Part shown: positions 1 through 64,000 of the stretch, one piece after another
How the letters are laid out: each line of letters begins with the position of its first letter
How positions within the stretch are numbered: the first letter of the stretch is position 1
Virus record (IMG/VR): IMGVR_UViG_3300027759_000002
Location: 1-64,000 of that record
DNA: 64,000 bases
Source of the DNA: a virus
Strand: one strand, 5' to 3'
Program-made: the position numbers and the translations under genes
The notes under the pieces: generated by a model
What the model was told of the DNA's origin: nothing
What the model saw: the letters and a program-made list of their open reading frames with translations, nothing else
Database searches by the model: none

Positions 1-861
1 AGTAAAAATATCTGTGTTGAATTGGCCAAACAAGGTGTGCCAACTATCGTTATCAATCATGCTTGGATTGGTGACAAATTCAATACGCTGATTCAATCCA
101 TTCAACAACCATGTATTGTGATGTTTGATGAGTTTGAAAAGGTTTACAATTCAGAAGAACAGGAAGAATTGCTGACATTGCTTGACGGCATCTATTCATC
201 AAAGAAGCTATTCATGCTGACCAGTAACGACAAATGGCGTGTTGATAGCCATATGCGTAACCGACCAGGTCGTATCTTTTACATGGTTGACTTCAAAGGT
301 CTGGATGAGGCATTCATCCGTGAATACTGTTATGACAATTTGGCCAAACCAGAATTGAAAACGATTGACACCATTGTGGGTATTGCTTCTGTATTCGGTG
401 CATTTAACTTTGATATGTTGAAGGCATTGGTTGAAGAAATGAATCGTTATGGTGAAACACCACAAGAAGCAATGCGTATTCTAAACGTGAAGGCTGAATT
501 TGATGGTGGTACAACATATAGTGTGGAAATCTACAAAGGTGACCGCAAGGCAGACCGTACAAGTCCTTCCATTTGGAATGGCGCACCATTGGCATCAAAA
601 GAAATCTGTATCAGCTGGCGTTTCTTTTCTAAGAATTCTAAGAAGAAGAAGGCAGAAAGTGATGCTCCAGTTGCTATTGGTACTATTGGTATTGATGATA
701 ATCCAGATGATGATGAAGATGGTTGGGGTGATGAAGATTTTACCACCGATGACTTAGTAAAATTCAACAACAAAACTGGTCAATTCATCTTTGAAAAAAA
801 TGGCGTGACCTTGATTTTGATAAAAGAAACACCTAAGTATTTCAACTTTGATGCATTTTAA
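1..861 (+). CDS. AAA+ family ATPase, 5'-truncated by window edge
   Basis: The frame is open from base 1, so the gene starts before the window and any start codon inside it is artificial. The visible part holds the second half of an AAA+ module: a hydrophobic strand ending in Asp-Glu (MFDEFEKV, from nt 121; Walker B), a sensor-1-like LTSND (nt 217-231) and an arginine-rich NRPGR stretch (nt 256-273) where an arginine finger would sit. Walker A must lie upstream. After a helical lid-like region the tail is acidic (many Asp/Glu around nt 690-750). The exact role is unknown; such ATPases occur among the DNA-metabolism genes of T4-like phages. It is followed after 9 nt by a small gene, suggesting one operon. 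Confidence 0.75.
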   Translation, partial: SKNICVELAKQGVPTIVINHAWIGDKFNTLIQSIQQPCIVMFDEFEKVYNSEEQEELLTLLDGIYSSKKLFMLTSNDKWRVDSHMRNRPGRIFYMVDFKGLDEAFIREYCYDNLAKPELKTIDTIVGIASVFGAFNFDMLKALVEEMNRYGETPQEAMRILNVKAEFDGGTTYSVEIYKGDRKADRTSPSIWNGAPLASKEICISWRFFSKNSKKKKAESDAPVAIGTIGIDDNPDDDEDGWGDEDFTTDDLVKFNNKTGQFIFEKNGVTLILIKETPKYFNFDAF

Positions 862-870
862 GGATTAAAT

Positions 871-1125
871 ATGAGTACAGAAGAAGATAAAATCAAACAT
901 TCAAAACGTTTGCAGAATGATGAGATTACCATCAAAAAACAAATGAAAATTGCCAAACGCCACGGCATGGATGTTAAAGAACCTCATAAGTTTGCCAAGC
1001 ACCATGCCATGGATTGTGGAAACCCTGAATGTGGATTGTGTGGTAATCCTAGGCATCTATCTAAAGATAGTCTCACAATCCAAGAGAAATCCTTTAAACA
1101 AACCGAAAAGTGGGAGACGGAATGA
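871..1125 (+). CDS. small Cys-containing conserved phage protein
   Basis: 84 residues, preceded by an AAGGATT ribosome-binding site 5 nt from ATG. The middle contains closely spaced His and Cys residues (CGNPECGLCGNP, residues about 50-61, with KHHAMD just before), which could bind a metal in a small zinc-knuckle-like unit. The rest is basic and hydrophilic. I know similar small CGxPxCxxCGNPR proteins only as hypothetical proteins of T4-like environmental phages. Its stop overlaps ATGA with a tiny 22-codon frame (1122-1190), which I regard as non-coding because it contains a promoter. Confidence 0.7.
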   Translation: MSTEEDKIKHSKRLQNDEITIKKQMKIAKRHGMDVKEPHKFAKHHAMDCGNPECGLCGNPRHLSKDSLTIQEKSFKQTEKWETE

Positions 1126-1140
1126 TTACTTTAGTAGTAC

Positions 1141-1169
1141 TTGCCATTGAGTTGGTTTTCATGTATAAT
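1141..1169 (+). promoter_or_regulatory. sigma70-type promoter for the MoxR/CobS-like ATPase
   Basis: TTGCCA at 1141-1146 and TATAAT at 1164-1169 are separated by exactly 17 nt, a near-consensus host RNA polymerase promoter. It lies 34 nt upstream of the ATG at 1203, in the only sizeable gap here. The same TTGCCA-17-TATAAT layout recurs at 2369-2397. Confidence 0.75.
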
Positions 1170-1202
1170 ACCAATATGTGGATGTCATAACTGGAGAAAA
1201 AA

Positions 1203-2345
1203 ATGAGTTTAAACCGCAATCAAACCGCTTTTGTTAAAGCAGCCGAGGAATTGTATGGCACAGGTTCTATTTTGACCCGTGACGGCATTCAACAAGTCAT
1301 TGAAGAAAATGACCTTTCTTTTCCACACTGGTTTGTAACCAAGTCTGAATATAGGGTTGGTCGAGGAGAATATAAATTGCCTAATATCGGCACCAAGAAA
1401 ACAATCGTTAAAGAACCTGAACTTGAAATTGCATTGGCTGCACAAGTTTTAGAGTTTAAACAACCTAAACTAGTTGATGACTCTGACGTATCAATTCCTG
1501 TAAAGTATAAAGATTATGTGCCATTTGGATTTTTTAAAGATTTGCGTAATATCATTAAGTCTGATTTGTTTTATCCTGTGTTCATTACAGGCCTTTCAGG
1601 CAATGGTAAAACCCTCATGGTGGAACAATCTTGCTCGGAGCTCGGGCGGGAGTGCATTAGAGTTAATATTAGTATTGAAACTGATGAATCGGATTTGCTC
1701 GGTGGTCCTACTCTTGTTAATGGGAACGTTGTTAATCGTGACGGTCCTGTTATTACAGCAATGAAGCGTGGCGCCATTCTGTTGATTGATGAAGTTGACC
1801 GTGGTTCTAATAAATTGATGTGTTTGCAAGGTATCTTAGAAGGCAAACCATACTACAACAAAAAGAATGGTGAGATGGTATATCCAAAAGATGGGTTCAA
1901 CGTCATTGCTACTGCAAACACCAAAGGTCGTGGCAGTGAAGAAGGTCGTTATCTTTCACAGATTCTAGATGATGCATTCCTAGAACGTTTCCCTATTACA
2001 GTTGAACAGGAATATCCTGATGTTAAAACTGAAAAGAAAATCCTTTCACCATTGATTGCTGACCAGGATTTTGTTGAGAAGTTGACACAATGGGCTGATA
2101 TTGTTCGACAATCATTTGACCAAGGTGCTGTTGATGAAGTTATCTCCACACGCCGTTTGGTCCACATTGCTAAAGCATTTAAAATCTTTGGCGACCGAAT
2201 GAAAGCTATTGAACTATGCGTGGCACGGTTCGATACAGACACCAAAATGGCGTTCCTCGACTTGTATTCCAAGGTTGATGCGAAAGTTGATGCTCCCGTA
2301 GGAAAAGCCCCTACGGTGGTAAATACTGATGAAGTTCCATTTTGA
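1203..2345 (+). CDS. MoxR/CobS-like AAA+ ATPase
   Basis: 380 residues with a GGAGAAAA ribosome-binding site. An N-terminal, possibly winged-helix domain (residues 1-60) precedes an AAA+ core with Walker A GLSGNGKT (130-137), Walker B ILLIDEVD (192-199), a sensor-1 NVIATANT segment and an arginine region (AFLERFP). The C-terminal helical lid contains STRRLVHIAKAF. The fold resembles the cobaltochelatase subunit CobS and MoxR chaperone ATPases; homologues called cobS are common in T4-like cyanophages. Partner subunits of cobaltochelatase are not visible here, so a role in cobalamin synthesis is doubtful and remodelling of a protein complex is equally likely. Confidence 0.85.
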   Translation: MSLNRNQTAFVKAAEELYGTGSILTRDGIQQVIEENDLSFPHWFVTKSEYRVGRGEYKLPNIGTKKTIVKEPELEIALAAQVLEFKQPKLVDDSDVSIPVKYKDYVPFGFFKDLRNIIKSDLFYPVFITGLSGNGKTLMVEQSCSELGRECIRVNISIETDESDLLGGPTLVNGNVVNRDGPVITAMKRGAILLIDEVDRGSNKLMCLQGILEGKPYYNKKNGEMVYPKDGFNVIATANTKGRGSEEGRYLSQILDDAFLERFPITVEQEYPDVKTEKKILSPLIADQDFVEKLTQWADIVRQSFDQGAVDEVISTRRLVHIAKAFKIFGDRMKAIELCVARFDTDTKMAFLDLYSKVDAKVDAPVGKAPTVVNTDEVPF

Positions 2346-2368
2346 TGTAAAAAAACAACACTGGATGG

Positions 2369-2397
2369 TTGCCAACATGCCATCTTTATGTTATAAT
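2369..2397 (+). promoter_or_regulatory. sigma70-type promoter
   Basis: TTGCCA (2369-2374), 17-nt spacer, TATAAT (2392-2397) in the gap between the ATPase gene and the next small gene. The start codon at 2442 lies about 38 nt beyond the expected transcription start. It likely drives the run of small genes from 2442 to 4574. Confidence 0.8.
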
Positions 2398-2441
2398 TCA
2401 TATGTTGGTACTCTTATCATGTAATTTTGAAAGGACTTAAA

Positions 2442-2765
2442 ATGTCAAACACCGTTCGCTCAGGCAAACAAAATCGCCACGAAAAAATCACCGTAACCCT
2501 TTTGTCAGGTAAACCTGTATCTCCCGATGAGATTAAGTCCTGTTTCAAAGGCACGGATCAAGAAGCGGTTCTCTATCGCTTATCCACAAACATCTATAAC
2601 ATCCGCAAAGATGGCGGTATCATCAAGGTGCATAAAACCGGCCGTGCTGTAACAGCATATCAGTTGGTTAATTATACCGAGTTTGATAAGAATGGTCGTT
2701 ATGTTGGTGCACCTAAAACAACACCTGTTGCACAACCAACAACTACAGAAACTGCTGAAGCCTAA
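2442..2765 (+). CDS. small basic protein, possible winged-helix DNA binder
   Basis: 107 residues from the ATG at 2442, which has GAAAGGA upstream; the in-frame TTG at 2427 is less likely. The central part (about residues 25-75) alternates helices and strands and reads like a short winged-helix unit (LYRLSTNIYNIRKDGG followed by a strand-rich KVHKTGRAVTAYQL). The last 20 residues are Thr/Pro/Gln-rich and probably disordered. A DNA-binding or regulatory role is inference only. First gene after a strong promoter. Confidence 0.65.
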   Translation: MSNTVRSGKQNRHEKITVTLLSGKPVSPDEIKSCFKGTDQEAVLYRLSTNIYNIRKDGGIIKVHKTGRAVTAYQLVNYTEFDKNGRYVGAPKTTPVAQPTTTETAEA

Positions 2766-2794
2766 TGCTTCGTCCCACTATAAACGGAGAAGTT

Positions 2795-3004
2795 ATGAAC
2801 TGGCCTAAATTTTCAGTGCAAATAGTGATTGTTATATTCACTCTTTGTTTGAATTCATTATTGGTTATGTTATGTTGGAATGCATTCCTCATTCACGCTG
2901 TTAATGGTGTGAATGAGATTGGTTTCATTACATCAATGGGTTTAACTGGTCTCGCTGGAATCTTATTCAAAGAGAATGGTATTAAGGTGAACTTCAATGA
3001 ATAA
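2795..3004 (+). CDS. small two-span membrane protein
   Basis: 69 residues from the ATG at 2795, which has GGAGAAG upstream; an in-frame ATG at 2765 lacks a good site. Two hydrophobic segments (about residues 7-32 and 44-60) predict an inner-membrane hairpin. No family recognised. It overlaps the next gene by 8 nt. Confidence 0.6.
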   Translation: MNWPKFSVQIVIVIFTLCLNSLLVMLCWNAFLIHAVNGVNEIGFITSMGLTGLAGILFKENGIKVNFNE

Positions 3005-3218
3005 GTGGGACCGAGACAACCTGGATTTTATTATGAATACAACCAATGAAGGTTTTGATGAATGGCTGGATCAAGCCGATAACGATGATGTTGCCTATGC
3101 ATTAGAATTAATCCGTATGGCAAAAGCTGAATTGATGATTCAGGAAATGGAATTCACTGATGATGTGTCCAATTTTACTGAAGCATCACAGTTAATTGAA
3201 AGGATTAAAAATGTTTAA
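2997..3218 (+). CDS. conserved acidic small phage protein
   Basis: 73 residues, strongly acidic (EWLDQADNDDVAYALELI in the centre), predicted all-helical. The pattern of an N-terminal WDRxxLxF followed by EGFDEW and a DDVxYALEL helix is one I associate with hypothetical proteins of T4-like environmental phages. Function unknown. It overlaps both neighbours, indicating translational coupling. Confidence 0.65.
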   Translation: MNKWDRDNLDFIMNTTNEGFDEWLDQADNDDVAYALELIRMAKAELMIQEMEFTDDVSNFTEASQLIERIKNV

Positions 3219-3459
3219 CAAAACTTTGAGATATGGTATGTTTACTATTCTTTTTTTAGTGATATCTGCGTGTTCAACTCCCAAGTTGGAAGGTTTCGAA
3301 AAAGCAAAGGTCATTGAACGTGCTGAAGTAATTCGTGCGGCCAAGGATTGTATTGACGCAAGGATGCGGCCGGTGATTCAATCACTGCCACAGAAAACGG
3401 ATCATGGCACAATCATGTATCCAGTTTCTGTTCAATGTGAGACTTACAACGTTCGTTAA
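3211..3459 (+). CDS. small lipoprotein
   Basis: 82 residues starting at ATG 3211 (GAAAGGATT upstream); the in-frame TTG at 3196 would add residues before a typical signal peptide. The N-terminus has basic residues, a hydrophobic core (MFTILFLVISAC) and a lipobox VISAC with Cys21, predicting lipid attachment and export. The mature part is short, mixed-charge, with two more Cys (about 52 and 77). It could be an outer-membrane spanin subunit, but no partner is proven; the next gene encodes a membrane protein and is the obvious candidate. Confidence 0.7.
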   Translation: MFNKTLRYGMFTILFLVISACSTPKLEGFEKAKVIERAEVIRAAKDCIDARMRPVIQSLPQKTDHGTIMYPVSVQCETYNVR

Positions 3460-3471
3460 TAGGTGATTTAA

Positions 3472-3999
3472 ATGTATTCCGAAATCGTCAATGATTCTGG
3501 TATTTCCCAACACACAATGGAAATCATTGTATTTGGTGTTATTGGTGTGTTTGTTCTTGGTCTTGTTTTCTTCCTTTGGTGGAAACAAATCATCATTGGT
3601 GTTATGGCTTTAGCTGCGGTTGTTGTCTTGGCCAATCACAGACCAAAATCAACAGTGGTGCCTAAAGTTGAGCAAGAGCAAATCATCATTGAGAAGGTAA
3701 TTATTCCTGAAAATCCTGTTCATATTGAATTAGATGAAAAGAAGATTCAAGAAGGTGTGGATCCACAACCAGCCAACAAAGAACCATTGATGACCAAACC
3801 TGAAAATGATGGTAAATACTTCATTGAAGATTGCCTACAATTTACGGATTATACAAAGGCTCAATGTGAAGCTATTTGGAATAAACGTGAAGCTGAAGAA
3901 GTCAAACTATTAGATGTTGACAATGTAAAATATAAACAACGGCGTGCTGAAGCATTAAAGAAACCTAATGCTGTTGTTGCACACTACACATTAAGATAA
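3472..3999 (+). CDS. membrane protein with periplasmic or cytoplasmic tail
   Basis: 175 residues. Two adjacent hydrophobic segments (about 16-36 and 40-60, including GLVFFLWWKQIIIGVMAL) are followed by a Lys/Glu/Pro-rich linker and a C-terminal soluble domain with two Cys (in EDCLQF and AQCEAIW) that could pair. No family recognised. Lies 12 nt after the lipoprotein gene and 9 nt before another membrane protein gene, so a shared membrane complex is plausible. An inner-membrane spanin role is possible but not supported by any specific motif. Confidence 0.65.
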   Translation: MYSEIVNDSGISQHTMEIIVFGVIGVFVLGLVFFLWWKQIIIGVMALAAVVVLANHRPKSTVVPKVEQEQIIIEKVIIPENPVHIELDEKKIQEGVDPQPANKEPLMTKPENDGKYFIEDCLQFTDYTKAQCEAIWNKREAEEVKLLDVDNVKYKQRRAEALKKPNAVVAHYTLR

Positions 4000-4008
4000 G
4001 GAGTTAGT

Positions 4009-4356
4009 ATGATGATTAGTTTGTACCGTGGTATTGTTGATATTCTTACCAATCAAACAGAAATTTTGAATAAACAATTTATTAAACACATTCGCACCTT
4101 TAATGATGGTGACCCTACAGAAAACTTTGGCACAGCAGGATTCTGGAATCTGATGCTTGAAGTGACCTATATTTTTTATGTAAAATGTTTTGTTGCAGTT
4201 GGCATTGGCATTACACTTGCATTGGCTGTTGTTTTCTTTCCATTGTATGCTTTACGTAAAGCAACCAGTGGTGCATTTATAGGTGCTATGCCAAAATATG
4301 AACAACCAATGACATACGAAGAACCCAAGCTTGAACCTGTTCAGGAGAAAAAATGA
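4009..4356 (+). CDS. single-span membrane protein
   Basis: 115 residues with GGAG 5 nt before the start. A hydrophobic segment (about residues 46-80) includes CFVAVGIGITLALAVVFFP. The N-terminal 45 residues look helical, and the C-terminus is Pro/Glu/Lys-rich and probably disordered. Unknown function; third membrane or secreted protein in a row. Overlaps the next gene by 4 nt (ATGA). Confidence 0.6.
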   Translation: MMISLYRGIVDILTNQTEILNKQFIKHIRTFNDGDPTENFGTAGFWNLMLEVTYIFYVKCFVAVGIGITLALAVVFFPLYALRKATSGAFIGAMPKYEQPMTYEEPKLEPVQEKK

Positions 4357-4574
4357 TTGACCAAAAAATAATAGATATTACAGATGACTTTGATGATTTT
4401 CTCAAAAAAGTTATTACAAACTATGAGGTCAGTTATGCCGGTTTGGTTGGTATTATTATGGCCAGAATGGTTGTCTTAGCACAAGTCTCCGGTGGTGAAG
4501 AAATTATGTTGAAGATGATTCCACATATGCAAAAAACCCTTATCACAGGAATGAATAGTGATGGCTATCATTGA
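4353..4574 (+). CDS. small helical protein of unknown function
   Basis: 73 residues with GGAGAAAA upstream. Acidic N-terminus (DITDDFDDFLKKV) followed by a moderately hydrophobic helix (YAGLVGIIMARMVVLAQV). It closes the run of small genes that starts at 2442. No family recognised. Between 4575 and 4708 only a promoter and a very short frame (4561-4620, no ribosome-binding site) are seen. Confidence 0.6.
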   Translation: MIDQKIIDITDDFDDFLKKVITNYEVSYAGLVGIIMARMVVLAQVSGGEEIMLKMIPHMQKTLITGMNSDGYH

Positions 4575-4657
4575 CCCTATTTCAGAGCAAGGTTATTTGC
4601 TGTACCTGATGACCAGGTAAGGATCCTGCGTGTGTCGCAATTAAACAACAATGTGGC

Positions 4658-4686
4658 TTGACATATATAACTACCCATGTTATAAT
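4658..4686 (+). promoter_or_regulatory. perfect-consensus sigma70 promoter
   Basis: TTGACA (4658-4663), 17-nt spacer, TATAAT (4681-4686). The ATG of the phosphoesterase gene is 22 nt downstream with AAGGAAAT as ribosome-binding site. This should be recognised directly by the host housekeeping RNA polymerase and mark an early transcript. Confidence 0.9.
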
Positions 4687-4708
4687 ATCACCATAAGGAA
4701 ATAATACT

Positions 4709-5635
4709 ATGAAGATTGCAGTTTGTTCAGATATTCACCTAGAATTTGGCACTATCAGCCTCGACAATACCGAAGGTGCTGATGTGCTCATTCTTGGTGG
4801 TGATATTTGTGTTGCTAAAGATTTAAATACAAGGGACGAATATGCGCTTGCTGACCGCTTTGGCCGCTCTGAGGCGTGGCATACATTCTTTCAAGAATGC
4901 TCTGCTAGATTCCCTCATGTTATCTACATCGCTGGAAATCACGAACATTATCACGGTGATTTTAGGGATACTATTACAAGGCTTCGTGATAAGCTTGGTT
5001 ATCTACGCAATTTACATATCTTAGATAAACAAATTCTAACTGTTGATGATGTAACATTCATTGGCGGTACTTTGTGGACTGATATGAACAAGGAAGATCC
5101 AATTACACTGTTGCACATGAAAGGCATGATGAATGACTTCCGTTGTGTGGATAATAGTAACCATATGGTCAACTATAAAGCACCAATCTACAAAAAAGAT
5201 GAGAATGGTGAATACATTACACAAAAAATCGGTGAAGTAAATTCATTGATTGAAGATGGTTTTGAATTCAAGCAACGTGTTGGTCGTTTCACACCAGAAG
5301 ATTCGGTTGAAGACCATCGTAAAATGTTGGGTTACATTCAGTCTGTGATTGAAGGTAAGTTTGATGAAAAGTTTGTTGTTGTGGGTCACCACGCACCAAG
5401 CAAACAGTCAACACATCCACGTTATGCTGATGAGGTCATTATGAATGGTGGTTACAGTACTGCATTAGATGAATTCATCATGGATCATCCACAAATCAAA
5501 TTGTGGACTCACGGTCATACACATGAAGATTTCGACTACATGGTTGGTTCTAGTCGTATTGTTTGTAACCCCCGTGGTTATGATGCATACGAAGACCGTG
5601 CTGATAGATTCCAATTGAAATATGTGGAGATTTAA
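4709..5635 (+). CDS. calcineurin-like metallophosphoesterase
   Basis: 308 residues. All five metal-binding motifs of the family are visible: SDIH (Asp8, His10), GGD (Asp32), GNHE (Asn77, His78), VVGHHAP near residue 230 and HGHTH near residue 272. The active site should bind two metal ions and hydrolyse a phosphoester. The substrate (nucleotide, nucleic acid or phosphoprotein) cannot be told from sequence. There is a roughly 60-residue insertion with charged residues between GNHE and GHH. First gene of the early operon after the consensus promoter; its stop overlaps the next start (TAATG). Confidence 0.9.
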   Translation: MKIAVCSDIHLEFGTISLDNTEGADVLILGGDICVAKDLNTRDEYALADRFGRSEAWHTFFQECSARFPHVIYIAGNHEHYHGDFRDTITRLRDKLGYLRNLHILDKQILTVDDVTFIGGTLWTDMNKEDPITLLHMKGMMNDFRCVDNSNHMVNYKAPIYKKDENGEYITQKIGEVNSLIEDGFEFKQRVGRFTPEDSVEDHRKMLGYIQSVIEGKFDEKFVVVGHHAPSKQSTHPRYADEVIMNGGYSTALDEFIMDHPQIKLWTHGHTHEDFDYMVGSSRIVCNPRGYDAYEDRADRFQLKYVEI

Positions 5636-5898
5636 TGACCGATAAAATTGAACACTTGATGTATTGTTCCGGTATGACAGCCCAAGGTTGTTGGGACGAA
5701 ATGGATTCTTATCAACAAAATGCCATCAATTCATTGGTGAAATATGTTGCTATAGAGTGTATGAATGTGATTGTGCAAAATAGAAAATATGCCAGTCAGC
5801 ACAAATGGCCAGCCACCGAGTTGGCCAATGTGTGTTTGTATGAAATTGATAAACTTTTTGGAGTGCAAGAAGATGGAAAAGAAACTGTATCTAGTTGA
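5635..5898 (+). CDS. small hypothetical protein
   Basis: 87 residues, predicted helical, with three Cys in the first 55 residues. No recognisable motif. Its start overlaps the stop of the phosphoesterase gene and its 3' end overlaps the next gene by 26 nt, so it is probably translated by coupling. Unknown function. Confidence 0.6.
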   Translation: MTDKIEHLMYCSGMTAQGCWDEMDSYQQNAINSLVKYVAIECMNVIVQNRKYASQHKWPATELANVCLYEIDKLFGVQEDGKETVSS

Positions 5899-6157
5899 AA
5901 CTGTATCAATGTTTCGTATGCGTTATGTGGTTGAGGCTCGTGAAGAATCTCATGCACATGATGAATTCATTATGGAAATTGGCAAAGAATCTTTCAAAGA
6001 ATTCTCACAACATCATATTGATGAGGTGATTGTTTCTAGTCGTGAATTATCTGCAAAAGATTATTTAAAATTGTTTGACGCAGATAACGATTACTGTAAG
6101 AATTGGGACATTGCCGACAAAATGAAATCAATCAACTCTATTGATTACAAAGAATGA
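5873..6157 (+). CDS. conserved phage protein of unknown function
   Basis: 94 residues from the ATG at 5873, which has GGAG upstream; the open frame reaches back to 5771 but that part overlaps the previous gene and looks non-coding. The sequence begins KKLYLVETVSMFRMRYVV and contains HIDEVIVSSRE and YLKLFDADNDY, a pattern I know as a widespread hypothetical protein of T4-like marine and freshwater phages. Likely a small alpha/beta fold. Overlaps the epimerase gene by 4 nt. Confidence 0.75.
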   Translation: MEKKLYLVETVSMFRMRYVVEAREESHAHDEFIMEIGKESFKEFSQHHIDEVIVSSRELSAKDYLKLFDADNDYCKNWDIADKMKSINSIDYKE

Positions 6158-7014
6158 AGAAGATTCTAATCACCGGTAGTTCTGGTTACATTGGCCAACA
6201 CCTTTGTCAGGTGCTGAATAAAGAATATGTTGTTGGTTTGGATCGTGTGTTCAAACCACAACATTGTGTTGTTGGTTTGGATCGTGTGTTCAAACCACAA
6301 CTTGCGGAAAAATTTATACAAGAAGATATTGACAACATGAAATGTTTGAATGACCACTATGATGTTGTGGTTCATTTGGCTGGATTGGTGAATGTCGGTG
6401 ATTCTGTAAAATGGCCGATGCGTTACTATCAAACGAATGTTGGTGGTACAATGAATCTTTTAGAACGTGTGAGTTTTGACCATTTCATTTTTGCGTCTAC
6501 TGGCGCAGCCGTTGGTGGTGATAGCCCATATGCAATATCAAAAAAGATTACTGAAACGATTGTTCGTAATTATTGCACGTTAATTAACAAAGACCAAACA
6601 ATTTTCAGGTTCTACAACGTTATTGGTTCTGCATACGGAATTGATCCAACGAACCATGATGGTTTGATGTACAATTTAATGAAAGCGAGAGAAACAGGTG
6701 AGTTCAATTTATATGGTAATGATTATGATACACTTGATGGTACCGCAGTTCGTGATTATATACACGTACTTGAAATATGCGAGGCCATTAAACTTGCTAT
6801 TAGACGACCTTCAAATATCCTCTTGGAAAACCTAGGCAGCGGGCAAGGTTACACAGTACAACAAACTATAGATACATTCAAAAAGGTGAATGATTGTGAT
6901 TTTAAAGTAAATGTGATGCCACGTAAAGCAGGTGACTTAGAACATTCTGTTTTACATGATGTGTCGCCGTATATGAAAAAAGTTTTTACACTGGAACAAA
7001 TGTTAAAATTATGA
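6154..7014 (+). CDS. NAD-dependent sugar-nucleotide epimerase/dehydratase (GalE-like)
   Basis: 286 residues, extended SDR family. The Rossmann motif GSSGYIG (residues 8-14) binds NAD; the catalytic YxxxK is present as YAISK with an upstream Ser/Thr (ASTG). Conserved FRFYNVIG and VRDYIHV segments match UDP-glucose 4-epimerase relatives. The enzyme probably alters a nucleotide sugar for host surface or phage glycan metabolism. Odd feature: 13 residues right after the second Rossmann strand are duplicated in tandem (VVGLDRVFKPQ appears twice). It is slightly shorter than typical GalE (about 330), mainly at the C-terminal substrate domain. Confidence 0.85.
   Translation: MKKILITGSSGYIGQHLCQVLNKEYVVGLDRVFKPQHCVVGLDRVFKPQLAEKFIQEDIDNMKCLNDHYDVVVHLAGLVNVGDSVKWPMRYYQTNVGGTMNLLERVSFDHFIFASTGAAVGGDSPYAISKKITETIVRNYCTLINKDQTIFRFYNVIGSAYGIDPTNHDGLMYNLMKARETGEFNLYGNDYDTLDGTAVRDYIHVLEICEAIKLAIRRPSNILLENLGSGQGYTVQQTIDTFKKVNDCDFKVNVMPRKAGDLEHSVLHDVSPYMKKVFTLEQMLKL
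6228..6301 (+). repeat. in-frame 39-nt tandem duplication inside the epimerase gene
   Basis: Bases 6228-6262 recur exactly at 6267-6301 (35 identical bases, period 39 nt, 13 codons). The duplication keeps the reading frame and inserts a second copy of the strand that holds the acidic NAD-ribose-binding Asp. The perfect identity indicates a recent event or an assembly artefact. Confidence 0.95.
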
Positions 7015-7673
7015 AAGTTTATTTTTCAAATTATCGCAACCACTGGATTTCTCCGTATACAATTTTGGAGAAGATTTTCTTTTGGCGTGAGATTGACTAT
7101 GATGAACCAATCATCGAAAAGTGGTCTAATCGTCTAATGCCATTTTCAACCGCATACATGAAATTCATGGACTTTATTCATCCACAAATTCGTTATGTAA
7201 AACTCGACAGATGGGATACATGGAATATGGATGGCACATTGTCACCAATCATTCTTCCGATGTTGAAACAGTTGCACGCCACTAAACATGGTTCACCTAA
7301 TGTTGATGATAATGATGTGCCAGAAGAATTGAAGTCTACCTCAGCACCAGAAAAAGAAAATGTATATGATGTGGATGCCAACCATTTCAAACGTTTTGAT
7401 TGGGTCATGGATGAAATGATTTGGGCTTTTGAACAACTACAACCAGATAATGATTGGGAACAACTGTACACTTCTGGTGTTGCTGATTGGAATTTTGTGC
7501 CTGTTGATAAAGAAGGTAATGAAGTGCCTAAAAGTGAACAACGATATACTGAAATGCGCCATGGACCAAATCATACATATGAGATAGATTGGGAAGCTCG
7601 CAACAAACACCAAGAACGCATCACTAATGGTTTGCGTTTGTTCGGCAAATATTATCAAGCACTATGGGATTAA
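7011..7673 (+). CDS. conserved T4-like phage protein of unknown function
   Basis: 220 residues. Rich in Trp, Tyr and acidic residues; starts KVYFSNYRNHWISPYTIL and has a distinctive VKLDRWDTWNMDGTLSPIILPML block and FDWVMDEMIWAFEQL helix. I recognise the pattern from hypothetical proteins near metabolic genes in T4-like marine phages, but no function is known to me. Overlaps the epimerase stop (ATGA). Confidence 0.75.
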   Translation: MKVYFSNYRNHWISPYTILEKIFFWREIDYDEPIIEKWSNRLMPFSTAYMKFMDFIHPQIRYVKLDRWDTWNMDGTLSPIILPMLKQLHATKHGSPNVDDNDVPEELKSTSAPEKENVYDVDANHFKRFDWVMDEMIWAFEQLQPDNDWEQLYTSGVADWNFVPVDKEGNEVPKSEQRYTEMRHGPNHTYEIDWEARNKHQERITNGLRLFGKYYQALWD

Positions 7674-7674
7674 T

Positions 7675-7857
7675 ATGGTTATTACTGCATTAGAAAAACT
7701 CGAAAAAGAAATGGCTGAGTTAAAACTCCGCCTTGATGAATTAGAGGACCTTAAAAAAGAAAATGTGGCATTGCGTGAGTTGGTTCACCATCTTGCATCA
7801 AGGCCTGCACCATATCAACCAGACCCTTATGCACCACCATATAAGGTGACTTGCTGA
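7675..7857 (+). CDS. small coiled-coil protein
   Basis: 60 residues from the ATG at 7675, one base after the previous stop; the frame is open further upstream but only inside the preceding gene. Residues 5-40 form a heptad-rich coiled coil (LEKLEKEMAELKLRLDELED). The tail is Pro/Tyr-rich (YQPDPYAPPYK). Unknown function. The stop overlaps the next ATG (TGATG). Confidence 0.65.
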   Translation: MVITALEKLEKEMAELKLRLDELEDLKKENVALRELVHHLASRPAPYQPDPYAPPYKVTC

Positions 7858-8084
7858 TGTTATCATTCATTCATTATGTGTCAGCCTTGCGTAGGTTGAA
7901 AGAATCTGAAAAGACTGTCTATATGTTAGGTGGTGAACGAGAAGCGCCACCAATGATCCTGGCGCAACGGGATATGATTAAAAATGAAGTCGAATACTAT
8001 TATGATGAATCCATCAGACTAGGATTATTTTTGTTTGCGCTTGCCATTGGCAGTGCTGCGGTGTATAATATAATTTACAATTAG
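7857..8084 (+). CDS. small single-span membrane protein
   Basis: 75 residues from the ATG at 7857, overlapping the previous stop. A charged helical N-terminal part (residues 1-50) is followed by one hydrophobic segment (LGLFLFALAIGSAAVYNII) near the C-terminus, a tail-anchored layout. No family recognised. Confidence 0.6.
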   Translation: MLSFIHYVSALRRLKESEKTVYMLGGEREAPPMILAQRDMIKNEVEYYYDESIRLGLFLFALAIGSAAVYNIIYN

Positions 8085-8092
8085 GAAAAAAT

Positions 8093-8347
8093 ATGAAAAC
8101 TTGGTTACTTTGGTTAAAAGAAAATTATATGAAACTCGTTGGTTACATACTAATGGTTGTTGCCATTTTATTGTTTATGTTGGCAATTGTCACCAGACCT
8201 ACACCAACAGTAGATGTATTGAAAGACTTTAAAGATGGTATTCAAAACCATCTTGTATGGTCGATTAAAGGTGAATGTTTCTTTGTACGTCCACACACAG
8301 AGCAAACAGTATATTTAATTCGTGTGGCTGATTGTGATAAGAAATAA
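8093..8347 (+). CDS. small single-span membrane protein
   Basis: 84 residues with GGAAAAA upstream. One hydrophobic segment (about residues 14-34, LVGYILMVVAILLFMLAIV) then a hydrophilic domain with two Cys (in GECFFV and VADCD) that may pair in the periplasm. Unknown function; second consecutive membrane microprotein. Confidence 0.6.
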   Translation: MKTWLLWLKENYMKLVGYILMVVAILLFMLAIVTRPTPTVDVLKDFKDGIQNHLVWSIKGECFFVRPHTEQTVYLIRVADCDKK

Positions 8348-8356
8348 GGAGTCACT

Positions 8357-8665
8357 ATGAGTTTATTTGTTGAAGTCAATTCTATTGAAAAGGGTTGTCC
8401 TGTTATTATTAATTTGGACCACATTATTGAAATTGCACCATTAGCTTCTGGTGGATGTGCATTGTTTACACTTGATGGCGCAGGTATGAATTCTAAAAAC
8501 GCTATGAAAGTTTCCGATAATTATGATTTGTTCAGACAATTCGCTATGCAGACTGTAACAGTAGAAGATATTGAACGCCGTTTTCCTAAAGTTTCTGCAT
8601 CAGTTGAAACCACAAAGAAAACTAAAAAATCTGAAGACTTGGACATACCTAAATTTGGTGGTTAA
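8357..8665 (+). CDS. conserved small phage protein
   Basis: 102 residues, AAGGAGT ribosome-binding site. Starts with a beta-rich half (SLFVEVNS, PVIINLDHIIEIAP, CALFTLDGAG), then a Lys-rich linker (TTKKTKKS) and a conserved-looking LDIPKF end. I recognise the pattern as a hypothetical protein of T4-like environmental phages. Function unknown. Confidence 0.65.
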   Translation: MSLFVEVNSIEKGCPVIINLDHIIEIAPLASGGCALFTLDGAGMNSKNAMKVSDNYDLFRQFAMQTVTVEDIERRFPKVSASVETTKKTKKSEDLDIPKFGG

Positions 8666-8668
8666 ACA

Positions 8669-8896
8669 ATGAAGTTTGAAATGGTGGGTCAACACCACAA
8701 CTACTTGGGTTTTAATGACCAACAACCAGGAACAAAAGTTACCATAGAATTTGAAGCAGAACAACTGCAAGATATTCTAGAAGAATTTACTATGTTTCTG
8801 CGTGGATGTGGTTTCACAATTAACGGTACATTGGATGTGATACCAGATGAGGAATATTATGCAGCAACTATTCGCACCGACAATTCAATGGATTAA
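8669..8896 (+). CDS. small hypothetical protein
   Basis: 75 residues, acidic, alternating strands and one helix (EAEQLQDILEEFTMFLRGCGF). No motif recognised. Begins 3 nt after the previous stop and its 3' end overlaps the next gene in another frame. Confidence 0.6.
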   Translation: MKFEMVGQHHNYLGFNDQQPGTKVTIEFEAEQLQDILEEFTMFLRGCGFTINGTLDVIPDEEYYAATIRTDNSMD

Positions 8897-9146
8897 AGAT
8901 GATTGGCGCAGTAATCACATTCGTTTTGTTATTGAACTACTTGCTTGGGCTATTTCTGTTGGTTGCAGCGTCACTATGGCAGTCACAGTACCAAACCCTC
9001 CCCTCTTGGTTCTTTATCCTGTGTGGATCACTGGTTGTGCTCTCTATGCTTGGGCTGCTTATACTCGGAAATCATTTGGAATGTTGGCTAACTATATCTT
9101 GCTAACTGCAATTGATACATTTGGTTTGATTAGGATGTTAACATGA
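8859..9146 (+). CDS. conserved multi-span membrane protein
   Basis: 95 residues from the ATG at 8859, with GAGGAA 5 nt upstream; an in-frame ATG at 8847 lies before that site. Three hydrophobic segments (around IRFVIELLAWAISVG, PLLVLYPVWITGCALYAW and MLANYILLTAIDTF). The string AWAISVGCSVTMAVTVP with later YAWAAY is one I associate with a conserved T4-like phage membrane protein. A competing hydrophobic frame at 8899-9105 is its shadow. Overlaps the next gene by 4 nt. Confidence 0.65.
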   Translation: MQQLFAPTIQWIKDDWRSNHIRFVIELLAWAISVGCSVTMAVTVPNPPLLVLYPVWITGCALYAWAAYTRKSFGMLANYILLTAIDTFGLIRMLT

Positions 9147-9697
9147 ACATTTTTTACCTTCACAATGACCAAAAAGTGTGTGCAGAAATGCATAACGACA
9201 AACATTGTATCAAAATGATCCTCGAATATGCACAATTATTATCTACTGCTCATCGTATTCTTGACGGGAATGAGCGTACCGTTCTTTCATCGTCTGGTCG
9301 CAAGAAAAAAGTATGGGAATTACCTGACGGTCGCAATGATATGCTCTATACTGCTACTCATGCCAATCATCCTTCGGCCATTTGGGTGAGAAAGTCGTAT
9401 GAAAACTATGAGTGGTTGTATACTATGTTCATTGAATTAATGAAAGAATATACATATCGTTATGGTAAAAACCATGCCTGCGAAAAATTGATTGAATCAC
9501 TATACACACCACCAACACATATTCCTAAAAGCATTGGCTTCACAGAACCAACACCAGCAATGCCTAATGATGTAAAAGTGGCAGGCGATTCAATCAAGTC
9601 ATACCGCAATTACTATATAAATAATAAGACGCACCTCGCTTCATGGCGAGGAAAATTTAACTCACGACCAGTGCCAAGCTGGTTTCAAACCGCATGA
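9143..9697 (+). CDS. conserved T4-like phage protein of unknown function
   Basis: 184 residues. Signature features: a start MNIFYLHNDQKVCAEMHNDKH with a His/Asp-rich helix (KHCIKMILEYAQLL), a second block (HANHPSAIWVRKSYENYEWL) and a C-terminal YRNYYINNK with SWF near the end. I know this pattern as a common conserved protein of T4-like phages, probably an all-alpha fold with conserved His and Trp. No proven activity known to me. It sits between membrane-protein genes and the phoH-like gene. Confidence 0.75.
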   Translation: MNIFYLHNDQKVCAEMHNDKHCIKMILEYAQLLSTAHRILDGNERTVLSSSGRKKKVWELPDGRNDMLYTATHANHPSAIWVRKSYENYEWLYTMFIELMKEYTYRYGKNHACEKLIESLYTPPTHIPKSIGFTEPTPAMPNDVKVAGDSIKSYRNYYINNKTHLASWRGKFNSRPVPSWFQTA

Positions 9698-9972
9698 TTT
9701 ATACATTTTTGAATAAAAATACAAGTGAAATTGAAGAACATACAATGCGCCTTGCAGAGTATGATGAGTTTAAGTTAAATAATCCCCATTTAGAGCGATA
9801 CTTTGCACCAGACGGTTGTCCAGGTTTTGGTGATGGTATGCGTATGGACACACCAGGAACTGGTAAGGCCGACTCCACATTTGAGAAGTATGTCATCAAT
9901 CGTATGAAAGAAACCATACCTGGAAACACGATTAAGACTGGCCACAAGACTAAAATGTCGAGAGAATGGTAA
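9694..9972 (+). CDS. FmdB-like small phage protein lacking zinc cysteines (tentative)
   Basis: 92 residues. A short strand-rich start (YTFLNKNTSEIEEHTMRLAEYDEF) followed by NPHLERYF, a Gly-rich linker, and a basic helical end resembles the small FmdB/zinc-ribbon-type proteins of T4-like phages, but the paired Cys of that family are missing and only one Cys is present. Function unknown. Overlaps both neighbours by a few bases. Confidence 0.5.
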   Translation: MIYTFLNKNTSEIEEHTMRLAEYDEFKLNNPHLERYFAPDGCPGFGDGMRMDTPGTGKADSTFEKYVINRMKETIPGNTIKTGHKTKMSREW

Positions 9973-10163
9973 TGGCGCAAATACCAGCCCTATTCCTACC
10001 AAAAAAGAAAATTGAGGAGATACCTGAGGTAAAAAATTCCAGTAAGAATCGGAAGAAAAAGAAACCCGATACTACTAAAAAAGTTTCAGCAATATTTCAA
10101 AGGGGAATTGATGGTTACCAAAAAAACAACAGCCAGATACGCAGCGGAACAGTTACAGGATGA
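9966..10163 (+). CDS. small Lys-rich hypothetical protein
   Basis: 65 residues from ATG 9966 (an ATG at 9972 in the same frame is also possible). Highly basic (KNRKKKKPDTTKK in the centre), possibly nucleic-acid binding. Its last 53 bases overlap the start of the phoH-like gene in another frame, so it may be translated only weakly. No family recognised. Confidence 0.45.
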   Translation: MVMAQIPALFLPKKKIEEIPEVKNSSKNRKKKKPDTTKKVSAIFQRGIDGYQKNNSQIRSGTVTG

Positions 10164-10875
10164 TGAGAATAAGACAAGGCATCAACCAGCAGTAAACAAT
10201 TCATTGAGAATTAAACCAGACCATCTAAAGACATTTGATCCACTAACAGAAAATCAAAGATTATTCTTTGAGATGTATAAAGGCGGTGCCTACTTCATGG
10301 GACTATTTGGTAGTCCTGGGGTAGGCAAAACTTTTTTGGCACTATATAAATCATTAGAAGAAGTTTTGGATAAATCCAATTCTTTCAAACAAGTGGTAGT
10401 TGTAAGGTCACTTGTGCAATTACGTGACGTTGGTTATTTACCAGGTAATCTTGAAGAAAAACAAGAAATCTATGAATTGCCTTACAAAGAAATTGCGGCC
10501 ACATTATTTGGTCGTTCAGATGCATGGGATAGATTAAAAGAACAAAATCATGTGCGATTTATTTCTACTACTGCCATTCGTGGTATTTCTATTGATGATG
10601 CTATTATTATAGTTGATGAAAATCAGAATTTGAATTGGTCAGAAGTAAATACAATTATCACCCGTGTTGGACATAGGTCCAAAATCATATTTTCAGGTGA
10701 TTTCAAACAAACTGATTTAATTAAGAGTAACAAAGACCAAACTGCCTTCCATAGTTTCTTGGAAGTGGCACGTAAGATGCCATCATTTCAAGAAATATAC
10801 TTTACACCAGACGATATTGTTCGTTCCAGTTTAGTTAAACAATGGATTGTGGCCTGTGAAGACCTAGGTTACTAA
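10111..10875 (+). CDS. phoH: PhoH-like ATPase
   Basis: 254 residues from ATG 10111, with AGGGGA just upstream. Contains Walker A GSPGVGKT (about 67-74), the PhoH block VVVRSLVQLRDVGYLPG, and Walker B IIIVDENQN in place of the usual DEAQN, followed by a sensor SGDFKQTD. Length and motif order match the phage PhoH family (about 240-260 residues), widespread in marine and freshwater phages. In bacteria PhoH is linked to the phosphate-starvation regulon; its role in phages is unsettled (RNA metabolism has been suggested for the family). Last gene before the cassette that starts at 10910. Confidence 0.92.
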   Translation: MVTKKTTARYAAEQLQDDENKTRHQPAVNNSLRIKPDHLKTFDPLTENQRLFFEMYKGGAYFMGLFGSPGVGKTFLALYKSLEEVLDKSNSFKQVVVVRSLVQLRDVGYLPGNLEEKQEIYELPYKEIAATLFGRSDAWDRLKEQNHVRFISTTAIRGISIDDAIIIVDENQNLNWSEVNTIITRVGHRSKIIFSGDFKQTDLIKSNKDQTAFHSFLEVARKMPSFQEIYFTPDDIVRSSLVKQWIVACEDLGY

Positions 10876-10883
10876 GATAAATA
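10876..10883 (+). promoter_or_regulatory. T4-late-like promoter octamer GATAAATA
   Basis: GATAAATA immediately after the phoH-like stop codon and 26 nt before the radical SAM start codon. T4 late promoters consist essentially of TATAAATA around -10 with no -35 box. A start about 6 nt downstream would leave a roughly 20-nt leader containing the GAGGAAA ribosome-binding site. It would place the whole cassette up to 18860 under late control. Confidence 0.55.
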
Positions 10884-10909
10884 CTATTCCAATAATAAGA
10901 GGAAATAAA

Positions 10910-12361
10910 ATGATTTTTGAAATTGAAGCCACACGATTTGAAGATGGTGATAAAAGAGTTTTTCACTATGACAATATGGCTAATGTGTTGAAAGATTCTG
11001 ATGGTAATGTGTTTGAATATCCGGCAGACCAAATGCCACAACATTCTTTGAAACCTTACAAACCATTTGACAAGAATCGTCCACTAAAAAAATCAAAATT
11101 AATCAGCCATTTGAAGATTCAGATGGGGTTGAGTTGTAACTATTCTTGTGATTATTGTTCACAGAAGTTTGTTGAACGCCAACCAGAAACCTCTAAAAAA
11201 GATATTGATGTTTTTATGGAGAAATTAGATAATCTTCATTTTGATGAAGATGTTGGTTTAAGAGTTGAATTTTGGGGTGGTGAACCACTTGTTTATTGGA
11301 AAACAATGAAGCCATTGGCTGAGGCCATTGCAGAAAAATTTGACAGTTGGAAAACTAAACCTATTTTTAGTATCATTACAAATGGTTCTATTTTAACAGA
11401 TGAAATCATTGACTGGTTAATGATGATGGATTTTGGTGTGTCAATCTCACATGACGGTCCAGGTCAATTTGTACGTGGTCCTGATCCTTTTGATGATCCA
11501 GAACAAAAAGAACGTATACTTGGATTCTATCGCATGATGACAAGACTAGGTAAAAGTTTCAGTTTCAATGCAATGTTGAATGCTAAGAACCAAAGTAGAA
11601 AAGAAATCTATGATTGGTTTGTAAATCTCACAGGAGATGAAAATGTTATTATTGGTGAAGGTTCAATGGTTGATGCCTATGATGAAGAAGGTATTTCGTA
11701 TTCACTAATCACAAAACAAGAACATTTTGATTTTAGACAGAAGGCCTTTGGTGAGTTATATGCTTCTGATGGTAAAATTGGTTTCTTGCCTCAGCTGGGT
11801 AAAATTGATGATTTAATGGCCTCAATTTTGAGTCATAGAGAATCTAAATATTTGGGTCAAAAATGTGGTATGGACGATGAACATACAATTTCAGTTGACC
11901 TACGTGGTAATGTGATGACCTGTCAGAACGTAAGTTCTTTGGAAATCTCAAAGAATGGTGAATCGCACCATGGTGGTACATTGGATAATTATTCAAATGT
12001 TGAATTAAAATCTGTCACACATTGGTCAAATCGTAAAGAGTGTCCAGAATGTCCAGTGTTACATATATGTAAAGGTGCATGTATGTTCTTGGATGAAAAA
12101 TATTGGGATATCTCATGTGCAAATGCATATTCAGATAATGTGGCCTTGTTCGCAGCTGCTTTCACTGTAATGACAAATGGTTATATACCAACTTTGATTA
12201 AGAGTGATACTTTACCATTAGATAGACAAGACATTTTTGGTACGATTTTTGAACATAATGAAGAAAATAAGAAAAAAATCATACCAATCAAGGTAGTTAA
12301 AGAGATTATTGGAACTGTTGATGATGTTGCGGTATATGGCAAATCTCGTTTGGAAACCTAA
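10910..12361 (+). CDS. radical SAM/SPASM maturase
   Basis: 483 residues. The radical SAM cluster motif is Cys76-x3-Cys80-x2-Cys83, followed by GGEP near residue 124 (SAM binding). The C-terminus has a complete SPASM pattern: C-x13-G-x4-C (CGMDD...GNVMTC), then C-x2-C-x5-C-x3-C (CPECPVLHICKGAC), then a final Cys in DISCAN, seven Cys that would bind two auxiliary Fe-S clusters. SPASM enzymes (anaerobic sulfatase maturases, sactipeptide and other RiPP maturases) modify residues in peptides or proteins. The substrate is inferred to be the Asn-Cys-rich protein 34 nt downstream. Preceded by a late-type promoter and a good ribosome-binding site. Confidence 0.92.
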   Translation: MIFEIEATRFEDGDKRVFHYDNMANVLKDSDGNVFEYPADQMPQHSLKPYKPFDKNRPLKKSKLISHLKIQMGLSCNYSCDYCSQKFVERQPETSKKDIDVFMEKLDNLHFDEDVGLRVEFWGGEPLVYWKTMKPLAEAIAEKFDSWKTKPIFSIITNGSILTDEIIDWLMMMDFGVSISHDGPGQFVRGPDPFDDPEQKERILGFYRMMTRLGKSFSFNAMLNAKNQSRKEIYDWFVNLTGDENVIIGEGSMVDAYDEEGISYSLITKQEHFDFRQKAFGELYASDGKIGFLPQLGKIDDLMASILSHRESKYLGQKCGMDDEHTISVDLRGNVMTCQNVSSLEISKNGESHHGGTLDNYSNVELKSVTHWSNRKECPECPVLHICKGACMFLDEKYWDISCANAYSDNVALFAAAFTVMTNGYIPTLIKSDTLPLDRQDIFGTIFEHNEENKKKIIPIKVVKEIIGTVDDVAVYGKSRLET

Positions 12362-12395
12362 ATAATAATAATAACATTTTAAAGATAGAGAAAAA

Positions 12396-13304
12396 ATGGC
12401 AACACCAGATTTCAACAGTTCAATTGCAATTTCTCAAATTAATACTGAGGTTGGTAGAGCTGCAACTACGGCAAGTACAGATTTAAACTTTTTAAATAGC
12501 TATTTGAAACCTGCTGGCAGTCCACCGAGGCAGTTAAATCCACAGAGTATGAACGTATATCGTGGTGGTTTAACTTATTACCAAAAAAACAATGCCGGCA
12601 ATTGTAACAACGCTGCTAATGTAACACAGAATTGCAATTGTGGTAATATTCAATGTACTGCAACAAACAACTGTGTTGCAATTAACTGTGCTAATTGTGA
12701 TACACAAAAATGGTTACAAAGCGGAAATTGCCAAGCGGCAACCACACCAGTATACAACTGCACGAACAACCAAAATTGTTTCACCTATAATTGTAATTGT
12801 TCTAAAATTATTTGTACCAAGTTGTTTGATTTGGGATTGATGAAGAAAAACATTTTTGTGGCTGACCAAGCATTTGGTGAACAATTAAAGAAAACACATC
12901 CGGATATATACAATGGTTATCGTGCATGGGCAGAGATTGTTGTTGATTGGATGGACGGTAAAGGACCTAAGATGATGCCTTGGATGTCCGATGAAGATTT
13001 TAGTGTTGCTGCGAAAAAGTGGTCTATCACATGGGCACATGATATTGCAACACCTTGGGCTGAAGAAATGGCCTATATGATGGGTGAAAAAGAAACTGGT
13101 AGTTTAACTGGTAAAATGATGTTTGCATTTGGTACACCAATCTGTAAAGTTATTGGTGTGTGGCAACGTTGGTTTGGACCAAGTAAGAAAGAACCTGGTT
13201 TTATTAAAGGTGCAGGCCTTGTTGTAATTTTTGTTATGTTCAAATTGGTTGCTGAACTTGGTAGATTTATTGAAAAGTTTATTCCAAAGAAAAAGGTGGC
13301 ATAA
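12396..13304 (+). CDS. Asn-Cys-rich protein with C-terminal hydrophobic segment; candidate substrate
   Basis: 302 residues in three parts. (1) N-terminus 1-66 with a SIAISQINTEVGR motif of the kind I associate with phage virion proteins, then a YRGGLTYYQK segment. (2) Residues 70-140 carry 13 Cys, 11 of them preceded by Asn (NC, NCNC repeats), rich in Asn, Gln and Thr. (3) A conserved-looking globular part rich in Trp (WAEIVVDWMDG, MPWMSDEDF, WQRWFGP) and a hydrophobic helix near 272-290 before a basic end. There is no signal peptide. I infer a late, virion- or membrane-associated protein whose Cys-rich part is modified by the radical SAM/SPASM enzyme upstream. The function is unknown. Confidence 0.85.
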   Translation: MATPDFNSSIAISQINTEVGRAATTASTDLNFLNSYLKPAGSPPRQLNPQSMNVYRGGLTYYQKNNAGNCNNAANVTQNCNCGNIQCTATNNCVAINCANCDTQKWLQSGNCQAATTPVYNCTNNQNCFTYNCNCSKIICTKLFDLGLMKKNIFVADQAFGEQLKKTHPDIYNGYRAWAEIVVDWMDGKGPKMMPWMSDEDFSVAAKKWSITWAHDIATPWAEEMAYMMGEKETGSLTGKMMFAFGTPICKVIGVWQRWFGPSKKEPGFIKGAGLVVIFVMFKLVAELGRFIEKFIPKKKVA

Positions 13305-13600
13305 TGGCGACATATTCTTCAAGAAGACCAGTTTTAATAACTGGTGATAGTGGTGATAATAAATATTTGGGTGAACACCTAACACATTTCTTCAACACAA
13401 TTAGTTATAATATTGTAAATTCATTTTCACAAGAAGACAAAGAACGTTTCTTTAAGATGGTAACAGACCATGAAGGTATGATTACTAAATTATACGGAGA
13501 GTGTGTATTGAATTCTGTAATATTTTTACCAGCAGCGATAAAAAAAGGTACAAAAGATAAATTGGTGGACGAATATAAAATATGGTTGGATAATCAATGA
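13304..13600 (+). CDS. small hypothetical protein of the cassette
   Basis: 98 residues. Start overlaps the stop of the Asn-Cys-rich gene by one base (TAATG), so translation is probably coupled. Predicted mostly helical after a short N-terminal strand; contains SYNIVNSFSQEDKERFFKM. No family recognised. Its conserved coupling makes it a candidate partner or chaperone of the upstream protein. Confidence 0.65.
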   Translation: MATYSSRRPVLITGDSGDNKYLGEHLTHFFNTISYNIVNSFSQEDKERFFKMVTDHEGMITKLYGECVLNSVIFLPAAIKKGTKDKLVDEYKIWLDNQ

Positions 13601-13983
13601 AAAACACATTTACTACTTTAGAAACATTAAGAACATCTGATGGAAAGGTAATTATTTTTAGGGGTGAACAACTAGGTAACTTCTTCAAAAAAACATACGA
13701 AGAAAATTTTGCAAATATGACACCAGAAGAAAAGCAAGAAGCATTTCAGGTCGAACAAGAATATGGTGATTTATTGATGAAAATGTGGAAAGAACCATTA
13801 CATAATTTATTGAATCCAGTCACAGGTGCTGGCTGGATTTTACAAGACGAAGAAAGAAATCCAAAAGAAGAATATGAATATGCTTTGTCTATACCAAAAG
13901 ATGAAGATGTGACTGAAGAAGAACACAATTTAAAAATTGAAAGATTAAGATTTTATAAAGAATTGTACGAAAAACAAATTTAA
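13597..13983 (+). CDS. hypothetical protein of the cassette
   Basis: 128 residues, acidic, mostly helical, with many Glu and Lys (EEKQEAFQVEQEYGDLLMKMW). Overlaps the previous gene by 4 nt (ATGA). No motif recognised. It precedes the first of four dioxygenase-type genes. Confidence 0.65.
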   Translation: MKNTFTTLETLRTSDGKVIIFRGEQLGNFFKKTYEENFANMTPEEKQEAFQVEQEYGDLLMKMWKEPLHNLLNPVTGAGWILQDEERNPKEEYEYALSIPKDEDVTEEEHNLKIERLRFYKELYEKQI

Positions 13984-13989
13984 TTCGTT

Positions 13990-14694
13990 ATGACAAATAT
14001 TATGACAAAAAATGATAGAGACCAGTATCACTGGTATCAAAATGCACAAAATATGTTTTGGCAAAGTCCAATTTGGGAAGTGCAAACTCGTTTCGATGAA
14101 CATTTCAATGAAGTTTTATTAGATGAAATTTATGGTATCGGCAAAGATATCGTATTGGGTAAAGACAAAGACCCAAACAACAGTATATGGGACTACAGCA
14201 GACCCAATTTAGATATACTGAAACAAGAAATTGTAGACATAGTAACCAAGAAGATTGTACAGAATATTCCCCAATTAAGAATGTTAAACATTCGTGGTTG
14301 TGAACACTTCATGGGTTGGGTCAATGTACGTGAACCAGGGGAACGTTTGGAAGTTCATGGACACACCGAATCTGCTATCGCAGCAACGTATTACATAAAG
14401 GCTAAAGAAGGTTGTGGTGACCTTGTGGCGTTTGATTCTGCACAAGCAATTGATTGGTTAAATAATACTCTAAGTAACACACCAAAATTGCGAGAACGTA
14501 GGTTTAAACCAGTTGAAGGTAGATTGATATTTTTTCCATCATATGTTTTGCATGGCGTTGATAAAAATAAATCCGATGATTTACGCATTTCATTGTCAAC
14601 CGACCTAAGAAAAGTTGTAGACAAAAATGCACAGAATACGGTAATTTTAAAATCGTGGGCTGGCCGCATGGCAAAAATTAGAGAATGGAAATAA
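13990..14694 (+). CDS. 2-oxoglutarate/Fe(II) dioxygenase-like protein
   Basis: 234 residues. The second half has the jelly-roll pattern of phage 2OG-Fe(II) oxygenases: VHGHTESAIAATYYIKA with His123/His125, GCGDLVAFD, FFPSYVLHGVDKN with the distal His188, and DDLRISLSTDL with Arg199 as likely 2-oxoglutarate anchor. This resembles the family in which a HxHxxS strand precedes YY. The first metal ligand pair is less standard than HxD. Expected to hydroxylate an amino-acid side chain or other small target; the substrate is unknown. Start at 13990 or at 14002. Confidence 0.8.
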   Translation: MTNIMTKNDRDQYHWYQNAQNMFWQSPIWEVQTRFDEHFNEVLLDEIYGIGKDIVLGKDKDPNNSIWDYSRPNLDILKQEIVDIVTKKIVQNIPQLRMLNIRGCEHFMGWVNVREPGERLEVHGHTESAIAATYYIKAKEGCGDLVAFDSAQAIDWLNNTLSNTPKLRERRFKPVEGRLIFFPSYVLHGVDKNKSDDLRISLSTDLRKVVDKNAQNTVILKSWAGRMAKIREWK

Positions 14695-15224
14695 TGTTTA
14701 CAAAACTGGAAACAAATTTTGAAAAACCATTATTTGCAGTTACCGACCCACTAAAAAATTTCAAACACGAAGGTAAAGGTATCGACTATAAAAAGATATG
14801 GTCACCTGAGGCTGACAAAATATATGGTGTGATACCAAAAAGGTACTGGCAGGATTTTCACTTGACAGTAATGACGATTGACTGTATAATCCCACCACAT
14901 ACGGATACGGAAATTATTACTTCAATTAACTTTTACCTACAAACAGAAGATTGTACAACTACATTCTATACACCAAAGGTTGGTAATCCACGAACATTGC
15001 AGGTGGATAATCAAACCAATGGACATATATATTTTGAAGAAGATTTAATTGAAGTTGGTAGTTTTGTTGCTAAAGATTATGAGATTTGGTTACTTGATGT
15101 GAGTCAAATACATGGCGTCAAAGGTGAATTTAATTTACGTAAAGCCATTACCTTAGGAACTTTTGTTCATAAGTATGAGACTGTACTAGAAATGTTAAAG
15201 GAAACCAATAATGTCGTTTGTTAA
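14694..15224 (+). CDS. 2-oxoglutarate/Fe(II) hydroxylase-like protein, paralogue A
   Basis: 176 residues from ATG 14694 (TAATG overlap with the previous stop); an ATG 9 nt earlier is in frame, but the later start aligns with the paralogue that follows. Metal ligands fit HxD...H: His69-Thr-Asp71 (PPHTDTEIITSINFY) and distal His140, followed by an Arg (NLRKAITL). Shares with the next gene the order ERYW/KRYW-DFxxTxM, PHxDxxxITxINFY, GSFxA and LDV, showing a tandem duplication. The two genes overlap by 14 nt. Confidence 0.78.
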   Translation: MFTKLETNFEKPLFAVTDPLKNFKHEGKGIDYKKIWSPEADKIYGVIPKRYWQDFHLTVMTIDCIIPPHTDTEIITSINFYLQTEDCTTTFYTPKVGNPRTLQVDNQTNGHIYFEEDLIEVGSFVAKDYEIWLLDVSQIHGVKGEFNLRKAITLGTFVHKYETVLEMLKETNNVVC

Positions 15225-15879
15225 ATTAAAACACACATATGAATATATGCCTCATACAATCATATCGCAAGGTAAGGCAGATTCTTTTGCTGGTAAATAT
15301 GGATTAGGCGTCAGACATAATACAATTTGGACACCAGAAAAAGAAAAAGAAGTTTTGTATAAAGTTATACCAGAAAGATATTGGAAAGATTTTCAAGTAA
15401 CCAGAATGTCTATTAATAGTTTATTGTTGCCACACGTTGACAACGATTTTATAACAACAATTAATTTTTATTATGATCCACAAAATTACAGAACAATTTT
15501 TTTCAAACCAAAACCTGGAGCAAATTCTTGGAAAACAGAAGAAGATAGACATGATGATGCTGGTTTAAATATGAAAGATGAAAATGTTGATGTTGAGGAA
15601 CTAAAAACCAGAGTTAAAGAATTTGTAGCAGAGAAACAAAATATGTTGACATGTGAAGAAATAACATATGTTGATGCTGTATATACTTTTGATGATGTAT
15701 ATGAAATTGGATCTTTTATTGCTCAACCTAGTGAAGCATATATGTTAGATGTGAGAATACCACATAATGTTGAACCATTAGGCGGCGAAGCAAAACTTAG
15801 AAAGGCATTTTCATTGAGAAGTAAAATATATGATTATGGCCAAGTATATGAGATGTTGCAAGAAACTGGAAATTTATAA
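15211..15879 (+). CDS. 2-oxoglutarate/Fe(II) hydroxylase-like protein, paralogue B
   Basis: 222 residues. Metal ligands HxD...H: His75-Val-Asp77 (PHVDNDFITTINFYY) and distal His185 (RIPHNVEP), with KLRKAFSLRS after it. About 45 residues longer than paralogue A because of a charged insertion between the ligand pairs (roughly 110-165, rich in Asp and Glu). Retention of all ligands in both copies suggests both are active on different sites or substrates. Noticeably AT-rich, like its neighbours. Confidence 0.78.
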   Translation: MSFVKLKHTYEYMPHTIISQGKADSFAGKYGLGVRHNTIWTPEKEKEVLYKVIPERYWKDFQVTRMSINSLLLPHVDNDFITTINFYYDPQNYRTIFFKPKPGANSWKTEEDRHDDAGLNMKDENVDVEELKTRVKEFVAEKQNMLTCEEITYVDAVYTFDDVYEIGSFIAQPSEAYMLDVRIPHNVEPLGGEAKLRKAFSLRSKIYDYGQVYEMLQETGNL

Positions 15880-15889
15880 AGGATAAGAA

Positions 15890-16687
15890 ATGTTTTTTGA
15901 AAAATTAAACTACACAGTAGATATTGAAAAATTAAAACAAGAAGTGAAAGATAGTGTTTTTACTTTAGGTGACCAAGTTATACAAGGTGAAGAATATGAA
16001 ACTCCAAAATACAATGGTTTTGGTGGTTGGAGTTTAATGTGTAAAGAGGCTACATGGACTGGTGGTTGGGAATCTATTCAAATGGAAAAAGGCCAATCAT
16101 TGGAATCATTTTTGCCAACAGAAGAATTGGTACTCAAAGCATACAAATATTTTAATATTTCACATGGACTAGAACATGACAAACCAACTGAAGCATATGT
16201 TGGTGAAATTAAAAAAGTATTAGATGATATACGTGAGATGGGATTCAATCCAGTTAGAGCAAGGGTCACTTGTTTAAAAGCACACTCAAAGAGTTTAGTA
16301 CATAAAGATGCAGATGCAGCTGAATATATGGCACGTATTCATATTCCATTGTTTACAAATAAAAAATGTGTACACATCTGCCAAGGTAAAAACTTACATA
16401 TGCCGGCAGATGGTGGAGTTTGGATTTTGTGGACAAATACTTGGCACCAAATTAGAAATGATTCTGATGAAGATAGGTATCACATTATCATGGATGCATA
16501 CGATACTAAAAAGGTAACAAAATTCTTTAATTATGATGGCAATTTCGAAGAATTGGAAAACTATGTAAGAGGCTTTAGAGAAAAGATTGATGCCGCTGAA
16601 TTGACTGATGAGGATATTGATTTCTTTGATGCTATTAAAGAAAAATATGTCACAAAAAGAGTGAGAGATAACGAAATTACTGTATGA
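15890..16687 (+). CDS. aspartyl/asparaginyl beta-hydroxylase-like protein
   Basis: 265 residues, AAGGATAAG ribosome-binding site. The core ARVTCLKAHSKSLVHKD carries His138-x-Asp140, the next strand is ARIHIPL, and WHQIRNDS gives distal His186 with Arg196 in DRYHII. This order (long Arg/His strand, IPL, distal WH, D-R-x-H) matches the Asp/Asn beta-hydroxylase branch of 2OG oxygenases, which in RiPP pathways and in signalling hydroxylate Asp or Asn. Asn is the residue enriched in the candidate substrate at 12396-13304. Overlaps the next gene by 4 nt. Confidence 0.8.
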   Translation: MFFEKLNYTVDIEKLKQEVKDSVFTLGDQVIQGEEYETPKYNGFGGWSLMCKEATWTGGWESIQMEKGQSLESFLPTEELVLKAYKYFNISHGLEHDKPTEAYVGEIKKVLDDIREMGFNPVRARVTCLKAHSKSLVHKDADAAEYMARIHIPLFTNKKCVHICQGKNLHMPADGGVWILWTNTWHQIRNDSDEDRYHIIMDAYDTKKVTKFFNYDGNFEELENYVRGFREKIDAAELTDEDIDFFDAIKEKYVTKRVRDNEITV

Positions 16688-18201
16688 TGGATACACATGG
16701 AATTGTTTTTACTGGTATGGAACGAACTAGAACAATTAGTCGACCAGCTGGTGCAGCAAGATTGAGAACTTTTTTAGAGCCTCATGGATATAACATCGAG
16801 GTCGTTGATTACTTTGGTAACTTCACTGAAAAAGAAATCGAAACAATCTGTGATAGATTTATTGGACCAAAAACTTTGTTTGTTGGTATCAGTATTACGT
16901 TCATATATGCTTTTGATAAATTAAATCATTTATTCAAATATATCAGAGAGAAATATCCACAGGTGAAAACACTGATTGGTGGCAATGAGACACCAATTGA
17001 TGGTGTTGATTTAACACAAGTGGACAGAGTATTTTGGGGTTACGCTGAAGAAGCAGTATTACACTACCTTAAATTTCTAAACAAAAAACGTTTAGATGAT
17101 TTGAAATGGGTACCATACAAAGGAACACTATCTATCAATGCAGAAATGATATATAAAAATGATGATAGTGATTTAACAATTAAATGGTTAGAAAGTGACT
17201 TAATAAAAAACAACTTTTTACCTATTGAAATTAGTAGAGGTTGTATTTTCAGATGCAGGTTCTGTGCTTTTCCATTGTTGGGTAAAAAGAAGAATGACTA
17301 CATCCGAAAAGTTGATAATTTAGCCGCAGAGTTGCGTAGAAACTATGAGATGTTTGGTGTGAATAACTATTGGTTCAATGATGATACATTCAACGACAAT
17401 GTGGTTAAATTGGATTATGTTGCTGAAGCTATTGCAAAGAGTGGTGTTAAAATTACTTACACAGCATTCTTACGGGCCGATTTGATAGAACGTTTTCCAG
17501 AAACAATATCTATGTTAGCAGATACTGGTTTGGTTGCTGCAACATTTGGTTTAGAAACTTTTCATCCTGAAGCGAAGAAGGCCATCGGAAAAGGCCTAGA
17601 TAATGAAAGACAATTTGAAGCAATTCGCAAACTAAAGAAATATAAACCAATCTACACATACACTGGTATGATATGTGGTTTACCTAGTGAACCACTTTCG
17701 AGTGTATATAAAAGTCAGCAGATTTTACTGGATCAAAATTTTGAAGTATTTGATAATTGGGACTGGTGGCCGTTAATTATCAGAAAAAATTCTGTTAGTA
17801 GATTAAGTGAATTTGAAAAAGAATATGATAAATGGGGATACACTGAAATGACTCATGGTGATTATACATTGTCTAAAGACGATAATGATACTAGATATAA
17901 TAATGATGATAGTAATATGATGATGTGGAAAAACAAATATATGAACTATCTTTCCGCAAGAAAAATTGCCACTTTGTTGAATCTAGAAACGGAAGAACAC
18001 CGCATTAAAGCCGGAAAATCCATCTATGGTAATGCTGACAAAGGAGTTAGTATCAACCATGATGTATTTGAATTGGTTGGTATGGGAGTTGATGTGAAAG
18101 ATATCATTGATGGAACGTTTGATAAGTCTTTTTTGAATCAGAAAATCAAAGAAGCGGATCAAACTATTCTTGAATATAAAAATTTAAAGTTAGGAATATA
18201 A
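16684..18201 (+). CDS. B12-binding-type radical SAM enzyme
   Basis: 505 residues. Residues 1-150 look like a cobalamin-binding Rossmann-type domain (SRPAGAARLRTFLEPHGYNI, GISITF, KTLIGGNE), though a classic DxHxxG is not evident. The radical SAM motif follows as Cys187-x3-Cys191-x2-Cys194 (SRGCIFRCRFCAFP), with FNDDTFND and GLETFHPEAKKAIGKGL as expected in the barrel. In RiPP pathways such enzymes C-methylate unreactive carbons; other members do cyclisation or thiomethylation. The substrate is inferred from context only. Ends one base into the nuclease gene. Confidence 0.87.
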   Translation: MMDTHGIVFTGMERTRTISRPAGAARLRTFLEPHGYNIEVVDYFGNFTEKEIETICDRFIGPKTLFVGISITFIYAFDKLNHLFKYIREKYPQVKTLIGGNETPIDGVDLTQVDRVFWGYAEEAVLHYLKFLNKKRLDDLKWVPYKGTLSINAEMIYKNDDSDLTIKWLESDLIKNNFLPIEISRGCIFRCRFCAFPLLGKKKNDYIRKVDNLAAELRRNYEMFGVNNYWFNDDTFNDNVVKLDYVAEAIAKSGVKITYTAFLRADLIERFPETISMLADTGLVAATFGLETFHPEAKKAIGKGLDNERQFEAIRKLKKYKPIYTYTGMICGLPSEPLSSVYKSQQILLDQNFEVFDNWDWWPLIIRKNSVSRLSEFEKEYDKWGYTEMTHGDYTLSKDDNDTRYNNDDSNMMMWKNKYMNYLSARKIATLLNLETEEHRIKAGKSIYGNADKGVSINHDVFELVGMGVDVKDIIDGTFDKSFLNQKIKEADQTILEYKNLKLGI

Positions 18202-18860
18202 TGTTCGTTTATTGCCCACCAAAAGAGATTGCAAAAATTGAATCTCAAACTTTTCCTGACGGGAAAAGATATTATGTCACACCTGATGGTAAAAAGTTAC
18301 CATCGGTGACCACAGTGGTGGGTGCTCAGAAAAAAGAGGCCATCATGGCATGGCGCCGTAGAGTTGGTGAAGAAGTTGCAAACAAAATCTCCAAACATGC
18401 TACATCCCGTGGTACCAATATGCATACCATGTGTGAATATTATTTGAACAATGAAACAAAACCACCAGGCACTGTTATGCCTGATGCCAAAGAGATGTTC
18501 ATATCAATCAAACCACATCTAAACAAAATCAATAATATACACTACCAAGAGGTCGGATTGTGGTCTGCACAACTAGGATTGGCAGGTCGTGTAGATTGTA
18601 TTGGTGAGTATGAAGGTAAATTATCAGTCATTGATTTCAAAACATCAAAGAAGATTAAAAAACGTGAAGATATTTTAGATTATTTTTGGCAATGTACTGC
18701 ATATGCATTGATGTATGAAGAATTGGTTGGTACACCTATTGATGATTTAATTATCATTATGGCTGTAGACAACGAACAACCAATGATTTTCAAAGAAAAG
18801 ACACAAGACCATATTGAAGGTCTAGTTAAAGCAATTGATTATTACCATAAAAACACTTGA
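18201..18860 (+). CDS. PD-(D/E)XK nuclease (RecB/Cas4-like)
   Basis: 219 residues. The catalytic core is visible as GLAGRVDCIGEYEG...VIDFKTSKK (Asp in GRVD, then Asp-Phe-Lys), preceded by a helical part with a conserved-looking SVTTVV and RGTNMHTMCEYYL (His and Glu of motif I) and followed by YFWQCTAYALMYEE. This matches the RecB-type exonuclease family often seen in T4-like phages. Probable role in DNA degradation or recombination. It sits at the 3' end of the modification cassette, and its last codons contain the -35 box of the tmRNA promoter. Confidence 0.85.
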   Translation: MFVYCPPKEIAKIESQTFPDGKRYYVTPDGKKLPSVTTVVGAQKKEAIMAWRRRVGEEVANKISKHATSRGTNMHTMCEYYLNNETKPPGTVMPDAKEMFISIKPHLNKINNIHYQEVGLWSAQLGLAGRVDCIGEYEGKLSVIDFKTSKKIKKREDILDYFWQCTAYALMYEELVGTPIDDLIIIMAVDNEQPMIFKEKTQDHIEGLVKAIDYYHKNT

Positions 18861-18885
18861 CAAGACTTAGTGATTGTGTTATAAT
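18857..18885 (+). promoter_or_regulatory. perfect-consensus sigma70 promoter for the tmRNA
   Basis: TTGACA (18857-18862), 17-nt spacer, TATAAT (18880-18885). The -35 box overlaps the nuclease stop codon. The -10 box also merges with AATAAATA (18883-18890), the late-type octamer. Transcription would begin near 18892, just before the acceptor half of the tmRNA. Confidence 0.9.
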
Positions 18886-18959
18886 AAATAATATTACGGT
18901 TGTATGAAGCAACTAGAAAAGTATTCTGGACGGGGGTGCGAATCCCCCCAGCTCCACCA

Positions 18960-19020
18960 GAAGCACATGTCTTAGATGAAAGAAACCGTTTTACGGGCTC
19001 TAATGGGGTGTGTTTCTGAT
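18960..19020 (+). ncRNA. tmRNA intervening segment removed by processing
   Basis: 61 nt between the encoded CCA (ending 18959) and the mature 5' GGGGCTG (19021). Its ends pair: AGAAGCACA near 18958-18967 with TGTGTTTCT near 19009-19018 (one G-U pair), extending the acceptor stem into a hairpin. This is expected for permuted pre-tmRNAs, which are cut by RNase P on the 5' side and by 3'-end nucleases after CCA. Confidence 0.85.
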
Positions 19021-19103
19021 GGGGCTGCATAGTTTCGACAGGGTAACAAGTATAGAAGTGGACAACTCACCAGAGTAGGTGTAAAAACTAAATCAAAGTA
19101 AAC

Positions 19104-19136
19104 GCAAACGACTCACAGTTCGCATTAGCAGCCTAA
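19104..19136 (+). other. tmRNA tag-peptide reading frame ANDSQFALAA
   Basis: Eleven codons, GCA AAC GAC at the resume site through TAA, encode ANDSQFALAA. It shares AND at the start and FALAA or LAA at the end with proteobacterial tags recognised by ClpXP/ClpAP and SspB. The stop lies in a CCTAA/TTAGG hairpin, the usual helix-5 position. Confidence 0.95.
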
Positions 19137-19200
19137 ACGCCGCTTAGGGTTTCGGTTGGTTTCCTCGTAACAGAATAACCAACCACTTAATGGAGGTATG

Positions 19201-19779
19201 ATGCAGTCAATTTGGTGTAGGAATGAAATTAAAATCGCTGATGAATTGATGGAATTGGCACCAAAATTACGTGATGAATTTTTAGAATATCATAAAGACT
19301 TTCACACCACATTTAAAGGCGGTGTATCATATGCTGCATCAAACCCACATGCTGTTTTGGATGAAAAAGAAAAGAATGATTGGAAGGTTGAAGGCCTACG
19401 TTATGCATTACCTGAACAAAAGGTTGAACATAATTTCTTTTTACAACCAAGAATACGCAACATATTTCCAACCGCATCAACACTAACACAACAGTATATT
19501 GCTCACATTGGTTGTAGTGGTTACAGTGTACTAGAATCAGGTGGTGTTATTAAAAGTCATGTAGACATTGAGAATCGTTCACGCAACACAGTAAGAATTC
19601 ATATACCATTAATTATACCGCAAGGTGATATTGCACTGGAAGTTAATGGTATAAAGCAGGATTGGTCTGACTTATTTGCATTTGATAATGCTGAATTGCA
19701 TAGTGCATATAATAAGACTGATAAGAGGAGACTAATTTATATTATAGATATATCTAAGTCGATTTTGTTTAATAACTAG
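19201..19779 (+). CDS. aspartyl/asparaginyl beta-hydroxylase-like protein
   Basis: 192 residues from ATG 19201, spaced 4 nt from GGAGG; an ATG directly before it is too close. The catalytic pattern is complete: His120-Val-Asp122 (GGVIKSHVDIENRSRN), TVRIHIPLI strand, LFAFDNAELHSAYN with distal His167, then DKRRLIYIIDI with the Arg. This is the Asp/Asn beta-hydroxylase/cupin-type branch of 2OG oxygenases. It begins within about 10 nt of the tmRNA end and is likely cotranscribed with it. It may belong functionally with the four hydroxylases at 13990-16687. Confidence 0.8.
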   Translation: MQSIWCRNEIKIADELMELAPKLRDEFLEYHKDFHTTFKGGVSYAASNPHAVLDEKEKNDWKVEGLRYALPEQKVEHNFFLQPRIRNIFPTASTLTQQYIAHIGCSGYSVLESGGVIKSHVDIENRSRNTVRIHIPLIIPQGDIALEVNGIKQDWSDLFAFDNAELHSAYNKTDKRRLIYIIDISKSILFNN

Positions 19780-19787
19780 GAGTTTTA

Positions 19788-20240
19788 ATGAAAAAATTAG
19801 CAATCGCATCTTTGTTGGCTTTGGCCGCAGTTTCCGCATCAGCAATCGAAGTTGGAGTTACGGCAGTTGGCCAAACTTCACTTAATCCTGACCGTTATGG
19901 TTATGGTGTTACTATTGGTGAAAATTTTGGTGAATATAACCTAACAGCTGGTGTATCACGTTTCTATCGTGAATCTAATGACCAAAATCGTTTCAGTTTG
20001 GTTGCTAGCAAGGATGTTTTTAAAGTAGGACCAGTATCATTGAATGGTCGTGTTGGTTATGCTTGGTTGAATAACAATACAGGTTCAGATGGTTCAGCAT
20101 TGACAGTAGGTGCTGGTGCAAGCGTTCCAGTTGCAAAGAACGTAACTGCTGGTTTGTCAGTAGACCGTCAATATGGCCAAACCCGTGTTGATTCATTCAA
20201 CGGCAACATCGTTACTGCCGGAATCAAAGTAGGTTTCTAA
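19788..20240 (+). CDS. secreted outer-membrane beta-barrel-like protein
   Basis: 150 residues, AGGAG ribosome-binding site. A textbook signal peptide (MKKLAIASLLALAAVSASA, cut after Ala19). The mature 131 residues alternate polar and hydrophobic residues in about eight strands with short turns (for example VGVTAVGQ, YGYGVTIGE, YNLTAGVSRFY, FSLVASK, GRVGYAWL, LTVGAGASV, TAGLSVDRQYG, VTAGIKVGF) and ends in Phe, the beta-signal for outer-membrane insertion. Size fits a small OmpX/OmpA-like 8-strand barrel. Phage-encoded outer-membrane proteins can block superinfection or change the cell surface; that role is inference. Confidence 0.82.
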   Translation: MKKLAIASLLALAAVSASAIEVGVTAVGQTSLNPDRYGYGVTIGENFGEYNLTAGVSRFYRESNDQNRFSLVASKDVFKVGPVSLNGRVGYAWLNNNTGSDGSALTVGAGASVPVAKNVTAGLSVDRQYGQTRVDSFNGNIVTAGIKVGF

Positions 20241-20244
20241 TACG

Positions 20245-20252
20245 TATAAATA
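20245..20252 (+). promoter_or_regulatory. T4-late-like promoter TATAAATA
   Basis: Exact TATAAATA, the T4 late promoter core, 5 nt after the stop of the barrel protein gene. A transcript would start near 20258, leaving a leader of about 64 nt before ATG 20322. It would express the small gene at 20322 and the cell-wall hydrolase late. Confidence 0.7.
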
Positions 20253-20257
20253 AGTAT

Positions 20258-20277
20258 ATGGGTTCGGTGGGACCCAT
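20258..20277 (+). promoter_or_regulatory. 5' leader hairpin of the predicted late transcript
   Basis: ATGGGT (20258-20263) pairs with ACCCAT (20272-20277) around an 8-nt loop. It sits exactly where a transcript from the TATAAATA box would begin, so it may cap the 5' end, and it may also weakly terminate the upstream barrel gene. Confidence 0.45.
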
Positions 20278-20321
20278 TTAAATAATCCACCAACACACTT
20301 ACACAACACAAGGAGAAAACT

Positions 20322-20600
20322 ATGTCAAACATGACACCCTTTGAAATCCGTCTTGAACTATTAAAAATGGCAAGAGACATGTTATATGATTCATACAACG
20401 CAGAACGAGACCGTCTACAACAAGACTGGCACATCAAATGCGAAACGGCAAGGTCTAAAGGTGAAATACCACCTGAACATCCAGGATTGCCGACCATCCC
20501 CTCAGAAACAGACATTATTAGCAAAGCTACATCTTTAAATAGTTTTGTGTCTAATTCACCTGTAGTACCCGAAGTCAAGGTTACCAGAAAAACTACCTGA
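20322..20600 (+). CDS. conserved small phage protein of unknown function
   Basis: 92 residues, AAGGAG ribosome-binding site. Starts MTPFEIRLELLKMARDMLYDSYNAER after a three-residue lead, a long helix, then a Pro-rich part (PPEHPGLPTIPSE) and DIISKATSLNSFVS. I know this pattern from T4-like phages as a hypothetical protein. It may be virion- or tail-associated because it follows a late-type promoter. Confidence 0.7.
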   Translation: MSNMTPFEIRLELLKMARDMLYDSYNAERDRLQQDWHIKCETARSKGEIPPEHPGLPTIPSETDIISKATSLNSFVSNSPVVPEVKVTRKTT

Positions 20601-20605
20601 GGATT

Positions 20606-20625
20606 AAGGGGGGTTATCCCCCTTT
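20606..20625 (+). terminator. GC-rich hairpin, weak terminator or attenuator
   Basis: AAGGGGG (20606-20612) pairs with CCCCCTT (20618-20624) around a 5-nt loop, but only three T follow, so termination would be partial. It precedes the cell-wall hydrolase gene and might reduce its expression. Confidence 0.4.
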
Positions 20626-20644
20626 ACACACACAAGGAGTACCA

Positions 20645-21133
20645 ATGAAGTTTTTATCAACTTTATTATTTTCTTTATCATTATTGATTTTACCTTTAAC
20701 ATCCCAAGAACAAGCAATTCCAATAGAAAGAGTGGTTTCACAGGATTTAAATAAACAATTACTTTGCATGGCCAAAAACATTTACTATGAAGCCGCAAGT
20801 GAATCGTATGAAGGTAAATTAGCAGTAGCGCAAGTAACAATGAATCGTGTGAATAATCCACTTTATCCTAAAACAATTTGTGAAGTGGTATACCAAAAAA
20901 CGGGCAGTACATACCAATTCAGTTGGGTTGGTGAGAATGTCGGTCCTGTTAGAAGTAAGTATGCATGGGAAGAATGCCTAATTGTCGCAAGAAAAGCCTT
21001 GACAGAAAATCACTTACATGATACAATATACAAAACGAAATCAATGTTCTATCATAACACATCGGTAAATCCGGCGTGGAGATTAAAGTATGTTGCAAAA
21101 ATTGGAAATCATCTGTTCTATACGAAAGCTTAA
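20645..21133 (+). CDS. SleB-type cell-wall hydrolase, secreted
   Basis: 162 residues. N-terminal signal peptide (MKFLSTLLFSLSLLILPLTS). The rest matches the Hydrolase_2/SleB-CwlJ domain: MAKNIYYEAASESYEGKLAV with Glu49 as the likely catalytic acid, VAQVTMNRVNNPLYPKTIC, YQFSWV, and a closing AKIGNHLFY. Members act as peptidoglycan transglycosylases or amidase-like enzymes in spore germination and in phage lysis. With a signal peptide it could reach the periplasm via Sec without a holin. The likely lysis enzyme of this phage. Confidence 0.85.
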   Translation: MKFLSTLLFSLSLLILPLTSQEQAIPIERVVSQDLNKQLLCMAKNIYYEAASESYEGKLAVAQVTMNRVNNPLYPKTICEVVYQKTGSTYQFSWVGENVGPVRSKYAWEECLIVARKALTENHLHDTIYKTKSMFYHNTSVNPAWRLKYVAKIGNHLFYTKA

Positions 21134-21135
21134 AA

Positions 21136-21357
21136 GTGCCAACAAAAACCGAAATTAATGAATTTAGTGAAATGATTAGTAAAAACGTCAGTGAATTGGG
21201 TGGTACCCATATGGATGCAATCATACATCATTGTGAACAAACAGGCATGGAAGTCGATGTGGCTTCTTCTTTAGTCTCTAGTGCATTGAAAGCAAAGATT
21301 AGAGAAGAAGCACAAGACCTAAACCTATTGAAGAAAAGTTCTAAATTGCCTCTATGA
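21136..21357 (+). CDS. gp33: gp33-like late transcription coactivator
   Basis: 73 residues using GTG at 21136, three bases after the previous stop; a longer frame from GTG 21076 would lie inside the hydrolase gene. The sequence VPTKTEINEFSEMI, then YxDAI-type helix (GTHMDAIIHHCEQTGMEVDVASSLVSS), then KIREEAQDLNLLK, resembles T4 gp33 in order and spacing (its DEN-LL end corresponds to DLNLL here). gp33 bridges RNA polymerase carrying gp55 and the sliding clamp at late promoters. Supported by NATAAATA motifs in this window. The sigma gp55 must lie elsewhere. Confidence 0.7.
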   Translation: MPTKTEINEFSEMISKNVSELGGTHMDAIIHHCEQTGMEVDVASSLVSSALKAKIREEAQDLNLLKKSSKLPL

Positions 21358-21962
21358 CCGAAACGACAGGATTTGAAGCGTATGCCCTATATCAAAGCAT
21401 TAAACTTCATTTTACTTCTGATTCTTACGATTTTTTTCGTTACAACGGAAAGACCAACGTATCAAAGGACAACTTTGCAAACAATAAAGCCAAGTATTCT
21501 TTTTACAAGTTATCACGGAAGTACAACATAGATGAATTACGTACTTTTTATATTGCCAATTTCCTAGAAACCAATGTGAATTGGGTAGGAGATATATGTG
21601 GTATCGAAGGTGAAGAAAACTACAAGAAATGGCAAAAAAGAAACCAGAGCTTGACATACCGATTCGAACAAGATATAATAGGTCTATTCACAGCAACACA
21701 ATCGCCTAATGAAATGTTAGTAGTTGTAGACGGACAATATCCATTGCTGTTGAGAGAGATGACTTATGGCAACATTAACATTGAGACGGTGTGTATACTT
21801 AATGACATTATGAATTTCTTACCAATGTGGAACAAAAAAATAACAGATGATGTTATTTGGCCTACATTGAAAAGAAAAATTGAAAAGTACACACCGTTTC
21901 TTGTTTATGATAAAGATAAGTTTAAGACAATTTTAAAAGAAAGTTTGAGAGAACATGCCTAA
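21354..21962 (+). CDS. gp59: gp59-like helicase loader
   Basis: 202 residues, close to T4 gp59 (217). Shared pattern: YALYQSIKLHFTSDSYDFFRYNGK near the start, KYSFYKLSRKY, then FYIANFLETNVNWVGDI and a helical C-terminal domain. gp59 loads the replicative helicase gp41 on forked DNA coated with gp32. Its place two genes before gp32 fits the T4 59-33-32 neighbourhood. Overlaps the gp33-like gene by 4 nt. Confidence 0.9.
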   Translation: MTETTGFEAYALYQSIKLHFTSDSYDFFRYNGKTNVSKDNFANNKAKYSFYKLSRKYNIDELRTFYIANFLETNVNWVGDICGIEGEENYKKWQKRNQSLTYRFEQDIIGLFTATQSPNEMLVVVDGQYPLLLREMTYGNINIETVCILNDIMNFLPMWNKKITDDVIWPTLKRKIEKYTPFLVYDKDKFKTILKESLREHA

Positions 21963-22449
21963 AATTAATTGCATCTACTTGGATATGGATGGCGTTATTG
22001 CCGACTTTGAAAAGAGATACGTTGAATTATTTAAAGTTCAGCCTAGTTCAACCAGAGAATATAAAGAATTCAATAAATTTTTTGATAAGTTTATTGCTGA
22101 TGGACACTTTGAAACACTTGATTTGATGCCTGATGCAATGGATTTAGTTCGTGCATTACGCAATGCATTACCACCAACTCAGATTCTGTCCTCCACAGCA
22201 AGTGAGAAAAGACACAAAGCAATCTCTGAACAAAAGATTAAATGGTTGGAAACGCAGGGTATTGACTTCCAACGTAACTTGGTTCCAGGTAAGGAACTAA
22301 AGAAAAGATATGCAAGAACAGATACGTTAATCATTGATGATACAGAGAGTGTTATTGATGATTGGCGTGCTGCAGGTGGAGTGGCAATCTTACATAAGAA
22401 TGTTGCGGACACCTTGGTACAGTTGAAGTTTATACTTGACGATGCCTAA
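21955..22449 (+). CDS. HAD-superfamily 5'-nucleotidase-like protein
   Basis: 164 residues. HAD motif I DMDGV (Asp10, Asp12), motif II Ser/Thr in ILSSTAS, a Lys before motif III and motif IV TLIIDDTE. Length and the ADFEKRY cap start are like 5'(3')-deoxyribonucleotidases of phages, which dephosphorylate dNMPs. The -35 box of the gp32 promoter lies in its last codons. Overlaps gp59 by 8 nt. Confidence 0.82.
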   Translation: MPKINCIYLDMDGVIADFEKRYVELFKVQPSSTREYKEFNKFFDKFIADGHFETLDLMPDAMDLVRALRNALPPTQILSSTASEKRHKAISEQKIKWLETQGIDFQRNLVPGKELKKRYARTDTLIIDDTESVIDDWRAAGGVAILHKNVADTLVQLKFILDDA

Positions 22450-22464
22450 ATAATATGATATAAT
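22436..22464 (+). promoter_or_regulatory. sigma70-type promoter for gp32
   Basis: TTGACG (22436-22441), 17-nt spacer, TATAAT (22459-22464), one base off consensus. Transcription from about 22471 would give gp32 mRNA a 56-nt leader that contains three tandem repeats. Confidence 0.85.
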
Positions 22465-22479
22465 GAACTATGTGGACAA

Positions 22480-22512
22480 TCCGTTTATACTCCGTTAATA
22501 TTCCGTTTATAC
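22480..22512 (+). repeat. three 11-nt tandem repeats in the gp32 leader (putative operator)
   Basis: TCCGTTTATAC (22480-22490), TCCGTTAATAT (22491-22501), TCCGTTTATAC (22502-22512), immediately before the AGAAAGG ribosome-binding site at 22514-22520. Copies 1 and 3 are identical. In T4, gp32 represses its own translation by binding cooperatively to an AU-rich leader; this array is positioned for the same purpose. Confidence 0.9.
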
Positions 22513-22526
22513 TAGAAAGGTAAATC

Positions 22527-23408
22527 ATGGTAGATTTTTCAAATCTTAAAAAAAGTTCAGGCAATCTGGACACATTGAAAGCAAAAGTGGCAGAGCTCAA
22601 CGCCTCCACTGAAGGTAAATCCGATAAAGAAAACTTTTGGCGACCAGAAGTAGACAAAGCTGGTAACGGCATGGCTACGATTCGTTTTCTACCCGCAGCA
22701 GCAGTTGATGGTGAAGATGGTCTTCCTTGGGCTAAGATTTTCGAACATGGATTTCAAGGTCCTGGTGGTTGGTTAATCGACAAGTGTTTAACAACCAAGA
22801 ACCAACAATGTCCTGTATGTGAACACAACAACAAATTGTGGAACTCAGGCATTGAAGCGAACAAAGATATTGTTCGTAAACAAAAACGCAAACTAAGTTA
22901 CATTGCTAACGTTTATATCATCTCTGATCCTAAGCATCCAGAGAACGAAGGACAAGTTAAATTGTTCAAGTTTGGTGCCAAGATTTTTGAGAAGGTTACA
23001 GGTGCAATGAATCCTGCATTTGAAGATGAAACACCAATCAATCCGTTTGATTTGTGGAAAGGTGCTAACTTTAAGTTGCGTATCACTAAAGTTGCGGGTT
23101 ATCAAAACTATGATAAGTCTGAATTCACATCACCATCTGCATTGTTGGATGACGATGAGAAGTTGGAGAAAATTTGGAAGTCACAATTCTCATTGACTGA
23201 GTTGACGGCTGACAAAGAATTCAAGTCTTATGATATGTTGAAAACACGTTTGGATAAAGTACTTGGTTTGAATGATGAAGGTGATGCTCCACGAGCACGT
23301 ACCACAGTTGAACAAGCTAAGGCTGCACCTAAGAAGCCAGTTGAAGTTGATATCGCAGCTACTGATGATGACGATATGGAATACTTTGCCAAGTTGGCTG
23401 AAGATTAA
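22527..23408 (+). CDS. gp32: gp32 single-stranded DNA-binding protein
   Basis: 293 residues, T4 gp32 is 301. An N-terminal basic cooperativity arm (FSNLKKSSG) precedes the OB core with the zinc site His74-x12-Cys87-x7-Cys95-x2-Cys98, almost the T4 spacing. Aromatic and basic segments for DNA binding follow (for example KLSYIANVYIISDP, WKGANFKLRITKVAGYQNYD). The C-terminal tail is Ala/Pro linker plus acidic end (TDDDDMEYFAKLAED), which in T4 recruits replication proteins. Binds ssDNA during replication and recombination. Own promoter, repeat-bearing leader and terminator. Confidence 0.95.
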   Translation: MVDFSNLKKSSGNLDTLKAKVAELNASTEGKSDKENFWRPEVDKAGNGMATIRFLPAAAVDGEDGLPWAKIFEHGFQGPGGWLIDKCLTTKNQQCPVCEHNNKLWNSGIEANKDIVRKQKRKLSYIANVYIISDPKHPENEGQVKLFKFGAKIFEKVTGAMNPAFEDETPINPFDLWKGANFKLRITKVAGYQNYDKSEFTSPSALLDDDEKLEKIWKSQFSLTELTADKEFKSYDMLKTRLDKVLGLNDEGDAPRARTTVEQAKAAPKKPVEVDIAATDDDDMEYFAKLAED

Positions 23409-23429
23409 ACGATTCTCTGACCGTTTAGG

Positions 23430-23451
23430 CCCCGCTTCGGCGGGGTTTTTT
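23430..23451 (+). terminator. strong Rho-independent terminator after gp32
   Basis: CCCCGC (23430-23435), TTCG tetraloop, GCGGGG (23440-23445), then six T. Intrinsic terminator for the + strand. On the - strand no T-run follows, so it is not clearly bidirectional. It separates gp32 from the convergent tail block. Confidence 0.95.
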
Positions 23452-23456
23452 ATTGG

Positions 23457-24896
23457 TTAAACAACTCTTGTTGATTGAATAATCAATTGCATGAACGTTG
23501 GTTCATCATTACGCACAGATATTTGACTAGGTCTTAATCCAGTTCTTTCCTGCTTCTGTGAGAGATTGTTTACTGTCTTGTTAATGATAGGTTTCATATC
23601 ATTTGATGCGGCAGGTTTAGGTAAATTCAAATCAGAATTGGTATTTGATAGTGATGAAACGGGTGCAGACTTTGGTATCGCAGGTACAGGTACTGGTTTA
23701 GTTTGTACAGGCGAGGGTATTAATCCACCTTCAGCATCAAATTCCATATTTGCTGGTGCTTGTGGTACGACAGCAGGTTTTTCTGGCATTGTAACAGGTG
23801 AAGATTGATACTTATTTGGTGGCAAAGGTATCAAATTACCTTCAGGATCAAACATCATATCTTCTGGTGCTTCTGGTTCCACTCTTGTTGCAGTTCCTTG
23901 TTCTTTCTTTTTTAGATACTCAGTTTCGTTTTTTATTCTCGCAGCTCTCGCTTCAAGTGCTGCATTTGGTGAAAGTATATCGCCGGCTTGTTCTATAGCT
24001 CTTGCAATACTGGATTCAAACTTTTCAGCTGCATTCATTTTATTCCAGTTTTCTTCATCTTGTTTCTCATCAATTACAATATCAGTTCCGTCTGCATTTT
24101 TTCCAACACCAAGATACTCACGAGCAAGATAATCAGCGCCAAGAATAGCTGTTCCAACCACGGCGGCCGCAGCGACAGTTGGTAACATACGTAAACCAAA
24201 TTTACCAGCCGACAAAAGGCCTTTAGAAATTGGCATGCCTATTCTTTTTGCCATATCAAACATGAATTTTCGCATTTCACCCATCATCTCAGCCAAACCC
24301 TTGATATTATCCCATATGTTGCCAAACATTGAAGTTTTTTCCATTGGTTCAGCAGTCATTTTACCACCAGAATTAATATGTTTCATTAACTTCTGTAGTG
24401 TATCAATCAATTCTTTATGGCGTTTACCTTTTTCCAAGGCAATTTCTTCCTCAGAATTTTTTGCTAATTGTTTTAACTTAATATCTTCTTCACGATTATT
24501 TTGTAGGAAAGAAAATATTTTTGCTAATTGTTGATTGATGCCTTCTGAATCACCGTCACCACCAACTTTCTTTAATCTATCTGCGGTGTTTCTGGTGCCA
24601 ACAACACTTTTAGTACGGCCAGTAAAATAGTCAATATCTTTTTGATTACGACCAGTCATTTTACCAAACAAAGCGGGACCAAATCTGGATCCCATAGTCA
24701 TAAATCTTATGATATTCAAAGGATCAAATTTCTCTTTAATGCCTTTAATTCTAGCCTGACCTTTCATCGAAATGGTTTTACCAACAGCACCAAGTACACT
24801 TCTATCGCTTTGTGCTAGTTGGTCAAGCAATATGTCGGAAAATTTTGCTTTTCTGACACTTCTAGCCTGTTGATAATTTAGTTTATTATCTGCCAT
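23457..24896 (-). CDS. virion/tail protein of unknown function
   Basis: 479 residues. Positively charged N-terminus, a helical segment (about 120-165) with a DIKL...RHKELIDTL pattern that is also found in the next gene upstream, one hydrophobic stretch (about 236-256, rich in Ala/Val) and a Pro-rich C-terminal third containing two copies of a motif FDPEGNLIP / FDAEGGLIP. It ends the - strand operon, 3 nt after the lysozyme-bearing protein. Probably a tail-tube-lumen or hub component by location; no family recognised. Confidence 0.6.
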   Translation of the reverse strand: MADNKLNYQQARSVRKAKFSDILLDQLAQSDRSVLGAVGKTISMKGQARIKGIKEKFDPLNIIRFMTMGSRFGPALFGKMTGRNQKDIDYFTGRTKSVVGTRNTADRLKKVGGDGDSEGINQQLAKIFSFLQNNREEDIKLKQLAKNSEEEIALEKGKRHKELIDTLQKLMKHINSGGKMTAEPMEKTSMFGNIWDNIKGLAEMMGEMRKFMFDMAKRIGMPISKGLLSAGKFGLRMLPTVAAAAVVGTAILGADYLAREYLGVGKNADGTDIVIDEKQDEENWNKMNAAEKFESSIARAIEQAGDILSPNAALEARAARIKNETEYLKKKEQGTATRVEPEAPEDMMFDPEGNLIPLPPNKYQSSPVTMPEKPAVVPQAPANMEFDAEGGLIPSPVQTKPVPVPAIPKSAPVSSLSNTNSDLNLPKPAASNDMKPIINKTVNNLSQKQERTGLRPSQISVRNDEPTFMQLIIQSTRVV

Positions 24897-24899
24897 TTT

Positions 24900-26648
24900 T
24901 TACTTTCTTTGGTGTGCTGGTCTATCATCAACCTTTGATGTGTTTGATGATTCGTTTGAATTATTTACATTAGTTGTATTTTGTTGTATGTTTATTGGCG
25001 CAGGAGTATCCTGTTTCTTCATATCTTTATTATCTACAGAAGAATTATTAATTGTAACTCCTGTATTATTTGCTGGTGCTGATTGTGTGGTACTAGATTT
25101 ATTTAATTTTTGAGCTCGGTCATAATCCAAAGCATCACCAACGGCTTCAGGTGGATTATGTGCTGCATTAAATCCACCTGGCGTTTTATAAAAAGTTTCT
25201 CCTTTTTTTAAATCAACGTGTGGTAATGTATTTTTAAATAAACTTTTTGCTTTTATATCATAAGGAACACCAACAGATGCAAATTCCATTGCAAGTGCTA
25301 GTATAGCAGCATCTCTTGTTGCTCCTTCTTTTCCGTTAATATAATCATCAACTGCAAATCGACCTCCACCACCTTTGGTAGTTAGACCCTTTGCAAACAA
25401 CATATCTTGTATTTCTGGTGTTAAATATGTTTTATCAGGATCAAGTTTTAATTTTTCAGCCATGACTTTCATTGTACCAGGAATAAGTTGATATTTACCA
25501 ACAGCAAATAATACATTTGGATCAGATGCATCTAATTTGCCACCAGCATCTAATTTTTTATTTGTTCTTTTCAAATAATCAGCGATTGTCATTTTACTAA
25601 AATCTATATTATTTGATTTTAGATATGCACCTTCGTTCTTCTTGGCAAGAAAATAATCACCTCTATTATATGCATTATAACCTTTATCTCCAGATTCATA
25701 CTTTGAAATGTTGGTAGCTAAAGCTTCTCTGCCTGAAAGTATTCCAATAACGGCCGCACCAGCACCAATCTTTTCTGCTGTAGAAACAGCCGACTTAGGT
25801 GGTGTAGGAGGTTTCTGAGTTGCAGTAGAGGGTTTAACCGGTTCTGCATCTTTCTTTAATTTTTCAGATTTAGCTTTCTCCGCAGCCTCACGTTTTAATT
25901 TTTCTTGTTCCTCTTTCTTTAATTTTTCTGCTGTTTCTTTCTTAGCCTTTTCCTCAGCAGCTTTCTTAGCCTTTTCTTCAGCAGCTTTCTTAGCCTTTTC
26001 CTCAGCTTCTTTTTTGGCTTTGGTTTCAGCAGCTTTTTTGGCTGCCTCTTGAGCATCTTTTTTAGCCTTTTCTTCAGCAGCTTTTTTAACTCCGTCATCA
26101 ACTTCTCTTTTGGCTTTTTCAGCTGGTTTAGCTGGCTCTGCTGGTTTCTTTGCAGGTTCAGCTGGTTTAGATGGCTCTGCTGGTTTCTTTGCAGGTTCAG
26201 CTGGTTTAGATGGCTCTGCTGGTTTCTTAGGTGGTTCACCAGTTTTCTTAGGCGGTTCTTTGGCCTTTTCTTCTGCCTTCTTCTCACGGCGTATAACTGC
26301 TTTAGGTTTCGGTCTTCTACGTATAGTCAAGGCCTTGACTATTTCAGAGTGTCTTTTTTGTTCCTCAGAATCTTCTTCCTCTCTAAAGTTAACCTGTTGT
26401 TCACGTTCTAATTTTATATCAACACTGTTTTGCACCATCAATTTATAAATTTCACCGAGATATTCGGCGTTAGACATTGAATCGGTGTCAGTTATCTTTT
26501 CTGTTGAACCAAATTTTTTGTGCAGAATATCACCAATTTTATTGACAGACCTTTTTAAAAATCCAGCCGATTGTTTAGTTTTTTCAGACGCAACAGGGCT
26601 TGACGATTTATCGCCTGTGCCTTCTTTTTTATTTCCGAATAACTTCAT
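24900..26648 (-). CDS. tape-measure-like protein with lysozyme-like domain
   Basis: 582 residues, close to the length of the T4 tape measure gp29 (590). Residues 60-110 include the DIKL...RHSEIVKAL pattern. Residues 125-180 are PAEPxKP repeats and 180-265 a TolA-like Lys/Ala/Glu helix (EEKAKKAAEEKAKKAAEE). Residues 305-490 form a lysozyme/transglycosylase-like domain (NISKYESGDKGYNAYNRG with candidate Glu318; FAVGKYQLIPGTM at 381-393). The C-terminus is Asn/Thr-rich. Position directly after a tail tube gene and a frameshifting chaperone-like gene supports a tape-measure role; the enzyme domain would help penetrate peptidoglycan. Confidence 0.7.
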   Translation of the reverse strand: MKLFGNKKEGTGDKSSSPVASEKTKQSAGFLKRSVNKIGDILHKKFGSTEKITDTDSMSNAEYLGEIYKLMVQNSVDIKLEREQQVNFREEEDSEEQKRHSEIVKALTIRRRPKPKAVIRREKKAEEKAKEPPKKTGEPPKKPAEPSKPAEPAKKPAEPSKPAEPAKKPAEPAKPAEKAKREVDDGVKKAAEEKAKKDAQEAAKKAAETKAKKEAEEKAKKAAEEKAKKAAEEKAKKETAEKLKKEEQEKLKREAAEKAKSEKLKKDAEPVKPSTATQKPPTPPKSAVSTAEKIGAGAAVIGILSGREALATNISKYESGDKGYNAYNRGDYFLAKKNEGAYLKSNNIDFSKMTIADYLKRTNKKLDAGGKLDASDPNVLFAVGKYQLIPGTMKVMAEKLKLDPDKTYLTPEIQDMLFAKGLTTKGGGGRFAVDDYINGKEGATRDAAILALAMEFASVGVPYDIKAKSLFKNTLPHVDLKKGETFYKTPGGFNAAHNPPEAVGDALDYDRAQKLNKSSTTQSAPANNTGVTINNSSVDNKDMKKQDTPAPINIQQNTTNVNNSNESSNTSKVDDRPAHQRK

Positions 26649-26842
26649 TTATTTCTTTGTCGTTCTTTTAGTTTTTGGTTTTCTTCTTCCAAATATTGAA
26701 TCAACATGGCGACATAGATATCTCGTTCCCAAGGTATCATATTTTCAAGTTCGGTAAGACTATACTTATGGTGTTGCATCAAAGAAAAGTTAGTCTTGTA
26801 GTAATTTTTTAAATCATCATAACAAAGTATTAGCCGAAAAAA
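26645..26842 (-). CDS. -1 frame extension of the gp26-like tail chaperone
   Basis: This frame overlaps the 3' end of the gp26-like gene and runs 63 codons beyond its slippery site to a stop at 26645. It contains CYDDLKNYYKTNFSLMQHH and MIPWERDIYVAMLIQYLEEEN, a helical sequence that starts before the only good internal ATG (26779), so independent initiation would lose part of it. I therefore read it as the T-like part of a G/GT frameshift product of about 303 residues rather than a free gene. Confidence 0.65.
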   Translation of the reverse strand, partial: FFRLILCYDDLKNYYKTNFSLMQHHKYSLTELENMIPWERDIYVAMLIQYLEEENQKLKERQRNK

Positions 26843-27555
26843 CTTTCGAGCCCTTCCACATCCAAGTGGTGTTCGAAACCACATTTGGAACAAGTCATAT
26901 CAATTTTCTTAGATAGTTTAGGAATACTATTAAAGAATTTCTCCAGTTTCTCAAACTGTTCTTGGTTCAATTGTTCGATAAACTCAACCAATTCTTGCAC
27001 AGGAACTTCTTTTGCATAGTGAAATTGTTCGCCATCATAAACATATTCAATTGACTGTGCCAACATATTGAAGGTAACTTCTGTGATGTTATCCATATCA
27101 ATAGAATCTTTAACCAACTTAAATGGTGGATATTTCATCTTGATGGTGATTGTGTCGGTCAATTTAATTTCCGGATCCACATATTCTTCTTGTACTGGTT
27201 GTATTTCAGTCAAATCAATCTTGGCTTCCATAATGTTGCCACAGACTTTATCATCGACTTCATTGTTGCAACGGTACTTTGATTCAGAGATTTCACTGAC
27301 CGATTTTGCTCTCAACTGTAGGAAATAATATTCAATATCTACAATCGGCAATTCATCAATGTCTACATCTTTAGACAAAGTACATACAGTCAAAATTTCT
27401 CTGACATTATGTTGAATTGTTTTTGCATCAGAAGATTCTAAGGCCATCATCAAGGCCTTTTGTTCTTTGACTAAATACGGTCTGTATTTAATTTTCTTTT
27501 TAGAAAGTGGTAATTCCAGTTCATATGTTGGCACTTCAAGTTTTGGTAAAGCCAT
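26830..27555 (-). CDS. gp26/T4_baseplate-family protein, likely tail assembly chaperone
   Basis: 241 residues. N-terminus ALPKLEVPTYELELPLSKKKI then RPYLVKEQKALMMALES, typical of the T4 baseplate hub gp26 family. Two Cys pairs could bind zinc: CNNEVDDKVCG in the middle and CSKCGFEHH near the end. In gene order it is tail tube, this gene, frame extension, tape-measure-like gene, exactly where lambda-type G/GT chaperones sit. Termination codon follows a T-TTT-TTC slippery heptamer. Begins 14 nt after the tail tube gene with AGGAG upstream. Confidence 0.8.
   Translation of the reverse strand: MALPKLEVPTYELELPLSKKKIKYRPYLVKEQKALMMALESSDAKTIQHNVREILTVCTLSKDVDIDELPIVDIEYYFLQLRAKSVSEISESKYRCNNEVDDKVCGNIMEAKIDLTEIQPVQEEYVDPEIKLTDTITIKMKYPPFKLVKDSIDMDNITEVTFNMLAQSIEYVYDGEQFHYAKEVPVQELVEFIEQLNQEQFEKLEKFFNSIPKLSKKIDMTCSKCGFEHHLDVEGLESFFG
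26836..26842 (-). promoter_or_regulatory. -1 ribosomal frameshift slippery heptamer
   Basis: On the - strand T-TTT-TTC is in phase with the gp26-like frame (codons TTT 26841-26839, TTC 26838-26836), two codons before its stop. It fits the X-XXY-YYZ rule for simultaneous -1 slippage, and the -1 frame is open for 63 more codons. Confidence 0.7.
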
Positions 27556-27569
27556 AATAACTCCTTAGT

Positions 27570-28241
27570 TCATTCATTAAAATTTATTGGTGATGATATT
27601 GAATCTGCTATGCCACTAAATCCACTTGAAACAGCATTTCCAATAGAACCACCTAATCCACCTATTCCACTTGCAATAGAATCTAAACCTGCATCCAAAA
27701 GGTCCATACCGAAAGCTTGTAGAGACAAATTTTTCCAATATGTGTATGCAAATGTTACTGTCAGTTTATGATATCCATCTCCGTTCCAATCTAAATCCAA
27801 CTGATTCATAGAAACTGGATATGCATCCATCAAACTGACGGTATATGTTTTTTCATTTGAAACGTTGTATTGATTGATTGTCAAAGTTGTTGCGTAATTT
27901 TCTTTGTAACGCATATTGTAATTGTATGTTGGATTGATGTAATTCAACCAACCATCAAAAAGCAATCTCTGTTGCATGTCATCATCAACAATGAATGTCA
28001 AATCAATATCATTGTATGTTGTAAGATATGGATGTTTTTCTACTGGACCATAAGTCTTTTGATCCGTGGTTGCAAATGTTCTGCCAGGTAAATTTGCAAC
28101 CTCACATCTGTAATTGAGTCTACGAGCAGACTTTATATATGGAACCAAAGTTAATGGTAGAGGTATTTCAACATCGAACCTACTGGTTCTAGCCAAATCA
28201 CCAGAAAAACTTGATTTAAAATCGTTGAGTGTGCGTGCCAT
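27570..28241 (-). CDS. tail tube protein (gp19/gp54-like)
   Basis: 223 residues. Begins MARTLNDFKSSFSGDLARTSRFDVEIPLP, followed by CEVANLPGRTFAT, a TYGPVEKHPYLTTYNDIDLTF strand pair, FDGWLNYINP and DAYPVSMNQLDLDW, the pattern I know from tail tube and tube-initiator proteins of T4-like phages. The last 40 residues are Gly/Ser-rich. It polymerises or caps the inner tube of the contractile tail. Which of gp19 or gp54 it matches cannot be settled by eye; a separate gp19 may lie outside the window. Confidence 0.82.
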   Translation of the reverse strand: MARTLNDFKSSFSGDLARTSRFDVEIPLPLTLVPYIKSARRLNYRCEVANLPGRTFATTDQKTYGPVEKHPYLTTYNDIDLTFIVDDDMQQRLLFDGWLNYINPTYNYNMRYKENYATTLTINQYNVSNEKTYTVSLMDAYPVSMNQLDLDWNGDGYHKLTVTFAYTYWKNLSLQAFGMDLLDAGLDSIASGIGGLGGSIGNAVSSGFSGIADSISSPINFNE

Positions 28242-28913
28242 TTAAGAATTCCTTATTTCTTGGACCGAATCTTTCCAGACTTCTTGTGGTTTTGCCTTTT
28301 TGAACTGATGAATTGGTAAATATGTTGCAATATCCCATTCGTTAGGTTCTACAGCCAGAATTCTGGATTTTATATGACTGTATAGGTAGTGTTTGATGCA
28401 AGGTCTGAATTCTTTTAACCTGGAAGAAGCCTCCAGGATTTGATAGGTGATACGGATTCGCTTTATTTCATCATTCTCATCATAGATTGCGAAATTCAAT
28501 AACTTACGCAGGAAAAGAACCCTATACTTTAACGGCAAATAATGTAGATTTAACCCAATAAACCCATCTGATTGTCTTTTAAGTGGCAATACCAGTGGAA
28601 ATCTGTCATAATATGGTAAATCTGCCTTACCTTTTGGATCATACACAAAATAATACATACCACCCATTAAAAATTTCTGTCTGTCTCCTGGTCTTGTCCA
28701 TCTATTTTGTTCTTTTGTAATTGGAACAGATAAACGTGTTGGATTTCTAAGCGCTGCAACTTTTTGCAACAACCAACGCAAAGATTCACGGCTCATCGTT
28801 GGATATTGAGCCGCTATCTTTTCTTCTGATAATGTGGTGAGTATGGATTTTGTCGTCATTGGATATTTAGTTACAGTCCAAGATGGTCTTCCGTTATTAA
28901 CTTGAACTCCCAA
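28242..28913 (-). CDS. conserved virion assembly protein, possibly gp2-like DNA end protector
   Basis: 223 residues, strongly basic. Core motif PYYDRFPLVLPLKRQSDGF followed by IGLNLHYLPLKYRVLFLRKLL, then a helical basic part and YLPIHQFKKAKPQEVWKDS. I recall this pattern from T4-like phages, in some annotated as DNA end protector gp2. The gp4 gene lies directly upstream and overlaps it by 43 nt, as in the T4 gene 2-50-4 neighbourhood. The gp2 label is tentative; a baseplate role is the alternative. Confidence 0.55.
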   Translation of the reverse strand: MGVQVNNGRPSWTVTKYPMTTKSILTTLSEEKIAAQYPTMSRESLRWLLQKVAALRNPTRLSVPITKEQNRWTRPGDRQKFLMGGMYYFVYDPKGKADLPYYDRFPLVLPLKRQSDGFIGLNLHYLPLKYRVLFLRKLLNFAIYDENDEIKRIRITYQILEASSRLKEFRPCIKHYLYSHIKSRILAVEPNEWDIATYLPIHQFKKAKPQEVWKDSVQEIRNS

Positions 28914-29305
28914 CCTCTATCCAAACAATATTCTGTTGCAGCCTTCCATTTGGCTTGATTGACACCCCATGTGACAACCTCTTGTATGTATTGTTTCGTA
29001 ACACGTTTCTTTTTTTCTGGTTCCATTGTTTGATATTTTGGTTTTACTTCAAGCATCATCGTTCTTGTTTGCCCATTTTTGTCTTTAACTTTAACAACAA
29101 AGTCTGGAAAGTATCGGTGCATACGATTATCAACTGGTGATTTGTATGGAATTATTAATTCTTCTGAGGCCCAAGACACAATACTTGGATTTTTGTCGAG
29201 CCAATTCATCACTCGACATTCCCATGATGAGCGATATATAATGTTTTTGTGGTCTCCCATGTATTTTTGGGGATTTGAGGGTCGAAACGTTCCTGAATAT
29301 GCCAT
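28871..29305 (-). CDS. gp4: gp4-like head completion nuclease
   Basis: 144 residues, T4 gp4 is about 150. Start AYSGTFRPSNPQKYMGD, then NIIYRSSWECRVMNWLD, EELIIPYKSPVDNRMHRYFPDF and LEVKPK, a TnsA-like nuclease fold with the catalytic acidic and Lys residues (Glu in SSWE, Asp in FPDF, Glu-Val-Lys). In T4, gp4 finishes packaged heads before tail joining. It is the first gene of the - strand block; its start codon overlaps the divergent late-type octamer at 29303-29310. Confidence 0.88.
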   Translation of the reverse strand: MAYSGTFRPSNPQKYMGDHKNIIYRSSWECRVMNWLDKNPSIVSWASEELIIPYKSPVDNRMHRYFPDFVVKVKDKNGQTRTMMLEVKPKYQTMEPEKKKRVTKQYIQEVVTWGVNQAKWKAATEYCLDRGWEFKLITEDHLGL

Positions 29306-29310
29306 AAATA
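29303..29310 (+). promoter_or_regulatory. T4-late-like promoter CATAAATA
   Basis: CATAAATA between the divergent gp4 and gp48 genes; transcription toward gp48 would start near 29316, leaving about 25 nt of leader without a clear Shine-Dalgarno. Its first three bases are also the (reverse) start codon of gp4. Confidence 0.5.
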
Positions 29311-29340
29311 CTATATATCACTCTTTCAGAAAACAAAACG

Positions 29341-30381
29341 ATGGCACTTATTTCAATACCAACATCAATTGGCGGGATTAATATACCAGGTGGATTACTA
29401 GGCGGTCCACTTGGATCATTGTATGAAAGTGGAGGACTGGACTTTGTACAATATCCAAGAGACTTAGGTAGTTCTACGAAATCACATTCAGTATTCTTTA
29501 CAATCGAAGAAGTGAAAGAAATTGGTTTAGAAGGTATATATGTTTTGAATAGAGATTTTGTAGACATGGGATTTGATGCCGCTGGCGAAGGTCTAGATGC
29601 AATTAACGGTATCTCGGCCGATTCATTAAGCAGCACATGGAGTAGTTTCACATCAACCGTTTCAGACGGCGTAACAAAAGTTGTTGATGATCCTAGAGGA
29701 GCCGCAACCGGCACATTAAACGCAGGTTTTGGAGCACTTGATAGTTTAGCTGGAAAAATTGCTGGTGTCACAAACTTTTTTAGTGAGAAAAAAGGAACAC
29801 CAGTCGGTTACATATCTTTATACATGCCAGAAAATTTCTCTTTGAGTTCTGGTGCATCTTATGATGATAGTACAACATTAGCATCAGCTGCCGGTGCAAT
29901 ACCACTTTTGGGTAGGGTTGTTAGTAAATTTACAGATGTGGTAAACAACGATGCATCAAAAGTTATATTGAACAAAGCTGGTTACGTTTTTAATCCCCAA
30001 AAACAAATGTTGTTTCAAGGTATCGACTTCAGAACATTTGATATGTCATTCACATTTACACCATATTCAGCAAGAGAAGCTGAAGATGTTAAACAAATTA
30101 TAAAAATGTTTAGAAAGTGGGCTGCGCCAGCTGCATCAACTGCTTTTGCAGGTATGTTTTGGGTGCCACCCGCTTATTTTAACATTGATTTTCGTTTCCA
30201 AGGCAAAACAAATACAAATCTCCCAAGATTACAAAAATGTGTAATTGAATCAATTGATGTAAACTATGCACCAAATGGATGGACAGCACATACAGATGGT
30301 GCACCGGTACAAAGTATTGTGAACATCACATTTAAAGAAATTATCTTGGTTGACAGAGCATCAATCGAGGCAGGATACTAA
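29341..30381 (+). CDS. gp48: gp48-like baseplate tail-tube cap
   Basis: 346 residues, T4 gp48 is 364. A Gly-rich N-terminus precedes IPTSIGG...YPRDLGSSTKSHSVFF; the C-terminus is FDMSFTFTPYSAREAEDVKQI, KMFRKWAAPAAS, then a closing ITFKEIILVDRASIEAGY that parallels the EITMREIITLNRASLYAG end of T4 gp48. It caps the baseplate hub and starts tube polymerisation. First gene of the + strand baseplate module, with gp53 overlapping by one base. Confidence 0.85.
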   Translation: MALISIPTSIGGINIPGGLLGGPLGSLYESGGLDFVQYPRDLGSSTKSHSVFFTIEEVKEIGLEGIYVLNRDFVDMGFDAAGEGLDAINGISADSLSSTWSSFTSTVSDGVTKVVDDPRGAATGTLNAGFGALDSLAGKIAGVTNFFSEKKGTPVGYISLYMPENFSLSSGASYDDSTTLASAAGAIPLLGRVVSKFTDVVNNDASKVILNKAGYVFNPQKQMLFQGIDFRTFDMSFTFTPYSAREAEDVKQIIKMFRKWAAPAASTAFAGMFWVPPAYFNIDFRFQGKTNTNLPRLQKCVIESIDVNYAPNGWTAHTDGAPVQSIVNITFKEIILVDRASIEAGY

Positions 30382-30977
30382 TGCAATACTTTAATTCTTT
30401 ACCAAAAATAAGATATGTGGACAAAAACAATGTTACCACAATCTATACAAATTTAATGGCAAGAGCAAGTGTAATACCAAGTGTATTAAATAATGCTCTA
30501 GTTTATTATAATTATGATGTACAAGACGGTGATACTCCTGAAATTATTGCTTACAAATATTATGGAGATGTTAATCGTTTTTGGATTGTTTTATATTGTA
30601 ACCAATTAAATGATCCACAATGGGACTGGCCATTAAATTCAAATAAATTTCAAAAATATATTTTAAACAAATATAATACTGGTAATTTAAATTCTACACA
30701 TCATTATGAAAGAATTACCACAAAAACAAATATAAACACAAACACAACAACTGTTGATACCGAAACAATTTCACAAGAAGTTTATAACAGCTTGCAATCT
30801 AGTACGACAACAACATATACATTGGGTTCAGAAACAATTAGAGTAAATGTTGTAAAAAGTGTAGTTACAAATTATGAATATGAAAATTCTTTAAACGAGT
30901 CAAAAAGAAATATAAAAATATTAAATAAAGCATATGCGGATAAACTAGAGTCGCAATTTTTGGAATTGATGAAGTAA
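30381..30977 (+). CDS. gp53: gp53-like baseplate wedge protein
   Basis: 198 residues, T4 gp53 is 196. Conserved block YYNYDVQDGDTPEIIAYKYYGDVNRFWIVLYCN, containing the LysM-like fold start of gp53, followed by NDPQWDWPL. The middle is Asn/Thr-rich. In T4, gp53 joins the wedges around the hub. Begins on the last base of the gp48 stop region (TAATG). Confidence 0.87.
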   Translation: MQYFNSLPKIRYVDKNNVTTIYTNLMARASVIPSVLNNALVYYNYDVQDGDTPEIIAYKYYGDVNRFWIVLYCNQLNDPQWDWPLNSNKFQKYILNKYNTGNLNSTHHYERITTKTNINTNTTTVDTETISQEVYNSLQSSTTTTYTLGSETIRVNVVKSVVTNYEYENSLNESKRNIKILNKAYADKLESQFLELMK

Positions 30978-30978
30978 T

Positions 30979-32328
30979 ATGGCTGAAGATAATAGCGCAC
31001 CAGCTGGCGGACCAAGATATGCACAAGACTTCAACTTGGAAGCAGTGGATATTATTACCGATTATGGCGACACCTTTAAATTAAAACACCTAGTTGTTGA
31101 GTTGTCTTTTTTCGAAGACATATACTCTTTTGCTTGTTCTGGTAATGTTGTTTTACGTGATGCTGTTGGTATTATTGAAAAACTCAGATTAGATGGTTCA
31201 GAATTTATTGAGATTATCTACGGAAAATCAAAAAAACAATCAGCAGAATATAAAAATTCAAGAAAATATAGATTATATAAGGTCGGTAACAGAAAACCAG
31301 CTGGCAATAAAAACTCTGAATTTTTTACAATGTATTTTTCATCGGAAGAATTGTTTTTGTCTGAACAACTGAAGGTTTCAAAATCTTTCAAAGGAACGGT
31401 AATATCCGATATTGTAAGTAGTTTACTTTTGGATGAATTCAATGGATTAAAAGTTAATCCTAAAAAAGTCAAATACATACAACAAACATATGGTGTTTAT
31501 GATTTTGTTATACCTAGATTGAAACCATTTGAAGCAATAAGTTGGTTATCAACATACGCAAGGCCAGATATTAATGGCGGCGCAGATATGTTATTCTATG
31601 AAACAAACGATGGATTTTACTTTCAGTCAATACAATCAATGTTTGCGGATACTCCTTATGCAACATACAAATATCAACCATCAGACTTGAATTATAGTAA
31701 CAGAGCTGAAAATATGTTTAACATTCTAGATTATGAATTCATAAAAACATATGACACCTTAGAAGCAACAAATTCTGGTATGTATGCCAACAGGTTAATT
31801 TCAATTGATCCAATTAAAAGAACAAAGACAGTTACAAATTTTAGTAAAGATGAATTGGGATATACACAATCAGGTTCAGCAGTCAATAGATTCGGTAAAC
31901 ACCAAACACAGATGTATGAAAGTTCTTTGAAACTGGCATTTAGTAATGCAAATCAAATCGACCAAGAATATATAAGTCAAAAACCGGATGGTGTGGCCAA
32001 AGACATATACATAGAGACATACGTGCCTAATAGAACCGCACAAATTGCCTTGTCAAATTACACGGTGATGAAGGCAATAATACCTGGAGACAGTAGTATA
32101 ACAGCAGGAAGAACAGTTAACATCTTGTTATATTCTTTAGGTATGGAAGGCACACCGACAGCAGCCACAAGAGAAAAAGATGAATATTTTTCTGGCATAT
32201 ATCTTGTAACTGCTGTTAGGCATATTATACAAACACAAGGTACATATCAAACTGTTTTGGAATTAGCAAAAGAAAATACAAAATTGAAATATCCAGACCA
32301 ATCATATTTGGGAGCAGTGAATGAATAA
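30979..32328 (+). CDS. gp27: gp27-like baseplate hub protein
   Basis: 449 residues, T4 gp27 is 391. The pattern LVVELSFFEDIYSFACSGNVVLRDAVGI, DFVIPRLKPFEAISWLSTYARP, then a late FSGIYLVTAVRHII and LELAKEN are characteristic of gp27-type hub proteins (related to phage late-control/VgrG gp27 domain). Forms the trimeric hub below the tube that carries the gp5 spike, encoded next. Overlaps the gp5 OB gene by 8 nt. Confidence 0.85.
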   Translation: MAEDNSAPAGGPRYAQDFNLEAVDIITDYGDTFKLKHLVVELSFFEDIYSFACSGNVVLRDAVGIIEKLRLDGSEFIEIIYGKSKKQSAEYKNSRKYRLYKVGNRKPAGNKNSEFFTMYFSSEELFLSEQLKVSKSFKGTVISDIVSSLLLDEFNGLKVNPKKVKYIQQTYGVYDFVIPRLKPFEAISWLSTYARPDINGGADMLFYETNDGFYFQSIQSMFADTPYATYKYQPSDLNYSNRAENMFNILDYEFIKTYDTLEATNSGMYANRLISIDPIKRTKTVTNFSKDELGYTQSGSAVNRFGKHQTQMYESSLKLAFSNANQIDQEYISQKPDGVAKDIYIETYVPNRTAQIALSNYTVMKAIIPGDSSITAGRTVNILLYSLGMEGTPTAATREKDEYFSGIYLVTAVRHIIQTQGTYQTVLELAKENTKLKYPDQSYLGAVNE

Positions 32329-32644
32329 TAATTTTATAGGTAAAGATGGATTTATTTGGTGGGTCGGTATCAATGAATTCAGGGGTGATCCATTAGGTCT
32401 AGGTCGATGCAAAGTTAGAATTTTTGGTTGGCATACAGATAATAAGATAGATTTACCAACGGAAGATTTACCTTGGGCTTTGCCGATGTATCCAATCAAT
32501 AATTCAAAATCTTTTTCAGCACCTATGTTAGATGAATGGATTGTAGGTTTCTTCATGGATGGAGATTCCGGTCAAGCACCAGTAATGATGGGTGTATTAC
32601 CTGGTTTAGAAAAAGAACCAGACCAAACAACACAAGAGATATAA
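32321..32644 (+). CDS. gp5 N-terminal OB-domain protein, stand-alone
   Basis: 107 residues matching only the first domain of T4 gp5 (575 residues): FIWWVGINEFRGDPLGLGRCKVRIFGWH, DLPWALPMYP, then SFSAPMLDEWIVGFFMDGDSGQAPVMMGVLPG, an OB fold common to spike proteins and VgrG. The lysozyme and beta-helix domains are not in this gene. It ends 1 nt before the next gene. Binds gp27 and carries the spike. Confidence 0.85.
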   Translation: MNNNFIGKDGFIWWVGINEFRGDPLGLGRCKVRIFGWHTDNKIDLPTEDLPWALPMYPINNSKSFSAPMLDEWIVGFFMDGDSGQAPVMMGVLPGLEKEPDQTTQEI

Positions 32645-32645
32645 T

Positions 32646-33515
32646 ATGGCAACAGCAGAAATATTTACACCAGGTCAAAGTACTATCACAAATGTGGAAC
32701 CAACAGGACCATCTTCAGGTGATTTACCCATCGTAGGTAATGCAAACTTAAAACCACCACTTGGAGCAGAAAATGATGGTCGAGTACCAGGAACACCAAC
32801 TACACCTATGTGTGCAAGAAGTGTGGTTGATGGAACAAGTGTGGGTAACAACAATAAAAAATTAACCCATGTTTGTAGTTTCATTGATGATATGAGAAAA
32901 AATATATACTTGAAAAAGTTTATCAAAGCAACTGCACAAGCAATTAGAGAACAAATTCGTGCAATATTGAAAGCTTTAGGTTTATCAGACAAATCTGGTA
33001 TATTTGCAGCGATTGCGGCCAAACTAAAAGAAGCAGCTCGTTGGTTGAAGACTGTACAGAAATTTTTAAAAGATGTTATTAATTTTGAAAAGTATGTGTT
33101 GGCATATATCACAAAAATTAGAGCCATAATTCAATGGATTTTATCATTACCAGCAAGATTCTTAAAAATGTTGGCTCAATGTTTAGCAAAATTCTTAAAA
33201 CTCGTGAAAAATGTTATGACAGACTTCTTCAAAGAACTCACAGCTGGTGGAGAAGATAGTGGTTTTTCTGATTTGATTAAATCAACAAAATCACTTATAA
33301 ATGAAACTGTTACTACAGTAAAATTGGCTGGTACTGCAGCTGCTGGTGCTGTTGCGATTGCAGGTGCTGCGACCGTTGGTTTAATGGTACCTGTTTCAGC
33401 CGCAGAAGTAAAAGCTGCAAATAAAACCATTGCTAATTATAGTGCATCATTACCAACAACAGACAGTGTTGCTAAAAGCCTTGAACCTAAAGATTTAAAA
33501 AAATCCACACCATAA
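32646..33515 (+). CDS. amphipathic helical hub-associated protein
   Basis: 289 residues between two gp5-like genes. The N-terminal 70 residues are Pro/Gly-rich with PAAR-like flavour (VDGTSVGNNNKK); the middle (about 80-190) is a chain of amphipathic helices with Lys and hydrophobic faces (KFIKATAQAIREQIRAILKAL, LKTVQKFLKDVI, ALKM-type repeats); a hydrophobic Ala/Gly/Val stretch (about 215-250) looks membrane-active. It replaces the lysozyme domain in gene order. Possible membrane-interacting hub protein; no family recognised. Confidence 0.6.
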   Translation: MATAEIFTPGQSTITNVEPTGPSSGDLPIVGNANLKPPLGAENDGRVPGTPTTPMCARSVVDGTSVGNNNKKLTHVCSFIDDMRKNIYLKKFIKATAQAIREQIRAILKALGLSDKSGIFAAIAAKLKEAARWLKTVQKFLKDVINFEKYVLAYITKIRAIIQWILSLPARFLKMLAQCLAKFLKLVKNVMTDFFKELTAGGEDSGFSDLIKSTKSLINETVTTVKLAGTAAAGAVAIAGAATVGLMVPVSAAEVKAANKTIANYSASLPTTDSVAKSLEPKDLKKSTP

Positions 33516-33518
33516 ACC

Positions 33519-34391
33519 ATGACAGACACTACAGACATTAATTCTCCGCCAGCTGATAATTTGTGGACAGAACCTGAATCTGCCGCAAATACATATTATC
33601 AACCTGTTTATCCATATAACAATGTTCAACAAACTGAAGCTGGACATAAATTTGAAATGGATGACACTCCAACCAGAGAACGTATACGTTTATCACATAG
33701 AACGGGTACATTTATTGAAATGCATCCAAACGGTGATGAAGTACATAAAGTTTATGGCAACGGATTCACAATTATTGTCTCAAATAAAAATATATTGATT
33801 GGTGGTGATTGTAATATTGAAATTGGAGGTAATTGCAACCTAAATGTACTGCAAGATATGAATGTACAGGTTGGTGGCAATTACAACCTACAAGTTAAAG
33901 GTGACACAAACATCAGAGCTATTGGAGAAATAGATATATTGGGTGATAGTGATGTGAGAATTACAGCTGATGAAAATTTTGGCGGAACAATGTATCTCGG
34001 TGCAGCTGACCACATATCTATAGCATCTGATTTAAATGTTGGTGGTTCAATTCACGCAGATATGATTAATGCTGAATCTAGGGTTACAGCCGGTACAGGA
34101 GTTTACGCTGGAGTTGATGGATTCACAACATCAGGCGGTGTGTCTGCTGGATTCCCTACACCAGCATCACCAATTGCAGTTCCTGGTCAAATCAATGCAC
34201 TCACATCAGTGAATGCTGTTGTTTCAGTAAATGCAGCCATGGCGAACTTTGCTTTGGCAAAAATTAGTGTGATGGATGCGGTTTTAATGTCAGATAAAAT
34301 TAATACATCAATATTCAATACACACATCCACGGCAATGGTAATAATGGTACACCAACTACAATGCCAATGACACCATTCGCAGGAGTATAA
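33519..34391 (+). CDS. gp5 C-terminal beta-helix spike protein
   Basis: 290 residues. Core of short strand repeats spaced about 8 residues (KNILIGGDCNIEIGG, NCNLNVLQ, DMNVQVGGNYNLQVKGDTNI), as in the triple-stranded beta-helix of T4 gp5 and other contractile spikes. Preceded by SHRTGTFIEMHPNGDEVHKVYG, which starts the spike. C-terminus has a HIHGNGNNG metal-type tip region. Needle that pierces the outer membrane. Confidence 0.82.
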   Translation: MTDTTDINSPPADNLWTEPESAANTYYQPVYPYNNVQQTEAGHKFEMDDTPTRERIRLSHRTGTFIEMHPNGDEVHKVYGNGFTIIVSNKNILIGGDCNIEIGGNCNLNVLQDMNVQVGGNYNLQVKGDTNIRAIGEIDILGDSDVRITADENFGGTMYLGAADHISIASDLNVGGSIHADMINAESRVTAGTGVYAGVDGFTTSGGVSAGFPTPASPIAVPGQINALTSVNAVVSVNAAMANFALAKISVMDAVLMSDKINTSIFNTHIHGNGNNGTPTTMPMTPFAGV

Positions 34392-34392
34392 T

Positions 34393-35247
34393 ATGGTAGC
34401 AGTGGCAAACGCAGCAGGAATTTTTCATTCATTTGGTTACGGATTTGATGATCCTAATGGTCATATACAAGAATTGTCCATCGACACAAAAGAACATATG
34501 GACACAATGCCACCTTTCATTACATCTTGGCAAGCACAAGATATTGCAAATAATGATTATGGTGGTTACTACCAAAACCCAATGCAATCTATAACCATGT
34601 TAATTTATACAAATGCAAATGCAATATATCAACTTGCAAACACAGGCAATGGTGTAAATAATATGGCCAATGTCAAAACCTCATCCACTGAATTAATGAG
34701 TAATGCAATGGCATTTTTGACACACACCAGTAAACAATCTGGATTAACAGAATATGATGGTTTAGATACACTCAGTCCATATATGGATTTAGCTATGAGT
34801 GCGGGTAGAACCGCAATGTATATTACTTATCAAACTGATGCGGTAACAAACAATGCACCAATTATGGGTAGTTTCACTAGTTTGATGATTGAACCACAAT
34901 TGATTGCAAATAACAATACTCTGTTAACATATAAACAACAATTTGCAAATAGTGTGACCATAACAACATCAACAACGATTGATCCAGAAACTGGATACTC
35001 CACAACAGTAACCACAGCAACATCAAATCTCACAAGTCAACAATTGACAACATTAAATACACAAATGAACAATATTAAGAACTTTATGAATCAGAGAAAA
35101 GTAGCTGATATTGATTTTTACAATAATGTTAAAAGGTTTGTTGACGGATACAATAAAACTAAGAGATTGAACAATATGGGTGAAACTGAAAAATACTTAG
35201 TTAATAATTTAATTGGTACCGAGAAGGCCAAGTCAAGAATTGCATAA
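34393..35247 (+). CDS. conserved baseplate/tail protein of unknown function
   Basis: 284 residues starting one base after the previous stop. Contains FHSFGYGFDDPNGHIQEL and MPPFITSWQAQDIANNDYGG, then an Asn/Thr-rich helical body and a conserved-looking end (KTKRLNNMGETEKYLVNNLIGTE). Found in my memory in T4-like phage baseplate operons without assigned function. The 97 nt after it (35248-35344) hold no gene, only weak inverted repeats and a CATAAATA octamer. Confidence 0.65.
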   Translation: MVAVANAAGIFHSFGYGFDDPNGHIQELSIDTKEHMDTMPPFITSWQAQDIANNDYGGYYQNPMQSITMLIYTNANAIYQLANTGNGVNNMANVKTSSTELMSNAMAFLTHTSKQSGLTEYDGLDTLSPYMDLAMSAGRTAMYITYQTDAVTNNAPIMGSFTSLMIEPQLIANNNTLLTYKQQFANSVTITTSTTIDPETGYSTTVTTATSNLTSQQLTTLNTQMNNIKNFMNQRKVADIDFYNNVKRFVDGYNKTKRLNNMGETEKYLVNNLIGTEKAKSRIA

Positions 35248-35332
35248 TTGCCGAAATTTCGAATTTTTGCGTTCCGGCCTAAGAATTTTCTCCCACAGCT
35301 TCGAAAATACAAAAAAGCGTTTTACTCCTAGA

Positions 35333-35340
35333 CATAAATA
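35333..35340 (+). promoter_or_regulatory. T4-late-like octamer CATAAATA before gp25
   Basis: CATAAATA ends 4 nt before the gp25 ATG (35345). A transcript from it would begin at about the start codon, so it would be nearly leaderless unless translation starts downstream. No Shine-Dalgarno is visible before this ATG. Confidence 0.4.
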
Positions 35341-35344
35341 AAAG

Positions 35345-35746
35345 ATGGCAACCTCACAAACTATACAAAAACTATACTCCGATATAGATTTCACACTCGC
35401 AAAGAGGCCTGTGTTGAATGATATCGCTTTAAGTTATGATAATCAAGCCATCATCCGTTCTTTGAGAAACATATTATTAACAAAAAAGTTTGAAAAACTA
35501 TGGAATCCAGATTTTGGATCTAATATAGACACCCTTTTATTTGAAAATATCTCCAGTGTTACAGCTGCGGCTTTAGAAAAAGAAATTTCAGTTGCAATTG
35601 CAAACTATGAACCTAGGGTAAATATGAAAAATGTAGTAGTGACACCATACATTGACAGAAATGCTTATGATGTTACACTAACTTTTTATATATCAAATGC
35701 AACACAACCAACTACTGTAACAGTTTTTTTAGAGAGAAACAGATAA
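35345..35746 (+). CDS. gp25: gp25-like baseplate wedge protein
   Basis: 133 residues, T4 gp25 is 132. Pattern YSDIDFTLAKRPVLNDIALSYDNQAI, LLTKKFEKLWNPDFGSNIDTLLFE, then IxxAIANYEPRVNMKNV; this is the lysozyme-related fold found in gp25 and in type VI secretion TssE. Forms the inner wedge ring with gp53 and gp6. Starts the gp25-6-7-8 wedge run, as in T4. Confidence 0.93.
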   Translation: MATSQTIQKLYSDIDFTLAKRPVLNDIALSYDNQAIIRSLRNILLTKKFEKLWNPDFGSNIDTLLFENISSVTAAALEKEISVAIANYEPRVNMKNVVVTPYIDRNAYDVTLTFYISNATQPTTVTVFLERNR

Positions 35747-35747
35747 A

Positions 35748-37826
35748 ATGGCAGGTGCTAATTCAAATTTCAACATAACCGAACTAGATTTCGGTTCAAT
35801 CAAAGACAGTTTAAAAAACTACATGAAGGACAATGGCGTCCTTAATGATTATAATTATGAAGGTTCTGCAATTTCCACCCTTTTAGATATACTGGCATAC
35901 AATACACAATATAATGCCTACTATTTGAATATGGTTGCGAATGAAATGTTTTTAGACACAGCTCTACAAAGAAACTCTGTTGTTTCTCAAGCAAAATTAT
36001 TAAATTACATTCCACAATCTGCGATTGCGCCTTCAGCCACAATTAATTTGAGAGTAAATCAGGTGACTGATGCTTCATTGACACTGCCAAAATATACGAG
36101 CTTTCTATCTGAAGCTATTGATGGTATCAATTATAATTTTGTGAACACAGATTCACACACAGTTAATGTAGTTAATGGTGTTGCACAGTTTAATGAAATC
36201 ACATTAAAACAAGGCAGTTCACAAGTATATTCTTTTTTAGTAGATGTTGGTACAAATACCAAGTCATTATTTAAGTTACCAGACACAAATATTGATACAA
36301 CCACACTGTTGGTTGCAGTGCAAGAATCTTCATCAAACAATTACCTAACAACATTTAGTTCAGCATCTGATTATTTAACATTGAATAATAGTTCTGCGGT
36401 ATACTTCTTACAAGAAGGTTTGAACGGTTACTTCGAAATCTATTTTGGTAATGGAATATTAGGTAAAGCATTGAAGAATGGTAATATTGTTAAAGTTTCT
36501 TATGTTACCACTCAAGGTTTAAGTGGTGCTGGCGCAAACAATTTCGTAATAATGAACACTATTGCTGGTTATAGTAACACAGTTGTTACACCTATCACTT
36601 CAGCATCACAAGGTTCATCAAGAGAAACAATTGATTCTATTAAATTACAAGCACCAAAATCATATGCCGCACAAAATCGTGCCGTCACCAAAGATGATTA
36701 CATTACAGCAATTCAACAAAATCAATTAGGTTATTCATTTGATGCAGTAAACGTTTGGGGTGGCCAACAGAACGATCCTCCTGTTTATGGTCGTGTATTT
36801 GTTTGTATGAAACCAACTGGTGGTTACACAATAACACAAAATCAAAAAGCAAAACTCATCAAAGATGTATTGAAACCAATTTCAATAATGACAGTTGAAC
36901 CAACAATTGTTGATCCAGATTATACTTACGTTCAAATTACAGCAAACGTATTGTATGATCCTAAGAAAACTACCGCATCAGCTGCACAAATCAAAGCGGC
37001 TGTTAGAAGTGTGATATATTCTTATTCATTATCAACATTAAACACATTTAATTCCACTTTTAAAGCATCAGATTTTAACAACAGAATTAATGCGGCCGAT
37101 GCATCTATTATTACGAATGAAATTTCTATTAAACTACAGAAAAAATTCTTTCCAAATCTAAGTACACCAACAACATACAAACTTTATTATGGTACAGAAC
37201 TGAAAAAAGGTATGTTTTTAAGTGGTATTTTAAGTACACCAACAGTTGTTTATAGAAACCCGTTAAACTTGGCTCAAACAATTCAAGGCCTTAACATTGA
37301 AGAAGTGCCTTCTTCTACAGGCGGTGTAGAATCAATCACAGTTACAAATCCTGGTTTTGGATATGAGTATCCTCCTACAGTTACAGTTTTAGGTGATGGT
37401 AGTGGCGCAACGGCAGAAGCTGTGGTGGTCAATGGTATTATCAAACAAATAAATGTTTTGACAAAAGGTGTAGGGTATACTTCAGCAATAGTAACAATCA
37501 CAAACAAATCAAATGATACAACAGGTACATTAGGTGCAGCAACAGTGGCACTTGAAGGTAAATATGGTACTTTAAGAACTTATTTTAATGATACATTAAA
37601 TGTGAAGACTGTATTTGATGGAAACATTGGTACGGTTGATTATAAATCTGGCATTATTACATTAAATTCCTTTGCACCAATTATAGTTGATAATGAATTG
37701 GGACAATTGACGATGACAGTAACACCAACATCAACTATCATTTCATCATCTTATAATAGAATCATAACGCTTGATGAATATGATCCACAATCAATCATTG
37801 TTAATGTAACAGCTAAAACAACATGA
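35748..37826 (+). CDS. gp6: gp6-like baseplate wedge protein
   Basis: 692 residues, T4 gp6 is 660. N-terminal SSTLLDILAYNTQYNAYYLNMVANEMFLDTA-type block (ISTLLDILAYN, ANEMFLDTALQRNSV), then HxLTHGKSY-type region and the J-like core (KDDYITAIQQN, WGGQQNDPP). A Gly-rich insert (nt about 37330-37500; VTNPGFGYEYPPTVTV then KGVGYTSAIVTI) is shared with gp7 and gp8 of this phage. gp6 forms the outer iris of the baseplate. Stop overlaps the gp7 ATG. Confidence 0.92.
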   Translation: MAGANSNFNITELDFGSIKDSLKNYMKDNGVLNDYNYEGSAISTLLDILAYNTQYNAYYLNMVANEMFLDTALQRNSVVSQAKLLNYIPQSAIAPSATINLRVNQVTDASLTLPKYTSFLSEAIDGINYNFVNTDSHTVNVVNGVAQFNEITLKQGSSQVYSFLVDVGTNTKSLFKLPDTNIDTTTLLVAVQESSSNNYLTTFSSASDYLTLNNSSAVYFLQEGLNGYFEIYFGNGILGKALKNGNIVKVSYVTTQGLSGAGANNFVIMNTIAGYSNTVVTPITSASQGSSRETIDSIKLQAPKSYAAQNRAVTKDDYITAIQQNQLGYSFDAVNVWGGQQNDPPVYGRVFVCMKPTGGYTITQNQKAKLIKDVLKPISIMTVEPTIVDPDYTYVQITANVLYDPKKTTASAAQIKAAVRSVIYSYSLSTLNTFNSTFKASDFNNRINAADASIITNEISIKLQKKFFPNLSTPTTYKLYYGTELKKGMFLSGILSTPTVVYRNPLNLAQTIQGLNIEEVPSSTGGVESITVTNPGFGYEYPPTVTVLGDGSGATAEAVVVNGIIKQINVLTKGVGYTSAIVTITNKSNDTTGTLGAATVALEGKYGTLRTYFNDTLNVKTVFDGNIGTVDYKSGIITLNSFAPIIVDNELGQLTMTVTPTSTIISSSYNRIITLDEYDPQSIIVNVTAKTT

Positions 37827-40800
37827 TAGAAAACGGCCAACTAACCTCTTTACTGGTTAAAGACCAGTTACCTGAGCACATTCGTGACAATGACCAATAT
37901 ATAAACTTTCACACATTCATTAAGGCATACTATGAATGGATGGAAGAAACGGGAAAGGTATCGGAAAGAACTCAGAATTTGTTATCATATAAAGATATTG
38001 ATACAACAACAGAAGAATTTTTAGATTACTTTACGAATGATTTTTTACCTTTCTTTCCAAAAGATACTCTATTAAGCAAAGAAGAAACGGTTAAAGTTGC
38101 CAGACAGTTATATAAAACCAAAGGTACACCGGCATCGTATGAGTTTCTTTTTCGTGTTCTTTTCAATTCCGATTTTGAAGTATTTAATACCAAAGAAGCC
38201 GTATTCAAAGCATCAGCTGGTACATGGTATGTTTCAAAGAGTTTAAAACTTGCATCAAGTAACCGTAATTTTTTAAACACCAAAAACTTAAGAGTGTTTG
38301 GTTTAGAATCAAAATCTATTGCAACAATTGAAGCCGCAGTATTGGTTGGTGATAAAACTGAAATCTTTATCTCAGATATTGAACGTCTGTTTGAGTCTGG
38401 AGAATTTGTTAAGATAGTTGATTCAAACAATCAAGATGTGTTGTTTAACGGTCAAATACTTACAGCAAAAATTGTAGGTCAAATCAGTCAAATTAAAATA
38501 AACTCCGTTAAACGTGGTTCTTTATACCAACCAGGTGATCCTGTTGTTGTTTATGATGGTATGGATGATGACACGACTGGTGTTGGTGCATCTGCTATTG
38601 TTTCAGAAACAACAAGAGGTTCTCTACAACGTATCAATGTTGTTAATGGTGGTTTTGGTTATACTTTAAAACCAAACACCGTTGTTACAGTGATTGGTGG
38701 TGGAGGTGCTAGAGCAAACGTATATGCTTTGTCTAATTTCTTACCACCATCTTACACTATTGTTAATGGCGGTTCAGGTTATAGAATAAATGATAGAGTG
38801 AATTATGCTAATGCGGCCTTTGCTTATGTTACTAGTGTTAGTGCAAACGGTTCAATTACAGGTATTAAATATGTACCTTCTGTAAATGCACAGGCTGTTG
38901 TCAGTCTTACCGCAACAGTACAATCATCTAATGCTTTGGCTAGTGGTGCAGTTATAACAACAGCATCTTCACCTGGTAATGCAAGAGCAAATGTTGGTTA
39001 CATTACAACTGATGTTATTGGATTCAAAAGTAATGTTTTAATTAGCAATAGTAATTTCTTTTTTGCAAACATGGCAAGTGCAAATGCAAACACAAGATTG
39101 ATTGATGCACTTTCTTTTGGTTCATTAGAGACAAGTTCAATATTCAGTATGATTGTTGACAATGGTGGCGGCGGTATTTCTACTGTGCCTGAAGTAGAAG
39201 TTATATCTACTATAAAAACTGAAGATGAATTTGATGTTTATTCAGCCTTACGTTCTGATATTGCACCGCTTGGTATACTTGCACCAATTCAAATCATTAA
39301 TGGTGGAGGTTGGTATCAAGCAAACGATAGAATAGTTTTCAGTGGAGGTTCTGGTCGAGGTGCATACGCAAACGTTACCAGCGTTGGTGCGAACGGTACC
39401 ATAACAGGAGTATCTTATTTTTATAATCCAGCCAATCCATTTCCACTCTATACATTAGGTGGAACAGGTTACAAAAATGAATTTCTACCCTCAGTAAGTG
39501 TACAATCAGCAAACGCACGAGCATCTGGTGCAATCTTAACAGTACCTGGAATACTAGGCACTGGTGCTGACTTCTCTTTAGTTGTTGACCGAGTTGGTTC
39601 AGTTACTACAATTGGCATACAAAATTATGGCGAAGATTACTCATCACAACCAGGCGTATCATTAAAGATACAAGATATTGTTGTGTCAAACGTTGCGATT
39701 GAAAATCTACCACGTAAAGGTGAGGTCATCTATCAAGGTCCGACAATCAACCTATCAACATATACCGCCAGAGTTAATTCAGTATCGTTATTGGCTCCAG
39801 ATGCAAACACACAATTGTCACTGTACAATCTACAAGTGTTTAACTACAATGCAAATCCAAATCCAAATTTAACATTGAAGATATTAGGTGAAGATAGAAA
39901 CATCAATCTCAAGATGGCCAACTCGGCATTTCCGCAATTTGAAAAATCATATAGTTACTTTGATGCATCAGGCAATAGAACAGTATACACCAGAAACTAT
40001 AACAAACAAGGTTACATTTCATATGGTGACGGTTCAGCAAAAGCAAACGCAACATTCTTAAATGGACTGGTCATTGGTGATGGTCAGTATTTGACCTCAC
40101 AAGGACAACCAAGTTCATTCGACATTATGCAGGACGATAAGTACAATAACTTTACCTATTTGATTACAGTTGATAAAGAGATTTCAAAATACAGAGAAGT
40201 TCTTTTAGGTCTGTTACATCCTGTAGGAACAAATGTGTTAGGACGTTATGGTTTAAAATCAAACAATAATATAAGTTCACATGTTTATGAAGCAATGTAT
40301 CTAGGTAAACCATGGTCTTATTATATTAATATGAATGTAGAAAATGTGGTAACAATTGTAACAGATTTTACGAATAAAAGTAATAACAAAATTAAAATCA
40401 ATCAAACAAATGGTGCAAACTTACAGCAAATATTTACTCCAAATACACACATTCTTATTAAAACTAAAAATGGACCAAATGTATATTCGGAAATTGTTTC
40501 AGTTAACAATGAAACAAGTATAGTTACACTTGCAAGTAATGTTTGGCTGACCTATGCAAACGTTGCCGTGGTAACAGGTAACTCTGGTTCAAACGTACTA
40601 AATATTACATCTTTAACCGGTCTGTATGACTTGATGAACAATGGAAACTATAGTGATCCAAATTATCCAATAAGAGATATTGTTTATCGTGGTGACATTG
40701 TTCTTGTTGATAATAATTCAAGTAAGGTAGTTAATACAGTTGATTATATAAACAAAAAAATATATTTGTCAACTAATTTAACCTCAACGACAAATTCTTA

Positions 40801-40957
40801 TATGGCTGTGAAAAGAACCTTCATTGCAAACAGTACCGTATCATCAAGTCAAATTGAATTATATGGTTCAGCTGGAGTACCATATATGCCAGAACTTGCC
40901 ACAGAAAGTGGTGATACATTAATAACAGAAGATGAAAATTCAATCCTATTGGGGTAA
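37823..40957 (+). CDS. gp7: gp7-like baseplate wedge protein
   Basis: 1044 residues, T4 gp7 is 1032. N-terminal domain typical of phage gp7 (DQYINFHTFIKAYYEWMEETG, FFPKDTLLSKEETVKVARQLYKTKG, YEFLFRVLFN), followed by several Gly-rich beta repeats (VNGGFGYTL, VNGGSGYRI, INGGGWYQA) absent from my memory of T4 gp7. C-terminal part has ISKYREVLLGLLHPVGTNVLG. Largest wedge protein, linking hub-side and peripheral baseplate parts. Confidence 0.87.
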   Translation: MIENGQLTSLLVKDQLPEHIRDNDQYINFHTFIKAYYEWMEETGKVSERTQNLLSYKDIDTTTEEFLDYFTNDFLPFFPKDTLLSKEETVKVARQLYKTKGTPASYEFLFRVLFNSDFEVFNTKEAVFKASAGTWYVSKSLKLASSNRNFLNTKNLRVFGLESKSIATIEAAVLVGDKTEIFISDIERLFESGEFVKIVDSNNQDVLFNGQILTAKIVGQISQIKINSVKRGSLYQPGDPVVVYDGMDDDTTGVGASAIVSETTRGSLQRINVVNGGFGYTLKPNTVVTVIGGGGARANVYALSNFLPPSYTIVNGGSGYRINDRVNYANAAFAYVTSVSANGSITGIKYVPSVNAQAVVSLTATVQSSNALASGAVITTASSPGNARANVGYITTDVIGFKSNVLISNSNFFFANMASANANTRLIDALSFGSLETSSIFSMIVDNGGGGISTVPEVEVISTIKTEDEFDVYSALRSDIAPLGILAPIQIINGGGWYQANDRIVFSGGSGRGAYANVTSVGANGTITGVSYFYNPANPFPLYTLGGTGYKNEFLPSVSVQSANARASGAILTVPGILGTGADFSLVVDRVGSVTTIGIQNYGEDYSSQPGVSLKIQDIVVSNVAIENLPRKGEVIYQGPTINLSTYTARVNSVSLLAPDANTQLSLYNLQVFNYNANPNPNLTLKILGEDRNINLKMANSAFPQFEKSYSYFDASGNRTVYTRNYNKQGYISYGDGSAKANATFLNGLVIGDGQYLTSQGQPSSFDIMQDDKYNNFTYLITVDKEISKYREVLLGLLHPVGTNVLGRYGLKSNNNISSHVYEAMYLGKPWSYYINMNVENVVTIVTDFTNKSNNKIKINQTNGANLQQIFTPNTHILIKTKNGPNVYSEIVSVNNETSIVTLASNVWLTYANVAVVTGNSGSNVLNITSLTGLYDLMNNGNYSDPNYPIRDIVYRGDIVLVDNNSSKVVNTVDYINKKIYLSTNLTSTTNSYMAVKRTFIANSTVSSSQIELYGSAGVPYMPELATESGDTLITEDENSILLG

Positions 40958-40960
40958 ACA

Positions 40961-41776
40961 ATGTCAACAGTAAAAATTTCGCAATTAACACAGGGTAGTA
41001 CAACAACCAACAAAGCAAATACAATTTTTGTTGGTGTGAACTTGGAAGCAGGCAGCACCAATTCATACACACTAGAACAAATTTTTCAATTGTCTGATGC
41101 ATTTGCACAGGCGGCTTTCTTACAGGCAAATACACCATCCAGTGTTGCAAATTCTGCTGGCAATTTTGCTAACGGTGCCTTCACAAGAGCGAACTCTGGT
41201 TATATACAAGCCAACAGTGCTGCATCTTTTGCTAATGGTGCATTTGTAACGGCTAATGCATCATATGATTCACAAAATACTACTGCAACATTTGCAAACG
41301 GTGCTTTCTTAAGAGCCAATGCCTCTTATACAGCACAAAATACCACAGCAACATTTGCTAATTCAGCATTCACCAAAGCAAACAACGCATTAGCAAATAC
41401 AAGTGGCACATTTGCTGGTGACCTAATCATCACTGGTTATGTTGAACCAAAAAACGGTTTCGTTCATACACCGACAGTTTTAGCTAGTGCTCAGACTGCA
41501 ATTACAATTAACATGTCAACACAATCAATGGTGCGAGCTCAGACTGCTGCAGGATTGGTAGTAACGTTATCTAATTTATTAACAGGTAAAGAAGTTGTTG
41601 CGTGGATTACAAATACTGCAGCTACCAGCCAAGTGTTTACACACGGTGTTTCTGCATTAAACTCAACAATTAATGCAACAACATATTCGATACCAGCAAC
41701 ATCAACTATTTTAGCAAGATATATGTGTGTTGATGGAACAACACAAAATACTTTTGTAGCTATCACTCGAGCATAA
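40961..41776 (+). CDS. repeat-bearing fibre/baseplate protein
   Basis: 271 residues between gp7 and gp8. N-terminal KISQLTQGSTTTN attachment-type motif, a helical part, then about five copies of a 20-22 residue motif with FANGAF and TANASY (nt 41160-41400), the same motif as in the fibre genes at 49782, 58889 and 59725. The C-terminal half is a beta domain (TITINMSTQ, GLVVTLSNL, VVAWITNTA) ending at MCVDGTTQNTF. Likely a short fibre or wedge accessory. Confidence 0.68.
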   Translation: MSTVKISQLTQGSTTTNKANTIFVGVNLEAGSTNSYTLEQIFQLSDAFAQAAFLQANTPSSVANSAGNFANGAFTRANSGYIQANSAASFANGAFVTANASYDSQNTTATFANGAFLRANASYTAQNTTATFANSAFTKANNALANTSGTFAGDLIITGYVEPKNGFVHTPTVLASAQTAITINMSTQSMVRAQTAAGLVVTLSNLLTGKEVVAWITNTAATSQVFTHGVSALNSTINATTYSIPATSTILARYMCVDGTTQNTFVAITRA

Positions 41777-41782
41777 TAAATA
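41775..41782 (+). promoter_or_regulatory. T4-late-like octamer AATAAATA before gp8
   Basis: AATAAATA, overlapping the stop codon of the preceding gene and ending 4 nt before the gp8 ATG at 41787, the same spacing as before gp25. Would yield a nearly leaderless mRNA; could also be chance in AT-rich DNA. Confidence 0.35.
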
Positions 41783-41786
41783 AACC

Positions 41787-43166
41787 ATGGCAAATAAAAA
41801 TATACTCACAAGCGCATCAAAGGTTTCTCAAATAGACCTTTTGTATTATGCACCAGTTGCAGTAGTACCGCCTGCAATTACAATACCAATTCATTCTTAC
41901 TATTGTTTCTTGGCCAAGCCAACTCCATGGGCAGACAATAATAATCCTGTTACACCAACAGGTGACTTGAAGTCAATGAAACAAATTCAAAAGAACATCT
42001 TTGTTGCAAAAAAAATTAAGACCAGTGATATTTCACCAGTCATCCAACGAGTGAATTGGACTACAGGTATAGTATATGATTATTTCCGTGACGATGTTGA
42101 TATGTTGGTCAAAGATGCAAACGGTTTTATAACCAAAACATTCTACGTCAAAAACAAATACGACCAAGTGTTCAAGTGTTTATGGAACAACAACGCTGGC
42201 GCATCAACAAGAGAACCGTATTTTGAACCTGGTACATACTCAGCTAATAGAATCTTCCAAGGTGACGATGGTTACAAATGGAAATTTATGTACACCATCG
42301 ACACTGGCCTAAAACTTAAGTTTATGGACAAAGAGTGGATGCCTGTGCAAATAGGGTCAAACACTCCTAATCCATTAGTTACCAGTGCAGGTGCGGGTAG
42401 TATAGATGTTATCAACGTCATAAATGGTGGGTCAGGATACGACACGGTCAATGCGGTCGTGTATGTTACTATCACAGGTGACGGCACAGGTGCAAGCGCA
42501 TCCGCAAACGTGCAATCATTGGTGAATGGTGGTTCAGTTAGAGATATTATTGTGGTAAATCCAGGTAGTAACTATACCTATGCCAATATTGCAGTAACTT
42601 CCGCAATAGGTAGTAATGCCAACGTTACATGGGCAACATCACCAATTGGTGGCCACGGTTTTGATCCTATTTCTGAATTAGGTTGCGAACATGTTATGTT
42701 GACCGCTGAGTTTGATGGTGATGAAAATGGTTTTGTGCCAACAGATATAGATTATCACCAAGTTGGTATATTGGTAAATCCAACTACAAAACAATATAAT
42801 CCAACTCCAGCCAATGGCATTATCTACAGCACGACAACAAACATTGTCGTGGCTCCAGGTTCAGATGCAGGATACACACCTGATGAGTTTGTATATCAAG
42901 GTACTTTGGCCAATCCATCATTTTATGCAAACGTTTTAAGTTTTGATGGTGGTTCCAATTTAATTAAGCTGATAAATACAACAGGCACTCCAGCAAATAA
43001 CAGTCCAATATTTGGACAAGATTCAAAGACAACAAGAACATTATTGTCATACAGTACTCCAAATTTTGCAGTTCATTCTGGTTATATGATTTATGTACAG
43101 AATAGATCCGGTGTTCAAAGAAGTACTGATGGCATAGAACAATTCAGATTCGTATTAGGTTTCTAA
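41787..43166 (+). CDS. gp8: gp8-like baseplate wedge protein
   Basis: 459 residues, longer than T4 gp8 (334) mainly through a Gly-rich insert (INVINGGSGYDTVNAVV, nt about 42410-42610). Conserved core: IHSYYCFLAKPTPWADNN, SPVIQRVNWTTGIVYDYFRDD, YVKNKYDQVFKCLWNN, FQGDDGYKWKFMYTI, and later GFDPISELGCEHVML. Dimeric wedge subunit on the baseplate side. Confidence 0.9.
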   Translation: MANKNILTSASKVSQIDLLYYAPVAVVPPAITIPIHSYYCFLAKPTPWADNNNPVTPTGDLKSMKQIQKNIFVAKKIKTSDISPVIQRVNWTTGIVYDYFRDDVDMLVKDANGFITKTFYVKNKYDQVFKCLWNNNAGASTREPYFEPGTYSANRIFQGDDGYKWKFMYTIDTGLKLKFMDKEWMPVQIGSNTPNPLVTSAGAGSIDVINVINGGSGYDTVNAVVYVTITGDGTGASASANVQSLVNGGSVRDIIVVNPGSNYTYANIAVTSAIGSNANVTWATSPIGGHGFDPISELGCEHVMLTAEFDGDENGFVPTDIDYHQVGILVNPTTKQYNPTPANGIIYSTTTNIVVAPGSDAGYTPDEFVYQGTLANPSFYANVLSFDGGSNLIKLINTTGTPANNSPIFGQDSKTTRTLLSYSTPNFAVHSGYMIYVQNRSGVQRSTDGIEQFRFVLGF

Positions 43167-43175
43167 GGGAAAAAA

Positions 43176-46100
43176 ATGGCTTTAAATTTTAACGTTGATC
43201 CATATTATGACGATTTCGATGGAACAAAAAACTTCCATCGCATATTGTTTAAACCCGGTGTTGCTGTACAAGCAAGAGAATTAACACAAGCACAAACAAT
43301 ATTACAAAATCAAATCACCAGTTTTGCGGACAACATTTTTAAACAAAATTCTCCTGTTACAGGTGGCCAGGTTACAACCAATTTTGATGTACAATATATT
43401 AAAGTTCAGTCCACATATCAAAGTATCACAATTGATATTGAACAGTTTCAAGACAAACTAATTAGAAATGCAACAGGCACAGTTGTTGCAAGAGTATTAA
43501 CGACAGCAGTTGCAACAGGTACCGCAGGTGAAGGTGACCCAATAACGTTAGTTGTATCATACAAAACAGGTACACATTTTGCCGATAATGATATAATCTA
43601 TGATGCAGATTCAAACCTAACGTGTCAGGCCATGCCTAGTGGTGCAGTTGGTGCATCATCAATTGCATCTGTTTCGCAAGGTGTTTTCTATGTACTAGGT
43701 AACTTTGTGCAAGTTGTTCCACAAACCGTTATTCTCGACAAGTATGGTAACACTCCATCAAAACGTGTTGGTTTGGAAATTACCGAAACAATTTATGATT
43801 ATGCAAATGATAATTCATTATTGGATCCAGCAGTTGGTGCATCCAACTATCAGGCTCCAGGTGCAGACCGATATGTAATCAATTTACAATTATCATCTAG
43901 ACCATTATATTTTGGTGATGACTCATTGTTCATTGAGTTGGTTCGTATCGAAGATGGCAGTGTATATAAAATGGTTGATGGTTCTGTTTATGCGACCATT
44001 GATGATTATTTTGCAAAACGTGATTACGAAACCAATGGTGATTATATCATCAATGATTTTAAACTTACACCAAAAACATACGAAGATGATTCATCCAAAT
44101 ATACTTTAAATGTTGGTAAAGGTTTGGCTTATGTACATGGATATCGTGTTGAGAATCCATCACCAATCAATATCATTTCCAACCGTGCAAGAACAATCGC
44201 TTCACAAAATAATGAACCATCTTTCATAGACTATGGTAGTTATTTCTTGGTTAGTAATGTTGCTGGTTCAGGTACAACTACCTTTCCAGTTACAACCGCA
44301 AACACAGTAGACTTCCATTGTGTTGCAAATACCAGTATCAATACCGCAAATGCAACAACTTACAATTCAACATTGGTTGCAACAGCATACATCCGTGGCC
44401 TACAATTTCAAAGTAGTCCGTCCAATAGTGATGCAAGCACATATGTTTATAAAGCACATGTGTATGATATTGTTAATAAATCTATTTCATCAAATGTAAT
44501 TTCAGCAAATGCAACATCAATAATTTTACCAAATGTAAATGGTAAATCCTCTAGTGTCGATGGTGCTTATGTTGGTGTTGATGTTACAATCACCAAAGGT
44601 ACAAATGCTGGTGAAACTAGGACAATCTCCAACTATAACGGCACAACACGAGCTGCAACAGTAAGTCAATCGTGGAGTGTTACACCGGATAGTTCTTCAG
44701 TTTATGTTTTGAATTTTGATACACCAGATGTTGAGTCTATGGTGTTTACGAACAGTGATGGTACATATCCAAAAACAATATATTCAAGTGCTAAAATTGA
44801 TAACACAGGTAAGATAGGAAATTTAGCCACAGGTGATGCCGAGTTCCTGAATCCAAATATACCTGAAATGATTTACCCGATAGGTAACCCATATGTTTCA
44901 GGTATTGCTTCACCATCATACACAACCTACCAAGAATTAAAAGGTGTGGCATTTAACGTATCTGGTAGTACACTATCGGCTCAGTTATCATTTACTGGAA
45001 GTTATGCGGGTGTACTTAAACATCTAGGTAACGAAGGTACAACCTTATCTGGTGATGTTGTTGAACAATGCTATACTATACTTGTTACAGATAAACAATC
45101 CAACAGTACTATATCAAACGGCCAAGTAATACCTTGGACTATTAATGGTAGAAGTGTTACATTAAATGGCGATGGTTCTGTTGCCAACTTTGCAACATTA
45201 ACTTCAGATTTGACAGCATTTACTGCAACAATTATTGCAAAAATATTTGTTGTTGATGGAACAAATACAAGCCATGTGTTAAGAATTAAAAATCTAGTTA
45301 CAGGAAACACAACCGCTGTATCCAGTAACACATCAGGATATGTTACACAGGTAAATACAAACACATACGTTGACGATTCTGTAGATTCAAAAGGACATGT
45401 TTACATTAAATCAGCAGGAGTTCTTTCTTCAGGTCAACAATCATTATATTTGTCTGATGTTAAACGTGTATTAAAAATTATAGATACAAAGACAAGTATA
45501 TTGCCAACTGTGGCCATGTTAACAAATGCATCTTATGATGTGACAAACCGTTATACATTTGATAATGGCCAAAGAGATAGTTATTATGACCACGCATCTA
45601 TAAGTTTGAAACCAGGTGCAGACAAACCTGCTGGTAATATTCTTGTTATCTTAGATTACTATAAACATACTGGCGGTGATGGATATTTTAGTAAAATGTC
45701 CTACGTAGACAATTCCAGTTCACCAGAAGATTACAGAGAAATACCAGTATACATTAGTAAACATGGTTATTCTTATGCGTTAAGAGACTGTATAGATTTT
45801 AGGCCTGCAAGATTAAATGCACAAGTAAATTTTGTATATCGTTATTCAAATCCATCTTCAACAAGATTGGGTACATTACAACCTGCGGATTTAACAACCT
45901 TTATTTGTGATTACTCTTACTATCTTGGTCGTAAAGATAAATTGATTATCACTAAAGATAAATCGATTCAAATCATAGAAGGTTCACCTTCAATAAACCC
46001 TTTGATGCCTAATGAACCAGATGGTTCATTAATTTTGGCTAATATATCACACAAACCATATACAGGTTACGTACCAACAGAATTAACATCAGGTCTATCC

Positions 46101-49100
46101 GACTTGTCTGTTGAAGTACCACAACACCGCCGATATACAATGTCAGATATTGCTGGTTTAGATACTAGAATTAACCGTATCGAATACTATACTGCGATGA
46201 ATTCTTTAGAACAAAATGCAAATTCATTACAAATTTCTGACGCATATGGATTGAATAGATTTAAAAATGGTATTATGGTGGATGATTTTTCTAGCTTTGC
46301 AGCTGCAGATGCAGGCACAGCCGATTTCAAAGCATCCATCAATCGTAGAACAAAACAGATGACAGCTAAACAAACTGTTCAAAATTTCCCGTTAAAGAAC
46401 TTAGCTCTGGCCTATAACATGGGTAGACCAACCGCAAGTGCAATTTCAGCATTTAATTTTGGAAGAACATCTAGTGGTTATACAAACTATTTTTCTCTGC
46501 CTTACACAACAACAAATATTATTGCTCAAAAGTTGGCAAGTAGAACGGTCAACCTTAATCCTTTCTCCGTTACAAACGCAAAAGGATTAATTTCTTTATC
46601 ACCTAATGTAGACAATTGGGTAGATACCACATACTCACCATCACTTTTGATTGTTGATCCTAATCTACACATATGGCAAAGTTCAAACACAATCAACACA
46701 TTAGTTTCTGGTGATTGGCAGACCGTTTCAGGCACAACAACATTACTATCACAATCAACAAGCACAAATTCATTTGCAGTCAACCATGAAAATCATGGTA
46801 GATTTGATGGTCCTTATGGTAGAAACGTTGGTTACACAGAAAATATAACAGATACAACTGTTACATCAACATACCAAACTACACAGAATCAATCTCAAAA
46901 CAATTTAATGGGTGCATATAGTCAAGTAGACAATACATATTCATTAAACAATGGTTACATCAACGACATTAGTATTCTTCCTTGGATAAGACCACAAGAA
47001 ATTGTAGTTGCATCCACTGGTTTGTTATACAAAACTGAAGTACATAGTTTCTTTGATACAATTTTAGTTGACAATTATTTGAGAAAAGGAAACACAATTG
47101 AATTAACAAATGTGGTAGGTACATTTAATTCAGGTGATATTGTGGGTTACTATACATCAGGAACATTTGTACCAACAGGTATTATTATCGGCACATATGA
47201 TTATCCAGGTTCTAATAATATGAGATTGTATGTAGCCGCTGATGGTAAGACAACAACATACCATAATGGAAATGCATTACAAAATGCTTTCTTTAATGCA
47301 GAAGGTGTTTATCAAACTAGTACAGCACAAGGAACATTCAGTAGTCAAACACACAACGGTGGATTAATACAAACTGTTAGTAGTACAACAACACTTACCT
47401 TGTCAACTTTAGCTTCATCAACCAGTACAGATTATATTGGTAGTACATTATACATAACTGCTGGATCAGGTCAAGGCCAATCAGCAATAGTTACAGGATA
47501 CAATGGCACAACGAAAGTTATAACTTTAACTACAGCAATTTCATGTTCAGTAAATGATGTATATTCTATTGGAAAATTACAAACAAATGAGGAAGGTAGT
47601 GTTTTTGGTATATTTACTGTACCTGGAAATACATTTCACAGCGGTTCAAGGGTGTTTCGTATAGACAATCGTTTCAATGGAAATGAAGAAACAGTAACAA
47701 CGTTTGCAGAAGGCACATTCTATGCGTCTGGCCTACAAACTAACAAACAAAACATAGACTTTGGTGCATCACCTTCTGGTGCAAAAGATGTATTCACACA
47801 AGTTAATAAACGAGATTTGGTTTTACCAGCATTCACCAAGAATAATACTTCTCGCAGTGTGTGGTATTCACCTTATGATCCTGTGGCTCAAACATTTATT
47901 ATTGATGGAGATAATTTTGCCAATGGTGCATACATTTCTTCAGTTAAGGTTTTCTTTAAAACTAAACCAACAAGTGATGCAGCACCAGTAACATTGTCTA
48001 TTGTTGGAACATTAAATGGTTATCCAAATGGCTCTACACTAGACAATTCTATTATTACTTTACCTGCATATAAAATTAATGTGTCAGAATCTCCACAATA
48101 CTTGGATGAAACCACATACACAGAATTCGTCTTTGATTCACCTGTGTATATCCAATCGGGTAGTTTGTACGCAATGATTTTGAAATCATCTTCAAATGAA
48201 TATACTTTATATACCGCTGCGAATGGTGATACAGCACTACCTTCATCGGTGAAGAATCTTGCAACTGATCCATATCCAAGTTCAATTACAAAAATCAACA
48301 GTGCTCCATATGTTGGTGCATTGTTCATCTCTCAAAATGCTCAGACATGGACAGCGGATCAAAACCAAAGTTTAATGTTTACAGTTGAACGTGCCAAGTT
48401 TGACACAACAAAGACACCATCAATCAGAATGATTGTGCCTAAAAAATTACCACAAAGAGGATTGATAGAAAATAACATTGATTATTTTACAAATGCAAAT
48501 ACAATGGTAAACAATGTTGTTCTAACCACGAATGATGATGTGTTAGTTGATGCGTTTAACTTGTCTACAACAGATTTTATTCCGCCTTCAACAACAATTA
48601 CATACACATATGCAGCCACATTACAGAGTGGCACAGAAACACCTGAGGTTAATATTAATCCAGGTAAATATGGTACAACAATGTATGAACACATTTATTT
48701 GAATGACAATAAAGGTGAAAGAATACTTAAATCAAACTCCACAACATCATTCTCAATGTATGGTTATTTGGAGTCTACAGACGATGCGGTATCACCTATC
48801 ATTTCTGATGCAGGTACTTCTTTGTTTGCAATCCAATATGATATTAACAATTGTGAATTGTCTAACAGTTTAATTTCAATTACAAATGGTGGTAGTGGTT
48901 ATAATGCTTCATGTACCTCTGTTACAATTTCTTCACCGACTGGTAAGAATGGTGAACAAGCATATGCAACGGCCAATGTGGTTAGTGGAGTAATTGACCA
49001 CATTTATATTACATCACCTGGTTCTGGTTACATTGAGACACCAACTGTTACTATACTTGATGCAAACAATACACCTGGAACAGGCGCAACCGCAACAATT

Positions 49101-49556
49101 GCTGGTGAAACTTCTGTTAAAGGTGGTCCAGCAGAAACACGATACTTAACCAAAAAAGTTGTATTGGATGGTGGTTTTGATTCTGGCGACTTGAGTGTTT
49201 ACCTCTCTGCATATCGTCCAGTTGGTACCGATATCAATGTTTACTATAAAGTTTTAAGTAGAAATGATACACAAGCTTTTGATGATGGTTACTGGCAACT
49301 AATGACAAAAACAAATAGTTCTGATGGAACATATTCACAATCAAGAAGTGATGTACGTGAGTATACTTTTGCTCCAGGCAACTCAGGTAAAGACCAAGGT
49401 TTTATTTCTTATCTAAGTACCAATGGCCAAACATACTACACATTCAGTCAATTTGCAATCAAAATTGTGTTGACAACCACAGACAAAACTCTTGTTCCAT
49501 ATTTGTCTGATGTGAGAACTATTGCTTTACCTCCAAATACTAACACCACATTCTGA
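43176..49556 (+). CDS. giant baseplate/fibre protein with DUF4815-like N-terminus
   Basis: 2126 residues, the largest gene here. N-terminus NVDPYYDDFDGTKNFHRILFKPGVAVQARELTQAQ is the DUF4815-type start known from T4-like cyanophages, in the position of gp9/gp10 after gp8. Several beta-rich modules follow; near the middle SILPTVAMLTNASYDVTNRYTFDNGQRDSYYDH and DYREIPVYISKHG recur in this family. The C-terminal part has a Gly-rich insert (ITNGGSGYNASC, nt about 48880-49110) and a jelly-roll-like end. Likely a baseplate pin or fibre anchor linking fibres to the baseplate. Confidence 0.8.
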   Translation: MALNFNVDPYYDDFDGTKNFHRILFKPGVAVQARELTQAQTILQNQITSFADNIFKQNSPVTGGQVTTNFDVQYIKVQSTYQSITIDIEQFQDKLIRNATGTVVARVLTTAVATGTAGEGDPITLVVSYKTGTHFADNDIIYDADSNLTCQAMPSGAVGASSIASVSQGVFYVLGNFVQVVPQTVILDKYGNTPSKRVGLEITETIYDYANDNSLLDPAVGASNYQAPGADRYVINLQLSSRPLYFGDDSLFIELVRIEDGSVYKMVDGSVYATIDDYFAKRDYETNGDYIINDFKLTPKTYEDDSSKYTLNVGKGLAYVHGYRVENPSPINIISNRARTIASQNNEPSFIDYGSYFLVSNVAGSGTTTFPVTTANTVDFHCVANTSINTANATTYNSTLVATAYIRGLQFQSSPSNSDASTYVYKAHVYDIVNKSISSNVISANATSIILPNVNGKSSSVDGAYVGVDVTITKGTNAGETRTISNYNGTTRAATVSQSWSVTPDSSSVYVLNFDTPDVESMVFTNSDGTYPKTIYSSAKIDNTGKIGNLATGDAEFLNPNIPEMIYPIGNPYVSGIASPSYTTYQELKGVAFNVSGSTLSAQLSFTGSYAGVLKHLGNEGTTLSGDVVEQCYTILVTDKQSNSTISNGQVIPWTINGRSVTLNGDGSVANFATLTSDLTAFTATIIAKIFVVDGTNTSHVLRIKNLVTGNTTAVSSNTSGYVTQVNTNTYVDDSVDSKGHVYIKSAGVLSSGQQSLYLSDVKRVLKIIDTKTSILPTVAMLTNASYDVTNRYTFDNGQRDSYYDHASISLKPGADKPAGNILVILDYYKHTGGDGYFSKMSYVDNSSSPEDYREIPVYISKHGYSYALRDCIDFRPARLNAQVNFVYRYSNPSSTRLGTLQPADLTTFICDYSYYLGRKDKLIITKDKSIQIIEGSPSINPLMPNEPDGSLILANISHKPYTGYVPTELTSGLSDLSVEVPQHRRYTMSDIAGLDTRINRIEYYTAMNSLEQNANSLQISDAYGLNRFKNGIMVDDFSSFAAADAGTADFKASINRRTKQMTAKQTVQNFPLKNLALAYNMGRPTASAISAFNFGRTSSGYTNYFSLPYTTTNIIAQKLASRTVNLNPFSVTNAKGLISLSPNVDNWVDTTYSPSLLIVDPNLHIWQSSNTINTLVSGDWQTVSGTTTLLSQSTSTNSFAVNHENHGRFDGPYGRNVGYTENITDTTVTSTYQTTQNQSQNNLMGAYSQVDNTYSLNNGYINDISILPWIRPQEIVVASTGLLYKTEVHSFFDTILVDNYLRKGNTIELTNVVGTFNSGDIVGYYTSGTFVPTGIIIGTYDYPGSNNMRLYVAADGKTTTYHNGNALQNAFFNAEGVYQTSTAQGTFSSQTHNGGLIQTVSSTTTLTLSTLASSTSTDYIGSTLYITAGSGQGQSAIVTGYNGTTKVITLTTAISCSVNDVYSIGKLQTNEEGSVFGIFTVPGNTFHSGSRVFRIDNRFNGNEETVTTFAEGTFYASGLQTNKQNIDFGASPSGAKDVFTQVNKRDLVLPAFTKNNTSRSVWYSPYDPVAQTFIIDGDNFANGAYISSVKVFFKTKPTSDAAPVTLSIVGTLNGYPNGSTLDNSIITLPAYKINVSESPQYLDETTYTEFVFDSPVYIQSGSLYAMILKSSSNEYTLYTAANGDTALPSSVKNLATDPYPSSITKINSAPYVGALFISQNAQTWTADQNQSLMFTVERAKFDTTKTPSIRMIVPKKLPQRGLIENNIDYFTNANTMVNNVVLTTNDDVLVDAFNLSTTDFIPPSTTITYTYAATLQSGTETPEVNINPGKYGTTMYEHIYLNDNKGERILKSNSTTSFSMYGYLESTDDAVSPIISDAGTSLFAIQYDINNCELSNSLISITNGGSGYNASCTSVTISSPTGKNGEQAYATANVVSGVIDHIYITSPGSGYIETPTVTILDANNTPGTGATATIAGETSVKGGPAETRYLTKKVVLDGGFDSGDLSVYLSAYRPVGTDINVYYKVLSRNDTQAFDDGYWQLMTKTNSSDGTYSQSRSDVREYTFAPGNSGKDQGFISYLSTNGQTYYTFSQFAIKIVLTTTDKTLVPYLSDVRTIALPPNTNTTF

Positions 49557-49558
49557 TT

Positions 49559-49780
49559 ATGAACTTACTGAGAGTAAAAGGCACCAAATTAGTGAGAGAT
49601 CCTAGGAGTGGCGCCATTATCAACCAAGATAAAACAGGACTAGATGACTATCTAGCTAGACGCCGTGGTATGGAGTCTCAAAAAGAAGAAATAAATAAAG
49701 TAAAGTCTGATATCACAGAAATGAAACAAGACATGACAGAAATTAAAAGTTTGTTACTAAAACTATTAGAAAAAGGTTAA
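49559..49780 (+). CDS. small coiled-coil protein between fibre genes
   Basis: 73 residues. N-terminus NLLRVKGTKLVRDPRSGAI, then a helical coiled-coil C-terminus (INKVKSDITEMKQDMTEIKSLLLKLL). The same layout is known to me in T4-like environmental phages next to the DUF4815 protein. It may be a fibre connector or chaperone. 2 nt from both neighbours. Confidence 0.65.
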   Translation: MNLLRVKGTKLVRDPRSGAIINQDKTGLDDYLARRRGMESQKEEINKVKSDITEMKQDMTEIKSLLLKLLEKG

Positions 49781-49781
49781 A

Positions 49782-52700
49782 ATGGCTAATACAGTTACCA
49801 CATTAAGTTATGCCAATACATTCGGACATTGGTTGACTGCAACCAGTGCATTGATTGCTGAGAATAATGTATTGGCCAAAGATAATTATGTAAAAGATTC
49901 GGGTACAATTTATCTTTCCGAAGGAACACTAAACGCATTACAGTCAAATGGTAATGTTATTATACAAAAAGTTTTGAGTGTACAAGGTGTTGGTTCTTCT
50001 GCAACAATACAGAATGATTTGACTGTACAACGCCAAGGACTATTTACAAATACTGAATTGAGTTTATCTACATCAGGCAGTGCAAACATTGCAAACGTAT
50101 TGAATGTGTTGGGTTCAGGTTTTGGTTTAAAAGTGGCCAACAATGCCAGAGTTGCTGGTGATTTGTATGTTGGTGGAAACTTAGATTTAAATATTCTAGA
50201 AGCTCGTCAAAAAGTTAACACATCCACACTCTCTGTAACTGGTACAACATACACCAGTAAATTACAATCAAACAATCAAATTGTTACTGATGTTATCAGT
50301 GCAAACAGTAGTATATACACCAGCCGTTTACAAGCAAATACTTCCATAACAACAACAGAAATTCAGGCCAATACGATTGTTAATGCGGCATCATTCTCCG
50401 CAACAACCGGTATCTATGGTAATTTATTACAAGCAAATTCATCCGTTAATACAGCAAATGCATCTATTGTACATACACTATATGCAAATAGAGTGCAGGC
50501 AAATTCATCCGTTAATACAGCAAATGCATCAATAACAGGTACAGTTTATACAAAGAACTTATTAGCCAATTCATTTATTAGTTCTTCAAATATAATTGCA
50601 TCTAATGTAATAACCACCAATACATTGTCTGCAAATATTGCAATCTATACAGTTGACCAGTATAGTACAAATACCGCATACGCAAATTTATTTTATGCAA
50701 ACACAGTTTATTTACAAAATAATATTGTAACTGTTGGAAATACAAACTCAACTTCGTTTTTTGCATCTGCAAATATAACCACACCAACTTTACATTCAAT
50801 AAATTCTTTTGGTGATTATCTTACAGCAAACTTACATATCTACACACCTTCAATAGACGTTGAGGGCACCACATTAACTCAGTTTTTGCAAGCAAATTCG
50901 TCAATGAATACATCCAACTCAAGTGTTGTTAACACCAGTTGGACAAAAAATTTAATTGCGAACACATTAATTACCACTGCAGCTATAGCTGTAACAGGTA
51001 AAACTCATACCAATACTTTACAAGCCAATACATCAGCCAATACAGAAACTTTATCTGTGACTCAGCGTGCATTGATTGACCAAGTACAGGCAAATACATC
51101 CGTTAACACGCAAATTTTAAGTGTATCAACAACAGCATTTGCAAATAGATTAGAAGCAAATAGTATTGTATATACACCATTATTAAATGTAACAGGTAAT
51201 ACATTTACAAATAGATTACAATCAAACATTTCTGTAAACACTGCAACAATGAGTGTGACACAAAAAATTGATGCTAATAACGCATCAGTGTTTGTTAATA
51301 ATTTACAAACTGTAGGACAACTATCGGTTGGTGGTAATTTTGTTATTAATGGCACAACAATATACAACTCAAATGTATTTACCTTGAACGCAGGATCAAA
51401 TGAAGGATTAATTAGTTCAATTGATATTAATAGAGGTGTTACTGGTGCAAATGCAAGTCTTCGTTGGAACGAAACAAATAAAAACTTTGATATATTAAAT
51501 GTAACTAACGGCAATTATTATAGAATAATAACGGATCAATATGTTAGTGATGCATTAGACCAAACAGCCGCACAGGCCGCTTCTTCCACAGCAGCCAATA
51601 CGTTGAATACTAAAATTACAACTGCAAATACATTCTTACAAGGTCGAATTGATTCATCAGATAAGTTTGCAAACGCAGCATTTGTAAGAGCCAATTCATC
51701 TTACACTTCACAAAATACAACTGCATCTTTTGCTAATGCTGCGTTCAGACATGCAAATGCTGCATATGAATCCGCAAACAATGTGGCACCTCAGGTTGCA
51801 CCAGCATTTGCACAGGCCAATGCAGCATTTGATAAAGCTAATACGACTGTTGCAACAATTAAAGGAACAACAGGTTTTGTTACTGCAAATGTTGCTGGTA
51901 TTACACTAAAGAGTAACAATGGTATTGTTATATTTGCCACAAATGATAATGGTACTGGCAACACATTGTCAATTAGCACATCACAAGACCTAACCACAAC
52001 AGGTTCACCAACCTTTGCTGCAATATCACTAACAACACCACTACAGGTTGGCCAAGGTGGTACAGGAACATCATCCTACGCATCATTATTTGGTTTGACT
52101 GTCACTGCTGCAGCAGGTTCAGGTGCCGCAGGAAAAGTTTTGGGTACAGATGGATCAGGTGGATATTCTTGGGTCACCGGTGGTACAGGTGGTGGAGGTG
52201 GTACACAACCAGGTTCTAGAATTTCATCATCACGTTTATCATATACTGGTGATAGCCTTACAACCAAATTTACTACACCAACATTTAGTGTTGGTACACA
52301 ACTGAGAACATACATTAACGGTGTGCGTCAATTAGAATCTGAATATAATGCATTCACTTCAAATTCAATTATACAGTTCACAAGCGCACCAGTAACAGGT
52401 GATAAAATATTGGTTGAGGTCGATGGTTATGCGGTGTATGAGTATTTTGCAAACAATATTGTTTACGGTCCTGTATCTGGTGATATGTCTGGTGCAACTA
52501 TTCAAGATGCGATTGACAACCTAGAAACTAGAAAGATGCCGAAGATTGGTGGTACATTTACAGGTCGTGTTGATGGCCTTACTATGCCAATTACTACATC
52601 AAACACACATTTTGCTACAACAGCATTCGTAAACAATCTTGCAAATGCTGGGTACACATTAACATCAAGTATTACAGGTAATGCAGGCACAGTAACAAAT

Positions 52701-54011
52701 GGATTGTATTCAAGTAGTTCTTATGCTAATCCATCTTGGATAACAAGTCTTGCAAATACAAAAATTACTGGTACTATTGCAGACAGTCAATTAATTGATG
52801 CTGGTCCAGATGCAAATGCATACACATATGGCGCCGCATCAAAAATTGCTCAAGTTAAAGTTGATGGCAAAGGTAGAGTTACTGCCGTATCGAACGTTAC
52901 TATTTCTATCACCAAATCTCAGGTGTCGGACTTCCCAACATTGGCAAACTCAGCAACGATTGATACTACAAGTGCTGGTAACATCGACAAAGGTACATTG
53001 CCTGACGCTCGATTACCATCAACAGCAGTGTCAGCTGGTTCATATGGTGGTGCCGCTAAAGTTGGAACCTTTACTGTTGATGCAAAAGGTAGACTGACAG
53101 CTGCAGGTGATTCACAAATTTCTATTACAAAATCACAGATATCGGATTTCCCAACTATTACCGATACAACCAACGCAAGCAATATTTCATCCGGAACATT
53201 GGCAGATGCAAGACTACCTACAGGTTTGGCAAAACTAGCCGGAGCAGCATTTACTGGTGAGACTACAGTATCGGGTACAGGTAAGGTTACATTGGCACTT
53301 TCGGGTGATATCACCGCATATAGAACTGGTGGTACAACTGGTGTTCTTTATTTAAATAGTGCCCAAAATAGATATCTTTTTAATGATGGTACGAAATATT
53401 ATTTAAATGGCCAAGGTTTGGTTGTTAATGGTGCAGATGTATTAAATACAAGTGATACTTTTGATATTACAGGAACACGCAATCATAAGTCTGGATCTCC
53501 TACAGGTACAGCTAGTCAAGCGGGTACGTTGGTTGTTTATGGTAATAATGGTAATATAGGTACAAACCACGCCACCATGTCGTTTCATAGACCAGGTTCA
53601 TTTGCGATTAATATGGGACTGGACAATGATAACGTCTTTAGAATTGGTGGATGGTCCGATGGTTTAAATACATATAGAATGACATTAGATACTGTTGGTA
53701 ATGCAGTGTTTAGAAACAACGTTACTGCTTACTCTGATGCAAGATTAAAAACAAATGTCGAAACAATTACAAATGCTTTAGACACTGTATCAAAAATGCG
53801 TGGTGTTACTTATGAAAGAATTGATTCTGGCACAAAAGGTGTTGGTGTTATTGCACAAGAAATGAAAGAAGTATTACCTGAAGTTGTTATGGAAGCCGCA
53901 AGTGATGATGAGTTTATGTCAGTATCTTATGGTAACATTGTTGGTGTTTTGATTGAAGCAATTAAAGAACTTAAAGCAGAAATTGAAGTATTAAAAGGAC
54001 AGATTAAATGA
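49782..54011 (+). CDS. long tail fibre with S74-type C-terminal chaperone
   Basis: 1409 residues. N-terminal attachment region, then roughly 25 beta repeats of NTxxLSVTG / LQANTSVNT type (nt 50200-51300), a short stretch of FANAAF/ANASY motifs (nt 51660-51840), a Gly/Ser-rich hinge with GQGGTGTSSY, more beta repeats with VDGKGRVTAV, and an end AYSDARLKTNVETI...KGVGVIAQEMKEVLPEVV that matches the peptidase S74 intramolecular chaperone. It assembles as a trimer and self-cleaves. Receptor-binding fibre candidate. Confidence 0.85.
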   Translation: MANTVTTLSYANTFGHWLTATSALIAENNVLAKDNYVKDSGTIYLSEGTLNALQSNGNVIIQKVLSVQGVGSSATIQNDLTVQRQGLFTNTELSLSTSGSANIANVLNVLGSGFGLKVANNARVAGDLYVGGNLDLNILEARQKVNTSTLSVTGTTYTSKLQSNNQIVTDVISANSSIYTSRLQANTSITTTEIQANTIVNAASFSATTGIYGNLLQANSSVNTANASIVHTLYANRVQANSSVNTANASITGTVYTKNLLANSFISSSNIIASNVITTNTLSANIAIYTVDQYSTNTAYANLFYANTVYLQNNIVTVGNTNSTSFFASANITTPTLHSINSFGDYLTANLHIYTPSIDVEGTTLTQFLQANSSMNTSNSSVVNTSWTKNLIANTLITTAAIAVTGKTHTNTLQANTSANTETLSVTQRALIDQVQANTSVNTQILSVSTTAFANRLEANSIVYTPLLNVTGNTFTNRLQSNISVNTATMSVTQKIDANNASVFVNNLQTVGQLSVGGNFVINGTTIYNSNVFTLNAGSNEGLISSIDINRGVTGANASLRWNETNKNFDILNVTNGNYYRIITDQYVSDALDQTAAQAASSTAANTLNTKITTANTFLQGRIDSSDKFANAAFVRANSSYTSQNTTASFANAAFRHANAAYESANNVAPQVAPAFAQANAAFDKANTTVATIKGTTGFVTANVAGITLKSNNGIVIFATNDNGTGNTLSISTSQDLTTTGSPTFAAISLTTPLQVGQGGTGTSSYASLFGLTVTAAAGSGAAGKVLGTDGSGGYSWVTGGTGGGGGTQPGSRISSSRLSYTGDSLTTKFTTPTFSVGTQLRTYINGVRQLESEYNAFTSNSIIQFTSAPVTGDKILVEVDGYAVYEYFANNIVYGPVSGDMSGATIQDAIDNLETRKMPKIGGTFTGRVDGLTMPITTSNTHFATTAFVNNLANAGYTLTSSITGNAGTVTNGLYSSSSYANPSWITSLANTKITGTIADSQLIDAGPDANAYTYGAASKIAQVKVDGKGRVTAVSNVTISITKSQVSDFPTLANSATIDTTSAGNIDKGTLPDARLPSTAVSAGSYGGAAKVGTFTVDAKGRLTAAGDSQISITKSQISDFPTITDTTNASNISSGTLADARLPTGLAKLAGAAFTGETTVSGTGKVTLALSGDITAYRTGGTTGVLYLNSAQNRYLFNDGTKYYLNGQGLVVNGADVLNTSDTFDITGTRNHKSGSPTGTASQAGTLVVYGNNGNIGTNHATMSFHRPGSFAINMGLDNDNVFRIGGWSDGLNTYRMTLDTVGNAVFRNNVTAYSDARLKTNVETITNALDTVSKMRGVTYERIDSGTKGVGVIAQEMKEVLPEVVMEAASDDEFMSVSYGNIVGVLIEAIKELKAEIEVLKGQIK

Positions 54012-55000
54012 CAACAAAGATAACGCCATCAGTACTGGCAAACACAGCAGTCACTGCTGGTACTTATGGTGATGCCACACAAATACCAACAATAGTTACT
54101 GATGCTCAAGGTAGAATTACATCAGCGTCACAACAGGCTGTTGCAATAACTACAAGTCAAGTAACATCTGGTACATTTGTTGATGCTAGATTCATTAATA
54201 CTGGCGTATCTGCAACAGGTTATGGTACAGCAAGTTCTGTTCCAAAATTTAACGTAGATGCAAAAGGCAGAATTACTAGTGTGGTTAACACTGCAATTCA
54301 AATTGCAACTTCACAGATTACTGGTTATCCAACCTTTGTTGCATCAGCAACCACGGATACTACAGTTGCTGATAACATTACATCAGGTACGTTACCTGCG
54401 GCCAGATTACCAACAACAGCAGTAACAATTGGTACATATGGTTCCTCAGCTGGTTCCGCATACTCAAGATTTGTAGTAGATTCTTATGGTAGAATTACAT
54501 CAGCAGCTAACGTTACAATATCAATATCATCTGCACAAGTTACTGGTTTGGCCACATCAGCAACAACAGACACAACAGATGCAGCTAATATAAACGCAGG
54601 TTTTTTACCATCAGCTAGACTAACTATAACAGGTGTAACGGCTGGTTCATATGGGTCACAATCTTTTGTGCCAAGATTCACCGTTGATAACAGAGGTAGA
54701 CTTACTTCAGCAAACAATATCGCAATTTTAATTAATGCATCAGCTGTTGCAGGTTTAGCTTCAGTGGCCACATCAGGTTCTTACTTTGATTTATCAGATA
54801 AACCTTCTATTCCTACCACAATAAATACATTAACCACTGGTTATCCGATTGGTTCAATTTACATGAACGGATTGAACAGTGCTAATCCGAATACATTGTT
54901 TGGTTTTGGTACCTGGGTAGCAGTTACCAACACAGCCTTTGGCACAGCCAATACAACACCAGACATTGATCCATTATATGTTTGGATGCGAACCGAATAA
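54008..55000 (+). CDS. tail fibre protein with gp10/gp12-like tip
   Basis: 330 residues overlapping the previous stop (ATGA). Four repeats of about 65 residues, each with TAGxYG ... VDxxGRxTS (PTIVTDAQGRITSA, PKFNVDAKGRITSV, SRFVVDSYGRITSA, PRFTVDNRGRLTSA). It ends YPIGSIYMNGLNSANPNTLFGFGTWV, a motif common at the C-terminus of phage baseplate/short-fibre proteins. Shares repeat type with the end of the previous gene, suggesting they arose by splitting or duplication. Confidence 0.78.
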   Translation: MTTKITPSVLANTAVTAGTYGDATQIPTIVTDAQGRITSASQQAVAITTSQVTSGTFVDARFINTGVSATGYGTASSVPKFNVDAKGRITSVVNTAIQIATSQITGYPTFVASATTDTTVADNITSGTLPAARLPTTAVTIGTYGSSAGSAYSRFVVDSYGRITSAANVTISISSAQVTGLATSATTDTTDAANINAGFLPSARLTITGVTAGSYGSQSFVPRFTVDNRGRLTSANNIAILINASAVAGLASVATSGSYFDLSDKPSIPTTINTLTTGYPIGSIYMNGLNSANPNTLFGFGTWVAVTNTAFGTANTTPDIDPLYVWMRTE

Positions 55001-55002
55001 CT

Positions 55003-55010
55003 GATAAATA
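55003..55010 (+). promoter_or_regulatory. T4-late-like octamer GATAAATA
   Basis: GATAAATA right after the fibre stop codon; start near 55016 would give a leader of about 14 nt carrying AAAGGGG before ATG 55030. A well-positioned late promoter candidate. Confidence 0.55.
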
Positions 55011-55029
55011 CCTCTAAAGGGGTTAAAAA

Positions 55030-55371
55030 ATGCCAGCAGGTTATCAAGAATTATTTTTAGAACAAGGTTCAAGCTTCAACACATCAGTAGCATTGGATGA
55101 GGCTGACGGTACACCTTTTCAATTAGTTAATTGCCAAATTAAAGCTGTGATGAAAAAATCTTATTATTCAAGTAACACAACAGCGCAATTTGTTATAACC
55201 ATCAATGATCCAACTGAAGGTATCATGGTTATGTCTTTACCATATGCAAACACAGCAAATATTTCTGCTGGTAGATATGTATATGATGTTGTTATAAAAG
55301 ATTCTTCTAACAATGTTACGAGAGTCTTAGAAGGAATTGTGAACGTGTTACCTCAAGTTACTGTATTTTAA
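55030..55371 (+). CDS. conserved small beta-rich structural protein
   Basis: 113 residues, AAAGGGG ribosome-binding site. Starts YQELFLEQGSSFNTSVALDEADG, then strands NCQIKAVMKKSYYSS and AGRYVYDVVIKDSSNNVTRVLEGIVNV, an Ig-like or BppU-N-like sandwich known in environmental phages before fibre genes. Probable fibre adaptor; function unproven. Confidence 0.68.
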   Translation: MPAGYQELFLEQGSSFNTSVALDEADGTPFQLVNCQIKAVMKKSYYSSNTTAQFVITINDPTEGIMVMSLPYANTANISAGRYVYDVVIKDSSNNVTRVLEGIVNVLPQVTVF

Positions 55372-55380
55372 AGGAACATC

Positions 55381-55914
55381 ATGCCAACAGTAACAGTTAG
55401 ACAACCAGCAACCGTTAGGGTAAGAATAGAAGGACAAAAATCAAGGGTCAAAACTCTATCTTACGGTACACAAACACTCAGAAGTTTAACAGACTTATCA
55501 TTAACTGGTGCAAACACCGGTGATGTGATAATTTATAACTCAGAGACAAAAACATTTAGTGCCAAAGGCCTTGGTACCGATACACCAATTCATGGTAATT
55601 TAATACCAACAGAGTCAAGAACATTCGACCTTGGTAGCAGAACAAGAAAGTTCCGAAGTCTTTACCTAAGTGGTAACACTATTGACTTGGATGGTACAGT
55701 CATTAAAGCCGAAGCAACAACTGGTGCGCTTTCATTTTCAGCTGCGCCGACAGCAGCAAATCCTAATCCTATTGCGCTTGTTGTATCACCAGTTGGTGGT
55801 CTTACACCAGTACAAACCATTGCTGGTGTAATTCCAGAAGAAGCAATTCAACGAGCAGTGGCAAACTCTATAACTTATTTGGCATTCCAGGGTGTTGATA
55901 TGGGTTTCTTTTGA
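55381..55914 (+). CDS. fibre-module structural protein
   Basis: 177 residues. Short strand-rich start (TVTVRQPATVRVRIEGQK), a SLTDLSLTGANTGDVIIYN segment typical of fibre attachment regions, and GNLIPTESRTFDLGSRTRKFRSLYLSGNTI, a motif that in other phages precedes S74 or fibre-repeat parts. C-terminus is Ala/Pro-rich. Probably a short fibre component; the exact role is unknown. Confidence 0.65.
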   Translation: MPTVTVRQPATVRVRIEGQKSRVKTLSYGTQTLRSLTDLSLTGANTGDVIIYNSETKTFSAKGLGTDTPIHGNLIPTESRTFDLGSRTRKFRSLYLSGNTIDLDGTVIKAEATTGALSFSAAPTAANPNPIALVVSPVGGLTPVQTIAGVIPEEAIQRAVANSITYLAFQGVDMGFF

Positions 55915-55922
55915 GATAAGTT

Positions 55923-56153
55923 ATGGCAGGATCAAATACAACAATTCAAATACTGCGTTCTTACGCAAATACGGCACCAAGTAATTTGGCTGACGGAGAA
56001 TTAGCATTTTCTTTTGTTTCCAACACTCTTTTTATTGGTAGTACCACATTAAATGTAGAAACTCAGTTGTGGAGCAATAATATTGTTAGTATAGGCGGAC
56101 CGGAGTACATTGCTAATGCAATTAGTATAATTGATGCAGGCAATTTTTCATAA
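55923..56153 (+). CDS. short fibre-attachment protein
   Basis: 76 residues. It matches only the N-terminal attachment unit of the larger fibre proteins: TTIQILRSYANTAPSNLADGELAFSFVSNTLFIG compared with SILIKRSTTLGTPVSLQAGELGYSYLSNTIFIG in the next gene. It could be a stand-alone connector or a truncated fibre. The stop lies just before a late-type octamer. Confidence 0.62.
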   Translation: MAGSNTTIQILRSYANTAPSNLADGELAFSFVSNTLFIGSTTLNVETQLWSNNIVSIGGPEYIANAISIIDAGNFS

Positions 56154-56156
56154 ATA
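56149..56156 (+). promoter_or_regulatory. T4-late-like octamer CATAAATA
   Basis: CATAAATA overlapping the stop codon of the small attachment gene; a start near 56162 gives a 37-nt leader with AAAGGAT before ATG 56199. Confidence 0.5.
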
Positions 56157-56198
56157 GATATAGGATTTAAATCCAACTAATCAAAAAGGATAATAATA

Positions 56199-58112
56199 AT
56201 GGCCATCGGAAACACCTCAATTCTAATCAAGCGTTCCACCACGTTAGGCACACCAGTAAGCCTACAAGCCGGTGAACTTGGTTATTCATACCTTTCAAAT
56301 ACCATTTTCATTGGTTCACCATCTGGTACAGGTGTTGTTAATGTTGGTGGTCAATACTATACCTCACAGATTGATGCAGCTACCAGTTCAAATACTGTAA
56401 GCACCATAGTTAAACGTGACGCATCTGGTAACGTTTTCTTAGGCCACGCAAACGTCAGAAGTATTAGTTTCTCTGATGGCGGCGTATTAAGTACTGGCGC
56501 TTTCTCAGGTAACGCAAACTCTGCAACACAATTTCAAACAGACAGATTTATTAATGTTACTGGTGGTGACATTACTGCTTCTGCACAGTTGTTTAATGGT
56601 ACTGCAAATGCAACATTAAGTGCATCACTTAACACTATTGCTGGTCTAACCGCTGGTGTTTATGGTGGTACATCTAACATACCAGTTGTTACTGTTGCTG
56701 CAAATGGTCGTATCATGTCCATTGCTAATACAAGTATCGCCACAGCATTGAGTATTGCTGGTGATACTGGTACAGATACAGTACACCTTGCAAATAACAC
56801 ATTGACCTTCATTGGTGGTGAAGGCATCACATCAGTAGTAACAGACAATGCAGTTTCTTTTAGTGTAGACACTACAGTTGTTCGTTCAAATACTGCATCA
56901 ATGAATCAAACGATTGATGGTAATATTACCATCAGCGGTAATCTTGCTGTTTTAGGTGATGTTACAAAATATGATGTAACAACATTGTCAACTGAAGATG
57001 CATTGATTGTTCTTGCGGCAAATAATGCAGGCGATGCAGTTGATATTGGTTTTGTTGGTTCATACAATGATGGTACGGCTCGTTCTGCTGGTTTGATTCG
57101 TCATGCTGGTGATGGTGCATATTACCTATTCGACAATTATACAGGTGATCCATCAAGTAACGTAATCAACGTTTCATCAGGAACCTTCCGCCAAGCAAAC
57201 TTGAAATCAAACTTAGTTGCTGCATGGGCAAACACAACAGTATTACAAGTTGGTACACTAACAGTTGCTGGTGCAACATCACTAAAATCATTAACATTAA
57301 CTGATGACCTAACAGTATCTAATGGTGGTACTGGCGCAAGTTCATTCACTGCTGGTTCTATCCTTGTTGGTGATGGTTCAAACTCATTAAAACTACTTGC
57401 TAATAGTACATATACCGAAACAGGTACTGGCGCACAAAATAACACCATTACTTCTGTAACTGTTGATGCATATGGTAGAACAACCGCTGCAACATTCAGT
57501 CAGATTTCTGGTCTAACAGTTGGCCAAGGTGGTACAGGACAAAGTACATTCAACGCAGGTCAGGTTGTTCTTGGTAACGGCACAGGTGGTCTAGTATCAC
57601 AAGCAAACGTTTCTGTTGTAAACGTAAACGTTGCAACATCAAACACAGTTAACAACATTACAACAGACGTATATGGTCGTGTAACAGGATTCACACAACA
57701 AGAAATTTCTGGTCTATCAGTTCCACAAGGCGGTACAGGTGCATCGACATTCACCGCTGGTAGAATGTTGGTTGGTAATGGCAACGGTGCAATTCAAGCA
57801 ATCGCTAACGTAACGTATGCATTGACTGGTACACTAGGTGCTGCTAAAACAATCACATCATTGACTGTTGATGCATACGGCCGTGTAAGTGCTGCGACTG
57901 CTGCTGATATTTCTGGTCTGACTGTAACACAAGGCGGTACTGGTGCTTCTACATTTACATCAAAGGGTATCGTATACGGCGATGGTTCAAATGCACTAGC
58001 TGTTACTGCTGCTGCAGGTTCATCCGACCAAACATGGTCTAATCAAATTCTTACAGTAACCAATGCAGGTGTTCCTATTTGGTCATCCGCTTTGGATGGA
58101 GGTCAATTCTAA
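56199..58112 (+). CDS. tail fibre protein with QGGTG repeats
   Basis: 637 residues. N-terminal attachment unit ILIKRSTTLGTPVSLQAGELGYSYLSN, a beta repeat region, then several copies of a 40-50 residue unit with ISGLxVxQGGTGxSTFxAG and TVDAYGRxxAAT (nt 57300-57990). QGGTG repeats are common in phage fibre shafts. No S74 domain. Part of the fibre set; receptor specificity unknown. Confidence 0.78.
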   Translation: MAIGNTSILIKRSTTLGTPVSLQAGELGYSYLSNTIFIGSPSGTGVVNVGGQYYTSQIDAATSSNTVSTIVKRDASGNVFLGHANVRSISFSDGGVLSTGAFSGNANSATQFQTDRFINVTGGDITASAQLFNGTANATLSASLNTIAGLTAGVYGGTSNIPVVTVAANGRIMSIANTSIATALSIAGDTGTDTVHLANNTLTFIGGEGITSVVTDNAVSFSVDTTVVRSNTASMNQTIDGNITISGNLAVLGDVTKYDVTTLSTEDALIVLAANNAGDAVDIGFVGSYNDGTARSAGLIRHAGDGAYYLFDNYTGDPSSNVINVSSGTFRQANLKSNLVAAWANTTVLQVGTLTVAGATSLKSLTLTDDLTVSNGGTGASSFTAGSILVGDGSNSLKLLANSTYTETGTGAQNNTITSVTVDAYGRTTAATFSQISGLTVGQGGTGQSTFNAGQVVLGNGTGGLVSQANVSVVNVNVATSNTVNNITTDVYGRVTGFTQQEISGLSVPQGGTGASTFTAGRMLVGNGNGAIQAIANVTYALTGTLGAAKTITSLTVDAYGRVSAATAADISGLTVTQGGTGASTFTSKGIVYGDGSNALAVTAAAGSSDQTWSNQILTVTNAGVPIWSSALDGGQF

Positions 58113-58158
58113 GCTGACTATATAATGTAATAGATTTTTTTTATGATAGGAGTTTGAT

Positions 58159-58884
58159 ATGGCAAATGAAAAGTATTTAAATTATTATATTGAAACATTA
58201 ACGGCAACAATGACAGATTGTGTTGTCCGAAATGTTTCAATGCAAGCGAATCAAAAAATTACTGATGAGGTTGTAAAAGAACAGAGTGAAAAAATTGAAG
58301 CATTGGCAAAATCCAATAATGAATTACAAACATTAATTGAACAATTGGAACAAACCAATGCATCAAATGAAAATAATGTTATACAAGATTTAAAAAACAA
58401 GTTAGCCGAAACCGAAAAACTTGTTTCTAAACAAAGTACCGACATTAATGAATTGACCAATAAACATCGTGTTGAACTTGAAGAATTAAACACAAAGTTT
58501 AGAGACTATGAAAGTGTTAAAAATCAAGCAACACATGTTGAAACGTTTAAAGGTGAATTGATTCGAGCCAGAGAAGAAACTAATAGAGTTCGTACAGAAC
58601 TTGAGAATAGAATCAACTCTATTAATTCCGAAAATACTGGAAAGATTGATGGCATTAATCAAGAAAATGAAAAGAATGTTAAACTGTTGATTCAGAAACA
58701 TGAAACTGAAAAAAGTAATTTAGATGATACGATTAAATTATTAACTGAAAAGATTGAATACTTACAACTACCTCCTGCCAAGCGAAAAAAAATTGAAGAA
58801 CAGCTGAATAAAGAAGTGGTACCAACTGCTATAACAAGTTTAGTTGGTGCTGATGGCGAACTCAAGGATGGCGGATCGTTTTAA
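58159..58884 (+). CDS. long coiled-coil protein
   Basis: 241 residues, AGGAG ribosome-binding site. Residues 25-205 are a nearly continuous heptad-rich coiled coil with many Glu, Lys, Asn (KNKLAETEKLVSKQ, LENRINSINSEN, LIQKHETEKSNLDDTIKLL). The C-terminus has PPAKRKKIEEQL and a short Gly-rich end. It may be a fibre-associated whisker-like or assembly protein; there is no specific match to T4 fibritin. Confidence 0.65.
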   Translation: MANEKYLNYYIETLTATMTDCVVRNVSMQANQKITDEVVKEQSEKIEALAKSNNELQTLIEQLEQTNASNENNVIQDLKNKLAETEKLVSKQSTDINELTNKHRVELEELNTKFRDYESVKNQATHVETFKGELIRAREETNRVRTELENRINSINSENTGKIDGINQENEKNVKLLIQKHETEKSNLDDTIKLLTEKIEYLQLPPAKRKKIEEQLNKEVVPTAITSLVGADGELKDGGSF

Positions 58885-58888
58885 GTAA

Positions 58889-59368
58889 ATGTCAAACACA
58901 GCAATACAGTTAAAAAAATCAGGCGTAACAGGAAACACACCATCAGGTCTTGCATTTGGTGAGGTCGCTCTTAACTACGCCGATGGAAAACTGTTTTATA
59001 AAAACAGTCTTGGTGGAACTTCATACATCTCCAACCAATTTTCGTTTGACACAATCAACTCAAACAGCTCCCTAATATTTGCGGGAAGTGGTTCGGACAC
59101 CTTGTCTTTCATTGCTGGTAATAATGTTACCATCAGCACAAATACAACCACAAAAACAATCACAATCAATGCATCGGTATCAGGTGGAAATGACCCTGGT
59201 CCTGCGTTTGACCGTGCCAACGCTGCATATGCAGCACAAAATACAACTGCATCGTTTGCTAATGCGGCGTTCACTCATGCTAATGCAGCTTATACCAAAG
59301 CTAATACAGGAACAACAGCACTAGACACTAACTCAGACATTGTTGCTTTCACTATCGCCTTTAGTTGA
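58889..59368 (+). CDS. short tail-fibre protein
   Basis: 159 residues. Attachment unit (IQLKKSGVTGNTPSGLAFGEVALNYADGKLF), a beta segment (VTISTNTTTKTITI), then the AFDRANAAY / AQNTTASFANAAF repeats shared with three other genes (nt 59205-59310). Likely a short fibre or fibre segment. Six nt after the coiled-coil gene. Confidence 0.68.
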   Translation: MSNTAIQLKKSGVTGNTPSGLAFGEVALNYADGKLFYKNSLGGTSYISNQFSFDTINSNSSLIFAGSGSDTLSFIAGNNVTISTNTTTKTITINASVSGGNDPGPAFDRANAAYAAQNTTASFANAAFTHANAAYTKANTGTTALDTNSDIVAFTIAFS

Positions 59369-59370
59369 TG

Positions 59371-59378
59371 AATAAATA
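59371..59378 (+). promoter_or_regulatory. T4-late-like octamer AATAAATA
   Basis: AATAAATA 2 nt after the stop of the short fibre gene; a transcript from about 59384 would start inside the GGATAAGGA ribosome-binding region before ATG 59397. Confidence 0.4.
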
Positions 59379-59396
59379 AAGGATAAGGAAATTTAA

Positions 59397-59723
59397 ATGG
59401 CAAATACTTTTAAAAATCAACTACAAGCAGCAGTCGGAACATCACCTACAGCAATCTATACAGCTGGTGCCAATGTATCAACGACAGTCATTGGCATGAC
59501 TATAGCAAACATACTAAACACATCAATAACCGCAAACGTCATTTTAACTTCTGGTGGGTCGGACTATTATATGGTTAAGATGGCACCAATTGATCCAGGT
59601 AATTCTTTAATTACTATTGGTGGTGAACAAAAATTAGTAATGAGAGCCAATGATATACTAAAAGTCTCAACAAGTAATGCTTCAGCAGCTGATGTTATTG
59701 TGAGTCTATTGGAAATAACATAA
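59397..59723 (+). CDS. small conserved fibre-module protein
   Basis: 108 residues. Beta-rich with the pattern VGTSPTAIYTAGANVSTTVIGMTIANI and a closing DVIVSLLEIT, known to me in T4-like phages beside fibre genes as a hypothetical protein, likely a small jelly-roll or fibre-tip adaptor. GGATAAGGA upstream. Confidence 0.65.
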   Translation: MANTFKNQLQAAVGTSPTAIYTAGANVSTTVIGMTIANILNTSITANVILTSGGSDYYMVKMAPIDPGNSLITIGGEQKLVMRANDILKVSTSNASAADVIVSLLEIT

Positions 59724-59724
59724 C

Positions 59725-62700
59725 ATGGAATTTACTTACATTGGCAATCAAGATAAGAAGGATGTAAGGTTAGCTGGTTCATTTGCTAATGGTGCATTTG
59801 TAACTGCTAACTCAGCAGCCTCTTTTGCCAATGCGGCTTTTGCTAGGGCCAACGCAGCCTATGCACAAGCAAATACTGGTGGAAACTTTACTGCATCACC
59901 AGTATCAGTTTATTCCGATGCGTTCACCGCTAATGGTGCAACATCAACATTTAATTTAAGTACAACACCATCAAGTGAAAACTATATAATTGCGGTAGTC
60001 GATGGTATTACTCAATTAAGAAGTACATATACTGTTACAGGTAATGTAGTTTACTTTGATACCACATTTGAAAATGGTGCCAATGTTGAGATAACAACTA
60101 TCACTGGCGGTGGTGCCGTAGATCCATATGCATCAAACACTGCCAATGCAGCGTATGCAACTGCTAATGCGGCCTTTTTGCAGGCCAACAATAGTTCCAC
60201 CGATACATGGGTAAGAACACAAGCTAACACGGCATACGATAAGGCCAACTCGGCAGCTTCGTTTGCCAATGGTTCTTTTGTAGTTGCCAACTCAACATCT
60301 ATATTTGCTAATGCATCTTTCGATAGAGCCAATGCTGCTTATGCACAGGCAAATAATTCTACTGATACGTGGGTAAGAAGTCAGGCTAATAATGCATTTG
60401 ATACGGCTAATTCATCAGCATCGTTTGCCAATGCGTCCTTTGTAACCGCTAATGCATCATATCTTTCACAAAACACTACTGCAATCTTTTCTAATGCAGC
60501 CTTTGACCGTGCTAATGCGGCCTACGCACAGGCTAATAATTCAACAGATACTTGGGTAAGAGGTCAGGCTAATAATTCATACGATAAAGCCAATAGTGCT
60601 GGCAGTTTTGCTAATGGTGCATTTGTAACTGCTAACTCAGCAGCAAGTTTTGCTAACGGAGCATTCACAACATCCAATACAGCTGATAGTAAAGCAACAA
60701 GTGCTGGTTCATTTGCTAATGGTGCATTTGATAGAGCAAACTCCAGTTATACTACGGCAAATTCAGGTTCTAGTTTTGCTAATTCATCTTTTGTAACAGC
60801 CAATGCGGCAGCATCATTTGCTAATGGTGCATTTACACAAGCCAATACCGGTGTAACAATATCTAGTTTGGCTTTTAACCATGCTAATGCAGCCTATGCA
60901 CAAGCAAATACATCTGGTGGTGCGGACACTTTTGCGAGAGCACAAGCAAATGCGGCTTTTAGTACAGCCAATTTAGCATACAGTACAATTATTACAGCCA
61001 GTAATACAGCGGCATTGTATTATATCACCAGAAATTTTATTGGTGATGGTAACACAAACAACTTTTCAATTTCATCCAATACATCTGCGAATAGTATTCT
61101 TGTTTTTGATAATGGTATTACACAGAATCCAATAACGGACTATAGTGTAACAGGAAACACAATCATCTTTGTGGATACTCCAGCAAATGGAACAATAATT
61201 CAAGTACGTGAATTATTAAGTAATGTTCCTGTTGTTACTGATAATTCCAATTCAGCATTTAACAGAGCCAATTCATCATATTCAACGGCCAATGCAGCCT
61301 TTAATGCAGCCAATAACTCTACTGATACTTGGGTAAGAGGTCAGGCTAATAATGCATTTGCTGCAGCCAATTCATCCGGTAATTTTGCAAATGCATCTTT
61401 CATAACCTCCAATTCAGCCGCTGTATTTGCTAATGGTGCCTTCGATAAGGCAAATGCAGCCTTTAATGCGGCCAATAATTCCACCGATACTTGGGTCAGA
61501 ACACAAGCAAACACAGCATACACGGCAGCTAACTCAGCGGCCAGTTTTGCTAACGGTGCTTTTGTACAGGCAAACAATGCAGGTTCATTTGCTAATGGTG
61601 CTTTTGTTGGCGCCAATGCAGCTGCTTCATTCGCTAATGGTGCATTTGACCGTGCGAATTCTAGTTACGGAGTTGCAAATACTGGTTCTAGTTTTGCCAA
61701 TGGTGCATTTGTTGTTGCCAACTCAGCAGCCAGTTTTGCAAATGCATCCTTTATAGTTGCAAACTCAGCAGCATCATTTGCTAATGGTGCTTTTGTAACT
61801 GCTAATGCTTCTTACACATCACAAAATATAACTGCTGGATTTGCTAATGCATCTTATACAACAGCAAATGCAGTTTATGTATCTCAAAATATAACGGCCG
61901 GATTGGCCAATGCATCTTTTGTAACAGCTAATGCATCCTATACAGCACAAAATACTACTGCATCATTTGCTAATGGTGCTTTTGTAACTGCTAATGCATC
62001 ATATGTTGCACAGAATATCACGGCAGGTTTTGCTAATGCTGCATTTGTAACAGCTAATGCTTCTTATGCATCTCAGAATACTACAGCATCATTCGCTAAC
62101 GGTGCCTTCATAACTGCTAATGCATCTTACACATCACAAAACACCACGGCATCATTTGCTAACAGTGCCTTTGTAACTGCTAACGCAGCCTTTAATGCAG
62201 CCAACACCGGCAGTGCAGATGCATATGCAAGAAGTACAGCCAATGCAGCTTTCGTTACCGCAAACTTAGCATACAGTACAATTATTACAGCCAGTAATAC
62301 AGCTTCAGTTTATTATATAACCAGAAATTTTACTGGTGATGGTAACACGAATACATTTTCAATTTCATCTAACACAACTGCAAATAGTATACTTGTTTTT
62401 GATAATGGTATTACACAAAATCCACTAACAGATTATAGTGTAACAGGAAATACTATTACTTTTGTGGATACTCCAGCAAATGGAACAATAATTCAAGTAC
62501 GTGAATTATTAAGTAATGTTCCTGTTGTTACAGACAACTCCAATTCTGCTTTTGTTAGAGCAAACTCCGCATATGCAACAGCAAATGCTGCCTTCTTACA
62601 AGCCAATAATTCTACTGATAGTTGGGTAAGAACTCAAGCTAATAATGCATATGATAAGGCCAATAGTGCTGGCAGTTTTGCTAATGGTGCCTTCATAACT

Positions 62701-63978
62701 GCTAATGCTGCCTTTAATGCGGCCAATAACTCAACAGATACTTGGGTAAGAACACAAGCAAACGCAGCATACAATGCAGCCAATTCTGGTGCATCATTTG
62801 CTAATGGTGCCTTCATAACAGCCAATGCAGCATATGCTTGGGGCAATCATGCTTCTGCTGGATATGCAACAACAACTTATGTTGGTAATGCAATTGCAAA
62901 TCTTGTAAACTCTGCGCCAACAACGTTAGATACATTAAATGAATTGGCAACTGCGTTAGGTAACGATGCCAACTTTAGCACAACAATTGCAACATCAATA
63001 GGTGTAACCAACTCATTTGCAAACGGTGCATTTCTAAGAGCCAATGCGTCTTATATTGCACAAAATACCACAGCAACATTTGCTAATGCAGCTTTTATAA
63101 CTGCTAATGCATCATATACAGCACAAAATACAACTGCTGGATTTGCTAACGCATCTTACATAACAGCCAATTCTGGTGCATTATTTGCTAACAGTGCCTT
63201 TGTAACCGCTAATGCTTCTTATGCCTCTCAGAATACCACAGCATCATTTGCTAATGGTGCTTTCGATAAAGCAAACTCAGCTGCATCATTCGCTAACGGT
63301 GCCTTTGTAACTGCTAACGCAGCCTTCAATGCAGCTAACAATGCAACGGATCCGTGGGTTAGAAATCAAGCCAACAACGCATACAATACAGCTAACGCAG
63401 CTTTCATAGCAGCCAATACTGCCGGTGGTGCAGACACTTGGGCAAGAGCGCAAGCAAATGCGGCTTACAATAAAGCAAACACCAGTTCTACTGCAACATT
63501 AACAGGTTTTGTTGATGTGTTTACTGGCGATGGTTCAAATTCAGCATTCACTTTGTCAACAACACCAGACAGTGAAAACATAATCTTTGTTTCTGTACAA
63601 GGTGTGATGCAACCTAAAACTTCTTATAGTTTATCAGGAAACATTTTAACATTTGATTCTGTTCCACCAAACACAGCATACATTGAAGTCACAACATTAT
63701 CAGGTACAAATATAAGTTCTAGTAGTTTAATATATAGAACATATACAGGCAACAATACTGCAACAAACTTTACAGTAACCTCTGGTGTAAATGTAAACAA
63801 TTTACTTGTTGCAGAAAACGGTATTTTACAGAGACCAACTACAGACTACACAGTATCTGGTGCAAACGTAGTATTTGCAACTGCGCCTGCCACTGGTGTT
63901 GATATTCAAGTGCGTGAATTAGCAGTTACAGTATCTTCAGCTGAAACATTAAGCCCATTTTTATTAATGGGTGGATAA
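59725..63978 (+). CDS. long repeat-built tail fibre
   Basis: 1417 residues, largely several dozen copies of a 12-22 residue motif (SFANGAFVTANAS, AQNTTASFANGAF, ANNSTDTWVRTQANxAYDKAN), rich in Ala and Asn, expected to form a repetitive shaft. Compact beta inserts interrupt it: nt about 59900-60120, 60973-61260, 62266-62553 (the last two nearly identical), 62820-63010 (AWGNHASAGYA, TLDTLNELATALG) and the end 63505-63930. The tip ends LSPFLLMGG. Start MEFTYIGNQDKK follows the previous stop by one base. Host-range fibre candidate. Confidence 0.8.
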   Translation: MEFTYIGNQDKKDVRLAGSFANGAFVTANSAASFANAAFARANAAYAQANTGGNFTASPVSVYSDAFTANGATSTFNLSTTPSSENYIIAVVDGITQLRSTYTVTGNVVYFDTTFENGANVEITTITGGGAVDPYASNTANAAYATANAAFLQANNSSTDTWVRTQANTAYDKANSAASFANGSFVVANSTSIFANASFDRANAAYAQANNSTDTWVRSQANNAFDTANSSASFANASFVTANASYLSQNTTAIFSNAAFDRANAAYAQANNSTDTWVRGQANNSYDKANSAGSFANGAFVTANSAASFANGAFTTSNTADSKATSAGSFANGAFDRANSSYTTANSGSSFANSSFVTANAAASFANGAFTQANTGVTISSLAFNHANAAYAQANTSGGADTFARAQANAAFSTANLAYSTIITASNTAALYYITRNFIGDGNTNNFSISSNTSANSILVFDNGITQNPITDYSVTGNTIIFVDTPANGTIIQVRELLSNVPVVTDNSNSAFNRANSSYSTANAAFNAANNSTDTWVRGQANNAFAAANSSGNFANASFITSNSAAVFANGAFDKANAAFNAANNSTDTWVRTQANTAYTAANSAASFANGAFVQANNAGSFANGAFVGANAAASFANGAFDRANSSYGVANTGSSFANGAFVVANSAASFANASFIVANSAASFANGAFVTANASYTSQNITAGFANASYTTANAVYVSQNITAGLANASFVTANASYTAQNTTASFANGAFVTANASYVAQNITAGFANAAFVTANASYASQNTTASFANGAFITANASYTSQNTTASFANSAFVTANAAFNAANTGSADAYARSTANAAFVTANLAYSTIITASNTASVYYITRNFTGDGNTNTFSISSNTTANSILVFDNGITQNPLTDYSVTGNTITFVDTPANGTIIQVRELLSNVPVVTDNSNSAFVRANSAYATANAAFLQANNSTDSWVRTQANNAYDKANSAGSFANGAFITANAAFNAANNSTDTWVRTQANAAYNAANSGASFANGAFITANAAYAWGNHASAGYATTTYVGNAIANLVNSAPTTLDTLNELATALGNDANFSTTIATSIGVTNSFANGAFLRANASYIAQNTTATFANAAFITANASYTAQNTTAGFANASYITANSGALFANSAFVTANASYASQNTTASFANGAFDKANSAASFANGAFVTANAAFNAANNATDPWVRNQANNAYNTANAAFIAANTAGGADTWARAQANAAYNKANTSSTATLTGFVDVFTGDGSNSAFTLSTTPDSENIIFVSVQGVMQPKTSYSLSGNILTFDSVPPNTAYIEVTTLSGTNISSSSLIYRTYTGNNTATNFTVTSGVNVNNLLVAENGILQRPTTDYTVSGANVVFATAPATGVDIQVRELAVTVSSAETLSPFLLMGG
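60973..61260 (+). repeat. long direct repeat in the fibre gene, copy 1
   Basis: Near-identical to 62266-62553, offset 1293 nt (431 codons). It encodes YSTIITASNTAALYYITRNF through VPVVTDNSN. Both copies keep the reading frame, so it is a duplicated beta module. Confidence 0.85.
62266..62553 (+). repeat. long direct repeat in the fibre gene, copy 2
   Basis: Second copy of the 60973-61260 module, with scattered mostly conservative substitutions (for example ITQNPLTDY for ITQNPITDY). Confidence 0.85.
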
Positions 63979-63987
63979 GGAAAGAAC

Positions 63988-64000
63988 ATGGCAATCACAT
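63988..64000 (+). CDS. start of the next gene, cut by the window end
   Basis: ATG at 63988 follows AAGGAAAG by 5 nt and begins MAIT; too short to identify. MAI starts are used by another fibre gene here (56199). Confidence 0.5.

Follow-up and report, generated by a model that had tools for sequence, protein, structure and literature searches.

A cysteine-rich array in fiber-like phage proteins and its SPASM radical SAM partner: a candidate cassette for the modification of fiber tips

Two adjacent genes on the plus strand (positions 10,910 to 13,304) of the window, the 64,000-nucleotide stretch of the viral record IMGVR_UViG_3300027759_000002 analyzed here, encode a SPASM radical SAM enzyme and a protein that carries a dense asparagine-cysteine array. 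The pair probably constitutes a post-translational modification cassette for the tip of a phage tail fiber or adhesin, in which the enzyme would act on the array of its neighbor (probability about 0.72). The array protein of the window belongs to a system of two genes that is widespread, and the association of array and enzyme across many unrelated phages points to an undescribed viral modification of host-recognition fiber tips.

The array protein (12,396-13,304, plus strand; 302 residues) is encoded 34 bases downstream of the radical SAM gene. Alignment with its IMG/VR relatives delineates three modules, namely an N-terminal segment with an INTE-x-GR motif (residues 1-66; 12,396-12,593), the array (residues 69-140; 12,600-12,815), and a helical domain that starts with SKIICTKL, referred to below as the KIICTKL domain (residues 137-293; 12,804-13,274). 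A first-pass annotation of the sequence had counted 13 Cys residues between positions 70 and 140, 11 of them after Asn, and had considered this composition extraordinary. The count was confirmed, with Cys residues at positions 70, 80, 82, 87, 93, 98, 101, 112, 122, 128, 133, 135, and 140, as well as at position 250 outside of the array, and the only ones of the array that do not follow Asn are C87, preceded by Gln, and C140, preceded by Ile. The composition is indeed extreme, since shuffling the segment's own residues yielded a mean of 3.1 NC pairs and at least 10 pairs only once in 100,000 shuffles. Across the ORFs of the window of at least 200 residues, Cys represents 0.57% of all residues, and no further ORF of at least 100 residues in the window has more than seven Cys per 71 residues. 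In the window protein, the array has an irregular pattern and does not alternate strictly. An alignment that could distinguish conserved spacing from conserved composition had been proposed, and in the phage group of the window the spacing turned out to be conserved as well, with GNCN, NCNCGNIQC, NCDxQxWLQ, YNC, and CNCSKIIC as the conserved array positions.

The array region is predicted to be disordered, with pLDDT values below 50 over residues 75-99 and 112-136; "array" is thus a label for sequence, with no predicted fold behind the word. The C-terminal domain is modeled confidently as helical (pLDDT about 90), and its last helix (residues 269-295) is hydrophobic in the model, as the first-pass annotation had noticed. 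A fold search of the PDB with the model of the protein gave no match below E 0.1, and its significant matches in a viral structure library were all uncharacterized phage proteins. Searches of Pfam, PHROGs, and NCBIfam with the protein matched nothing, and no Hint domain was detected in it with Pfam. The proposal that its ends resemble those of virion proteins holds in part: the INTEVGR segment is present and related array carriers are tail fibers, but the window protein itself has no PHROG match. The N-terminal module is common to array-bearing proteins and to some array-less phage proteins (the ORF at 5,708-6,139 of locus L319, and loci L026-L029).

The pairing of array and enzyme was counted in both directions. 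For the enzyme side, 80 viral and 80 bacterial-genome loci were fetched by a profile search, and the count was made on enzymes dereplicated at 85% identity that scored at least 520 bits and had at least 3.5 kb of upstream and 1.5 kb of downstream sequence. An array gene, with Cys after Asn, Ala, or Asp, was found within 6 kb and on the same strand at 62 of these 64 non-redundant enzymes (22/22 viral, 26/27 bacterial-genome, and 14/15 pattern-derived loci). One of the two loci without such a gene, L284, carries its array just beyond the 6-kb limit, and the other, L124, is a metagenome contig in which the fiber relative ends abnormally, so that the fiber gene looks disrupted. SPASM relatives below 460 bits in the same genome collection, some of them partial, were accompanied by an array in none of seven cases. 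Several of the bacterial-genome loci (L122, L133, and L159) look like prophages, because tail-fiber genes, and in L133 also a lysozyme-like gene, lie beside the pair; the MAG organism labels of such loci are not to be read as hosts.

For the array side, a blind DNA pattern search for NCNCNCNC in IMG/VR returned 120 stretches. Where an ORF-encoded array had 4.5 kb of sequence on either side, the enzyme was present beside it in 14 of 15 cases, the exception (L289) being a 46-residue ORF that looks spurious, and beside none of the 15 matches located outside any ORF. Among loci with incomplete flanks, it was found next to 60 of 90 ORF-encoded arrays, and searching the whole records recovered it for 13 of 23 further loci. 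The arrays that were still without an enzyme are mostly short fragments, with the exception of L283 and L233, two arrays on long records in which the enzyme was still not found. In loci L096 to L116, the array gene immediately follows the enzyme gene and overlaps its end. The pairing also extends to an independent lineage represented by the Achromobacter phages JWF and 2-1, in which an enzyme of 44% identity, annotated in JWF as a sulfatase-maturating enzyme, is encoded two genes after a Hint-containing fiber that carries NCNCDCNCNCSC or NCNCDCNCSC.

The carriers of the array are fiber-like proteins of about 65-620 residues. Among 158 unique arrays, Cys is preceded by Asn in 74% of cases, by Ala in 13%, and by Asp in 7%, and many arrays are strictly alternating, with a Cys at every second residue. 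The array forms the end of the protein in 110 of these 158 cases and precedes the KIICTKL domain in 27. About ten arrays stand before a Hint domain and at least one before an S74-type sequence, L282 being a further S74-like case. In the JWF fiber, Hint (PF05203) starts at residue 308, directly after the array. Hint and S74 domains cut themselves off, and hence the array would become the end of the mature protein in these carriers too. The carrier of L122 matches tail-fiber PHROGs, and in L133 and L159 such matches come from genes that lie upstream of the array gene; in the window, the array gene is located near phoH and not next to recognized tail genes. In many prophage cassettes, a conserved protein of 260-300 residues without family match is encoded near the array gene, the oxygenase, and the enzyme (L133, 6,623-7,408; L122, 6,477-7,331; L159, 5,312-6,214). 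A second, more distant system might be represented by proteins of 65-80 residues that end like HTHIFYDDYSTACNCNCNCNC.. in L204, L210, L245, L253, and L269, whose records contain several weaker radical SAM homologs.

Homologs of the KIICTKL domain that lack the array offer a natural comparison. In loci L025 to L036, which include Synechococcus phage SynMITS9220M01, the domain follows a polyglycine stretch instead of an array, or polyPro/Arg in the last of them, and none of these loci contains the enzyme. In the whole records of the array-less phages, a full-length enzyme was found only in G007 (locus L032), where it adjoins a separate NC-array protein of 143 residues; in G008, nothing more than two weak, partial radical SAM matches turned up. 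The pattern that the first-pass annotation had named as refuting its reading, loss of the array with retention of the enzyme, was thus not encountered. In L025, L030, and L031, one and the same phage has the polyglycine-KIICTKL module in two distinct proteins, which suggests that it is a swappable end module.

The enzyme of the window (10,910-12,361, plus strand; 483 residues; PF04055; phrog_1802, 2e-62) is a full-length, intact SPASM enzyme. The radical SAM motif CX3CX2C corresponds to C76, C80, and C83, and the seven SPASM cysteines, in the pattern C-gap-GX4C, CX2CX5CX3C, C, to C319, C338, C378, C381, C387, C391, and C403; none of these cysteines varies among 27 sequences, the most divergent of which have about 30% identity. 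As expected of a SPASM peptide maturase, its gene lies beside that of a Cys-rich or repeat-bearing candidate substrate. The structure model (pLDDT 90) matches SPASM enzymes that modify peptides, among them anSME, the thioether-forming CteB, ChlB, TigE, and SuiB. Near-matches in NCBIfam include PapB, QhpD-type, SCIFF, and CcpM maturases, and the best of them, PapB, scored 78 bits against a cut-off of 340; none of the curated maturase cut-offs of NCBIfam (PapB, ScfB, CcpM, QhpD, and others) is reached. In L225, L226, L310, L317, and L156, the main enzyme has another radical SAM ORF, of about 340-360 residues, as its immediate neighbor, as if some cassettes used two radical SAM enzymes.

According to the mechanism that we favor, the SPASM enzyme would have the virion protein encoded next to it as substrate, with the Cys-rich array as its target. 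The most likely product would be sulfur-to-carbon thioethers between Cys thiols and the carbons of nearby Asn, or Ala and Asp, residues, as in ranthipeptides and sactipeptides. By analogy, we put thioether formation first, since it is Cys that is selected in the arrays and since thioethers are what the maturases closest to the enzyme produce; the family similarity behind this choice is weak, far below every curated cut-off. A 2OG-Fe(II) oxygenase would probably add further oxidation in most cassettes. As the array would normally be the mature end of the fiber, either as the last stretch or in front of a Hint or S74 domain whose self-removal is expected, the outcome would be a rigid, non-standard fiber tip made in the reducing cytoplasm of the host before phage release. 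Such a tip would replace the polyglycine tip of related phages and serve in host attachment or tip stability. In its most general form, tailed phages of many lineages would use a dedicated radical SAM pathway, complemented by the 2OG oxygenase, to build a new polymer-like, thioether-crosslinked or otherwise non-proteinogenic tip on receptor-binding fibers that is interchangeable with polyglycine tips and exposed at the end of the mature fiber through self-cleavage by Hint or S74, a proposition to which we give even odds.

The enzyme might perform a different reaction on the array. If it were to convert array Cys residues to formylglycine in the manner of anSME, a row of reactive aldehydes on the fiber tip could bind host amines covalently. 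The anSME of Clostridium perfringens is the top structural match of the model and a good sequence match as well, and the annotation of the JWF enzyme goes in the same direction. Nevertheless, the Asp residue that follows an auxiliary-cluster Cys in anSME (PCDFY), the catalytic base, aligns with Q339 in the window enzyme (TCQN), and this column contains Gln in most of the family and Asp in none of the aligned rows shown. With, in addition, no CxPxR or CxAxR sulfatase motif seen on inspection of the array and no sulfatase-maturase family model reached, formylglycine formation is unlikely. Epimerization would yield D-residues and an alternating L/D or polyglycine-like helix, which would explain the exact replacement of polyglycine by the array and fit the strict every-second-residue pattern of many arrays. 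The epimerase YydG is among the distant sequence matches, but only through the radical SAM core (E 4e-8), as for most family members, and the conservation of Cys itself, beyond mere spacing, suggests that the thiol is used; we consider this reaction very unlikely.

Alternatively, the array might be a metal or Fe-S site or a disulfide-bonded tip, and the enzyme could act on another neighbor instead. The first-pass annotation had listed metal or Fe-S binding, disulfides, radical SAM crosslinking, and Asn hydroxylation as possible fates of the array. Its high Cys density is compatible with the first two, and disulfides or metal sites can stabilize fiber tips, but neither gained specific support. 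The nearly one-to-one relationship between array and enzyme clade, which holds in phages whose remaining gene content differs, and the lack of a local enzyme beside array-less homologs, strongly favor the radical SAM link. Moreover, the cytoplasm is reducing, and the regular XCXCXC pattern is, to our knowledge, unlike the spacing of known metal sites, which makes a metal- or disulfide-based tip quite unlikely. That the NC repeat is a functionless expansion of AT-rich codons is hardly credible and already contradicted. Asn and Cys codons are relatively AT-rich and the length of the array varies, but arrays are found in loci of up to 0.68 G+C, and in those above 0.52 Asn still precedes Cys in 71% of cases, so that codon composition does not explain the preference for Asn. 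The Cys positions are conserved in aligned array proteins and the arrays are paired with an enzyme; the array residues are selected and not compositional.

The modification cassette that we favor may include further enzymes. A 2OG-Fe(II) oxygenase of the PF13759 type (TIGR02466-like, phrog_81), encoded at 13,990-14,694 (plus strand) in the window, is a candidate second modifying enzyme. Of 129 cassettes whose flanks are complete, 96 (about 74%) contain an oxygenase of this type, in orders such as radical SAM-array-oxygenase in T4-like phages and array-oxygenase-radical SAM in prophages. It was present in four records with the pair and in none of seven phage records without enzyme and array. 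Hydroxylation of Asn is thus possible. The absence of the oxygenase from about a quarter of the cassettes speaks against the proposed pathway, and since a search of the JWF record, which has the pair, gave no PF13759 match, the oxygenase is an accessory. The aspartyl/asparaginyl beta-hydroxylase-like protein (PF05118; 15,890-16,687, plus strand), whose link to the array is limited to the phage group of the window, was rejected as an array-specific hydroxylase since PF05118 also occurs in array-less phages.

Other neighbors, all on the plus strand, are a 98-residue protein (13,304-13,600) whose family is conserved next to the array gene and also next to some array-less homologs, a 128-residue protein of the same family (13,597-13,983), and a 179-residue protein (14,685-15,224) that is conserved in the phage group of the window only, has no family match, and resembles 2OG oxygenases by eye alone. 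They are followed by a 222-residue member of the latter family (15,211-15,879) and, downstream of the PF05118 gene, by a PhpK-like, B12-binding radical SAM protein (16,684-18,201) present in part of the group. In two loci, a flavin halogenase-like protein is encoded in a cluster with radical SAM, 2OG oxygenase, and B12 radical SAM genes (L319, 8,464-9,648; L094, 11,183-12,301, PF04820, E 9e-95), which suggests that the enzymes for protein modification form a larger set.

SPASM radical SAM enzymes are involved in the biosynthesis of peptide natural products and in the maturation of a few enzymes. The closest parallel is the maturation of ranthipeptides and sactipeptides (PapB, SCIFF/CteB, CcpM, thuricin-type), in which a SPASM gene also lies beside that of a Cys-rich substrate, and to which the CteB match in fold and the PapB match in sequence relate the window enzyme. 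In contrast, the substrate proposed here is fiber-like and of phage origin, with a usually C-terminal array rather than a short leader-core precursor, and the enzyme is far below the family cut-offs. QhpD, a SPASM enzyme that modifies an enzyme subunit and not a secreted peptide in the maturation of quinohemoprotein amine dehydrogenase (TIGR03906), has weak sequence similarity to the window enzyme, but here the context is phage, without dehydrogenase genes, and there is an array instead of a few crosslinks. anSME also acts on Cys, but differs by the residue discussed above and by its sulfatase substrates, of which there is none here. Finally, the polyglycine-tipped phage adhesins of the gp38 type resemble the array proteins in the position of the tip, and polyglycine occupies the place of the array in homologs of the window protein; this is a likeness by description, and the Asn-Cys array differs in having a radical SAM partner.

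SPASM-type maturation as such is known, and the novelty would lie in an undescribed class of substrate, the viral fiber tip. We know of no virus that uses a SPASM radical SAM enzyme to build its own virion, and the literature searched, which left out most subscription journals, contained no description of the pairing. At high similarity, the enzyme occurs in only two of 50,697 phage records, those of JWF and 2-1, which would explain why the pairing has gone unnoticed; no related enzyme was found in the plasmids searched. The window enzyme belongs to phrog_1802, whose label, radical SAM domain-containing protein, gives no substrate or role. If our reading is correct, it would add enzyme-made chemistry to host recognition by phages, make available an enzyme whose targets are long, simple repeats at protein ends, and provide phrog_1802 with an immediately testable role.

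Elsewhere in the window, ARAGORN detected a permuted-type tmRNA in the phage genome (18,867-19,227, plus strand), with the tag ANDSQFALAA. Long degenerate tandem repeats at 61,546-63,171 are likely to be coding, for fiber-type proteins (FANGAFVTANASY-type); another block of repeats is located at 25,894-26,228.
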